This document shows positions 1 through 32,432 of a stretch of 32,432 bases of DNA, piece by piece. Position numbers and translations under genes: made by a program. The notes beneath the pieces were generated by a model. It made no database searches, had not been told where the DNA came from, and saw only the letters and a list, made by a program, of their open reading frames with translations. Source of the DNA: an uncultured Bacillota bacterium (GTDB lineage: Bacteria > Bacillota > Clostridia > Peptostreptococcales > Anaerovoracaceae); NCBI GenBank assembly GCA_949290475.1, contig CASESB010000044.1, forward strand, positions 1-32,432, read 5' to 3'. How positions within the stretch are numbered: the first letter of the stretch is position 1; every line of letters starts with the position of its first letter.

Positions 1-473
1 AACCCGGAAAATCTCGCTTATTGTGATTTGAAGCTGGCTAAAAGAGAATTTCAGACCGCAAAAGTCTCGCCTTTTGTTTTATCGCTGCCAGCGAAAGAGA
101 AAATGGGAAATTTTGCCATGGAAGCAGTGCCTTTTCTGGCCTGTAAATGGGTGTTTTTGAAGAAAAAACAGGTGAGAAAACACTTGATTCTCTTGGAAAT
201 CGGTGATTTTGCGAATTAGCGAGATTTTCCCGGTCAAAAATTCTCTTGGAAATGGAGGAAATTTGAAAAAAGCGAGAATCTCCCGATTCCAGCGCCTTCT
301 CGCAGGCATTTTGCTGCCTGCTCGAACCAGCGGCTGCGTCGCCTCGCTCGCAGCCTTCCTTCTCGCAGGCATTTTTCTGCCTGCTCGAACCAGCGGCGGC
401 TCGTCAGTCCACCGGACTGATTTGCTCCACGCTCGCGCCCTTTCGGGTTCGAGTCCCTACTGATTCTATGCCG
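1..473. other. Repeat-rich noncoding region left of the tRNA
   Basis: No convincing gene lies here; the open frames have no ribosome binding site and no recognisable protein. Several short repeats are visible. A 13-bp inverted repeat (GGAAAATCTCGCT at 6-18 and its complement at 218-230) brackets the first 230 bases. A 14-bp direct repeat ATTCTCTTGGAAAT occurs at 187-200 and 240-253. Two 40-bp direct repeats follow (separate entry). At 445-458 the plus strand carries GGGTTCGAGTCCCT, identical to the T-arm of the tRNA-Arg that lies in the opposite orientation at 525-538. The region reads as eroded, tRNA-proximal DNA. Confidence 0.6.
295..397. repeat. Two 40-bp direct repeats with internal hairpins
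   Basis: Copies at 295-334 and 358-397 match at all but one position and are offset by 63 bp. Each holds a 7-bp palindrome GCAGGCA / TGCCTGC with a 6-nt loop, followed by CTCGAACCAGCGGC, whose complement contains the tRNA T-loop-like string GTTCGAG. The same GCAGGCA/TGCCTGC palindrome recurs at 22161-22182 in another spacer. The function is unknown. Confidence 0.75.
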
Positions 474-514
474 CACAACAAAACGGCACCCCTTCCAGGT
501 GCCGTTTTGTTGTG
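474..514 (-). terminator. Terminator after tRNA-Arg
   Basis: A 17-bp perfect stem (474-490 with 498-514, 7-nt loop) has a GC-rich core ACGGCACC/GGTGCCGT flanked by A and T runs, so it can work in both directions. On the minus strand it directly follows the tRNA; the last stem bases overlap the encoded CCA end (513-515). Confidence 0.8.
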
Positions 515-589
515 GCGCGCCATAAGGGACTCGAACCCCTAACCTTCGCATTCGTAGTGCGCGACTCTATCCAATTGAGCTAATGGCGC
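513..589 (-). tRNA. tRNA-Arg (anticodon ACG)
   Basis: Read on the minus strand this 77-nt sequence has an acceptor stem GCGCCAT/ATGGCGC, discriminator G and an encoded CCA. It also has a D-arm GCTC...GAGT, an anticodon loop CTACGAA with anticodon ACG, and a T-arm GGGG-TTCGAGT-CCCT. The ACG anticodon reads CGN arginine codons after deamination of A34 to inosine. The outermost pair of the anticodon stem appears to be a G-A mismatch. It is transcribed from its own promoter at 634-663 and ends at the hairpin at 474-514. Confidence 0.93.
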
Positions 590-594
590 ATAGC

Positions 595-628
595 CTGTCG
601 AGCTGTTTCTGTTTCACCGGCTCGACAG
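595..628 (-). other. Leader hairpin upstream of tRNA-Arg
   Basis: A perfect 9-bp inverted repeat (CTGTCGAGC at 595-603, GCTCGACAG at 620-628, 16-nt loop) lies between the -10 box and the 5' end of the tRNA. No U-run follows, so it is not a classical terminator. It could be a processing or stability element of the precursor, or a leftover 3' structure of the thiI transcript. Confidence 0.55.
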
Positions 629-633
629 TAAAA

Positions 634-663
634 ATTATACACTATCACACCGCTTCATGTCAA
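634..663 (-). promoter_or_regulatory. Sigma-A promoter of tRNA-Arg
   Basis: On the minus strand TTGACA (658-663) and TATAAT (634-639) are both perfect consensus hexamers, separated by 18 bp. It lies immediately after the thiI stop codon, so the tRNA is transcribed independently of thiI. Confidence 0.88.
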
Positions 664-669
664 AGCATA

Positions 670-1860
670 TTATGCCTGAGACGGAAATATATCTATTATC
701 TCCTCCGCCTCTACGGCCGCGTCTATCAATGCCTCGCAGTCGAGCTTGCTCTCTGACACCAGTATCCTCTCGAGCTTCGGCTTCGTCACCGGATGCTTTG
801 GCAGAAATACCGTGCAGCAGTCCTCATAAGGCTGTATAGACGTCTCGTACGTGCCGATCTCCTGAGCCTTATCCATGATATCCACCTTGTCCATCGCGAT
901 CAAAGGCCTCATCACCGGCATCGTCACGGAAGCGTCGGTAACTACCAGGGCTTCAGCAGTCTGACTGGCGACCTGCCCCAGATTTTCACCTGTTATCAGC
1001 ATACCGCAGCCCGTTTTTTCGGCGATCCTCTGCGCTATCCTCATCATGAAACGCCGCACGAGTATCGTGGTCTCGTCCTCCGGACAGTTCTGTACGATCT
1101 GCTCCTGTATCGGCAGCAGGTTTATCACATGCAGCTTGAACCTGCCGCAATAAGTAGCCACGATCGACGCCAGCTCCTCCACCTTTTCCTGGGCTCTCTG
1201 GCTCGTATAAGGATAGGAGTGAAAATGTACGGCTTCTATCATCATTCCCCTCTTAGCCATCATCCATGTGGCTACGGGTGAATCTATGCCGCCCGAAAGC
1301 AGCGACAGACCCTTGCCGTTCGTTCCCAGAGGAAGTCCTCCAAAGCCCTGTATCTTATCCTGATATATATACGACCTGTCGTGTCTTACATCGACAAAGA
1401 GCAGGCAGTCGGGATTATGGACGTCTACCCGCAGGACCTTGCATCCCTTAAGTACGGCAGCGCCTATCTGCCTTCCTATATCGGGGGATTTTACCGGGAA
1501 CGTCTTATCGGCTCTCTTCGCCTCCACCTTAAACGTTTTAACTCCGCGCTCCTCTATGGCCTCCAGCATATAAGCTACGGCAGCCTCTCCTATGGCCTCC
1601 ATCGTGCTCTCGCACTCCACAGCAGGGCTGATCGAGGCCACGCCGAACACTTTGGATATCTCCTTTATTATCGCCTGCTTATCCAGGCTTTTATCGGCTC
1701 TGACGAATATCAGCCCTTCGTGGCGTCTGACGCTCACGCCGTCGAATTTCTTCAGCAGCTTCTTTATGCGCTCTACCAGCATGCGCTCAAAATACGGCTT
1801 GTTCATGCCCTTGAGCGCCACTTCTCCGCACCTGACTATAAAAATATGTTCATCGTTCAC
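670..1860 (-). CDS. thiI: tRNA 4-thiouridine synthetase ThiI
   Basis: ThiI adenylates U8 of tRNA and transfers persulfide sulfur to give s4U; in many bacteria it also supplies sulfur for the thiamine thiazole. The 396-residue protein has an N-terminal ferredoxin-like/THUMP region (about residues 1-165) and a PP-loop ATP pyrophosphatase domain with SGGIDSP starting near residue 189. The C-terminal rhodanese domain of enterobacterial ThiI is absent, as is usual in Bacillota, so persulfide must come directly from a partner desulfurase. That partner is the gene just upstream at 1914-3077. The start is GTG at 1860, preceded by AAGGGGTG about 7 nt away. It is co-transcribed with the desulfurase across a 53-nt gap. 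Confidence 0.95.
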   Translation of the reverse strand: MNDEHIFIVRCGEVALKGMNKPYFERMLVERIKKLLKKFDGVSVRRHEGLIFVRADKSLDKQAIIKEISKVFGVASISPAVECESTMEAIGEAAVAYMLEAIEERGVKTFKVEAKRADKTFPVKSPDIGRQIGAAVLKGCKVLRVDVHNPDCLLFVDVRHDRSYIYQDKIQGFGGLPLGTNGKGLSLLSGGIDSPVATWMMAKRGMMIEAVHFHSYPYTSQRAQEKVEELASIVATYCGRFKLHVINLLPIQEQIVQNCPEDETTILVRRFMMRIAQRIAEKTGCGMLITGENLGQVASQTAEALVVTDASVTMPVMRPLIAMDKVDIMDKAQEIGTYETSIQPYEDCCTVFLPKHPVTKPKLERILVSESKLDCEALIDAAVEAEEIIDIFPSQA

Positions 1861-1913
1861 TTTTGTCCACCCCTTAACGATTTCTTGCGTTTTATGTTCT
1901 ATCCGTCTTCCGT

Positions 1914-3077
1914 CTATCTGAAGCTCCCCAGCTTCCTGAATCTCTTCACGGCCGCCGTGACTCTATCTATAACTACATCTATCTCTTCCATGTCATTCAT
2001 ATGCCCAAAGCTGAATCTGAGCGTGCCTTCGATCTCCTTATCCTTCAGTCCCATCGCCTTCAGGACATGACTCTGGCCTCTCTTGTTCGATGAGCAGGCT
2101 GAACCGGTAGACACATATATCCCGTCCTGCTCGAGCGTATGCAGCAAGACCTCGCCCCTCGTGCCCAGAAAAGATATGCTGAGAACCGATCCGCAGCAGC
2201 TGCCCGCCGAATCGCCGCTCTCCTCCGGACTGTTGATCACAATGTCTTCAAGGCTGTCTTTAAGTCCCTGCATGAGGCGCTCGCGCATCCTGCTCATGGC
2301 CTCCAGGCTTTCCCGCCTCTGCTCCGTCACGATTCCGGCCGCTGTGCCGAATCCCGTTATCGCCGGCACGTTCTCCGTCCCAGACCTTTCTCCGGACTCC
2401 TGGCCGCCTCCCAGTATATACGCCGGCAGGTGCACGCCGTTTCTCACGTATACGGCGCCTATGCCCTTCGGACCGTGTATCTTATGACCGCTGACCGATA
2501 CGATATCCGCCTCGCCGCAAAGGCTGAGTTTACCGAAGCTCTGCACGGCATCGCAGTGAAACAGCCCCGGAGACTTCCTGCGTTTCATGATCTCTCTGAC
2601 GCGCTCTACCGGCATCACCGTCCCGGTTTCATTGTTGACATGCATCATGCTCACCAGTATGGTCTTATCGTCTATAGCCGCCTCCAGCGCCTCCATATTG
2701 AGCCTGCAGTTCCTGTCCACACCTACGTATACTACATCAAAGCCCCTGTTCTCCAGCGCCCTGCAGCACTCGAGAACGGCCGGATGCTCCACCGCCGTAG
2801 TCACGATCCTGTTGCCTCTGCGCTTTAACGCCTCGACGGCTCCAAAAATCGCCATGTTGTCGGATTCCGTGCCTCCCGAGGTAAAGATGATCTTACCCTC
2901 ATGAAGCCCCATTGCCCGCTGCACGCTCCTGCGCGCTTCCTTTATTGCCTTTTCGCTGTCGACTCCCAGCTGGTAAAGCGAGGACGGATTGCCGTAAAAC
3001 TCCTCCATGTACTTCACCATGTTCTCCGTGACCTCCGGGAACTGCCTCGTCGTAGCGCTGTTGTCCAAATAGATCAT
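1914..3077 (-). CDS. Cysteine desulfurase (NifS/IscS family)
   Basis: This PLP enzyme removes sulfur from cysteine as a protein-bound persulfide and passes it to an acceptor. The 387 residues begin with YLDNSATT. His98 stacks on the cofactor, Lys199 in SGHKIHGPKG forms the Schiff base, and Cys328 in STGSACSS is the catalytic cysteine. No iscU or iscR neighbour is present. The gene sits directly before thiI, the same arrangement as the dedicated nifZ-thiI pair of Bacillus, so its main job is probably sulfur delivery for s4U in tRNA rather than general Fe-S assembly. The start ATG has AGGAGAG 7 nt upstream. Confidence 0.93.
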   Translation of the reverse strand: MIYLDNSATTRQFPEVTENMVKYMEEFYGNPSSLYQLGVDSEKAIKEARRSVQRAMGLHEGKIIFTSGGTESDNMAIFGAVEALKRRGNRIVTTAVEHPAVLECCRALENRGFDVVYVGVDRNCRLNMEALEAAIDDKTILVSMMHVNNETGTVMPVERVREIMKRRKSPGLFHCDAVQSFGKLSLCGEADIVSVSGHKIHGPKGIGAVYVRNGVHLPAYILGGGQESGERSGTENVPAITGFGTAAGIVTEQRRESLEAMSRMRERLMQGLKDSLEDIVINSPEESGDSAGSCCGSVLSISFLGTRGEVLLHTLEQDGIYVSTGSACSSNKRGQSHVLKAMGLKDKEIEGTLRFSFGHMNDMEEIDVVIDRVTAAVKRFRKLGSFR

Positions 3078-3109
3078 ATTGCTCTCCTGCGCCGTTTTTC
3101 TTCACGGCA

Positions 3110-3136
3110 TAAAAGAGGCGGATCAAATCCGCCTCT
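3110..3136 (-). terminator. Terminator after rny
   Basis: A perfect 10-bp stem (3114-3123 with 3127-3136) has a 3-nt loop and is followed on the minus strand by TTTTAT. It lies 14 nt after the rny stop codon. The U-run is short, so some read-through into the cysteine desulfurase and thiI genes is likely. Confidence 0.7.
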
Positions 3137-3149
3137 GCTTCATCTCTCT

Positions 3150-4694
3150 TTATTTCGCGTAATCCACGGCTCTCGTCTCCCTTACGACGTTTACCTTGAT
3201 CTGACCCGGATACTCGAGCTCGGATTCGATCTTCTTGGAGATATCTCTTGCCAGAAGTACGATATCGTCGTCGCTGACTTCATCCGGCTTGGCGATTATC
3301 CTTATCTCGCGTCCGGCCTGTATCGCAAACGATCTCTCGACTCCCTCCGTAGTATTCGCGATTTCCTCCAGCTTCTGGAGCCTCTTGATATACGATTCAA
3401 GCGTTTCGCGCCTTGCTCCCGGCCTTGCAGCCGACAGAGCGTCTGCCGCCGCTATCAGCACCGCCTCGGTGGATTTAGGCTCGTAATCTCCGTGATGAGC
3501 CGCCATGCCGTTTATCACCGACTCGGATTCCTTGTACTTTCTGAGCACCTCGATACCGATGTCCACGTGGGTTCCTTCTCTTTCGTGGTCCAGAGCCTTT
3601 CCTATATCGTGGAGCAGGCCTGCACGCTTCGCCAGCGTCGTATCGAGCCCCAGCTCGCCGGCCATCAGCCCCGAAAGATGCGCCACCTCGATCGAATGCT
3701 TGAGTACGTTCTGTCCGTATGACGTTCTGTACTTCAGTCTTCCCAGCAGCTTTATCAGCTCAGGATGCAGATTGTGTATGCCGACCTCGAACGTGGCCTG
3801 TTCGCCCTCTTCCTTGATTATGGCGTTGACCTCCTTCTCAGCCTTGTGCACCATTTCCTCTATCCTTGCCGGATGTATCCTGCCGTCGACGATGAGCTTC
3901 TCAAGAGCTATCCTGGCGACCTCTCTCCTCACCGGATCGAAACCGGAGAGTATTACGGCCTCCGGAGTATCGTCTATTATGAGGTCGATACCGGTCAGCG
4001 TTTCTATCGCTCTGATGTTTCTTCCTTCTCGACCTATGATCCTGCCCTTCATCTCGTCGTTAGGCAGCGGCACTACGGACACGGTGGATTCGGCGACATG
4101 ATCGGCCGCACATCGCTGTATAGCGCCGGTTATGATCTCCTTGGCCTTCTTGTCGGCTTCGTCCTTGGCCTTGCTCTCTATCTCCTTGTAAAGCAAAGCT
4201 GCGTCGTTTCTCGCCTCTCTCTCCACCTTCTGCAGTATTATCTCACGCGCCTGTTCTACGGAATAACCGGAGATCTTCTCCAGCTCATCCATCTGCTGCT
4301 TGCGCAGCTTTTCCATCTCCTGCTGTTTGTTGGAGATGCTTTTTTCCTTATTTGTGATGCTTTCTTCTTTCTTCTCAATATTTTCAAGCTTTCTGTCTAT
4401 TGCTTCTTCCTTCTGCACGAGTCTTCTTTCAGACTTCTGTATCTCATTCCTTCTTTCCCTTATCTCTCTTTCGGCATCGTTTCTCTGTCTGTGAACCTCC
4501 TCCTTCGCCTCCAGGATCTTCTCCTTCTTGAGCGTCTCCGCTCTGTTCTCGGCATCGAGTATGAGGTTCTTAGCTTTTTGCTCGGCGTTCCCTATGGTCT
4601 TTTCACCGATGGATTTTCTCAATATATATCCAACCAGCAGCCCGATTACGAGGGCGACCAGTCCAACAATAACCGGTATAACTATCTCAGCCAT
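3150..4694 (-). CDS. rny: Ribonuclease Y
   Basis: RNase Y is the membrane-anchored endoribonuclease that starts bulk mRNA decay in many Bacillota. The 514-residue protein has the standard order. A single N-terminal transmembrane segment (residues about 4-25, ending in LLVGYILRK) is followed by a long charged coiled coil (about 30-195). A KH RNA-binding domain contains [12 protein letters not shown], and a metal-dependent HD domain has the signature LLHDIGKA, followed by AAHHGD. The start ATG follows GGAGG. The gene has its own strong promoter (4810-4838) and terminator (3110-3136). No competence or recA gene is adjacent in this window. Confidence 0.96.
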
Positions 4695-4809
4695 TGATCA
4701 TCCTCCTTTTTTTATTTTGTTTTCAAGTCTATAATCAACTCAAAGTCACTTGATAAATATCAATTAATCACATAAAAATAATGATAATTAATTAAAAGCA
4801 CACAGTATT

Positions 4810-4838
4810 ATTATAGACTTTTTTGGTTAACCAGTCAA
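4810..4838 (-). promoter_or_regulatory. Sigma-A promoter of rny
   Basis: The minus strand shows TTGACT (4833-4838), a 17-bp spacer and a perfect TATAAT (4810-4815). Transcription would begin near 4803, leaving a 5' leader of about 110 nt that is AT-rich and has no obvious riboswitch. Confidence 0.87.
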
Positions 4839-4850
4839 GGAAATGACATG

Positions 4851-4874
4851 AAAAACCCCGGCGCGCGGCCGGGG
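4851..4874 (-). terminator. Terminator after the MinD-like gene
   Basis: A 7-bp all-GC stem (CCCCGGC 4856-4862 with GCCGGGG 4868-4874, 5-nt loop) is followed on the minus strand by five T residues (4855-4851). It separates the MinD-like gene from the rny promoter. Confidence 0.88.
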
Positions 4875-4893
4875 CAATGATCTTCTCCTTGCT

Positions 4894-4927
4894 GTCGTAC
4901 TGTCTCTCACGTCGTACCGTCTCTCAC
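4894..4927. repeat. 17-bp tandem duplication over the stop codon of the MinD-like gene
   Basis: GTCGTACTGTCTCTCAC (4894-4910) is followed directly by GTCGTACCGTCTCTCAC (4911-4927), with one difference. The second unit contains the TGA stop (4924-4926) of the MinD-like gene. The frame beyond the stop stays open through the duplicated part and encodes a charged extension. Confidence 0.85.
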
Positions 4928-5649
4928 AGCAGCTCCAGGATCTTATCGGTTATATCCTGAAAATTCTTCTCTATATATGTTCCCTGCTTGCATACTATAG
5001 GCAGTCCCTTGTTCGTAGAGATATGAATGTTGTCGTCATCCTGTATGATCCCCACTACCGGTTCGTTGAACATATTGAGGATCGTCATCAGATCCGGCAC
5101 CAGTCCCGAACGCATCAGCTCCACCTTCACCTTGTTGATGATGAAGCACGTATCCGTTACGCCCTTGCTGCGCAGGTATCTGTCCGTAACATCAGCATCC
5201 CTGAGCGACGCCGCCTCCGGCTCGGTGACTATCACCACTCTGTCAGCGGCCGCGGCTCCCACGTCCAGCATATCGCCTATGCCCGCAGGACAGTCGACGA
5301 TGATATAGTCGAAATATCGGGAGAGCTTGTCGCAGAGCACTTTCATGTGCAGCGGCGTGATATCACGGTCGTCGCGCATAGGAGATGCCGCCATGAAATA
5401 CAGCGTCTCAAAGCCGTCAACTCTTATCATGGCTTTCTTTATCCGGCATATACCGGATATGACGTCCATGATATTATAGACGACCTTGTTCTCCATACCC
5501 AGGTATATATCCAGGTTCCTCATGCCCATATCAAGATCCATGAGCATGACACGCTTGCCCCTCTGAGCCAGTATGGCTCCCAGGTTCACCGTGACCATGG
5601 TCTTACCGGTACCTCCTTTGCCTGATGAAATCAAGATGACTTTTCCCAT
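4924..5649 (-). CDS. MinD-like P-loop ATPase (ParA/MinD superfamily)
   Basis: The 241-residue protein has the deviant Walker A motif SSGKGGTGKT at residues 8-17. It also has the MinD-type switch I stretch LMDLDMGMRNLDIYLGMEN and a Walker B-like IIVDCPAGIG. These match MinD more closely than ParA or FlhG. It ends at DITDKILELL without the C-terminal amphipathic membrane-targeting helix of MinD, and no minC or minE is adjacent, so a true division-site role is doubtful. A spatial regulator acting with an unseen partner is equally possible. The start is ATG 5649, which has GGAGAG 8 nt upstream; the longer TTG start at 5691 has no ribosome binding site. Confidence 0.85.
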   Translation of the reverse strand: MGKVILISSGKGGTGKTMVTVNLGAILAQRGKRVMLMDLDMGMRNLDIYLGMENKVVYNIMDVISGICRIKKAMIRVDGFETLYFMAASPMRDDRDITPLHMKVLCDKLSRYFDYIIVDCPAGIGDMLDVGAAAADRVVIVTEPEAASLRDADVTDRYLRSKGVTDTCFIINKVKVELMRSGLVPDLMTILNMFNEPVVGIIQDDDNIHISTNKGLPIVCKQGTYIEKNFQDITDKILELL

Positions 5650-5831
5650 TCCAAAATCTCTCCGTACTTTCCGCAGCTCCTTTTTTATCAAAAATGCTAT
5701 GCTACTATTCTAATAGTTAAGTTAGCCTATAATCCACTTCAAAGTCAAGGCAATAAATGGTTATTTTGCGATTTTTCTCATATTTTTTCGTTTGCTTCAC
5801 ACAAACAGTCTTCGTTTCGGAGCAAAATACA

Positions 5832-6509
5832 TCACATCATCCCCCGCGCCCTCATGCTCACATAGCGCCCGTCTCCGATGATTATATGATCCAGCACCGG
5901 GATCCCCAGAAGCTCTCCCGCCTCAGTAAGTCTTTTTGTCGTCTCTATATCAGCTGCGCTCGGCTGCGGATCACCCGACGGATGATTGTGTATGAATATG
6001 ACAGAACCCGCACTGCGCCTCACCGCATCTACGAACACCTCGCGCGGATGCGTAGCGCTCGAGCACAGATCTCCTACTGACACCTCGACCTCGCCGATGA
6101 TCTCGCCCTTAACGTTTATCAGCAGGCAGAGAAAATGCTCCTTCCTGTAATATCGCATCTTCTCCATGAATATGTCGGCAACATCTGCCGAACGCTCTAT
6201 CCTCAGGATCTCCTGCCGCGGCACAGCCGCGATCCTCTTGCCTAGCTCCACCGCCGCCAGTATCTCGCAGGCCTTGGCTCTGCCTATGCCCTTGAGACGG
6301 CAGAGCTCCTCCGGTCTGCACTGAGCAAGGAATCTTATGCCCTCGCTGTCCATTGATAATACCTCGGAAGCAAGCTCCAGCGCCGATTTCCCGCCGCTGC
6401 CACTGCCGATCAGTATGGCCAGTATCTCCGTCGTGGAAAGGCTCTCCTTGCCGTCGCGCAGCAGCTTTTCCCTCGGCTTTTCACTGGCCGGCATGCTCTT
6501 GATGTTCAT
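5832..6509 (-). CDS. radC: RadC family JAB/MPN-domain protein
   Basis: The 225-residue protein has an N-terminal helix-hairpin-helix region (LKGIGRAKACEILAAVELGKR) and a C-terminal RadC JAMM metalloprotease-like domain with HNHPSGDPQPS plus a later Asp. The chromosomal RadC family has unknown activity; the historic link to DNA repair rests on a mis-mapped allele. The start is ATG 6509, preceded by AAAGGAGAGAG; the frame continues 13 codons further upstream without a ribosome binding site. A monocistronic unit with its own promoter at 6539-6567 is likely. I found no clear terminator behind it. Confidence 0.93.
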   Translation of the reverse strand: MNIKSMPASEKPREKLLRDGKESLSTTEILAILIGSGSGGKSALELASEVLSMDSEGIRFLAQCRPEELCRLKGIGRAKACEILAAVELGKRIAAVPRQEILRIERSADVADIFMEKMRYYRKEHFLCLLINVKGEIIGEVEVSVGDLCSSATHPREVFVDAVRRSAGSVIFIHNHPSGDPQPSAADIETTKRLTEAGELLGIPVLDHIIIGDGRYVSMRARGMM

Positions 6510-6538
6510 ATATCTCTCTCCTTTCTCAGGATAGGGAT

Positions 6539-6567
6539 ATATTACCATATATTTACATGTTTTCCAA
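6539..6567 (-). promoter_or_regulatory. Probable promoter of radC
   Basis: The minus strand shows TTGGAA (6562-6567), 17 bp, then TAATAT (6539-6544). Each hexamer is close to but not at the sigma-A consensus. Confidence 0.55.
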
Positions 6568-6598
6568 CTATTTTATCGTGCCGTCAGGCGGCCGCACG

Positions 6599-7843
6599 CT
6601 ATTTTAGACTGTGTATGAAAAGTCCGCTGCCCAGCTTTGGCTCGAACCATGTGGACTTCGGCGGCATTACCATATCGTTGTCCGATACTCTCAGAAGATC
6701 CTCTACGTCTACGGGATAAACGGCAAACGCCACCTTCATATCGCTGTCCGCCCTCTTCTTGAGCTCCTCCAGACCGCGGATGCCGCCCACGAAATCTATT
6801 CTCTTATCGGTACGCGGATCCTTTATTCCCAGTATCGGATCGAAGATGTTGTTCTGCAGGATGGCCACATCCAGCGAATCTATCACGTGATCCGGGATTA
6901 TATCGCTGCCGGCCTCGAGTCTGTACCATCTCCCTGAAAGATACATCGAGAAAACGTGCTTATGCTCCGGATGATATATATCCTCTCCCATATCTCTGAC
7001 CGTGAATCCGGCAGCCTTGATCTTCTCGATGAACTCATCCTCCGACAATCCGTTGAGATCCTTTATGACCCTGTTGTAATCGAAGATCTTCAGGTCGCCG
7101 GCCGGGAAGATCGCCGCCATGAAAAAGTTGAACTCTTCGTCGCCCGCGTATCCCGGATGCTCATCGCGCCTCTTGATTCCCACCTTGCAGGCCGAAGCGC
7201 TCCTGTGATGACCGTCGGCTATATACAGAGCCGGGATCTCCGCGAACAGAGCCGTGAGCTTTTCCGTCAGCGCCGCATCGTCTATCACCCACAGTATATG
7301 ACGTATGCCGTCGTCTGCTGTGATATCGTATACGGGATAATGGCTCTCGACAAATCCATTCACTATATCCCTTATCCTGCTGTCATCCCTGTACGTCAGG
7401 AATACGGGCTCCGTATCGGCATCGCATACATCGAAATGGTTTATCCTGTCCTGCTCCTTTTCAACTCTGGTGAACTCGTGCTTCTTGATGGTGTTATCCA
7501 GATATTCATCGACAGACACGCAGCCGACTATTCCGGTCTGCACTCTGCCGTCCATTATTTCCCTGTAGATATAGAGAGCAGGCTTTCCCTCCTGTATGAA
7601 CACGCCCTTCTTCAGGTTATCCGCTATGTTGTCTCTGGCCTTTTCATATACCGATCTGTCATACGGATCCTCCTGCTGCGGCAGATCTATCTCGGATCTG
7701 CATATGTGGAGAAAGCTGTATGGATTACCCTCCGCCATCTCAGCAGCCTCTTTTCTGTTCATCACGTCATACGGCAGCGACATCACTTTTTCGGCATATT
7801 CCGCTGCAGGTCTAATCGCTTTAAAAGGTTTTACTGTAGCCAT
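6599..7843 (-). CDS. DUF1015 family protein
   Basis: The 414-residue soluble protein belongs to the DUF1015 family, recognised by the N-terminal pattern VKPFKAIRP, the central IADGHHR motif and the C-terminal MPPKSTWFEPKL followed by GLFIH. No biochemical function is established for the family. Its first base overlaps the last base of the cmk stop codon (TAATG), and its ribosome binding site GGAG lies inside the end of cmk, so it is translationally coupled to cmk. The link with nrdR and cmk suggests expression alongside nucleotide metabolism, but this is only positional. Confidence 0.88.
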   Translation of the reverse strand: MATVKPFKAIRPAAEYAEKVMSLPYDVMNRKEAAEMAEGNPYSFLHICRSEIDLPQQEDPYDRSVYEKARDNIADNLKKGVFIQEGKPALYIYREIMDGRVQTGIVGCVSVDEYLDNTIKKHEFTRVEKEQDRINHFDVCDADTEPVFLTYRDDSRIRDIVNGFVESHYPVYDITADDGIRHILWVIDDAALTEKLTALFAEIPALYIADGHHRSASACKVGIKRRDEHPGYAGDEEFNFFMAAIFPAGDLKIFDYNRVIKDLNGLSEDEFIEKIKAAGFTVRDMGEDIYHPEHKHVFSMYLSGRWYRLEAGSDIIPDHVIDSLDVAILQNNIFDPILGIKDPRTDKRIDFVGGIRGLEELKKRADSDMKVAFAVYPVDVEDLLRVSDNDMVMPPKSTWFEPKLGSGLFIHSLK

Positions 7844-8493
7844 TATCTTATCTCCTTTATCATCTTCTCTGTAACTTCATCTATCGAAAGCCCCGTCGAA
7901 TCTATCTCCACGGCGTCTTCGGTCTTTATCAGCGGGTTGAGCTTGCGCGTTGTATCTCTGTGATCGCGTTCCTTTATATCCGCCAGCACCTGCTCGAAGG
8001 TAACATCCTCGCCCTTTCCCACGAGCTCCTCGTATCTCCTCTGAGCCCTCTCTTCAGGCGATGCTGTCAGGAAAAACTTGTATTCCGCATCCTTGAGGAC
8101 GTTGCTCCCTATGTCTCTGCCGTCCATGATGACGCTTTTCTTGGCGCCCATGCCCCTCTGTATTTCCACCAGCTTCGCTCTCACTGCCGGCAGCGCCGAA
8201 CATACGGATGCGGCTCTGGACATCTCCGGCGTCCTTATCACATCGCTGACCACTCTGCCGTCGAGGATGATATCTCCCCTGACGAAATCGATATCCGTAT
8301 CCTTCAGCATGGACTCCAGCCTTTCCGTATCACCGGCGTCTATACCCTCCACGCTCATCTTATATCCTATGGCTCTGTACATAGCCCCCGTATCTATATA
8401 ATCTATCCCCAGTCTTTTCGCCACCGCCTTGGCTATCGTGCTTTTGCCCGCGCCGCTCGGCCCGTCGACTGCTATCCTCATCAGTTTGTTCAT
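7843..8493 (-). CDS. cmk: Cytidylate kinase
   Basis: CMP/dCMP kinase phosphorylates CMP and dCMP with ATP in the cytosol. The 216-residue protein opens with the P-loop DGPSGAGKSTIAK. It has the family's YIDTGAMYRAI substrate-binding segment, the VIMDGRDIGSNV motif and the LID arginines in SPEERAQRRYEEL. Length is typical. The start ATG follows GGAG by 9 nt. It lies 12 nt after nrdR and overlaps the DUF1015 gene by one base, so nrdR-cmk-DUF1015 form one operon. This couples CMP kinase to the regulator of ribonucleotide reductase. Confidence 0.96.
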   Translation of the reverse strand: MNKLMRIAVDGPSGAGKSTIAKAVAKRLGIDYIDTGAMYRAIGYKMSVEGIDAGDTERLESMLKDTDIDFVRGDIILDGRVVSDVIRTPEMSRAASVCSALPAVRAKLVEIQRGMGAKKSVIMDGRDIGSNVLKDAEYKFFLTASPEERAQRRYEELVGKGEDVTFEQVLADIKERDHRDTTRKLNPLIKTEDAVEIDSTGLSIDEVTEKMIKEIR

Positions 8494-8505
8494 GATGCCC
8501 TTCTC

Positions 8506-8973
8506 CTATTTATTCTCTTTCTTATGAGTCAACAGCTTTTCTATCTCGGCAACGAAGGTATTTATATCGGTGAACTGCCTGTATACCGATGCGAAGCGAA
8601 CGTACGCCACCTCGTCGAGATCCTTGAGACGCTCCATGACGAGCTCTCCGATAAACGAGCTTTCGACCTCCTTCTCCATCATGTTGTTGAGACCGCGTTC
8701 TATATCGTCTACTATCTTCTCCATATCGGATATCGATACAGGGCGTTTCTCACAGGCTCTGATTATGCCGTTGAGCAGCTTGTTTCTGTCAAAGGCCTGC
8801 CTGCTGCCATCCTTCTTGATGACCATCAGGATGACCTCCTCGACCTTCTCATACGTGGTGAAACGCCTGCCGCATGCCTCACACTCACGGCGCCTTCTTA
8901 TAGCGCGCCCGTCTTCGGTATGCCTGGAGTCTATCACCTTGCTGTCTTCGTTCTCGCAATAAGGACATCTCAT
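8506..8973 (-). CDS. nrdR: Transcriptional repressor NrdR
   Basis: NrdR is a zinc-ribbon, ATP-cone repressor that senses ATP/dATP and shuts off ribonucleotide reductase genes. The 155-residue protein has the N-terminal zinc ribbon (MRCPYC ... CEACGRRF). The ATP-cone follows (about residues 48-138), beginning at [16 protein letters not shown]. The start ATG has GGAGG 9 nt upstream. A near-consensus NrdR box lies in its promoter region (9020-9035), indicating autoregulation. No nrd reductase gene is in the window. Confidence 0.97.
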
Positions 8974-9019
8974 AGTGGAACCTCCTTCTCGGGTATTCTA
9001 TACGATCTTAACTATGATT

Positions 9020-9035
9020 TTACTATATATTGTGG
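9020..9035 (-). promoter_or_regulatory. NrdR box upstream of nrdR
   Basis: The minus strand reads CCACAATATATAGTAA, which matches 13 of 16 positions of the palindromic NrdR box (ACACWATATATWGTGT). The site lies 47 bp before the nrdR start codon. A weak promoter (TTAGAC, 18 bp, TAAAAT) overlaps it. Only one box is visible; functional sites usually occur as pairs. Confidence 0.6.
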
Positions 9036-9095
9036 TCTTTGTCTAACCCTATATCCTGTATGTCATAAAATTGTCGCCCCCGTCCGCCCGAACGC

Positions 9096-9133
9096 AAAAG
9101 CCCCGGGCCGTCGCTTTCGCTCCGGTCCGGGGC
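9096..9133 (-). terminator. Terminator after the AGCS symporter
   Basis: The stem GCCCCGG (9100-9106) pairs with CCGGGGC (9127-9133). A 20-nt loop can fold further, and TTTT (9099-9096) follows on the minus strand. It isolates the symporter from nrdR. Confidence 0.8.
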
Positions 9134-9173
9134 CGTTATCTTCATTTCCCTGTCAATGCTTATATATCCGCTG

Positions 9174-10607
9174 CTATCTCCATTCCTGTATCTGACCGCT
9201 GTCCAGTCGTTTGAAATAGCTCTTCGTCTCCGCTGCGATGATGCCGCTGAGCGTTACGAGCGCTATCAGGTTAGGTATAGCCATCAATCCGTTGAAGATG
9301 TCCGCTATCGTCCATACTGCGGAAACCGTCAGGAACGGTCCGATGAGCACAGCCAGTATGTAAAGCCATCTGTATACCTTGACAACGCCCATCCTGCCGC
9401 CTGTCAGATACTCGAGACATCTTTCGCTGTAGTAATCCCAGCCGATTATCGTCGTGAAAGCGAACAGCGCCAAGCAAACCATCAGTATGCACGATCCCAC
9501 CGAATCAGACCACGGAAGTCCGTTGGAGAATGCGTACGACGTTACCTCAGAGCCTTCAAGCCCGTTGGCTGCAGCATAATCGTAAGCGCCCGTCACCATG
9601 ATCGTCGTTCCCGTCATCGTACACACGATGATCGTATCTATGAACGTTCCCGTCATAGATACGAGTCCCTGTCTTACAGGCTCGTTCGTCTTGGCAGCAG
9701 CTGCGGCGATAGGTGCGCTTCCGAGACCGGCCTCGTTCGAGAATATACCTCTGGCAACACCCATCTGCATCGCCATCATCAGCGAACCTATGGCTCCTCC
9801 TGCCACCGCGTCGAGTCCGAAGGCGCTCCTGACTACCATCACCAGCGATTCCGGAACTCTTTCGATATTGTACACTAATATGCAGAGGCATACTATTACA
9901 TAAGCTATAGCCATGAACGGCACGATGATCGATGTCACGTTGGCGATCCTCTGAAGTCCGCCTATAACGACGAGTGCCGTTATGAACGCTACGATGATAG
10001 CTGTCGCCACTATAGTTATCGTATAATCGTTTCCGAACAGGGTAACAACGTTCTCCTTATTAGGGTCAAAGAACGTCTGCGCTGCAGAAGCGATACCGTT
10101 GACCTGCGTGATGGTTCCGATACCGAGCAGTCCGGCGCCTACGCCGAATATCGAGAACAGCTTGGCCAGCCACTTCCATCTCGGTCCCATTCCCTTCTCG
10201 ATATATCGGAAAGGTCCGCCCAGGAATCTTCCGTCTCCGCGGTCTTCCCTGAACTTGACAGCCAGCAGGCCCTCAGAATACTTCGTAGCCATGCCGAGGC
10301 AGGCCGCCAGTATCATCCAGAAAAGCGCTCCCGGTCCTCCGGTAAGCACCGCCGTAGCTACTCCGACGATATTTCCCGTACCGATGGTAGCCGCCATCGC
10401 CGTGCAGAGAGCCCCGAAACTCGTAACCTCTCCTATACCATCCTCTTCATTCTTCACCATGTACCTGAACGCCTTGCCCAGCTTTCGGAACTGGACTACT
10501 CTGACCCTTATGGTGAGCAGGATTCCCGTTCCCATGATCAGCACGATCAGAGGTACTCCCCAGACGACTCCGTCTATCGCCTCCAGGATTTCCGTAAATT
10601 TGTCCAT
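9174..10607 (-). CDS. Sodium:alanine/glycine symporter (AGCS family)
   Basis: The 477-residue polytopic membrane protein (about 10-11 hydrophobic segments) shows the AGCS hallmarks: MAATIGTGNIVGVATA near residue 75, a GGPGALFWM segment and GVARGIFSNEAGLGSAPIAAA in the middle. Members import small neutral amino acids with Na+ (or H+). A glycine riboswitch heads the transcript, so glycine, probably with alanine, is the likely substrate. The ATG is preceded by AGGAGAAGGAG. The gene forms a single-gene unit ending at the hairpin 9096-9133. Confidence 0.93.
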   Translation of the reverse strand: MDKFTEILEAIDGVVWGVPLIVLIMGTGILLTIRVRVVQFRKLGKAFRYMVKNEEDGIGEVTSFGALCTAMAATIGTGNIVGVATAVLTGGPGALFWMILAACLGMATKYSEGLLAVKFREDRGDGRFLGGPFRYIEKGMGPRWKWLAKLFSIFGVGAGLLGIGTITQVNGIASAAQTFFDPNKENVVTLFGNDYTITIVATAIIVAFITALVVIGGLQRIANVTSIIVPFMAIAYVIVCLCILVYNIERVPESLVMVVRSAFGLDAVAGGAIGSLMMAMQMGVARGIFSNEAGLGSAPIAAAAAKTNEPVRQGLVSMTGTFIDTIIVCTMTGTTIMVTGAYDYAAANGLEGSEVTSYAFSNGLPWSDSVGSCILMVCLALFAFTTIIGWDYYSERCLEYLTGGRMGVVKVYRWLYILAVLIGPFLTVSAVWTIADIFNGLMAIPNLIALVTLSGIIAAETKSYFKRLDSGQIQEWR

Positions 10608-10641
10608 TGTTTTTCTCCTTCTCCTGAAAAAATAATAAATT

Positions 10642-10664
10642 AAAAAAAGCCGATGTGATCGACT
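10642..10664 (-). terminator. Riboswitch expression platform: intrinsic terminator
   Basis: After the aptamer, minus-strand GTCGAT (10663-10658) pairs with ATCGGC (10654-10649) around a 3-nt loop, extended by A-U pairs, and is followed by seven T residues (10648-10642). It lies between the glycine aptamer and the symporter start. A CTCTCC segment just upstream (10668-10673) is complementary to GGAGAG in the aptamer and could take part in an alternative fold. Confidence 0.75.
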
Positions 10665-10696
10665 TCCGGAGAGGACTCAAATAATCTTAATGCTAA

Positions 10697-10811
10697 AAAC
10701 TATTTGCTCTGTCCTTTTGCCTGAGAGATTGCCTGCGGAGCTTAACGACAGCTCACTCCGCGAGCGTACACCTTCGGCGCTCTTTTGAGACTCTCCAGAG
10801 AATCATAGTTT
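10697..10811 (-). promoter_or_regulatory. Glycine riboswitch (single aptamer)
   Basis: Read on the minus strand the sequence holds the conserved glycine aptamer core. It starts with CTCTGGAGAG, has GCGCCGAAGG in the middle and ends with AATCTCTCAGGCAAAAGGAC followed by AGAG. A stem with a GTGAGC/GCTCCGC-type variable arm lies between. The ends are closed by a 7-bp outer pairing, AAACTAT (10811-10805) with ATAGTTT (10703-10697). Only one aptamer is present, since the terminator of the preceding gene starts 11 bp upstream. It controls the AGCS symporter through the terminator at 10642-10664. Whether glycine turns expression on or off cannot be decided from sequence alone. Confidence 0.93.
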
Positions 10812-10822
10812 CTTCCCGCCCT

Positions 10823-10885
10823 TAAAATAAAAGCCGCACGGGCGTTACAGATAAACTAACGTTAAAAGTTTACCACACCGTGCGG
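10823..10885 (-). terminator. Terminator after the FKBP-type lipoprotein gene
   Basis: CCGCACGG (10834-10841) pairs with CCGTGCGG (10878-10885) across a 36-nt loop that can itself form GTTA...TAAC. The minus strand continues CTTTTATTTT. It lies directly in front of the glycine aptamer. Confidence 0.7.
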
Positions 10886-10950
10886 TCTGTTTCAACTGCG
10901 AATTATTTTGTCGCGCTTTTTAGAATATTTTTACTTTATAGCCTCGGTCT

Positions 10951-12018
10951 CTACTCCGCCTGCGGCTCTGTGATCTCCGCATTCTCCAGGATGAAGTCCA
11001 GCACCTTCTGATACAGGAGCTCTATATGCACATAATCCTTCATGTTCCTGCCTGTCTGCAGCTCCATCGTTTCGTCATCGTATCCGGCCGCCTCATACTC
11101 GGCCATGGCTTCCTCCTCCTCTTCCGAGGAATACGTGATATCCTCCTTCTGAGCTATGTATTCTATGAGCATCTCCTGCTTCACTCTGAGCTTGCTGCTG
11201 TCCTCGTTGACGGCCGCAAATTCCTCCTCGTCTCCGAAATCATACGACGCCAGCATCTCATCGCGGCTCATGCCGTATTCCTCAGCCATCACATCGATCT
11301 GCTCGTTATTGAGCTCTATGTAATGATCCACTATCTCCTGAGGATATTTCTTGACCTCGGTGTTTTCCAGGATCTCAGACCACAGCGTCGTCTTCTGGTT
11401 TTCTATCTCAGACTGCTCCTTCTGATCGTAGAGCTGCTTTTCGACATCGGCCTCGTACTCCTCCAGGCTGTCGAATTTCGTAGTATTCTGCACGAAATCG
11501 AGCCCGTACTCCGGGATCTCCTGTCTGGCCGCCGAATTTATGGTGACGGTGAACTCGACATCTTTGCCCTGCAGCTCCTCGCTCGTATAATCGTCCGGGA
11601 ACGTCAGATCCAGCTTCACCTTTTCACCGACCTCGTGTCCTACGAGCCCCGATTCAAAGCCTTCTATATATCCGCCGCTGCCAAGCGTGAATTCCTGGCC
11701 TTCAGCTGACCCGCCGTCAAACTTCTTGCCGTCCATCCTGCCGACGTAGTCGACGTTTACCGTATCTCCCTCAGCTATCGCCGTGCCTTCACTGAGATCC
11801 TGAGTAGTAGCCGAGGCCTCCAGCGTGCTGTCGATCTGTTCCTGCACGTCCTCCTCGGTTACCGATACCGTAAAGCCCGGTACTGTCAGCCCCTTGTATT
11901 CGCCTGCCTTGATGTACTCCGAAAGCTCGTAATCATCATACGACACCTCAGAGCCGCATGCGGCGAGCCCCATAACGGTAATCAGACATATCGCTAACGC
12001 TGCTGCTAATTTCTTCAT
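10951..12018 (-). CDS. FKBP-type peptidyl-prolyl isomerase lipoprotein, trigger-factor-like
   Basis: The 355-residue protein begins with a lipoprotein signal peptide (MKKLAAALAICLITVMG) and lipobox LAAC with Cys21 as the lipidation site, so it should sit on the outer face of the membrane. An FKBP domain follows (about residues 85-165; GDTVNVDYVGRMDGKKFDGG, then YIEGFESGLVGHEVGEK). A long acidic helical C-terminus resembles the trigger factor/SurA chaperone arm. It lacks the ribosome-binding N-terminal domain of true trigger factor. The likely role is folding of exported proteins. The start is ATG 12018, with GGGAG 9 nt upstream; a GTG at 12054 would give an unlikely charged leader. It follows the alarmone synthetase gene by 46 nt, probably in one operon. 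Confidence 0.88.
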   Translation of the reverse strand: MKKLAAALAICLITVMGLAACGSEVSYDDYELSEYIKAGEYKGLTVPGFTVSVTEEDVQEQIDSTLEASATTQDLSEGTAIAEGDTVNVDYVGRMDGKKFDGGSAEGQEFTLGSGGYIEGFESGLVGHEVGEKVKLDLTFPDDYTSEELQGKDVEFTVTINSAARQEIPEYGLDFVQNTTKFDSLEEYEADVEKQLYDQKEQSEIENQKTTLWSEILENTEVKKYPQEIVDHYIELNNEQIDVMAEEYGMSRDEMLASYDFGDEEEFAAVNEDSSKLRVKQEMLIEYIAQKEDITYSSEEEEEAMAEYEAAGYDDETMELQTGRNMKDYVHIELLYQKVLDFILENAEITEPQAE

Positions 12019-12064
12019 CTTCAACTTCTCCCTCTTCTTCATCGTCTTCGGCACACATGCCGCC

Positions 12065-12739
12065 TTACAGCATCTTATGTATCCTTTCCATTGATGCGTC
12101 TATCTCCGCCATAGATTTGGCGCAGTTCTTGAGCTCCTGTACGACGTAGCCCGGAAGTTCCTTCCTGCTCTTGTACTTCAGCTCGTGCTCAAGGCTGGCC
12201 CACGTATCCATGGCTATGGTCCTGATCTGTATCTCCACCGGCATATGGTATGTCCTGTCGGACAGGAATATCGGCACCTCTACGACCAGATGCAGGCTCC
12301 TGTAGCCGCTCTCCTTGGGATTCTTGATATAATCCTTGCGCTTCAGCAGCTTTATGTCGTCCTGCCGCATCAGGCTCTCCTCCACCGTGTATATGTCATC
12401 AATATAATTGCATATCACGCGGACGCCGGCAAAATCCGTGATCTTGTAGACCGACTCTATTTCCTTGGGCCAGCCCTTCCTCTCGATCTTTTCCATGATG
12501 CTCTCTATGCTCTTTATCCTGCACTGCATATGGTGTATCGGATTATAATCGTACCTTACGCTGTATTCGTTGTCAAGGACTTCCAGCTTCGTGCTGACCT
12601 CCTTGATGGCGGCATGATATCTCATCCTCAGATCGCTCAGCACCTTGACGATCTCCTTCACGTTATCCAGCGTCACGCTCATATCTGCGGGGATCATATC
12701 CTCGTTTATGACAAACTTCTCGTTCTTTTCCAGTATCAT
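12065..12739 (-). CDS. Small alarmone synthetase (RelA/SpoT-type GTP pyrophosphokinase domain)
   Basis: The 224-residue protein consists of one synthetase domain, like YjbM/RelQ of Bacillota. It transfers pyrophosphate from ATP to GDP or GTP to make (p)ppGpp. Visible motifs are YKITDFAGVRVICNY, NPKESGYRSLHLVVE and the signature VEIQIRTIAMDTWASLEHEL. There is no HD hydrolase, TGS or ACT domain, so another enzyme must degrade the product. The start is ATG 12739, preceded by GGAGGAG 6 nt away; an ATG at 12754 would place that Shine-Dalgarno sequence inside the gene. It is the first gene of a likely pair with the exported FKBP lipoprotein. Confidence 0.93.
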   Translation of the reverse strand: MILEKNEKFVINEDMIPADMSVTLDNVKEIVKVLSDLRMRYHAAIKEVSTKLEVLDNEYSVRYDYNPIHHMQCRIKSIESIMEKIERKGWPKEIESVYKITDFAGVRVICNYIDDIYTVEESLMRQDDIKLLKRKDYIKNPKESGYRSLHLVVEVPIFLSDRTYHMPVEIQIRTIAMDTWASLEHELKYKSRKELPGYVVQELKNCAKSMAEIDASMERIHKML

Positions 12740-12822
12740 CTTACTCTCCTCCATTTTAAGTTTATCATACTATTTTGTGGTTTTAGTGATGGCAGATTTC
12801 AGTGACGGCAAAACAGCGCAAG

Positions 12823-12848
12823 AAAAAAGCGGGATGTGATCTCCCGCT
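12823..12848 (-). terminator. Terminator after the APC permease
   Basis: AGCGGGA (12828-12834) pairs with TCCCGCT (12842-12848) with a 7-nt loop, followed by TTTTTTC on the minus strand. It lies about 40 nt after the permease stop codon. Confidence 0.87.
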
Positions 12849-12888
12849 CTTTTCCGCATGTCATACAAGGTGTTCTGCATTCGCCGCA

Positions 12889-14439
12889 TCAGGCGTTTTT
12901 CTTAGGGAACGTTTCCTCAAATGTCTTTTCGTGAGCGCCCAGCGCATTGATATTTCCGGCCTTGCCGCTTGCCTTAGCTATCTTGTAAACGATCATCGGG
13001 ATAACTACTGCAGCCGTCGCTATCGAGAATATCACGATTCCGCCGCCGGCGTTTCCTTCAGGATCGAGAATATCTCCGAAGGCCAGTACCAGCAGGCAGC
13101 AGAGCTGAGCTATCATCGCGAACCAAGGGATCCATGCCATCGGCTTCTTTACTCTTGCCTTGAGGCATGTATCAGGATCATATCCGTTCTTCTTCAGTCT
13201 AGCTCTGAACCTCTTCTGGGAAGCGATTATTCCTACCCAGGCCAGAGTTCCGGTGAATCCGGACATCGACAGCAGGCTTCCGTACAGGTTGGAAAGGAAT
13301 CCCGTGAGCTCGGATAAGAGTCCGATTATCAGTACTATCCACATGAACAGCAGCGTGAAGAGAACGGCTCTCTTCGGCGCCTGGTTAGGGCTCAGCTTGG
13401 ACAGGAACTTAGGAGCAAGACCCTCTACCGAGAGGCCGTACATGCATCTTACAGTTCCGTAGAAGCCCGTGTTGGCGCAGCTGAATGCAGCTACCAGCAC
13501 TACAGCCAGGAATACGATAGACAGCGTCTCAAATCCGTATGCCGCCATTACATCTGAGAATACCGGTGTAACATCCGTTGCCAGCGAGGTAGGGAACAGA
13601 AGCAGTACCAGCAGGATAGGAACGAGGTACAGTCCCACGATACGATATGTAACGCTCCTGCATGCCTTAGGTACCGATCTTTCCGGATCCTGCGATTCGG
13701 ATGCGGCCAGACCTACGATCTCAGTACCCTGGAACGTAACGAGTACTACTACCATCAGGATCAGTACTACCGAAACGCCGTTCGGGAACAGATCGTGATA
13801 GATGCTGCCGCTGCCGAAGTTGATACCCATACCCTTGAATCCTTCTTCAACCGCTCCGAGTACAGCGCTGTCAGGGCTGCCCCACAGTCCGATCCAGATT
13901 CCGAAGGCCACGATTATGAATATTATGATTACGATTACCTTTGTGATGGCAAGACCCGATTCTATCTTGGCGAAGATATCAACGGCACAGAGATTGATGA
14001 TTGTCAGCGCCGCCATGGTGCCAAGTGCAAAGGCCGCATAGGCTATCGGGCTGTCGTTGCCGGTCAGCGCCTGCAGCACGTACGATACGGCTATGGCCTC
14101 CGACGGACAATAGCAAACCCAGTTGAACCAGAAGGACCAGCCCATTCCTACCGACAGCGTAGGCCCCAGGAATTCATTGGTATAAGCTACGAATGTACCC
14201 TTTCTCGGCAGGTTTACCAACAATTCAGCATAAGAAATCATAAGTCCGAATACGATGAGTCCTACTACCGCGAAAGCGAAGAATACCGAAGGACCCATTA
14301 CCTGGATACACCAGCCTACTCCGAGAAAATAACACGAGCCGATAACGCCGCCCAGTCCTATGAAGGCGACCTGCCAGCTCTTGATGCCGCGCTTTAGTTC
14401 CTGCGGCTCAGAAGCATTGACCTTTCTTTCTTCCGACAT
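12889..14439 (-). CDS. Amino acid permease (APC superfamily)
   Basis: The 516-residue integral membrane protein has about 12 hydrophobic segments. Its first helix carries the APC glycine motif VAFIGLGGVIGSCYFLG, and the segment after helix 2 reads YAELLVNLPRKGTFVAY. A GTEIVGLAASESQDPERSVPKA stretch in the middle matches the amino acid transporter (AAT) branch, which works by proton symport. The substrate cannot be assigned. Charged N- and C-termini face the cytosol. The start ATG follows AAAAGGAGGG. It is transcribed alone from a perfect-consensus promoter at 14580-14608, with a leader of about 135 nt. Confidence 0.92.
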   Translation of the reverse strand: MSEERKVNASEPQELKRGIKSWQVAFIGLGGVIGSCYFLGVGWCIQVMGPSVFFAFAVVGLIVFGLMISYAELLVNLPRKGTFVAYTNEFLGPTLSVGMGWSFWFNWVCYCPSEAIAVSYVLQALTGNDSPIAYAAFALGTMAALTIINLCAVDIFAKIESGLAITKVIVIIIFIIVAFGIWIGLWGSPDSAVLGAVEEGFKGMGINFGSGSIYHDLFPNGVSVVLILMVVVLVTFQGTEIVGLAASESQDPERSVPKACRSVTYRIVGLYLVPILLVLLLFPTSLATDVTPVFSDVMAAYGFETLSIVFLAVVLVAAFSCANTGFYGTVRCMYGLSVEGLAPKFLSKLSPNQAPKRAVLFTLLFMWIVLIIGLLSELTGFLSNLYGSLLSMSGFTGTLAWVGIIASQKRFRARLKKNGYDPDTCLKARVKKPMAWIPWFAMIAQLCCLLVLAFGDILDPEGNAGGGIVIFSIATAAVVIPMIVYKIAKASGKAGNINALGAHEKTFEETFPKKNA

Positions 14440-14579
14440 AACACCCTCCTTTTCACATTAAGATACAACAGCTATAACCCTCAAATACAACATGCGCGGA
14501 ATGACAGCATATTTCATCCCCTCTTACTCGTCTTAACCATGCATTAATTTTACAAAATTACTGTCAATTCCGATAATTA

Positions 14580-14608
14580 ATTATAATAGTGCGTCGTTCG
14601 CCTGTCAA
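14580..14608 (-). promoter_or_regulatory. Consensus sigma-A promoter of the APC permease
   Basis: The minus strand shows TTGACA (14603-14608), a 17-bp spacer and TATAAT (14580-14585), a perfect match at both hexamers and optimal spacing. A second TTGACA lies downstream near 14562 but has no matching -10. The long AT-rich leader before the permease has no recognisable riboswitch. Confidence 0.92.
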
Positions 14609-14641
14609 CTTTTTCCGTAATGTTTTTTAAGAAATGTTAAG

Positions 14642-14670
14642 AAAAGACTCATGGTTGTTAACCATGAGTC
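14642..14670 (-). terminator. Terminator after argD
   Basis: A perfect 11-bp stem GACTCATGGTT (14646-14656) with AACCATGAGTC (14660-14670) has a 3-nt loop, with TTTTC following on the minus strand. It ends the argCJBD transcript. Confidence 0.9.
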
Positions 14671-14696
14671 CTGTTTCTTCCTCTCCTGTTTACTGC

Positions 14697-15866
14697 CTAT
14701 GCCAGCGCCTTCTTCAATATCTCCAGTCCGGCATCCATCTCATCATAGGTGATGGTCAGCGGCGGCAGCATTCTCACTCTGTCCTTGGCCGTCAGTATCA
14801 TCAGCCCCATCTCCAGAGCGTCCTTCACGACCTGTCCGGCCTCCTTGCCCTCGATCTCAGCGCCGAGCATCAGTCCCATACCGCTGACGCTCTTAACCTG
14901 CTGTATCTCCAGCAGTTTTTTCTTCAGATATTCGCCCTTGGCCGCGACGTCTTCGAGAAACGCATCGTCCATGCGCGTCAGCACCTCAATCGCACCGGCG
15001 CACGCCACCGGATTTCCTCCGTACGTCGTTCCGTGATTACCCGGTTCCAGCACGTCGCAGCACTTTGCGCCGAACAGCGCTCCGCCTATCGGCAGTCCGC
15101 CGCCTATGCCCTTGGCAAACGTTACTATATCCGGCTTAACGCCGAAGTGCTCGTATGCGAACAGCTTTCCCGTTCTTCCTATGCCCGTCTGCACCTCATC
15201 GGCGATAAAAAGGATATCCTTCTCGGCACATATGGCTTCCACGGCCTTTACGAACGCAGCGTCAAGATTGAGCACTCCGCCCTCGCCCTGGATCATCTCC
15301 ATCATTATAGCGCACGTATCGTCGCCCGCCAGCTTCTTCAGCTGCTCCGCATCGTTGGCCTCGCAGTAATCAAAGCCGTCGAGGAACGGCGTAAAGAACT
15401 TGTGATATCCCTCCTGCCCCGTGGCCGTGATCGTGGCCATGGTCCTGCCGTGGAACGAGTTGTTGAGCGTTATGATCCTGTTTTTTTCTATGCCCTTATT
15501 GACCGAGCCGTATTTCCTGGCCGTTTTTATCGCCGCCTCGTTCGCCTCCGCTCCGGAATTGCCGAAGAAGACCTTGCTGAGTCCCGTCCTCTCCGTCAGC
15601 ATGGAGGCCACCTTCACCTGCGGCTCCGTATAGTACAGATTTGATACGTGCTGCAGCTTCTTCAGCTGTGCCGTCACCGCCTCGATCCAGCCGTCGTCGC
15701 AGAACCCCAGGCAGTTCACTCCTATGCCCGCCGTGAAATCTATGTACTCCCTGCCGTCTACCGAACGACATACGGCGCCCTTGCCGCTGTCAGCCACCAG
15801 ATCGTATCTGCTGTATGTCGCCACTATCTTCTCACTGTCCAGTTTCTTTATCTCATTGCTGTTCAT
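14697..15866 (-). CDS. argD: Acetylornithine aminotransferase
   Basis: This class III PLP transaminase converts N-acetylglutamate semialdehyde to N-acetylornithine with glutamate as donor. The 389-residue protein has the expected [28 protein letters not shown] and [15 protein letters not shown] motifs, with the Schiff-base lysine in [14 protein letters not shown]. It is the last gene of argCJBD and overlaps argB by 14 nt (15853-15866), so translation is coupled; GAGGAG lies about 11 nt before the ATG. A strong terminator follows at 14642-14670. Confidence 0.96.
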
Positions 15867-16749
15867 TCCAGTATTTCTCCTCGTTATCCTTGATTATCGC
15901 CGTTCCTATACCCTTGTTGGTGAATATCTCCAGAAGAAGACCGTGCGGTATCCTGCCGTCCATGATATGCACCCTCGAAACGCCTTTGTTGATAGCGTCT
16001 ATGCAGTTCTCTATCTTCGGCAGCATCCCGCCCGATATTATGCCCTTCTCTATCAGCTCTCTGGCCTCGCTCGTATAAAGCTCGGATATCACGGATTCCG
16101 GATCCTGCGGATCCATGCGCACGCCCTCGACATCCGAAAGATAGGCGAGTTTTTCCGCCTTGAGAGCTGTCGCTATGGCGCTCGCCGCCTCATCGGCATT
16201 GATGTTGTACGATACGCCGTTCTCGTCCATGCCTATCGGGAACACCACCGGCAGGAAGTCCTTTTCGATGAGATCCTTGAGGATCTTTGTATCTACCTTC
16301 GTCACATCGCCGACAAAGCCTATATCCTGGCCCTCGGAGAGCTTCTTTTTCACGCGCAAAAGTCCGCCGTCCTGGCCGCTTATACCGGCGGCCTTGATGC
16401 CGAGCGCCTGTATCTTCGTCACCAGATCCTTGTTGACCTTGGCCAGCACCATCTCCGCCAGCTCCATCGTCTCCTCATCGGTCACGCGCAGGCCGTTGAC
16501 GAATCTCGTCTCCATGCCCACCTTGTCGACCCAGCGGCTTATCTCCTTGCCGCCCCCGTGCACGATTATCGGCTTGAAGCCTATGAGCTTCAGCAGCGCC
16601 ACATCCTCTATCACGTACTCCTTCAGCTCCTCGTCTATCATAGCGCTGCCGCCGTATTTCACGATTATGATCTTCTTGCTGAAACGCTGTATGTACGGCA
16701 GTGCCTCGATCAGCACCTCCGCCTTATCAAGATATTTCTGACTTACCAT
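15853..16749 (-). CDS. argB: Acetylglutamate kinase
   Basis: ArgB phosphorylates N-acetylglutamate with ATP, the second step to ornithine. The 298-residue protein has [12 protein letters not shown] at the N-terminus, the VHGGGKEI substrate loop, a conserved Asn-rich [11 protein letters not shown] segment and a C-terminal [18 protein letters not shown]. An N-terminal helix (about residues 1-20) precedes the kinase fold, as in the arginine-inhibited hexameric enzymes, so feedback inhibition is plausible. It begins 2 nt after the argJ stop, with AGGAG inside the end of argJ, and overlaps argD by 14 nt. Confidence 0.97.
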
Positions 16750-16751
16750 CC

Positions 16752-17981
16752 TTAACTCCTGTAATCTCCGTTTATCTTCACGTAATCATATGTCAGGTCG
16801 CAGCCCCATGCTACGCCGCTGCCGCTGCCCTGATGCATATCTACCGATATTATGATCTCCTCTTCTGACAGTATCTTCGATGCCTCTTCCTCGCTGTACT
16901 CCTTGTGCCTGGAGCCTCTGCAGACCTCGACCGTGCCTGCGGACGAGCTCATGTCCACATCGACGTTTTCCGTCGAAAATTCTCCCGGCGCGTAGCCTAT
17001 GGCGCACAGCACTCTGCCCCAGTTGGCATCCGCTCCGAACATCGCCGCCTTCAGCAGATCCGATGCTATCACCGACTTGCTTATCGCGCGCGCCTGCTCA
17101 TCGTCGGCAGCGCCCTTCACGCGGCACTCTATCAGCTTCGTAGCGCCCTCGCCGTCTCTGGCCAGCCGCTTCGCCAGATATACCGTCACCTGTGAAAGAG
17201 CCCTCCTGAAAACGTCCAGCGCTTCGCCGTCTCCGTCTATGATATCGTTTCCCGCCATACCGTTGGCCAGGATCACGGTCATGTCGTTCGTCGAGGTATC
17301 GCCGTCGACACAGATCTGATTGTAGCTCGTCTTCACATCCTCCTTCAGCACTCTGTCCAGCACATCCGGCGATATGCACACGTCCGTCGTTATGAATGAA
17401 AGCATCGTCGCCATGTTGGGATTTATCATACCGCTGCCCTTGGCGATGCCGCCTATCCTGCAAAGCCGCCCGTCTATCGTGAACTCCACGGCCACCTCCT
17501 TCGGCACCGTGTCCGTCGTCATGATCGCTTCCGCAGCTTCCGCCGATCCTTCATAGCTGAGTCCCGCCGTCAGCTCCGGGATCCCTTCCCTGAACGGCTC
17601 TATAGACAGCTCCTGCCCGATGACCCCGGTGGAGCACACCACTATGTCCTGCGCCTTCACTCCCAGGCTTTCCGCAGTCAGCTCGCACGTCTTCCCGGCG
17701 AGCGCCTCGCCGTTCGGCGCGCACGTATTGGCGTTGCCGCTGTTGCATATTATGGCTATCGCTCTGCCGTCCGCTATATTGTCCTTCGTCACCTTAAGCG
17801 GTGCGCCCTTGACCTTGTTCGTCGTATAAACGGCTGCCGCACTGCACATAACGTCGCTGACTATCAGCGCCAGATCCTTTTTCTCCTTCGTCCCCTTTAT
17901 ACCGCAGGCGGTGCCGGCTGCTCTGAACCCGTTCGGAGCGCAAACGCCGCCGTCTGTGTATTTGATATCGCTTCCCGCCAT
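16752..17981 (-). CDS. argJ: Glutamate N-acetyltransferase/amino-acid acetyltransferase (ArgJ)
   Basis: ArgJ recycles acetyl from N-acetylornithine to glutamate, and bifunctional forms can also use acetyl-CoA. No separate argA is in the window. The 409-residue precursor self-cleaves before the nucleophilic threonine in [10 protein letters not shown] (Ala191/Thr192) to give alpha and beta chains. The [10 protein letters not shown] and STGVIGQ motifs are present. The ATG directly follows the argC TAG stop with no gap, so translation is coupled. Having argJ makes this the cyclic (energy-saving) arginine pathway, so no argE deacetylase is needed. Confidence 0.97.
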
Positions 17982-18923
17982 CTATATCAGTCCTTTCGTT
18001 TCCTCTATGCCGAGCATGATGTTCATGTTCTGCACGGCTGCGCCTGATGCGCCCTTTCCCAGATTATCATATACGGCCGCCAGCAGTATGTTTTCATCAC
18101 TGCCCTCGACGGCTATATGCAGCATGTTGGTTCCCGCAAGCTGCCCGGCGGCGATGAATCCGCCTTCGTCTATGGAATCGCACACCTTTACCAGCGGCTG
18201 TCCGGCGTAATACTCCTTCATGACCTTCTCCACACTTTCTCGCGTAAGGCCGGCCGCGCTCACAGGCACGGTCACCTCCATGCCGCTGTAATAGTCGGCC
18301 ACTACCGGTATGAATGCCGGTGTCGATGAGATTCCCGTCGCCGCGATTATCTCCGGCAGATGCTTATGGCTCTGAGATAATCCGTACTGCCTCGGGCTGC
18401 ACAGTATATCCTGCATGCCCATATTGCCTCTGACGCGTTCGTCGCTCTCATACTGCGCGATCATCTTCTTGCCGCCGCCGCTGTATCCGGTCAGCGAGAA
18501 AGCGCAGAAGCTGTGCTCCTTCGGTAAAAGCCCCGCTTCAAGAAGCGGCTTGATCAGCAGTATGACTCCCGTCGCGTGACAGCCGGGAACGGCCACCCTG
18601 TTGCTGTTTTTTATCCGTTCGCGCTGATCCGGCGCAAGCTCCGGCATACCGTATGCCCAATCCGGATCCGTCCTGTGCGCCGTAGACGTATCGAGTATCC
18701 TGCACTCCCTAGGCGCCGCCGCAGCCACCTCTCTGGCCGCAGCATCCGGAAGACACAGAAATGAGACGTCTGCTTTCTTTATCATCGCCAGCCGCTCGTC
18801 CAGATCCTTGCGCTTTTCCTGATCTATACTGATGACGTCGATATCATCGCGCTTCTGAAAATACTGATGTATCTTCAGTCCCGTAGTGCCCTCGGCGCCA
18901 TCTATAAAAACCTTATATTTCAT
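17982..18923 (-). CDS. argC: N-acetyl-gamma-glutamyl-phosphate reductase
   Basis: ArgC reduces N-acetylglutamyl phosphate to the semialdehyde with NADPH. The 313-residue length and the IDGAEGTTGLKI Rossmann motif fit the short (type 2) ArgC class. The catalytic Cys115 lies in AVPGCHATG, and the FSLTGYSGGGKK loop is present. It is the first gene of the argCJBD operon, with GGAGG 9 nt before the ATG and an ArgR operator between promoter and gene. Confidence 0.96.
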   Translation of the reverse strand: MKYKVFIDGAEGTTGLKIHQYFQKRDDIDVISIDQEKRKDLDERLAMIKKADVSFLCLPDAAAREVAAAAPRECRILDTSTAHRTDPDWAYGMPELAPDQRERIKNSNRVAVPGCHATGVILLIKPLLEAGLLPKEHSFCAFSLTGYSGGGKKMIAQYESDERVRGNMGMQDILCSPRQYGLSQSHKHLPEIIAATGISSTPAFIPVVADYYSGMEVTVPVSAAGLTRESVEKVMKEYYAGQPLVKVCDSIDEGGFIAAGQLAGTNMLHIAVEGSDENILLAAVYDNLGKGASGAAVQNMNIMLGIEETKGLI

Positions 18924-18947
18924 CTTTTATTGCCTCCGCTTGTCGCT

Positions 18948-18985
18948 TTTGAATTTTTATTAGTCGTTTGGCATATTTATTCACC
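18948..18985 (-). promoter_or_regulatory. ArgR/AhrC operator: two tandem ARG boxes
   Basis: Two sites fit the arginine-repressor half-site pattern TGAAT-W4-ATTCA. On the minus strand 18983-18970 reads TGAATAAATATGCC (12 of 14) and 18963-18950 reads CTAATAAAAATTCA (12 of 14). As 18-bp boxes they are separated by 2 bp, 20 bp centre to centre, the spacing that one ArgR hexamer uses. They lie just downstream of the predicted start site (about 18988), so bound repressor would block initiation or early elongation of argCJBD. No argR gene is in the window. Confidence 0.75.
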
Positions 18986-18994
18986 ATAAAGATT

Positions 18995-19023
18995 ATGATA
19001 CACCAGCGGCGTACAAATTTCAA
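18995..19023 (-). promoter_or_regulatory. Promoter of argCJBD
   Basis: The minus strand shows TTGAAA (19018-19023), a 17-bp spacer and TATCAT (18995-19000), one mismatch to consensus in each hexamer. Confidence 0.78.
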
Positions 19024-19165
19024 TATATTTTTGCGTGTTGCCGCGTTTCTTTTTGGTAAAAACATCAGAGTATTCGCTCATTAAAATTTTACCAGCTGAC
19101 CCTTTCGGCAGACGCGATTATGGTGTATCATGGTATAAAATGCAATTTCAAGGATGGACACAGAT

Positions 19166-20905
19166 ATGAACTACAATTACATACTGCTCACACAGGAGCA
19201 GGTATTCGGCACAGACAGGATCGACATCATCGGTGCGATTGGCACGGAATGCGGCAGATCCGATTTTGCGATCCTCGCGGACAACGATAGCGGCAGGGAA
19301 AGAAACGGCCGCTGGTTTCTCTCCTCAGCTCCCGGCTACGGCGATGTATGTATGGTCGACCGTGACGGCAGCAGAGCGATATCCTACTCGACCTCACGCG
19401 GCGGCATACGTCCCGTGATCGCATGCCGCGACATTTCCGCGTTTTCGGACAAACGATCCGTAACCGCCTCCGGTTTCGAGGCTGTTTCTTTTGGAGAGTA
19501 CCCGCAGAACGCTGCAGACAGAGATACCGCAAAGCTCCTGGATCAGGAGTTTGCAGGAAGCCGGCTGATAAAGACCGGCAAGCGATACGGCGCACAGTAC
19601 GACGAATTCCAGCACGACGGACATAAATACATCAGAGCCGCCTGCACATCGACTGATCCCGTCTTGCTTTCAGACGGCAAAAGCTATAAGGACGGCGATA
19701 TCGTCTGGATCGAGGTAACGCCGGTCAGATGGCTATACGACGAAAGGGCCGGGCTGCTGGTCAGCGAGAACATCCTCATGTCCGGGCTGCTGTTTTCCGC
19801 AGAGAGCTACTACGACGGTGATTTTGAGAAGACCGCGATATATAACTACCTCAACACGACGTTCGCGCAGGATATGATCCCCAGCGAATTCCACGTCATG
19901 ACTCCTGAGGAAAAAGCCGCATATGAAGAGGAAATCAGAAGAGCCGCCGAACGTCAGAACCCCTACCATCTTACTTTCGGTGAGGTCAGCGAAGAGGATA
20001 TCATACGCGGTGCCATCGAGAGCGACATCGCGGTATTCCTGCACGGGCCTTCCTCCGAGGGCAAGAGTGCCAGAGTCAAGCAGATAGATCCTACGTGTGA
20101 AATCATCTACCTGCGCAACGCCACGCCCGACAGCCTGAACGGGCGCAGCGTCTACAACCAGTCGACGGGCGACATGATAGACATACCGCCTACGTGGTTC
20201 AAAAAAGTACAGGCAAAATGCGAGCAGGAGCCAGACAGGCTGCACGTCGTATTTTTCGACGAGATCAACAACGCGCTGCCGAGCATCCAGGGCATGGCCT
20301 TCAATATCGTGCTCGACAGAGAGGTGAACGGCATCTGGAAGCTCCCCGAAAACGCCAGAGTCGTCGCCGCCGGCAACGACACGCAGGACTCGCTGGCCGC
20401 GCACCAGCTGGCCGCGCCGTTTTTCAACAGATTCGCCCACGTATATATAAACACGACGACGGACAAATGGCTCAGATGGGCGCGCGCCAACGATATACAC
20501 CCGGCCATCTACGCGTACATAGCCTGCAGGAAGGGCGAACCGCTGAGAAGCGAATACGACGGCGAAAAGCCGAATGCCGATCCGCGAAAATGGGAGATGG
20601 CCTCGAAGATGCTGTACGCGACAGGACGCCCGGAGATGCTGCGTTCTCTCGTCGGCGAAGAGATCACCGACGAATTCGTGCGCTTCTGCCGCCAGCCGGT
20701 CATCACGCTGGAGGATGTCCTCAGCGGCAATTACAGTGACAGCGACATCTCCGGCATGGACACCTCGCAGCGATATGCGACGACCGTCGGACTGACGCAG
20801 GCAGCTGCTGACGAGCTGGAGACAGTCCGTGCTTTCGTATCTAAGCTCGGAGAAGAGTTCAGAGCCGTGTTCGACTCCTTCACATCGCGGGGAGCAAAGA
20901 AATGA
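19166..20905 (+). CDS. MoxR-like AAA+ ATPase with an extra N-terminal domain
   Basis: The C-terminal half (from about residue 265) is an AAA+ ATPase of the AAA_5/MoxR group. It has Walker A HGPSSEGKS near residues 293-301, Walker B VVFFDEINN near 361-369 and a sensor AAGNDT, and it reads like a chaperone ATPase. The N-terminal about 240 residues carry two fragments (GRWFLSS...GGIRPVI and FGEYPQNA...GLLVSENIL). They resemble the DUF6273-type domain often found in surface or phage-related Clostridia proteins; this part is unusual for MoxR. No signal peptide is seen. The start ATG 19166 has AAGGA 11 nt upstream; ATG 19154 would overlap that site. It overlaps the next gene by ATGA, so the two probably form one complex. 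Confidence 0.75.
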   Translation: MNYNYILLTQEQVFGTDRIDIIGAIGTECGRSDFAILADNDSGRERNGRWFLSSAPGYGDVCMVDRDGSRAISYSTSRGGIRPVIACRDISAFSDKRSVTASGFEAVSFGEYPQNAADRDTAKLLDQEFAGSRLIKTGKRYGAQYDEFQHDGHKYIRAACTSTDPVLLSDGKSYKDGDIVWIEVTPVRWLYDERAGLLVSENILMSGLLFSAESYYDGDFEKTAIYNYLNTTFAQDMIPSEFHVMTPEEKAAYEEEIRRAAERQNPYHLTFGEVSEEDIIRGAIESDIAVFLHGPSSEGKSARVKQIDPTCEIIYLRNATPDSLNGRSVYNQSTGDMIDIPPTWFKKVQAKCEQEPDRLHVVFFDEINNALPSIQGMAFNIVLDREVNGIWKLPENARVVAAGNDTQDSLAAHQLAAPFFNRFAHVYINTTTDKWLRWARANDIHPAIYAYIACRKGEPLRSEYDGEKPNADPRKWEMASKMLYATGRPEMLRSLVGEEITDEFVRFCRQPVITLEDVLSGNYSDSDISGMDTSQRYATTVGLTQAAADELETVRAFVSKLGEEFRAVFDSFTSRGAKK

Positions 20906-22077
20906 TCTACGATATCGCAGCGCTGAGACGCAAGGTGATCGCCATGTACCCGTTCTTCGGCAGCGTGGCGGCTAACATCGAATACCGCGAGACAGAAGGC
21001 GTTCCGTCGATCACGAGCGATGAGCGCAGCATTTCCTACGATCCGCAGTACATGGCCGGACTCTCCGATAACGATCAGGTCTTCGTGTTGGCCCGCGAGC
21101 TGTGCCATGTCGCTTTCAGGCACAGAGCGAGAGGCAAAGGCAAGGACCCGGCGATCTGGCAGACCGCCACCGAGGCGATCATCAATCAGATGCTGAAGCG
21201 CGACGGGCTCGACATCATCCGCGGCGGCGTCGATTATCCGGAGGCGGCCGATTACGATGCCGAGCAGTACTACGAGCTGCTGCTGAGCGAAAGGCTGGAT
21301 ATAGATCTTACGGACGGCCAGCTCGAGGGTCAGGAAAACCCTGCCGGCGGCAATAGCGATAGCGGCCAGGGAAACAGTGACGACGAACAGGAATCGGACG
21401 ACGATGACGGCGATGACGACGGCAGCGACGAGCTTTACACCGGCTTGCTGCCCGAAAAGAACAGCGATGACAACGATCCCGAGGATGACGATCAGGCTCT
21501 GATCGAAGATACGGAATCGGATGCCGGAAACGACATCAACAGAGACACCAGGGCAGTCGAAGATATCGGCAGACTTGCCCCGCTCCTTGACTGGCGGCTC
21601 CTGCTGCTCGATACCATCAGTTACGGCGTGGACTGGTCCTATAGGAACGCGATACTCGAAGACGGCATCGTCAGATCCGTCCTGGAGGAAAAGCCTTTCC
21701 CGGAAACCGAGATCGTTCTCGACACCAGCTGGTCTGTGGACGAGGAGCTGCTCAGGAACTTTCTCAGAGAATGCAAGAACATACTGCCGCTGTCAAAGCT
21801 CAGGGCAGGCTGTTTCGATACCGAGTTCTACGGATTTCACGACATCAGGACAGAAAAGGATATCGACGACATGGTTTTCCAGGGCGGCGGCGGTACGGAT
21901 TTCAACGCGGCAGTAGATGCCTTCACAATGCGCGTCGATAACAGGATCATATTCACGGACGGACAGGCGCCGATGCCGGACAGACCTCTGAAAGCGATCT
22001 GGGTAGTCTGCGGCGAAGAGGAGATCGCTCCCGACGGCGGCATCGTCATCCATATAAAGCCGGAACAGCTGTTATAG
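20902..22077 (+). CDS. DUF2201-type protein: metallopeptidase-like N-terminus plus VWA-like domain
   Basis: The 391-residue protein has the order typical of DUF2201 partners of MoxR ATPases. An N-terminal putative metallopeptidase-like helical domain (1-130) is followed by a highly acidic, low-complexity linker (about 134-225, rich in Asp/Glu/Gly/Ser) and a C-terminal VWA-like domain. The VWA part shows an intact MIDAS: DTSWS (DxSxS), a TDF threonine in GGGGTDFNAAVDAF and FTDG. In the N-terminal domain the expected HExxH reads RELCH (residues 65-69), with a further His74, so the first zinc ligand is replaced by Arg and peptidase activity is doubtful. Translation is coupled to the ATPase gene by a 4-nt ATGA overlap. 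Confidence 0.78.
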   Translation: MIYDIAALRRKVIAMYPFFGSVAANIEYRETEGVPSITSDERSISYDPQYMAGLSDNDQVFVLARELCHVAFRHRARGKGKDPAIWQTATEAIINQMLKRDGLDIIRGGVDYPEAADYDAEQYYELLLSERLDIDLTDGQLEGQENPAGGNSDSGQGNSDDEQESDDDDGDDDGSDELYTGLLPEKNSDDNDPEDDDQALIEDTESDAGNDINRDTRAVEDIGRLAPLLDWRLLLLDTISYGVDWSYRNAILEDGIVRSVLEEKPFPETEIVLDTSWSVDEELLRNFLRECKNILPLSKLRAGCFDTEFYGFHDIRTEKDIDDMVFQGGGGTDFNAAVDAFTMRVDNRIIFTDGQAPMPDRPLKAIWVVCGEEEIAPDGGIVIHIKPEQLL

Positions 22078-22083
22078 CACATC

Positions 22084-22141
22084 AAAAAACCGGACGCTGA
22101 CAAACTCCACAAGTCAGCATCCGGCAATCAGCGTCCGGCAA
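22084..22141 (-). terminator. Terminator-like structure with alternative pairing
   Basis: CCGGACGCTGA (22090-22100) pairs perfectly with TCAGCGTCCGG (22128-22138), or less well with TCAGCATCCGG (22114-22124). The last two belong to a 14-bp tandem repeat (22114-22127, 22128-22141). On the minus strand the stem is followed by TTTTTT (22089-22084), so it would stop transcription coming from the rplT side before it runs antisense into the VWA gene. Confidence 0.6.
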
Positions 22142-22254
22142 AAAATTGAAACCGTTACCCGCAGGCAGCTTCGCATGCCTGCTTGATATGTCTGCTTGTG
22201 CCTGCCCCGGCTCGCGCCTATGCTCGCGCCCACTTGTTAATATTCACCTTATCT

Positions 22255-22284
22255 ACCGCTGTTTTTAACAAAATAGCGGTTTTT
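22255..22284 (+). terminator. Probable plus-strand terminator
   Basis: ACCGCT (22255-22260) pairs with AGCGGT (22275-22280) over a 14-nt loop and is followed by a T-run to 22284. It is the best U-rich stop for the ATPase/VWA transcript, about 180 nt after its stop codon. Confidence 0.5.
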
Positions 22285-22526
22285 CAGGCTTCTCGGCAGC
22301 GGCCAGTTGCTAATATCTCTCGATTTCCTTAAGATATTAACAAGTTTCACCGCTATCGGATCCAAATTATTGTTAAAGACAGGCTGTTATCCTCAATTTA
22401 TTATCAACTGCACCTCGCGCAGAGCGTCTGCAGAGCCGATAATTGTTAAAATTTAACCTTTAACCGATAATTTTATCAACTCCTTTTGTCCACCCAGTAC
22501 GCACTGTGAGGCTCCAAAAGCAACTC

Positions 22527-22571
22527 AAAACCGCTACAAATCATTGAAATTATAATGATTGTAGCGGTTTT
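22527..22571 (-). terminator. Bidirectional terminator after rplT
   Basis: CCGCTACAATCATT-type arms (22531-22545 and 22553-22567) form a stem of about 14 bp with one bulge. It is flanked by AAAA on the left and TTTTT on the right, so it can act on both strands. It lies about 50 nt after the rplT stop codon. Confidence 0.85.
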
Positions 22572-22620
22572 TACCAAATCTTTTTGCCCTATAAGCCTGT
22601 CTCTCCCCGCGGTGATCCGC

Positions 22621-22974
22621 TTACAGCGCCTTCTTCGCCGTATCGCAGAGTGCGGAGAAGGCCGCAGGATCGTGGATGGCCATCTCCGAAAGCATCTTCC
22701 TGTTGATCTCGATGTTCGACTTCTTCAGGCCGTTCATCAGTCTGCTGTAGGAGATATCGTTCATTCTGGCCGCAGCGTTGATTCTGGCGATCCACAGCTT
22801 CCTGTACTCTCTCTTCTTGTTCTTTCTGCCTACGTATGCGGAGCGGAGCGCTCTCATAGTGGCCGGCTTTGCGGCTCTGAACGTCTTGCTCTTAGCGCCG
22901 TAATAGCCCTTAGCCATCTTTAATATCTTCTTATGTCTCTTATGTGCGTTTAAACCCTTTTTTACTCTTGCCAT
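22621..22974 (-). CDS. rplT: 50S ribosomal protein L20
   Basis: L20 is an early assembly protein of the large subunit and, in Bacillota, the autogenous repressor of this operon. The 117-residue length and basic N-terminal tail ([18 protein letters not shown]) are standard, and the [11 protein letters not shown] motif is present. AGGAGG lies 7 nt upstream. It is the last gene of infC-rpmI-rplT, 12 nt after rpmI. The operon leader at 23746-23903 is the expected target of L20. Confidence 0.98.
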
Positions 22975-22986
22975 CTTGCTACCTCC

Positions 22987-23187
22987 TTACTTGCTCAATA
23001 CCGCTTTGATTCTCTTGAGATCCGCGTTCGTCAGAGTAGTAGCCTTTCTCAGGCCTCTCTTTCTCTTCTGGCTCTTCTTGGTAAGAATATGGCTCTTATA
23101 CGCTTTGTTTCTCTTGACTTTACCTGAACCTGTTATCTTGAATCTTTTTGACGCGCCTCTGTGAGACTTCATTTTCTGCTTTGCCAT
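22987..23187 (-). CDS. rpmI: 50S ribosomal protein L35
   Basis: The 66-residue, highly basic protein has the L35 pattern [22 protein letters not shown], then [15 protein letters not shown]. It is located between infC (28 nt gap) and rplT (12 nt gap), the universal order. Confidence 0.98.
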
Positions 23188-23215
23188 CGTGTATTATCCT
23201 CCTACTCTTTATTTG

Positions 23216-23731
23216 TTACTTGTCGCTCTTCGGTGTGAGTATCATCGTCAGGCTTCTGCCCTCAAAGCTCGGCTTCTTATCTATCTCGCCGACCTCCGAA
23301 ACGGCTTCCGCGAACTTGTTCATGACCTCCATGCCTCTGGCGACGTAATCTCTCTCTCTTCCCCTGAACCTCAGGCTGACCTTCAGCTTGTCTCCGTCCT
23401 TGAGGAACTTCGACCCCGTCTTGGCCTTGACCATGATGTCGTGATCCTCTATGAACGTCGACAGCCTGATCTCCTTGACCTGAGTCGTTTTCTGCTTTTT
23501 CCTTGCTTCCTTTTCCTTTTTTTGAAGCTCATACTTGTACTTTCCGTAGTCGAGTATCTTGCAGACCGGCGGATTTGCCTTCGGCGATACGCAGACCAGA
23601 TCCAGCTTCCTCTCCTCGGACAGATCAAGGGCTTCCTGTCTGCTCATGACTCCCAGCTGACTGCCGTCCGTATCGATAACTCTCAGTTCCTTCGCACGAA
23701 TTTCTTCGTTTATCATAGCTTCTTTGCTAAT
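23216..23731 (-). CDS. infC: Translation initiation factor IF-3 (AUU start)
   Basis: IF-3 binds the 30S subunit, prevents premature 50S joining and rejects non-canonical start codons. The best start is ATT at 23729-23731. It has GGAGGT 8 nt upstream, and it places the N-terminus (ISKEAMINEEIRAKEL) exactly in line with the Bacillus IF-3 start (MSKDFIINEQIR). The first ATG (23714-23716) is 26 nt from that Shine-Dalgarno sequence, and ATG frames further upstream run through the leader hairpin. The 171-residue product has an N-terminal domain (1-75), a lysine-rich linker (KKEKEARKKQK) and a C-terminal domain. An AUU start allows IF-3 to repress its own translation. Confidence 0.93.
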   Translation of the reverse strand: MSKEAMINEEIRAKELRVIDTDGSQLGVMSRQEALDLSEERKLDLVCVSPKANPPVCKILDYGKYKYELQKKEKEARKKQKTTQVKEIRLSTFIEDHDIMVKAKTGSKFLKDGDKLKVSLRFRGRERDYVARGMEVMNKFAEAVSEVGEIDKKPSFEGRSLTMILTPKSDK

Positions 23732-23745
23732 TGTACTGTACCTCC

Positions 23746-23903
23746 AAAAAAATCTTCCAATGAAAAAAGCGGATACATTCATCCGCTTCATCTACGCATT
23801 ATCTCAATCCTCGCATGCTTGCGCATCGAGACCGGAGCCTGCCTGATATCGACCCAAGCGCCTTCGCCCTTAGGTGAGAAGCGGATAACTTCTACTTACT
23901 ACC
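23746..23903 (-). promoter_or_regulatory. L20-type leader with attenuator upstream of infC
   Basis: The leader runs from the predicted start site (about 23903) to the infC ribosome binding site. Near its 5' end it reads ATCCGCTTC (23886-23878) followed by TCACCT, as in L20 leaders of Bacillota. A terminator stem (AAGCGGAT/ATCCGCTT, 23767-23774 with 23781-23788, then TTTTTT at 23768-23763) lies before infC. The upstream ATCCGCTTC can pair over 9 bp with GAAGCGGAT (23789-23781), forming an antiterminator that excludes the terminator. In Bacillus, L20 binding favours the terminator; the same logic fits here. Confidence 0.85.
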
Positions 23904-23909
23904 TGAATT

Positions 23910-23938
23910 ACTATACCACAGGCCCCGATCATATGCAA
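23910..23938 (-). promoter_or_regulatory. Promoter of infC-rpmI-rplT
   Basis: The minus strand shows TTGCAT (23933-23938), a 17-bp spacer and TATAGT (23910-23915). It lies in the gap after trxA. Confidence 0.82.
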
Positions 23939-23970
23939 GAACTTTTTATGCAAAGCGCCGCCCGCGCTTT

Positions 23971-24282
23971 CTACAGCCCCAGCTCCTGAGCGATCTGCTC
24001 CTTTGAACGCAGTCCGACCAGAGTCTTGACAGCCTGACCGTCCTTGAAATACATGAGCGTCGGGATGCTGGAAACGCCGAACTTTATAGCCAGCGCCTGC
24101 TCTTCGTCAACGTTGATCTTACCGATCTTTATGCTGTCGTACTGCGCCGCCATCTCATCGAGCACCGGCCCCTGCATCATGCACGGCCCGCACCACGAAG
24201 CCCAGAAATCCACCAGCACCGGCTTGTCCGAGTTCTTTACCTCCGCATCGAAATTGCTCTGTGTTATCTTTACTATATCCAT
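23971..24282 (-). CDS. trxA: Thioredoxin
   Basis: This small cytosolic disulfide reductase is recycled by thioredoxin reductase. The 103-residue protein has the active site WCGPC (Cys31, Cys34), the preceding VDFWASW strand, the cis-proline region SSIPTLMYF and a normal C-terminus. The start is ATG 24282, with AAAGGA 11 nt upstream; a GTG three codons earlier lies too close to that site. It is transcribed alone from the promoter at 24367-24395, divergently from the aldehyde dehydrogenase gene. Confidence 0.96.
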   Translation of the reverse strand: MDIVKITQSNFDAEVKNSDKPVLVDFWASWCGPCMMQGPVLDEMAAQYDSIKIGKINVDEEQALAIKFGVSSIPTLMYFKDGQAVKTLVGLRSKEQIAQELGL

Positions 24283-24366
24283 GATCTTCACTTTCCTTTC
24301 TTTTTCTCTTTACACTGCCTGCTGCGCGCCGCCGCATGCGGTTCGCATGTATTCATCTTTATATAT

Positions 24367-24395
24367 ACTATACCACGTCTAATGTGGACTATCAA
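24367..24395 (-). promoter_or_regulatory. Promoter of trxA
   Basis: The minus strand shows TTGATA (24390-24395), 17 bp, TATAGT (24367-24372). Confidence 0.8.
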
Positions 24396-24415
24396 GGTAA
24401 ATTTTTTCCTTTTTC

Positions 24416-24444
24416 TTGTCAAGAATTTTCAGTTAAAGTATAAT
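24416..24444 (+). promoter_or_regulatory. Promoter of the aldehyde dehydrogenase/transaminase operon
   Basis: TTGTCA (24416-24421), a 17-bp spacer and a perfect TATAAT (24439-24444) face right. A small hairpin CTGCTG/CAGCAG (24468-24486) lies in the leader before the ribosome binding site. It is back to back with the trxA promoter, 20 bp apart. Confidence 0.85.
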
Positions 24445-24509
24445 GAAAAGGTATTGAAAGCAGTAACCTGCTGCGTTTTTCAGCAGATAAAGATCAAGGA
24501 GGCTTAGAT

Positions 24510-25937
24510 ATGTCAATGAACGCGCACGATTATGTAGCGGAGCTCGTAAGGAGAGGCCGGGCGGCACAGGCCGTAGCCAACGGCTTTACTCAAGAGGATG
24601 TGGATCTCCTCACGGCCGCCGTCACCTACAATCTGACGAAGCCCGAAAAGGCTCAGATGTTTGCCGAAATGCTGGTGGAGGAATCCGGCATGGGCATCGC
24701 CGAGGACAAGGTGGCAAAGATATACGGAAAGGTCTGGGGCGCCTATATCCAGATGAAGGACAAGAAGTCAGTCGGTCTCATCGACGATAACAAGGAGACC
24801 GGCGTCCAGCAGTGGGCCAAGCCCATGGGCGTCGTAGCCGGCATCATGCCGGTGACAAATGGTGAAGCGACGCCGATCGTCAAGGCCAACATGGCCCTCA
24901 AAACCAGGAACGCCATCATCCTGGCTCCGCATCCAAAATGCAGGAAGCTCAACGTGGCCATCGTCAATGAGATCAGAGCCACGCTCAAAAAGCTCGGATA
25001 TCCCGAAGACCTCGTTCAGACCTGCGATCCCGAATGGGTCAAGCTGGAGGTGTCGCAGGAGCTGATGAAGCAGTGCGATTTCATCCTGGCGACGGGAGGC
25101 GAAGCGCTCGTCGAGGCCGCTTACTCATCCGGCACGCCTGCCATCGGTGTCGGAGTGGGCAACTGCGTATCGATCGTCACCGGCAAGACGCCTATGGACA
25201 AGGTCGCCGAGATGATCTGCGTATCGAAGGCTTACGACAACTCGACTTCCTGCTCCACGGAAAACAACATCATCGTCTTTGAAGACTGCTACGACGAGTT
25301 CATAAAGGAAATGGAAGCCTACGGCGCCTATCTTTGCAGAGAGGGCTCGGAGGAAAAGGCAAGGCTGCAGAAAACGCTCTGGCCGAATACACCGAACGAT
25401 CACGTGCTCAACAGAGCCATCGTAGCTCAGAACGCCGAACACATCGCAGCGCTGGCAGGTCTTGACGTGCCGGCCGGCACCAGGGTCATCATGGCCGAGG
25501 AATTCGGCGGCTTCGGGCTCGCACATCCTTTCACCGGGGAGAAGCTCTCGCCTGTTTCCGGCATCCAGAAAGCGAAGGATCTCGACGACGCCATCGAAAA
25601 GATGCTGGCCACCCTGGAATATCAGGGCAAAGGCCACAGCTGCGGCATACACACCGACGATCCGGCAGACGTCGATAAGCTGGCTGCCGTCGCACCGGTC
25701 ACCAAGGTTGTTGTCAACCAGCCTCAGTGTCTCACCAATTCCGGCGGCTGGAACTGCGGATATCCGGTATCCATGACGCTCGGCTGCGGTACTTGGGGTG
25801 GCAACAGCGTTTCGCACAATGCCACATACAAGGATCTGCTCAACTACACGTACGTGTCCAGGCAGATACCTAACTGGAAGCCTGATTCCGCTAAGGATTT
25901 TATAGATGCTGACGTTATCGCCAAGGTAGACGCGTAA
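24510..25937 (+). CDS. CoA-acylating aldehyde dehydrogenase (sulfoacetaldehyde or semialdehyde type)
   Basis: The 475-residue protein belongs to the acylating branch of the aldehyde dehydrogenase superfamily (AdhE N-domain/EutE/SauS type). These oxidise an aldehyde with CoA and NAD(P)+ to an acyl-CoA. Features are the VVAGIMPVTNGEATPIVKAN segment, GVGVGNCVSIV and the catalytic cysteine in NSTSCSTENN (Cys248). No alcohol dehydrogenase or targeting-peptide extension is present. It is followed by a taurine/beta-alanine-type transaminase, so the likely substrate is the aldehyde that enzyme makes: sulfoacetaldehyde or malonate semialdehyde. ATG is preceded by AAGGAGG. Confidence 0.85.
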   Translation: MSMNAHDYVAELVRRGRAAQAVANGFTQEDVDLLTAAVTYNLTKPEKAQMFAEMLVEESGMGIAEDKVAKIYGKVWGAYIQMKDKKSVGLIDDNKETGVQQWAKPMGVVAGIMPVTNGEATPIVKANMALKTRNAIILAPHPKCRKLNVAIVNEIRATLKKLGYPEDLVQTCDPEWVKLEVSQELMKQCDFILATGGEALVEAAYSSGTPAIGVGVGNCVSIVTGKTPMDKVAEMICVSKAYDNSTSCSTENNIIVFEDCYDEFIKEMEAYGAYLCREGSEEKARLQKTLWPNTPNDHVLNRAIVAQNAEHIAALAGLDVPAGTRVIMAEEFGGFGLAHPFTGEKLSPVSGIQKAKDLDDAIEKMLATLEYQGKGHSCGIHTDDPADVDKLAAVAPVTKVVVNQPQCLTNSGGWNCGYPVSMTLGCGTWGGNSVSHNATYKDLLNYTYVSRQIPNWKPDSAKDFIDADVIAKVDA

Positions 25938-26098
25938 TCAGCGCCGCGCGCACACCGGCGCAGTATTCAGCGCCTGGTGCGCTGTTACACACGGCGACTG
26001 CTCGTCGCGCATGCCGGCGCAAACAACAGGGTGTCCATCGCGCGCCGCACAGTATTCAGCGCCGGACGCGCCGCCACACACAGAATTTGGAGGGGAAA
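25938..26098. repeat. GC-rich spacer with direct repeats
   Basis: The spacer between the dehydrogenase and transaminase genes is unusually GC-rich and repetitive. CAGTATTCAGCGCC occurs at 25961-25974 and 26050-26063, 89 bp apart, each inside a longer imperfect GCGC...CACAC context. No terminator with a U-run is seen, so both genes can share one transcript. The last bases carry the GGAGGGG ribosome binding site of the transaminase. Confidence 0.7.
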
Positions 26099-27424
26099 AT
26101 GTTATCTGTAAAGGAAAAGGATCTGAAATACAATCTGCACTCGTGGTCAGCCCAGGGCGGTCTCGACCCGATAGTAGTAACAAAAGCCGAAGGCATATAT
26201 TTCTGGGATGAAAACGGCAAACGCTATGCTGACATGTCGGCTCAGCTCGTCAATTCCAACCTCGGTCACGGCAATCAGGCCATCGCCGATGCTATTGCCG
26301 AACAGGCGAAGGATATCGCCTTTATCGGCCCGGGCTTCGCGCTCAAATGCCGTTCCGACGCCGCTGAAGCTATCGTCAGAGCGACGGGCTTTGCGGACGG
26401 AGCCAAGGTGTTCTTCGCTAACGCCGGCGCCGAGGCCAACGAAAACGCCATCAAGATCGCCAGACAGTACACGGGAAAATACAAGATATTCTCGCAGTAC
26501 AGAAGCTATCACGGTTCCTCTGCCGGAGCCGGTATGCTTACCGGCGAACCGAGACGATTTTTCAACGAGCCGGGCAGCATCGGCTTCGTAAAATACGACA
26601 CGCCGTACCCTTACAGAACGCCTAAGGCCTGCCGCTTCAATAGCGAAGACGAGATCGCCGAATTCTATCTGGAGCTACTGGAAAATCAGATCCTCTACGA
26701 GGGCCCCGACACCATAGCCGCCATCTGGTACGAATCCGTAGTCGGTTCAAACGGCGTCATCATCGCACCTGCGAGGTGGTATCAGGGTGTACGCGAGCTC
26801 TGCGACAAATACGGCATCCTCATGGTGGCAGACGAAGTCATGGCCGGCTGGTACAGGACGGGTAAATGCTTCGCCTACATGAATTTCGGCTATGAACCCG
26901 ATATGATAACATTTGCCAAAGGCTCCACCTGCGGCTATGCGCCGTTGGGCGGCGTCGTAATGCAGGCAAGGATCGCTTCCTTCTTCGATGACACGCCGCT
27001 GGGATGCGGCCTCACATACTCGGCTCATCCGCTGGGATGCGCGGCAGCCGTAGCCACACTCAGGCAGTACGAGGAACTCGATATCGCAAACGCTATGAAG
27101 CCCGCTTCCGAGCTGCTCGCCGATACGCTCGACGGCTTCGTTTCCGCCCACAGCTGCGTGGGCGACGTCCGCCACATCGGCCTCTTCTCGGCAGTCGAGC
27201 TCGTCAAAGACAAGGAGAGCCGCGAGCCGCTGGTGCCTTTCGGCAATGATCCGGACGGCATCATGGGACGTATCATGGGCATGCTCAAGGAAAGGGGCTT
27301 CTGGACATACACGCACGAGAACATGATCATCGTCGCCCCGCCGCTCATCATCACGCCTGACGAGCTCAGAGAGCAGCTGGCGATCCTCGATGAGGTGCTG
27401 ACAAAAGTCGATAAGATGATATGA
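26099..27424 (+). CDS. Class III aminotransferase, taurine/beta-alanine type
   Basis: The 441-residue PLP enzyme is a class III omega-transaminase. It has GIYFWDENGKRYADM near the N-terminus, FFANAGAEANENAIKIAR, the YRSYHGSS segment and DEVMAGWYRTGKCF. The Schiff-base lysine is Lys274 in TFAKGSTCGYAPLGG. The HSWSAQGGLDPI opening is typical of proteins annotated as taurine-2-oxoglutarate or beta-alanine transaminases. Such an enzyme would make sulfoacetaldehyde (or malonate semialdehyde) for the acylating dehydrogenase upstream. Substrate choice is an inference; other omega-amino acids are possible. The start is ATG 26099 with GGAGGGG 4 nt upstream; a TTG at 26087 would lie inside that site. 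Confidence 0.83.
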   Translation: MLSVKEKDLKYNLHSWSAQGGLDPIVVTKAEGIYFWDENGKRYADMSAQLVNSNLGHGNQAIADAIAEQAKDIAFIGPGFALKCRSDAAEAIVRATGFADGAKVFFANAGAEANENAIKIARQYTGKYKIFSQYRSYHGSSAGAGMLTGEPRRFFNEPGSIGFVKYDTPYPYRTPKACRFNSEDEIAEFYLELLENQILYEGPDTIAAIWYESVVGSNGVIIAPARWYQGVRELCDKYGILMVADEVMAGWYRTGKCFAYMNFGYEPDMITFAKGSTCGYAPLGGVVMQARIASFFDDTPLGCGLTYSAHPLGCAAAVATLRQYEELDIANAMKPASELLADTLDGFVSAHSCVGDVRHIGLFSAVELVKDKESREPLVPFGNDPDGIMGRIMGMLKERGFWTYTHENMIIVAPPLIITPDELREQLAILDEVLTKVDKMI

Positions 27425-27442
27425 TTGGTGATATCAGACGCT

Positions 27443-27718
27443 TGCATCGTTTTTTGAGATTCATTTGCTTTTTCGATGCAGCGAACACAGGCTTGCACCG
27501 CATATGACTTGTATAACGAAAATTCGATGTACACTGCATCGGATTTTCGTTTTTATGCGGATATTCGATGCACCGGATATCCTCATAATATGGCATGACA
27601 GCGCAAAATGTCTTTTATGCCGTTATATTGCATCGAATTTGTTCTTATATCGAAAATTTCGATGCAACTCCGGTGACGACTGCATCGAAAAATGACCATC
27701 ACGCAATAATTCGATGCA
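27443..27718. repeat. Array of five 38-bp inverted-repeat units, TGCATCG-N24-CGATGCA
   Basis: Five units lie at 27443-27480, 27494-27531, 27535-27572, 27629-27666 and 27681-27718. Each is exactly 38 bp, with TGCATCG at the left end and CGATGCA at the right end; the second unit is degenerate (TGCACCG, CGATGTA). In three units the ends extend to TGCATCGAA or TTCGATGCA. The 24-bp interiors are AT-rich and not alike. Gaps between units are 13, 3, 56 and 14 bp. No other copy of the motif was seen in the window. It lies between the transaminase stop and the lexA promoter and contains the transaminase terminator. The function is unknown. Confidence 0.85.
27516..27554 (+). terminator. Terminator after the transaminase gene
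   Basis: ACGAAAATTCGATG (27516-27529) pairs with CATCGGATTTTCGT (27537-27550), 14 bp with one G-U pair and a 7-nt loop, followed by TTTTT. It is built from the right end of the second and the left end of the third 38-bp unit of the array. Confidence 0.8.
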
Positions 27719-27786
27719 CACGTGCGTTTTGCCGCCACCGGCTGCTCCATCGGACTCATATCACTCACCCTTGTTCACGCAAAAGA

Positions 27787-27824
27787 AAACACATGTTTAC
27801 TTTTTGTTCGTTCTGTGCTATTAT
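27787..27824 (+). promoter_or_regulatory. lexA promoter with an overlapping LexA-like box
   Basis: A weak promoter reads TTTACT (27796-27801), 17 bp, TATTAT (27819-27824). AAACACATGTTT (27787-27798) overlaps its -35 box and resembles the Bacillota SOS box GAAC-N4-GTTC, with A for G and T for C at the outer positions (10 of 12 with the usual centre). Binding there would give LexA autorepression. Confidence 0.6.
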
Positions 27825-27850
27825 GTTCTCATACAAAGGAGGGTTTGCTT

Positions 27851-28513
27851 ATGCTGAAGGACAGAGAACAGAAGATCCTTGACTACATGAGAGAAGAGAT
27901 TCGTAAGAAGGGTTATCCGCCTACGGTCCGTGAGATCTGTTCGGCTCTGAACATCAAATCAACATCAACGGCTCACAAGGATATATCCAGCCTCGTGCGG
28001 CAGGGCTACATCAAAAAAGACCCTTCTAAACCGCGTGCGCTCATGCTGGTAGATGCCGATTCCGAGGATGATGCTGCGATGCGCACAGCATCGGGATACG
28101 GGCGCTACGACGGCGTTTCCGATACTGAAGTGATAGAGATACCTGTCGTCGGCAGAATAGCCGCCGGTACTCCTATTCTGGCAGAGCAGAATATAGAGGA
28201 CAGCTTCCCCGTTCCGGCCAGATTCGTCGGCAGCAACCCCAACTTCATGCTCACCGTGAGAGGCGAAAGCATGATCGAGGCCGGCATCATGGATGGCGAC
28301 TATATACTTGTAGAACAGCAGAACACAGCCCGCAACGGCGATATCGTTGTTGCCATGGTCGACGGGTTCGAGAGCGAGGCCACCGTGAAGACTTTCTATA
28401 AAGAGGGCGATCATATAAGGCTCCAGCCTGAGAATTCCACCATGAGTCCGATCATAGTGAATGACGTCAAGATCCTCGGCAAGGTCAAGGGCGTGTTCAG
28501 ATATTTCCAGTAG
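27851..28513 (+). CDS. lexA: LexA repressor (SOS regulator)
   Basis: LexA represses DNA-damage genes until RecA filaments trigger its self-cleavage. The 220-residue protein has an N-terminal winged helix-turn-helix (residues 1-65, YPPTVREICSALNIKSTSTA). A linker leads to the S24 protease domain, with the Ala105-Gly106 cleavage site in VGRIAAGTP, Ser140 in RGESMI and Lys180 in EATVKTF. All catalytic parts are intact. The start is ATG 27851, with AAAGGAGGG 8 nt upstream; the frame is open further left but lacks a start signal. It is monocistronic, with a terminator at 28550-28585. Confidence 0.97.
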   Translation: MLKDREQKILDYMREEIRKKGYPPTVREICSALNIKSTSTAHKDISSLVRQGYIKKDPSKPRALMLVDADSEDDAAMRTASGYGRYDGVSDTEVIEIPVVGRIAAGTPILAEQNIEDSFPVPARFVGSNPNFMLTVRGESMIEAGIMDGDYILVEQQNTARNGDIVVAMVDGFESEATVKTFYKEGDHIRLQPENSTMSPIIVNDVKILGKVKGVFRYFQ

Positions 28514-28549
28514 AATGCAAGCAGGCTGCATATCATCAAAAATACGGAT

Positions 28550-28585
28550 GGCAGACAGGGATACACTTCCTGCCTGCCGTTTTTT
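28550..28585 (+). terminator. Terminator after lexA
   Basis: GGCAGACAGG (28550-28559) pairs with CCTGCCTGCC (28569-28578) with one mismatch, followed by GTTTTTT. Confidence 0.85.
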
Positions 28586-28602
28586 ATTTGCATACGGCCA
28601 TT

Positions 28603-28652
28603 CCGGGAGCTTAAATGAGAGATGCTATCTGCCCTGTTTATGCCGCTCCCGG
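28603..28652 (-). other. Hairpin downstream of phoH
   Basis: CCGGGAGC (28603-28610) and GCTCCCGG (28645-28652) form an 8-bp GC-rich stem with a 34-nt loop just after the phoH stop codon. There is no U-run, so it may be a 3'-end stabiliser or the base of a Rho-type stop rather than an intrinsic terminator. Confidence 0.35.
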
Positions 28653-28660
28653 ATGCAGCA

Positions 28661-30034
28661 TCACAGGCGCTGTATGGCATCCATGGCCAGCTCCGACCTT
28701 TCGCATTCCGAGGCATTGAACGTGAGCTGCCAGCACAGCGGGCTCCCCTTCATGTGTTCTGATGCATAGCTGAGCCCGTTAGTCCTCTCGTCGAGGAACG
28801 GCCTGTCGATCTGATTGGGATCGCCTATGAGGATGATCTTCGTATCCCTGCCGGCTCTGGTTATTATGCCCTTGACCTGATCCGGCGTCATGTTCTGCGC
28901 CTCGTCTATTATGAGATATGTCTTTGCTATGGATCTTCCTCTTATGAAATTCATCGCCTCCGCCTGTATGATACCGCGGTCAAAGATCTCGTCTATCTTG
29001 CCCTGCAGCTCCGCCTCATTGGCGTAGCGCTCCTTTTCATCCGAATCTATCAGCTGCTCCAAATTATCAATAACAGGCCTTAAGAGCGGCGATATCTTTT
29101 CCTGTTCATCTCCCGGCAGGAACCCTATATCCGAGTCGAACTGAGCGTTCGGTCTGCATATCAGTATCCGCCTGTACTCCCCCGTAGGCTGGTTGAGCAC
29201 CTTTTCCAGCCCGACAGCCAGCGAATAAAACGTCTTGCTGGTACCGGCCATGCCCTTTACGATCACGAGCGGCGCCTTGGAAGCAGGCTGCATCAGAGCC
29301 TCCTGCATGAAGTACTGCCCCGAATTTCTCGGTGTGACACCGTAAGGCTTTGCCTTCTGGTACTCCAGCTTTTTTATCATTCCGTTCTCGACCCTTCCCA
29401 GGTGAGTCTTTCTGGAGGACTGATCGGCTTTGAGCAGCACGAACTCGTTCTCATAAAGCGTCGGCCTGCAGATCTCGCCGGCTTCATCGGTGCAGTACAC
29501 CTTGTCCACTGAAACGCCCTTTTTCCTGAAGTCCTTAAATGCTTCCTCCGGTACGAACACCTCCTCACGCCCGCGATACTGGATCTCCTCCTCGGCTACC
29601 TGTTCGGTCGTGAAATCTTCAGCCGTCAGTCCCAGAAGCTGCGCTTTTATCCTCAGCAATATATCCTTGGTAACGAGTATCACCGGCTCGTCCAAATCCT
29701 CCGCCAGCCCCTTGCAGACCTTGAGGATCCTGTTGTCCTGCTTGTGCTCGTGAAAGTCAGGCGGCAGCTCGACGTCGACATAATTCTTTTCCACTTTGAG
29801 CAGCCCGCCGTTTTCCATTTCCACACCGGCCGTAAGACAGCCCCTGCCCCTGAGCTGCTCGAGCCCTCTGATAGCCTTCCTGACATTCATCCCGCGTTCG
29901 CCCTCGTCTTTCTTAAGATTGTCAAGCTCTTCCAGAACTACTACCGGAATTATCACCGTGTTTTCCTCAAAGCACAGGAACGCGCTCGGAGCCTGTATCA
30001 ACACGTTAGTATCCAACACATATACTTTTTTCAT
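28661..30034 (-). CDS. PIN domain-PhoH family ATPase/ribonuclease (PhoH2 type)
   Basis: The 457-residue protein joins an N-terminal PIN nuclease domain (about 1-135; KVYVLDTNVLI with the catalytic Asp, then LEELDNLKK and VTKDILLR) to a C-terminal PhoH P-loop ATPase (about 235-457). PhoH2 proteins are linked to RNA unwinding and cleavage. Walker A reads KGMAGTSKT, with Ser where the canonical motif GxxxxGKT has Gly; Walker B IIDEAQN and GDPNQID are normal. The start is ATG 30034, 7 nt after GAAGGG; the ATG at 30040 is too close to that site. It lies convergent to lexA with a leader hairpin at 30064-30082. Confidence 0.9.
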   Translation of the reverse strand: MKKVYVLDTNVLIQAPSAFLCFEENTVIIPVVVLEELDNLKKDEGERGMNVRKAIRGLEQLRGRGCLTAGVEMENGGLLKVEKNYVDVELPPDFHEHKQDNRILKVCKGLAEDLDEPVILVTKDILLRIKAQLLGLTAEDFTTEQVAEEEIQYRGREEVFVPEEAFKDFRKKGVSVDKVYCTDEAGEICRPTLYENEFVLLKADQSSRKTHLGRVENGMIKKLEYQKAKPYGVTPRNSGQYFMQEALMQPASKAPLVIVKGMAGTSKTFYSLAVGLEKVLNQPTGEYRRILICRPNAQFDSDIGFLPGDEQEKISPLLRPVIDNLEQLIDSDEKERYANEAELQGKIDEIFDRGIIQAEAMNFIRGRSIAKTYLIIDEAQNMTPDQVKGIITRAGRDTKIILIGDPNQIDRPFLDERTNGLSYASEHMKGSPLCWQLTFNASECERSELAMDAIQRL

Positions 30035-30063
30035 GATCATACCCTTCTCTTTTTTAATTGATA

Positions 30064-30082
30064 TACGATGATCCCCATCGTA
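30064..30082 (-). other. Hairpin in the phoH leader
   Basis: TACGATG (30064-30070) and CATCGTA (30076-30082) form a perfect 7-bp stem with a 5-nt loop, about 30 nt before the phoH start. A possible promoter (TTTACC, 17 bp, TATACC, near 30106-30134) lies upstream but is weak. Confidence 0.5.
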
Positions 30083-30155
30083 CGCCTTCTTTTAATATAC
30101 ACGGCGCAGGTATAATCTGCGCTGGGCGGAGGGTAAAATCTTTGTAAATTAAATA

Positions 30156-30234
30156 GGGCAATCAAAACCTTCAGCGCTCTGTAAAGTGCGGAGGCGAATC
30201 CTCACATCTGAGCTCTCTGATTTTCTGATTACCC
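30156..30234 (-). ncRNA. Candidate structured RNA between the VWA gene and phoH
   Basis: Read on the minus strand, GGGTAATCA (30234-30226) pairs over 9 bp with TGATTGCCC (30164-30156). Inside, TCAG pairs with CTGA, GCTC with GAGC, and TGTGAGG with CCTC-GCA around an ATTCG loop. The result is a rod of about 79 nt. It matches no riboswitch or RNA family that I recognise, and no promoter or terminator is clear. It could be a 3' UTR of the MoxR/VWA transcript or a phoH leader element. The spacer 30041-30259 holds no gene. Confidence 0.35.
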
Positions 30235-30259
30235 TGCAATATTTATATGTCACGATGCT

Positions 30260-31453
30260 TTATTTCACGAGCAGTTTCTTTATCCCCGCTTCAAGTCCGT
30301 CGAGCGTCAGCTCGAACATCGGGAACACTCCCGATATGGCGCTGATAGTCTTGGCCCCGTAGACCCAGTCCCACGAGCTCTGACTGATCGGGTTCAGCCA
30401 GATCTGCTTCTTGTATCGCTTCTTGAACTTGTCAAGCCAGATGATGCCAGGCTCCTCGTTCCACAGACCGATATACGAATTTCCGCCCCGCTTATAGAGC
30501 TCCGACGGCGCCATGGTCGCATCGCCCACGAATATCACCTTGTATTCGCTGTCGAGGTTCCTCAGCACCCAGTTTGTCTCTATCCACTCGCCGCGCTTAC
30601 AGTACGGCGTCGTATAGAGGTGATCGTATATGCAGTTGTGAAAATAATATACCTTCAGATCCTTGAAATGGTTGGCCTGACTAACCGCCTGAAAAAGCCT
30701 GTTGCACAGCCTGCTGTACGGCAGCATCGAGCCGTCGGAATCTATCAGCAGCAGCACCTTGACCGTGTTCTTCCTCGGCTTATCGTACACTATCTTCAGC
30801 ATGCCGGCGTTTTCACACGTCTCATCTATGGTCTTATCGATATTGAGCTCCGTCTCCTGCGCGTCCACCCTGGACGAATACTGTCTCAGCCTCCTGAACG
30901 CCATCTGGAACTGCCTGATATCGAGTATTTTGTCCTGCCTGAAATCCTGGAAGTTACGCTCTCCGGCCACCTGCACGGCCGACTTGTGACGTCCCTGCCC
31001 GCCGGTCCTGATACCCGTGGTATGGAAGCCGCCGCGGCCCATCACCGACGTACCGCCAGTTCCTATCCAGTAGCAGCCGCCGTCGTGCTTTTCCTTCTGC
31101 TCCTTGATACGCTCCTCGAACATTTCCAGAAGCTCCTCGAGCTCCTTCGGAAACTCGTTGCCCGTGCCCTTGTCGTCCAAAGGGCGCTCGTGATCGCTTT
31201 CGTCGAGCCAGTCCCAGAACTCCTGGGGCAGGTCGTCGGGAGTCTGCACGTTCTTGAAGTATTCGGCAAAGACCGCGTCAAACTTGTCGTACTCCGACTC
31301 GGTCTTGACGAGTATGCTCCTGCAAAGGTGATAAAACTCCATCAGCGACGAATGGGCCATGCCCTTTTCGAGAGCTTCCTCGAGTATCATCCATTCGTTT
31401 ATCGAAACCTCCAGGCCTCTTGCTCTGAGCAGGTAAAAAAATTCTAAAAACAT
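30260..31453 (-). CDS. VWA domain-containing CoxE-like protein
   Basis: The 397-residue cytosolic protein is the VWA partner of the MoxR ATPase encoded just upstream. The N-terminal helical half starts FLEFFYLLRARGLEVSINEW. It is followed by an acidic stretch (about 95-125), a Gly-rich segment (GTGGTSVMGRGGFHTTG) and a C-terminal VWA domain. There the metal site reads IDSDGSM, so the third DxSxS position is Asp rather than Ser, a variation tolerated in CoxE-type proteins. The ATG is 4 nt after the MoxR stop (TAGGAATATG), so both are co-translated. The pair probably acts as a metal-insertion or chaperone machine; the client is unknown. Confidence 0.87.
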   Translation of the reverse strand: MFLEFFYLLRARGLEVSINEWMILEEALEKGMAHSSLMEFYHLCRSILVKTESEYDKFDAVFAEYFKNVQTPDDLPQEFWDWLDESDHERPLDDKGTGNEFPKELEELLEMFEERIKEQKEKHDGGCYWIGTGGTSVMGRGGFHTTGIRTGGQGRHKSAVQVAGERNFQDFRQDKILDIRQFQMAFRRLRQYSSRVDAQETELNIDKTIDETCENAGMLKIVYDKPRKNTVKVLLLIDSDGSMLPYSRLCNRLFQAVSQANHFKDLKVYYFHNCIYDHLYTTPYCKRGEWIETNWVLRNLDSEYKVIFVGDATMAPSELYKRGGNSYIGLWNEEPGIIWLDKFKKRYKKQIWLNPISQSSWDWVYGAKTISAISGVFPMFELTLDGLEAGIKKLLVK

Positions 31454-31457
31454 ATTC

Positions 31458-32297
31458 CTACCATCTCTTAAGCGAGTAACCTTTCTCTTTTATCTCATTC
31501 ATAACGTCTATGTCCTGATTCTTCTTGAGCAGCACGCCCACGAACGGCAGCTCGCTCTTGATGTCCCTGATGTCCACACCGCTGATCATCAGCGCCTGGA
31601 TCCAGTCCAGCAGCTCCGACGTGCTCGGCTTCTTCTGCAGATCGTCCATCTCCCTGATCTCATAAAACGCCTCCAGCGCCTTTTCGCTGAGCTTTCTGTC
31701 TATGTCGCCGAAGTGTACCTTGATGATCTCCTCCATCTTCTCCCTGTTAGGGAATTCGATGTAGTGGAAGATACATCTTCTGAGGAAAGCGTCAGGCAGC
31801 TCTTTTTCGGCGTTTGACGTGATGATAACGATCGGTCTGTGCTTTGTCCTGATCGTTTCCTTCGTCTCGTTGATGTAAAACTCCATCTTGTCCAGCTCCC
31901 AGAGCAGGTCGTTCGGGAACTCCAGATCAGCCTTGTCGATCTCGTCTATCAGCAGCACGACCTGTTCGTCGGAGGAAAACGCCTCGCCCAGCTTGCCCAG
32001 CTTGATGTACTGCTTGATGTCGGCCACATTACCCTCGCCGAACTGGCTGTCGTAAAGTCTCTGCACCGTATCGTAAACGTAAAGACCCTCCTGAGCCTTC
32101 GTCGTCGATTTTATTCCCCATATGATAAGCTCCTTGCCCAGGGAGTCGGCGATGGCCTCCGCCAGCATGGTCTTGCCCGTTCCCGGCTCGCCCTTTATGA
32201 GCAGCGGCTTTTCCAGTGCGATCGACACGTTGACCGCGTTCATCAGCTCCTTGGTAACGACGTACTTGTCGCTGCCTTTAAACACATTCATATCCAT
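31458..32297 (-). CDS. MoxR family AAA+ ATPase
   Basis: The 279-residue AAA+ ATPase has Walker A IKGEPGTGKT (residues 34-43), Walker B VVLLIDEIDKAD, sensor 1 ITSNAEKELPDAF and the arginine finger FLRRC. It is a chaperone-like MoxR ATPase, usually paired with a VWA protein. It is the first gene of a two-gene unit with the CoxE-like protein and is unrelated in detail to the ATPase at 19166-20905. The start ATG 32297 has AAGGAG 13 nt upstream, a somewhat long spacing; an in-frame stop just upstream excludes an earlier start. Confidence 0.93.
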   Translation of the reverse strand: MDMNVFKGSDKYVVTKELMNAVNVSIALEKPLLIKGEPGTGKTMLAEAIADSLGKELIIWGIKSTTKAQEGLYVYDTVQRLYDSQFGEGNVADIKQYIKLGKLGEAFSSDEQVVLLIDEIDKADLEFPNDLLWELDKMEFYINETKETIRTKHRPIVIITSNAEKELPDAFLRRCIFHYIEFPNREKMEEIIKVHFGDIDRKLSEKALEAFYEIREMDDLQKKPSTSELLDWIQALMISGVDIRDIKSELPFVGVLLKKNQDIDVMNEIKEKGYSLKRW

Positions 32298-32383
32298 AAT
32301 ATCTGTTCATCTCCTTAATTCCATTCGCCGCAGTGCGCCTCACGCCTCTGCCCGCGGCTTACTGAGTTTTTGCCACAGCTTTT

Positions 32384-32412
32384 ATGATATATTAAAAATG
32401 TGTGATTTTCAA
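32384..32412 (-). promoter_or_regulatory. Promoter of the MoxR/CoxE-like operon
   Basis: The minus strand shows TTGAAA (32407-32412), 17 bp, TATCAT (32384-32389), the same hexamers as the argC promoter. The leader of about 80 nt before the gene has no recognised element. Confidence 0.78.
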
Positions 32413-32432
32413 GAGTTTTGTATGCTGCAAAG

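Follow-up and report, generated by a model that had tools for sequence, protein, structure and literature searches.

A phased array of inverted half-sites

The window (the whole 32,432-nt stretch analyzed here, which is contig C44 of a genome of 1.51 Mb and 84% completeness) carries a 276-bp array of inverted repeats (27443–27718). It consists of five unstranded 38-bp units in which TGCATCG is followed, after 24 free positions, by CGATGCA, as a previous sequence-only reading of the window had described. Units 1 (27443–27480), 3 (27535–27572), 4 (27629–27666), and 5 (27681–27718) have exact half-sites, and unit 2 (27494–27531) is degenerate (TGCACCG...CGATGTA, two mismatches). The exact pattern occurs four times in the window and not once in 100 dinucleotide shuffles. 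Gaps of 13, 3, 56, and 14 bp separate the units (the 56-bp spacer being 27573–27628). Within a unit the half-site centers are 31 bp apart, which corresponds to 3.0 helical turns and not to the 2.8 estimated earlier. A CRISPR array, already doubted in that reading, was set aside given the gaps of 3 to 56 bp and since no cas-like ORF was noticed in the flanks read.

By our reading of the ORF lists, the array sits between two codirectional genes, given here as context only: a + strand ORF upstream (26087–27424), which we take from its translation to be aminotransferase-like, and a + strand gene downstream (27851–28513) that is, judging by its translation, presumably lexA. The array does adjoin lexA, as had been pointed out, but the proximity is incidental. 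A lexA operator was considered and rejected: 29 other lexA loci of relatives (flanks of up to 1.5 kb, some shorter) lack the TGCATCG array, and its sister copies lie by other genes. The hairpin that two adjacent units had been proposed to build exists: it is terminator-like, on the + strand (27515–27551), downstream of the aminotransferase-like ORF, with 15-nt arms that come from the inner arms of units 2 and 3 and a T run behind them. A local terminator role of arrays is likely in some places, of which this hairpin is an example. A search of window 26900–28100 against Rfam gave no match at E ≤ 1.

Four arrays with one layout in the source genome

A genome-wide count against chance had been fixed beforehand as a test of the pattern, and the pattern withstood it, with 10 exact occurrences of TGCATCG-N24-CGATGCA versus none for the reversed control pattern. 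When the number of free positions was allowed to range from 15 to 40, 10 of the 11 exact matches still had N24 (the reversed control pattern gave one), which bears out the constant spacing; the eleventh match is 45 bp long and includes a 38-bp unit that carries one mismatch. Single units at up to three mismatches numbered 132 in the source genome versus 33 for the control, so weak single units mean little. The exact unit was found in none of the 48 other genomes of the genus, and a double unit with up to three mismatches, present five times in the source genome, was likewise found in none of them; some of the genomes used are incomplete. We rejected a widespread family defined by the exact half-site, since a scan of genome contigs returned only four stretches: two tandem repeats with another spacing (Bacteroides and Phocaeicola records) and two isolated matches that, by reading, look coding. 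The same pattern had 0 matches in viral contigs.

The units form four arrays (on contigs C2, C11, C36, and C44), and a single unit with one mismatch stands by itself on C20. Every array has five units with gaps of 13 or 14, 3, 56, and 14 bp and a total length of 276 or 277 bp. The gaps had been said to vary, which is correct along a single array, where they are irregular, but not across the genome, where all four arrays have the same ones. The 56-bp spacer is conserved in length and not in sequence, and CACAG is kept in the first gap of all four arrays. Among the 20 units, 10 are exact, six have one mismatch, and four have two. Between arrays, identity is 0.91 for half-sites and averages 0.43 for unit interiors, for which composition predicts 0.32; A/T-rich bases next to the half-sites account for part of this excess. 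The interiors, described as unrelated, are thus not wholly so. Decay, suggested earlier to account for the degenerate second unit, agrees with the C44 and C2 copies but not with C11 and C36, in which unit 2 is intact. The persistence of TGCATCG half-sites while the interiors are near random is odd for dead mobile copies.

Three of the copies lie between convergent genes by our reading of the ORF lists (C11 was read as convergent by translation), and no preference for convergent gaps was found (5/21 arrays vs. 45/200 background gaps). By reading, units 2 and 3 of the C2 copy seem to form an extended hairpin resembling the terminator-like one in the window.

A family of nuclease-like proteins

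The C2 copy (L012:8603–8878) adjoins the minus-strand gene of P0001, a protein of 286 aa, and the window array is a gene-less ("solo") copy of this P0001-side array. The C-terminal part of P0001 is a PD-(D/E)XK-like domain, that is, a putative nuclease. The PADLOC candidate PDC-S68 matches its last ~120 residues (E 2e-29), with residues 161–277 corresponding to the end of the 1221-position model and the N-terminal half having no match there. A Pfam search with P0001 found no family at E ≤ 1, HuH (Y1) transposases included, and NCBIfam gave one irrelevant match (E 0.16). No transposase gene was noticed beside the P0001 gene.

Matches to P0001 at E ≤ 1e-5 were found in 46 of 49 genus genomes, some of them partial (G045, for example, has a partial match only), with seven in the source genome and up to 15 in one genome among the matches listed. 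Because some of the 46 genomes match partially, full-length membership was confirmed only at 80 loci, from 33 of the 49 genomes; these loci are roughly the top of the matches listed, some of which were left out. The C-terminal ~120 residues match PDC-S68 in all 80 members. D217, F218, G234, and Y241 (P0001 numbering) are invariant, E187 and E231 are conserved in at least 90%, and H232 is nearly invariant. As far as the sequence can tell, these conserved acidic residues fit a PD-(D/E)XK-like core; the canonical K is not evident (WEHxG), and catalysis is putative. Likeness to the Tn7 TnsA and T7 endonuclease I folds is a matter of weak C-terminal profile similarity, all of it below significance: Pfam TnsA-like N matched five of 80 members (best E 0.015), DUF790 did as well (six of 80, best E 0.0026), and PDB endonuclease I scored E 0.11, behind an unrelated chain at E 0.063. 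PHROGs returned one weak endonuclease match for one of four family proteins (E 0.0032). Of 57 Pfam families matched by the 80 members, 25 were listed, and no Y1 transposase, Nop, HNH, or RuvC family was among these.

In the wider class, the family was detected at E ≤ 1e-15 in 15 of 196 sampled genomes (11/132 genera), in some of them partially. Searching viral contigs with three single family proteins yielded no relative, and a phage DNA search with locus L207 found none; matches in nine plasmid and three phage records are confined to the C-terminal part (coverage ≤46%). Genus genomes mostly hold several such proteins, many with their own half-site and arrays, and since some loci are syntenic between species, the family genes are not highly mobile. 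In two relatives (G028 and G033), a homologue lies between lexA and the aminotransferase-like gene; the inverted pair there is a different one and occurs twice, 135 bp apart. At the lexA loci L024 and L028 of two relatives, where the nuclease-like homologue occupies this position, a unit lies inside its own coding start.

Arrays lie beside many genes of the family

We scanned the homologue loci for 7-mer inverted pairs that recur, allowing any distance between 14 and 60 bp, with shuffled sequences and unrelated loci as controls. A score of at least 33 was reached at 41 of 80 homologue loci and at 0 of 36 control loci (Fisher 2.6e-9), the best control scoring 30. This threshold equals the best of 1600 homologue-locus shuffles, and 40 of the 80 loci lie strictly above it; one array at the threshold itself (L103; score 33, d 16) is doubtful. 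Control loci were 2.3–4.8 kb long and homologue loci 2.8–5.4 kb. The controls did not include the array-bearing chunk of the window or the lexA loci L024 and L028, each of which has a homologue; the control chunk at window 19201–24000 (score 30) in fact holds a TTGTTAA element (see below). At the remaining 39 homologue loci no array reached the threshold; in the source genome four of seven loci reached it and three did not.

In 38 of the 41 array loci, the nearest unit is inside the gene or within 350 bp of it, and arrays occur upstream, downstream, or on both sides. Half-sites mostly differ from locus to locus, with a few close relatives sharing one. The association recurs outside the genus, within the class, where 12 of 27 homologue loci scored at least 33 (best shuffle, 30); the most striking of them has units on both sides of the gene, 24 in all, that repeat every 53 bp.

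Unit spacings follow the turn of the DNA helix

Across the genus, unit-to-unit spacings cluster near 41, 52, 63, 73, 83, 94, 104, 115, and 135 bp. The best period was 10.47 bp (R = 0.78, n = 70 after removal of within-locus repeats, the doubtful L103, and the orthologous L113, L121, L122, and L149), whereas 500 random sets of 70 spacings, scanned over the same period range, reached an R of at most 0.44. In other genera (n = 20) the best period was 10.86 bp (R 0.80), with an R of 0.75 at 10.5 bp. Because unit spacings are multiples of ~10.5 bp, the sites would face roughly one side of double-stranded DNA. Half-site centers of the window array lie at 0, 31, 51, 82, 92, 123, 186, 217, 238, and 269 bp. 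Two loci, L131 and L150, have unit spacings of 92, 52, and 82 bp in common but different half-sites (TTGCAGA vs. TGTTGAT).

Half-site and N-terminal protein part change together at one locus

Loci L118, L121, L111, and L117 are syntenic and share a 74-bp unit period. Their half-sites differ, being AACCAC in L118 and L121, AACCACTG in L117, and AAGTACAAA in L111. Every unit shows the change, while an inner GAAACCCTTGAT-like stretch has for the most part stayed the same. Between the L118 and L111 proteins, identity is 40%–45% over residues 40–119, 85%–100% beyond residue 119, and 95%–100% from residue 160 on. Pairs that kept their half-site have N-terminal identities of 75%–90% (L110/L122), 80%–90% (L147/L149), and 100% (L118/L121). 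Two pairs weaken the pattern: L104/L113 keep the half-site at 50%–80% N-terminal identity, and L090/L091 share GTACAC at 5%–55%.

Over 780 pairs of 40 arrays (L103 left out), half-site similarity correlated with N-terminal identity given C-terminal identity (partial r 0.13, permutation p 0.012) and not with C-terminal identity given N-terminal identity (r −0.01, p 0.55). The overall N-terminal effect is small, and the syntenic L118/L111 case, a switch seen at one locus, is the telling one. Units of L118, L121, L117, and L124 have an asymmetric inner stretch like GAAACCCTTGATACTACGT despite their differing half-sites; it is weaker in L111 and L145.

Gene-less copies are dispersed through genomes

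A search without a preset half-site found 12 arrays of at least three units, all TGCATCG or TTGTTAA, in 45 stretches of the source genome (683 kb in total, including 4.8 kb counted twice); the stretches were not random, four having been picked for TGCATCG arrays and the others for earlier pattern matches on those contigs. Both half-sites also flank one nuclease homologue each, that of TTGTTAA being on C28. Genome-wide, TTGTTAA pairs gave 63 units at up to one mismatch (control 0), and TTGCAGT pairs gave 38 at up to two mismatches, 20 of them exact (control 15).

The window holds a second array, with TTGTTAA/TTAACAA half-sites (22234–22479, unstranded), which is a copy of a ~246-bp TTGTTAA element and is 74%–75% identical, as reverse complement, to two dispersed copies. 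It lies between a + strand ORF and a minus-strand gene that we take to be ribosomal protein L20-like. Seven ~246-bp copies, this one included, are 74%–86% identical to reference copies, and the copy at C20:17901 is 82%–86% identical to the dispersed ones. The arrays at C23:10560 (45%–55%) and, beside the gene, at C28:13445 (49%–57%) are barely above shuffled sequence (38%–53%), so the gene-side array is not a recent master copy. Five aligned TTGTTAA copies have sharp ends and unrelated flanks, and no target-site duplication was seen by eye at these partly diverged copies. The dispersed, sharp-ended copies make some mobilization of arrays plausible, which bears on the recombinase sites that the sequence-only reading had offered as one option.

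Dispersal was also found in another family of the class, in genome G135, which has one homologue at E ≤ 1e-15 and 45 units (control 0), located at the gene locus, at five further multi-unit places, and at two single ones. An AACCAC array at one locus in two close relatives (L239 and L238; G006:C19 and G010:C47) has two versus four 74-bp units and ends in the same half-unit stub in both, so arrays gain or lose whole 74-bp units; no homologue gene was noticed in the 1.7 and 3.1 kb examined. On G000:C20, a gene-less pair of TTGCAGT units, 137 bp apart, lies near a lone TGCATCG-type unit (L089:1698–1872, 1990–2027), so that two array families stand side by side.

A proposed mechanism and its relation to known systems

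We consider it probable that the arrays are the cognate double-stranded DNA-binding arrays of the nuclease-like P0001 family, dispersed in a manner resembling REPIN/RAYT; binding, cleavage, and dispersal are what we infer from the observations above. The array would be a multi-site DNA element whose inverted half-sites lie on one face of the double helix. The N-terminal part of P0001 would contact paired half-sites separated by three turns, with several dimers lining up on one DNA face, each protein also carrying the putative PD-(D/E)XK-like domain at its C terminus. Paired half-sites for a multimeric DNA-binding protein had been among the options listed at the outset, and the phased spacing, the candidate protein family, and the tracking of half-sites by its N-terminal part now back that option. 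The window copy would then count among the dispersed arrays that lack a gene, and by analogy with REPIN/RAYT its cognate protein probably spread it with the help of host repair or recombination; copy number, sharp ends, and a shared half-site are the reasons for suggesting protein-driven dispersal. The broader proposition has about an even chance of being right: that these are a class of elements in which the N-terminal part reads a private half-site, phased arrays spread non-autonomously, and protein and sites switch together, as a double-stranded DNA counterpart of RAYT/REPIN built on a PD-(D/E)XK fold.

REPIN/RAYT systems comprise a chromosomal gene near its own short inverted repeats, with many dispersed, extragenic, gene-less copies and coevolution of protein and repeat (PMC3116915, PMC8266576). 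The arrays described here likewise have a gene near its repeats and dispersed gene-less copies, with clean controls for two of three G000 half-sites and for G135, TTGCAGT being the half-site with a high control. The enzymes differ: RAYT is a HuH tyrosine transposase and P0001 is PD-(D/E)XK-like, and for this reason the P0001 system is not a member of REPIN/RAYT. TnpA-REP processes single-stranded REP and needs its fold, whereas here short half-sites are phased on double-stranded DNA, and arrays, unlike REPINs, have from two to more than 20 units.

Alternative explanations

Transcription into hairpins or guide RNAs with variable loops, in the manner of TIGR or CRISPR, would make the array an RNA element. 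Tandem stem-loop arrays with variable palindromes are found among TIGR systems, and palindromic units in tandem beside a single protein gene are a likeness to TIGR-Tas (PMC12045711). The short hairpins suggested by the sequence-only reading draw some weak support from folding: the window array folds with z −7.7 against dinucleotide shuffles, and with half-sites kept and interiors shuffled two of the four arrays still stand out (z −3.4 for C44 and −3.6 for C11, vs. −1.6 for C2 and −0.5 for C36). A hairpin with a conserved loop would also change its half-sites and keep its inner stretch, as the syntenic loci do. Base pairing argues the other way. Among 110 half-site positions that differ from consensus in 49 arrays (units preselected at up to two mismatches in 14; L103 and L121 left out), 104 changed on one side only, 75 of them breaking the pair and 29 leaving G-U; five changes were compensatory (0.8 expected) and one further was neither. 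The stems of one array are nearly identical in sequence, the spacing follows the DNA helix, the window array has no Rfam match, and the Nop domain of Tas, a protein with box C/D RNAs, has no counterpart among the Pfam families listed. Recognition as RNA is therefore not the simplest reading; the evidence favors recognition at the DNA level, the TIGR reading was set aside, and we regard an RNA element as improbable. Still less probable, to the point of being very hard to credit, are ordinary MITEs of a conventional insertion sequence with the nuclease-like gene as a chance neighbor. The TTGTTAA copies do resemble MITEs in being short, dispersed, non-coding, sharp-ended, and bounded by terminal inverted repeats, and the dispersed copies are no close relatives of the gene-side TTGTTAA array. 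Yet the phased internal sites are conserved, not the ends alone, no target-site duplication was visible by eye at the five aligned, partly diverged copies, and chance neighbors would hardly produce the excess of arrays at homologue over control loci, its recurrence elsewhere in the class, or half-sites that follow the N-terminal part of the protein.

Two further explanations keep recognition at the DNA level and give the arrays another role. The stronger of them, which we hold to be unlikely though worth serious attention, is that the arrays are useful to the host, a domesticated nucleoid or regulatory protein looping or wrapping DNA at them, with solo arrays kept because they work. MatP/matS and ParB/parS loop or wrap DNA at phased sites in a comparable way. 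Phased spacing suits wrapping, half-sites are conserved while interiors drift to near random, and some gene–array loci are syntenic between species. Half-sites and arrays nevertheless differ between species (the exact TGCATCG unit is confined to the source genome among those of the genus), copy number varies widely within one genome (four arrays of one half-site vs. 63 units of another), and the nuclease-like domain has conserved acidic residues. A defense or toxin system, in which the nuclease-like protein attacks foreign DNA and is sequestered or regulated by its own arrays, seems less probable again. It would account for the match of the C-terminal domain to a PADLOC candidate throughout the family, and a half-site that changes with the N-terminal part resembles specificity switching in restriction systems. 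PDC-S68 models are ~1200 residues long, however, and the likeness extends to the last ~120 positions and not to full length; the arrays may be upstream or downstream of the gene and are not steadily at promoters, and dispersed solo copies would not be needed.

Implications

Word matching in open PMC text recognized no description of such a protein/array pair. If the cognate DNA-binding reading is true, the arrays and their proteins would form a widespread class of genetic element, undescribed in the open literature searched, in the class of bacteria to which this genus belongs. A common, uncharacterized protein family is linked here to a DNA target that is legible in the sequence, and its function thereby becomes testable. 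Work on a recognition code could draw on some forty protein/half-site pairs in the genus, a few of them at the same locus with switched half-sites. Should the arrays be mobile, P0001 and its relatives would bring a new enzyme type into the small group of proteins that spread miniature repeats in bacteria.
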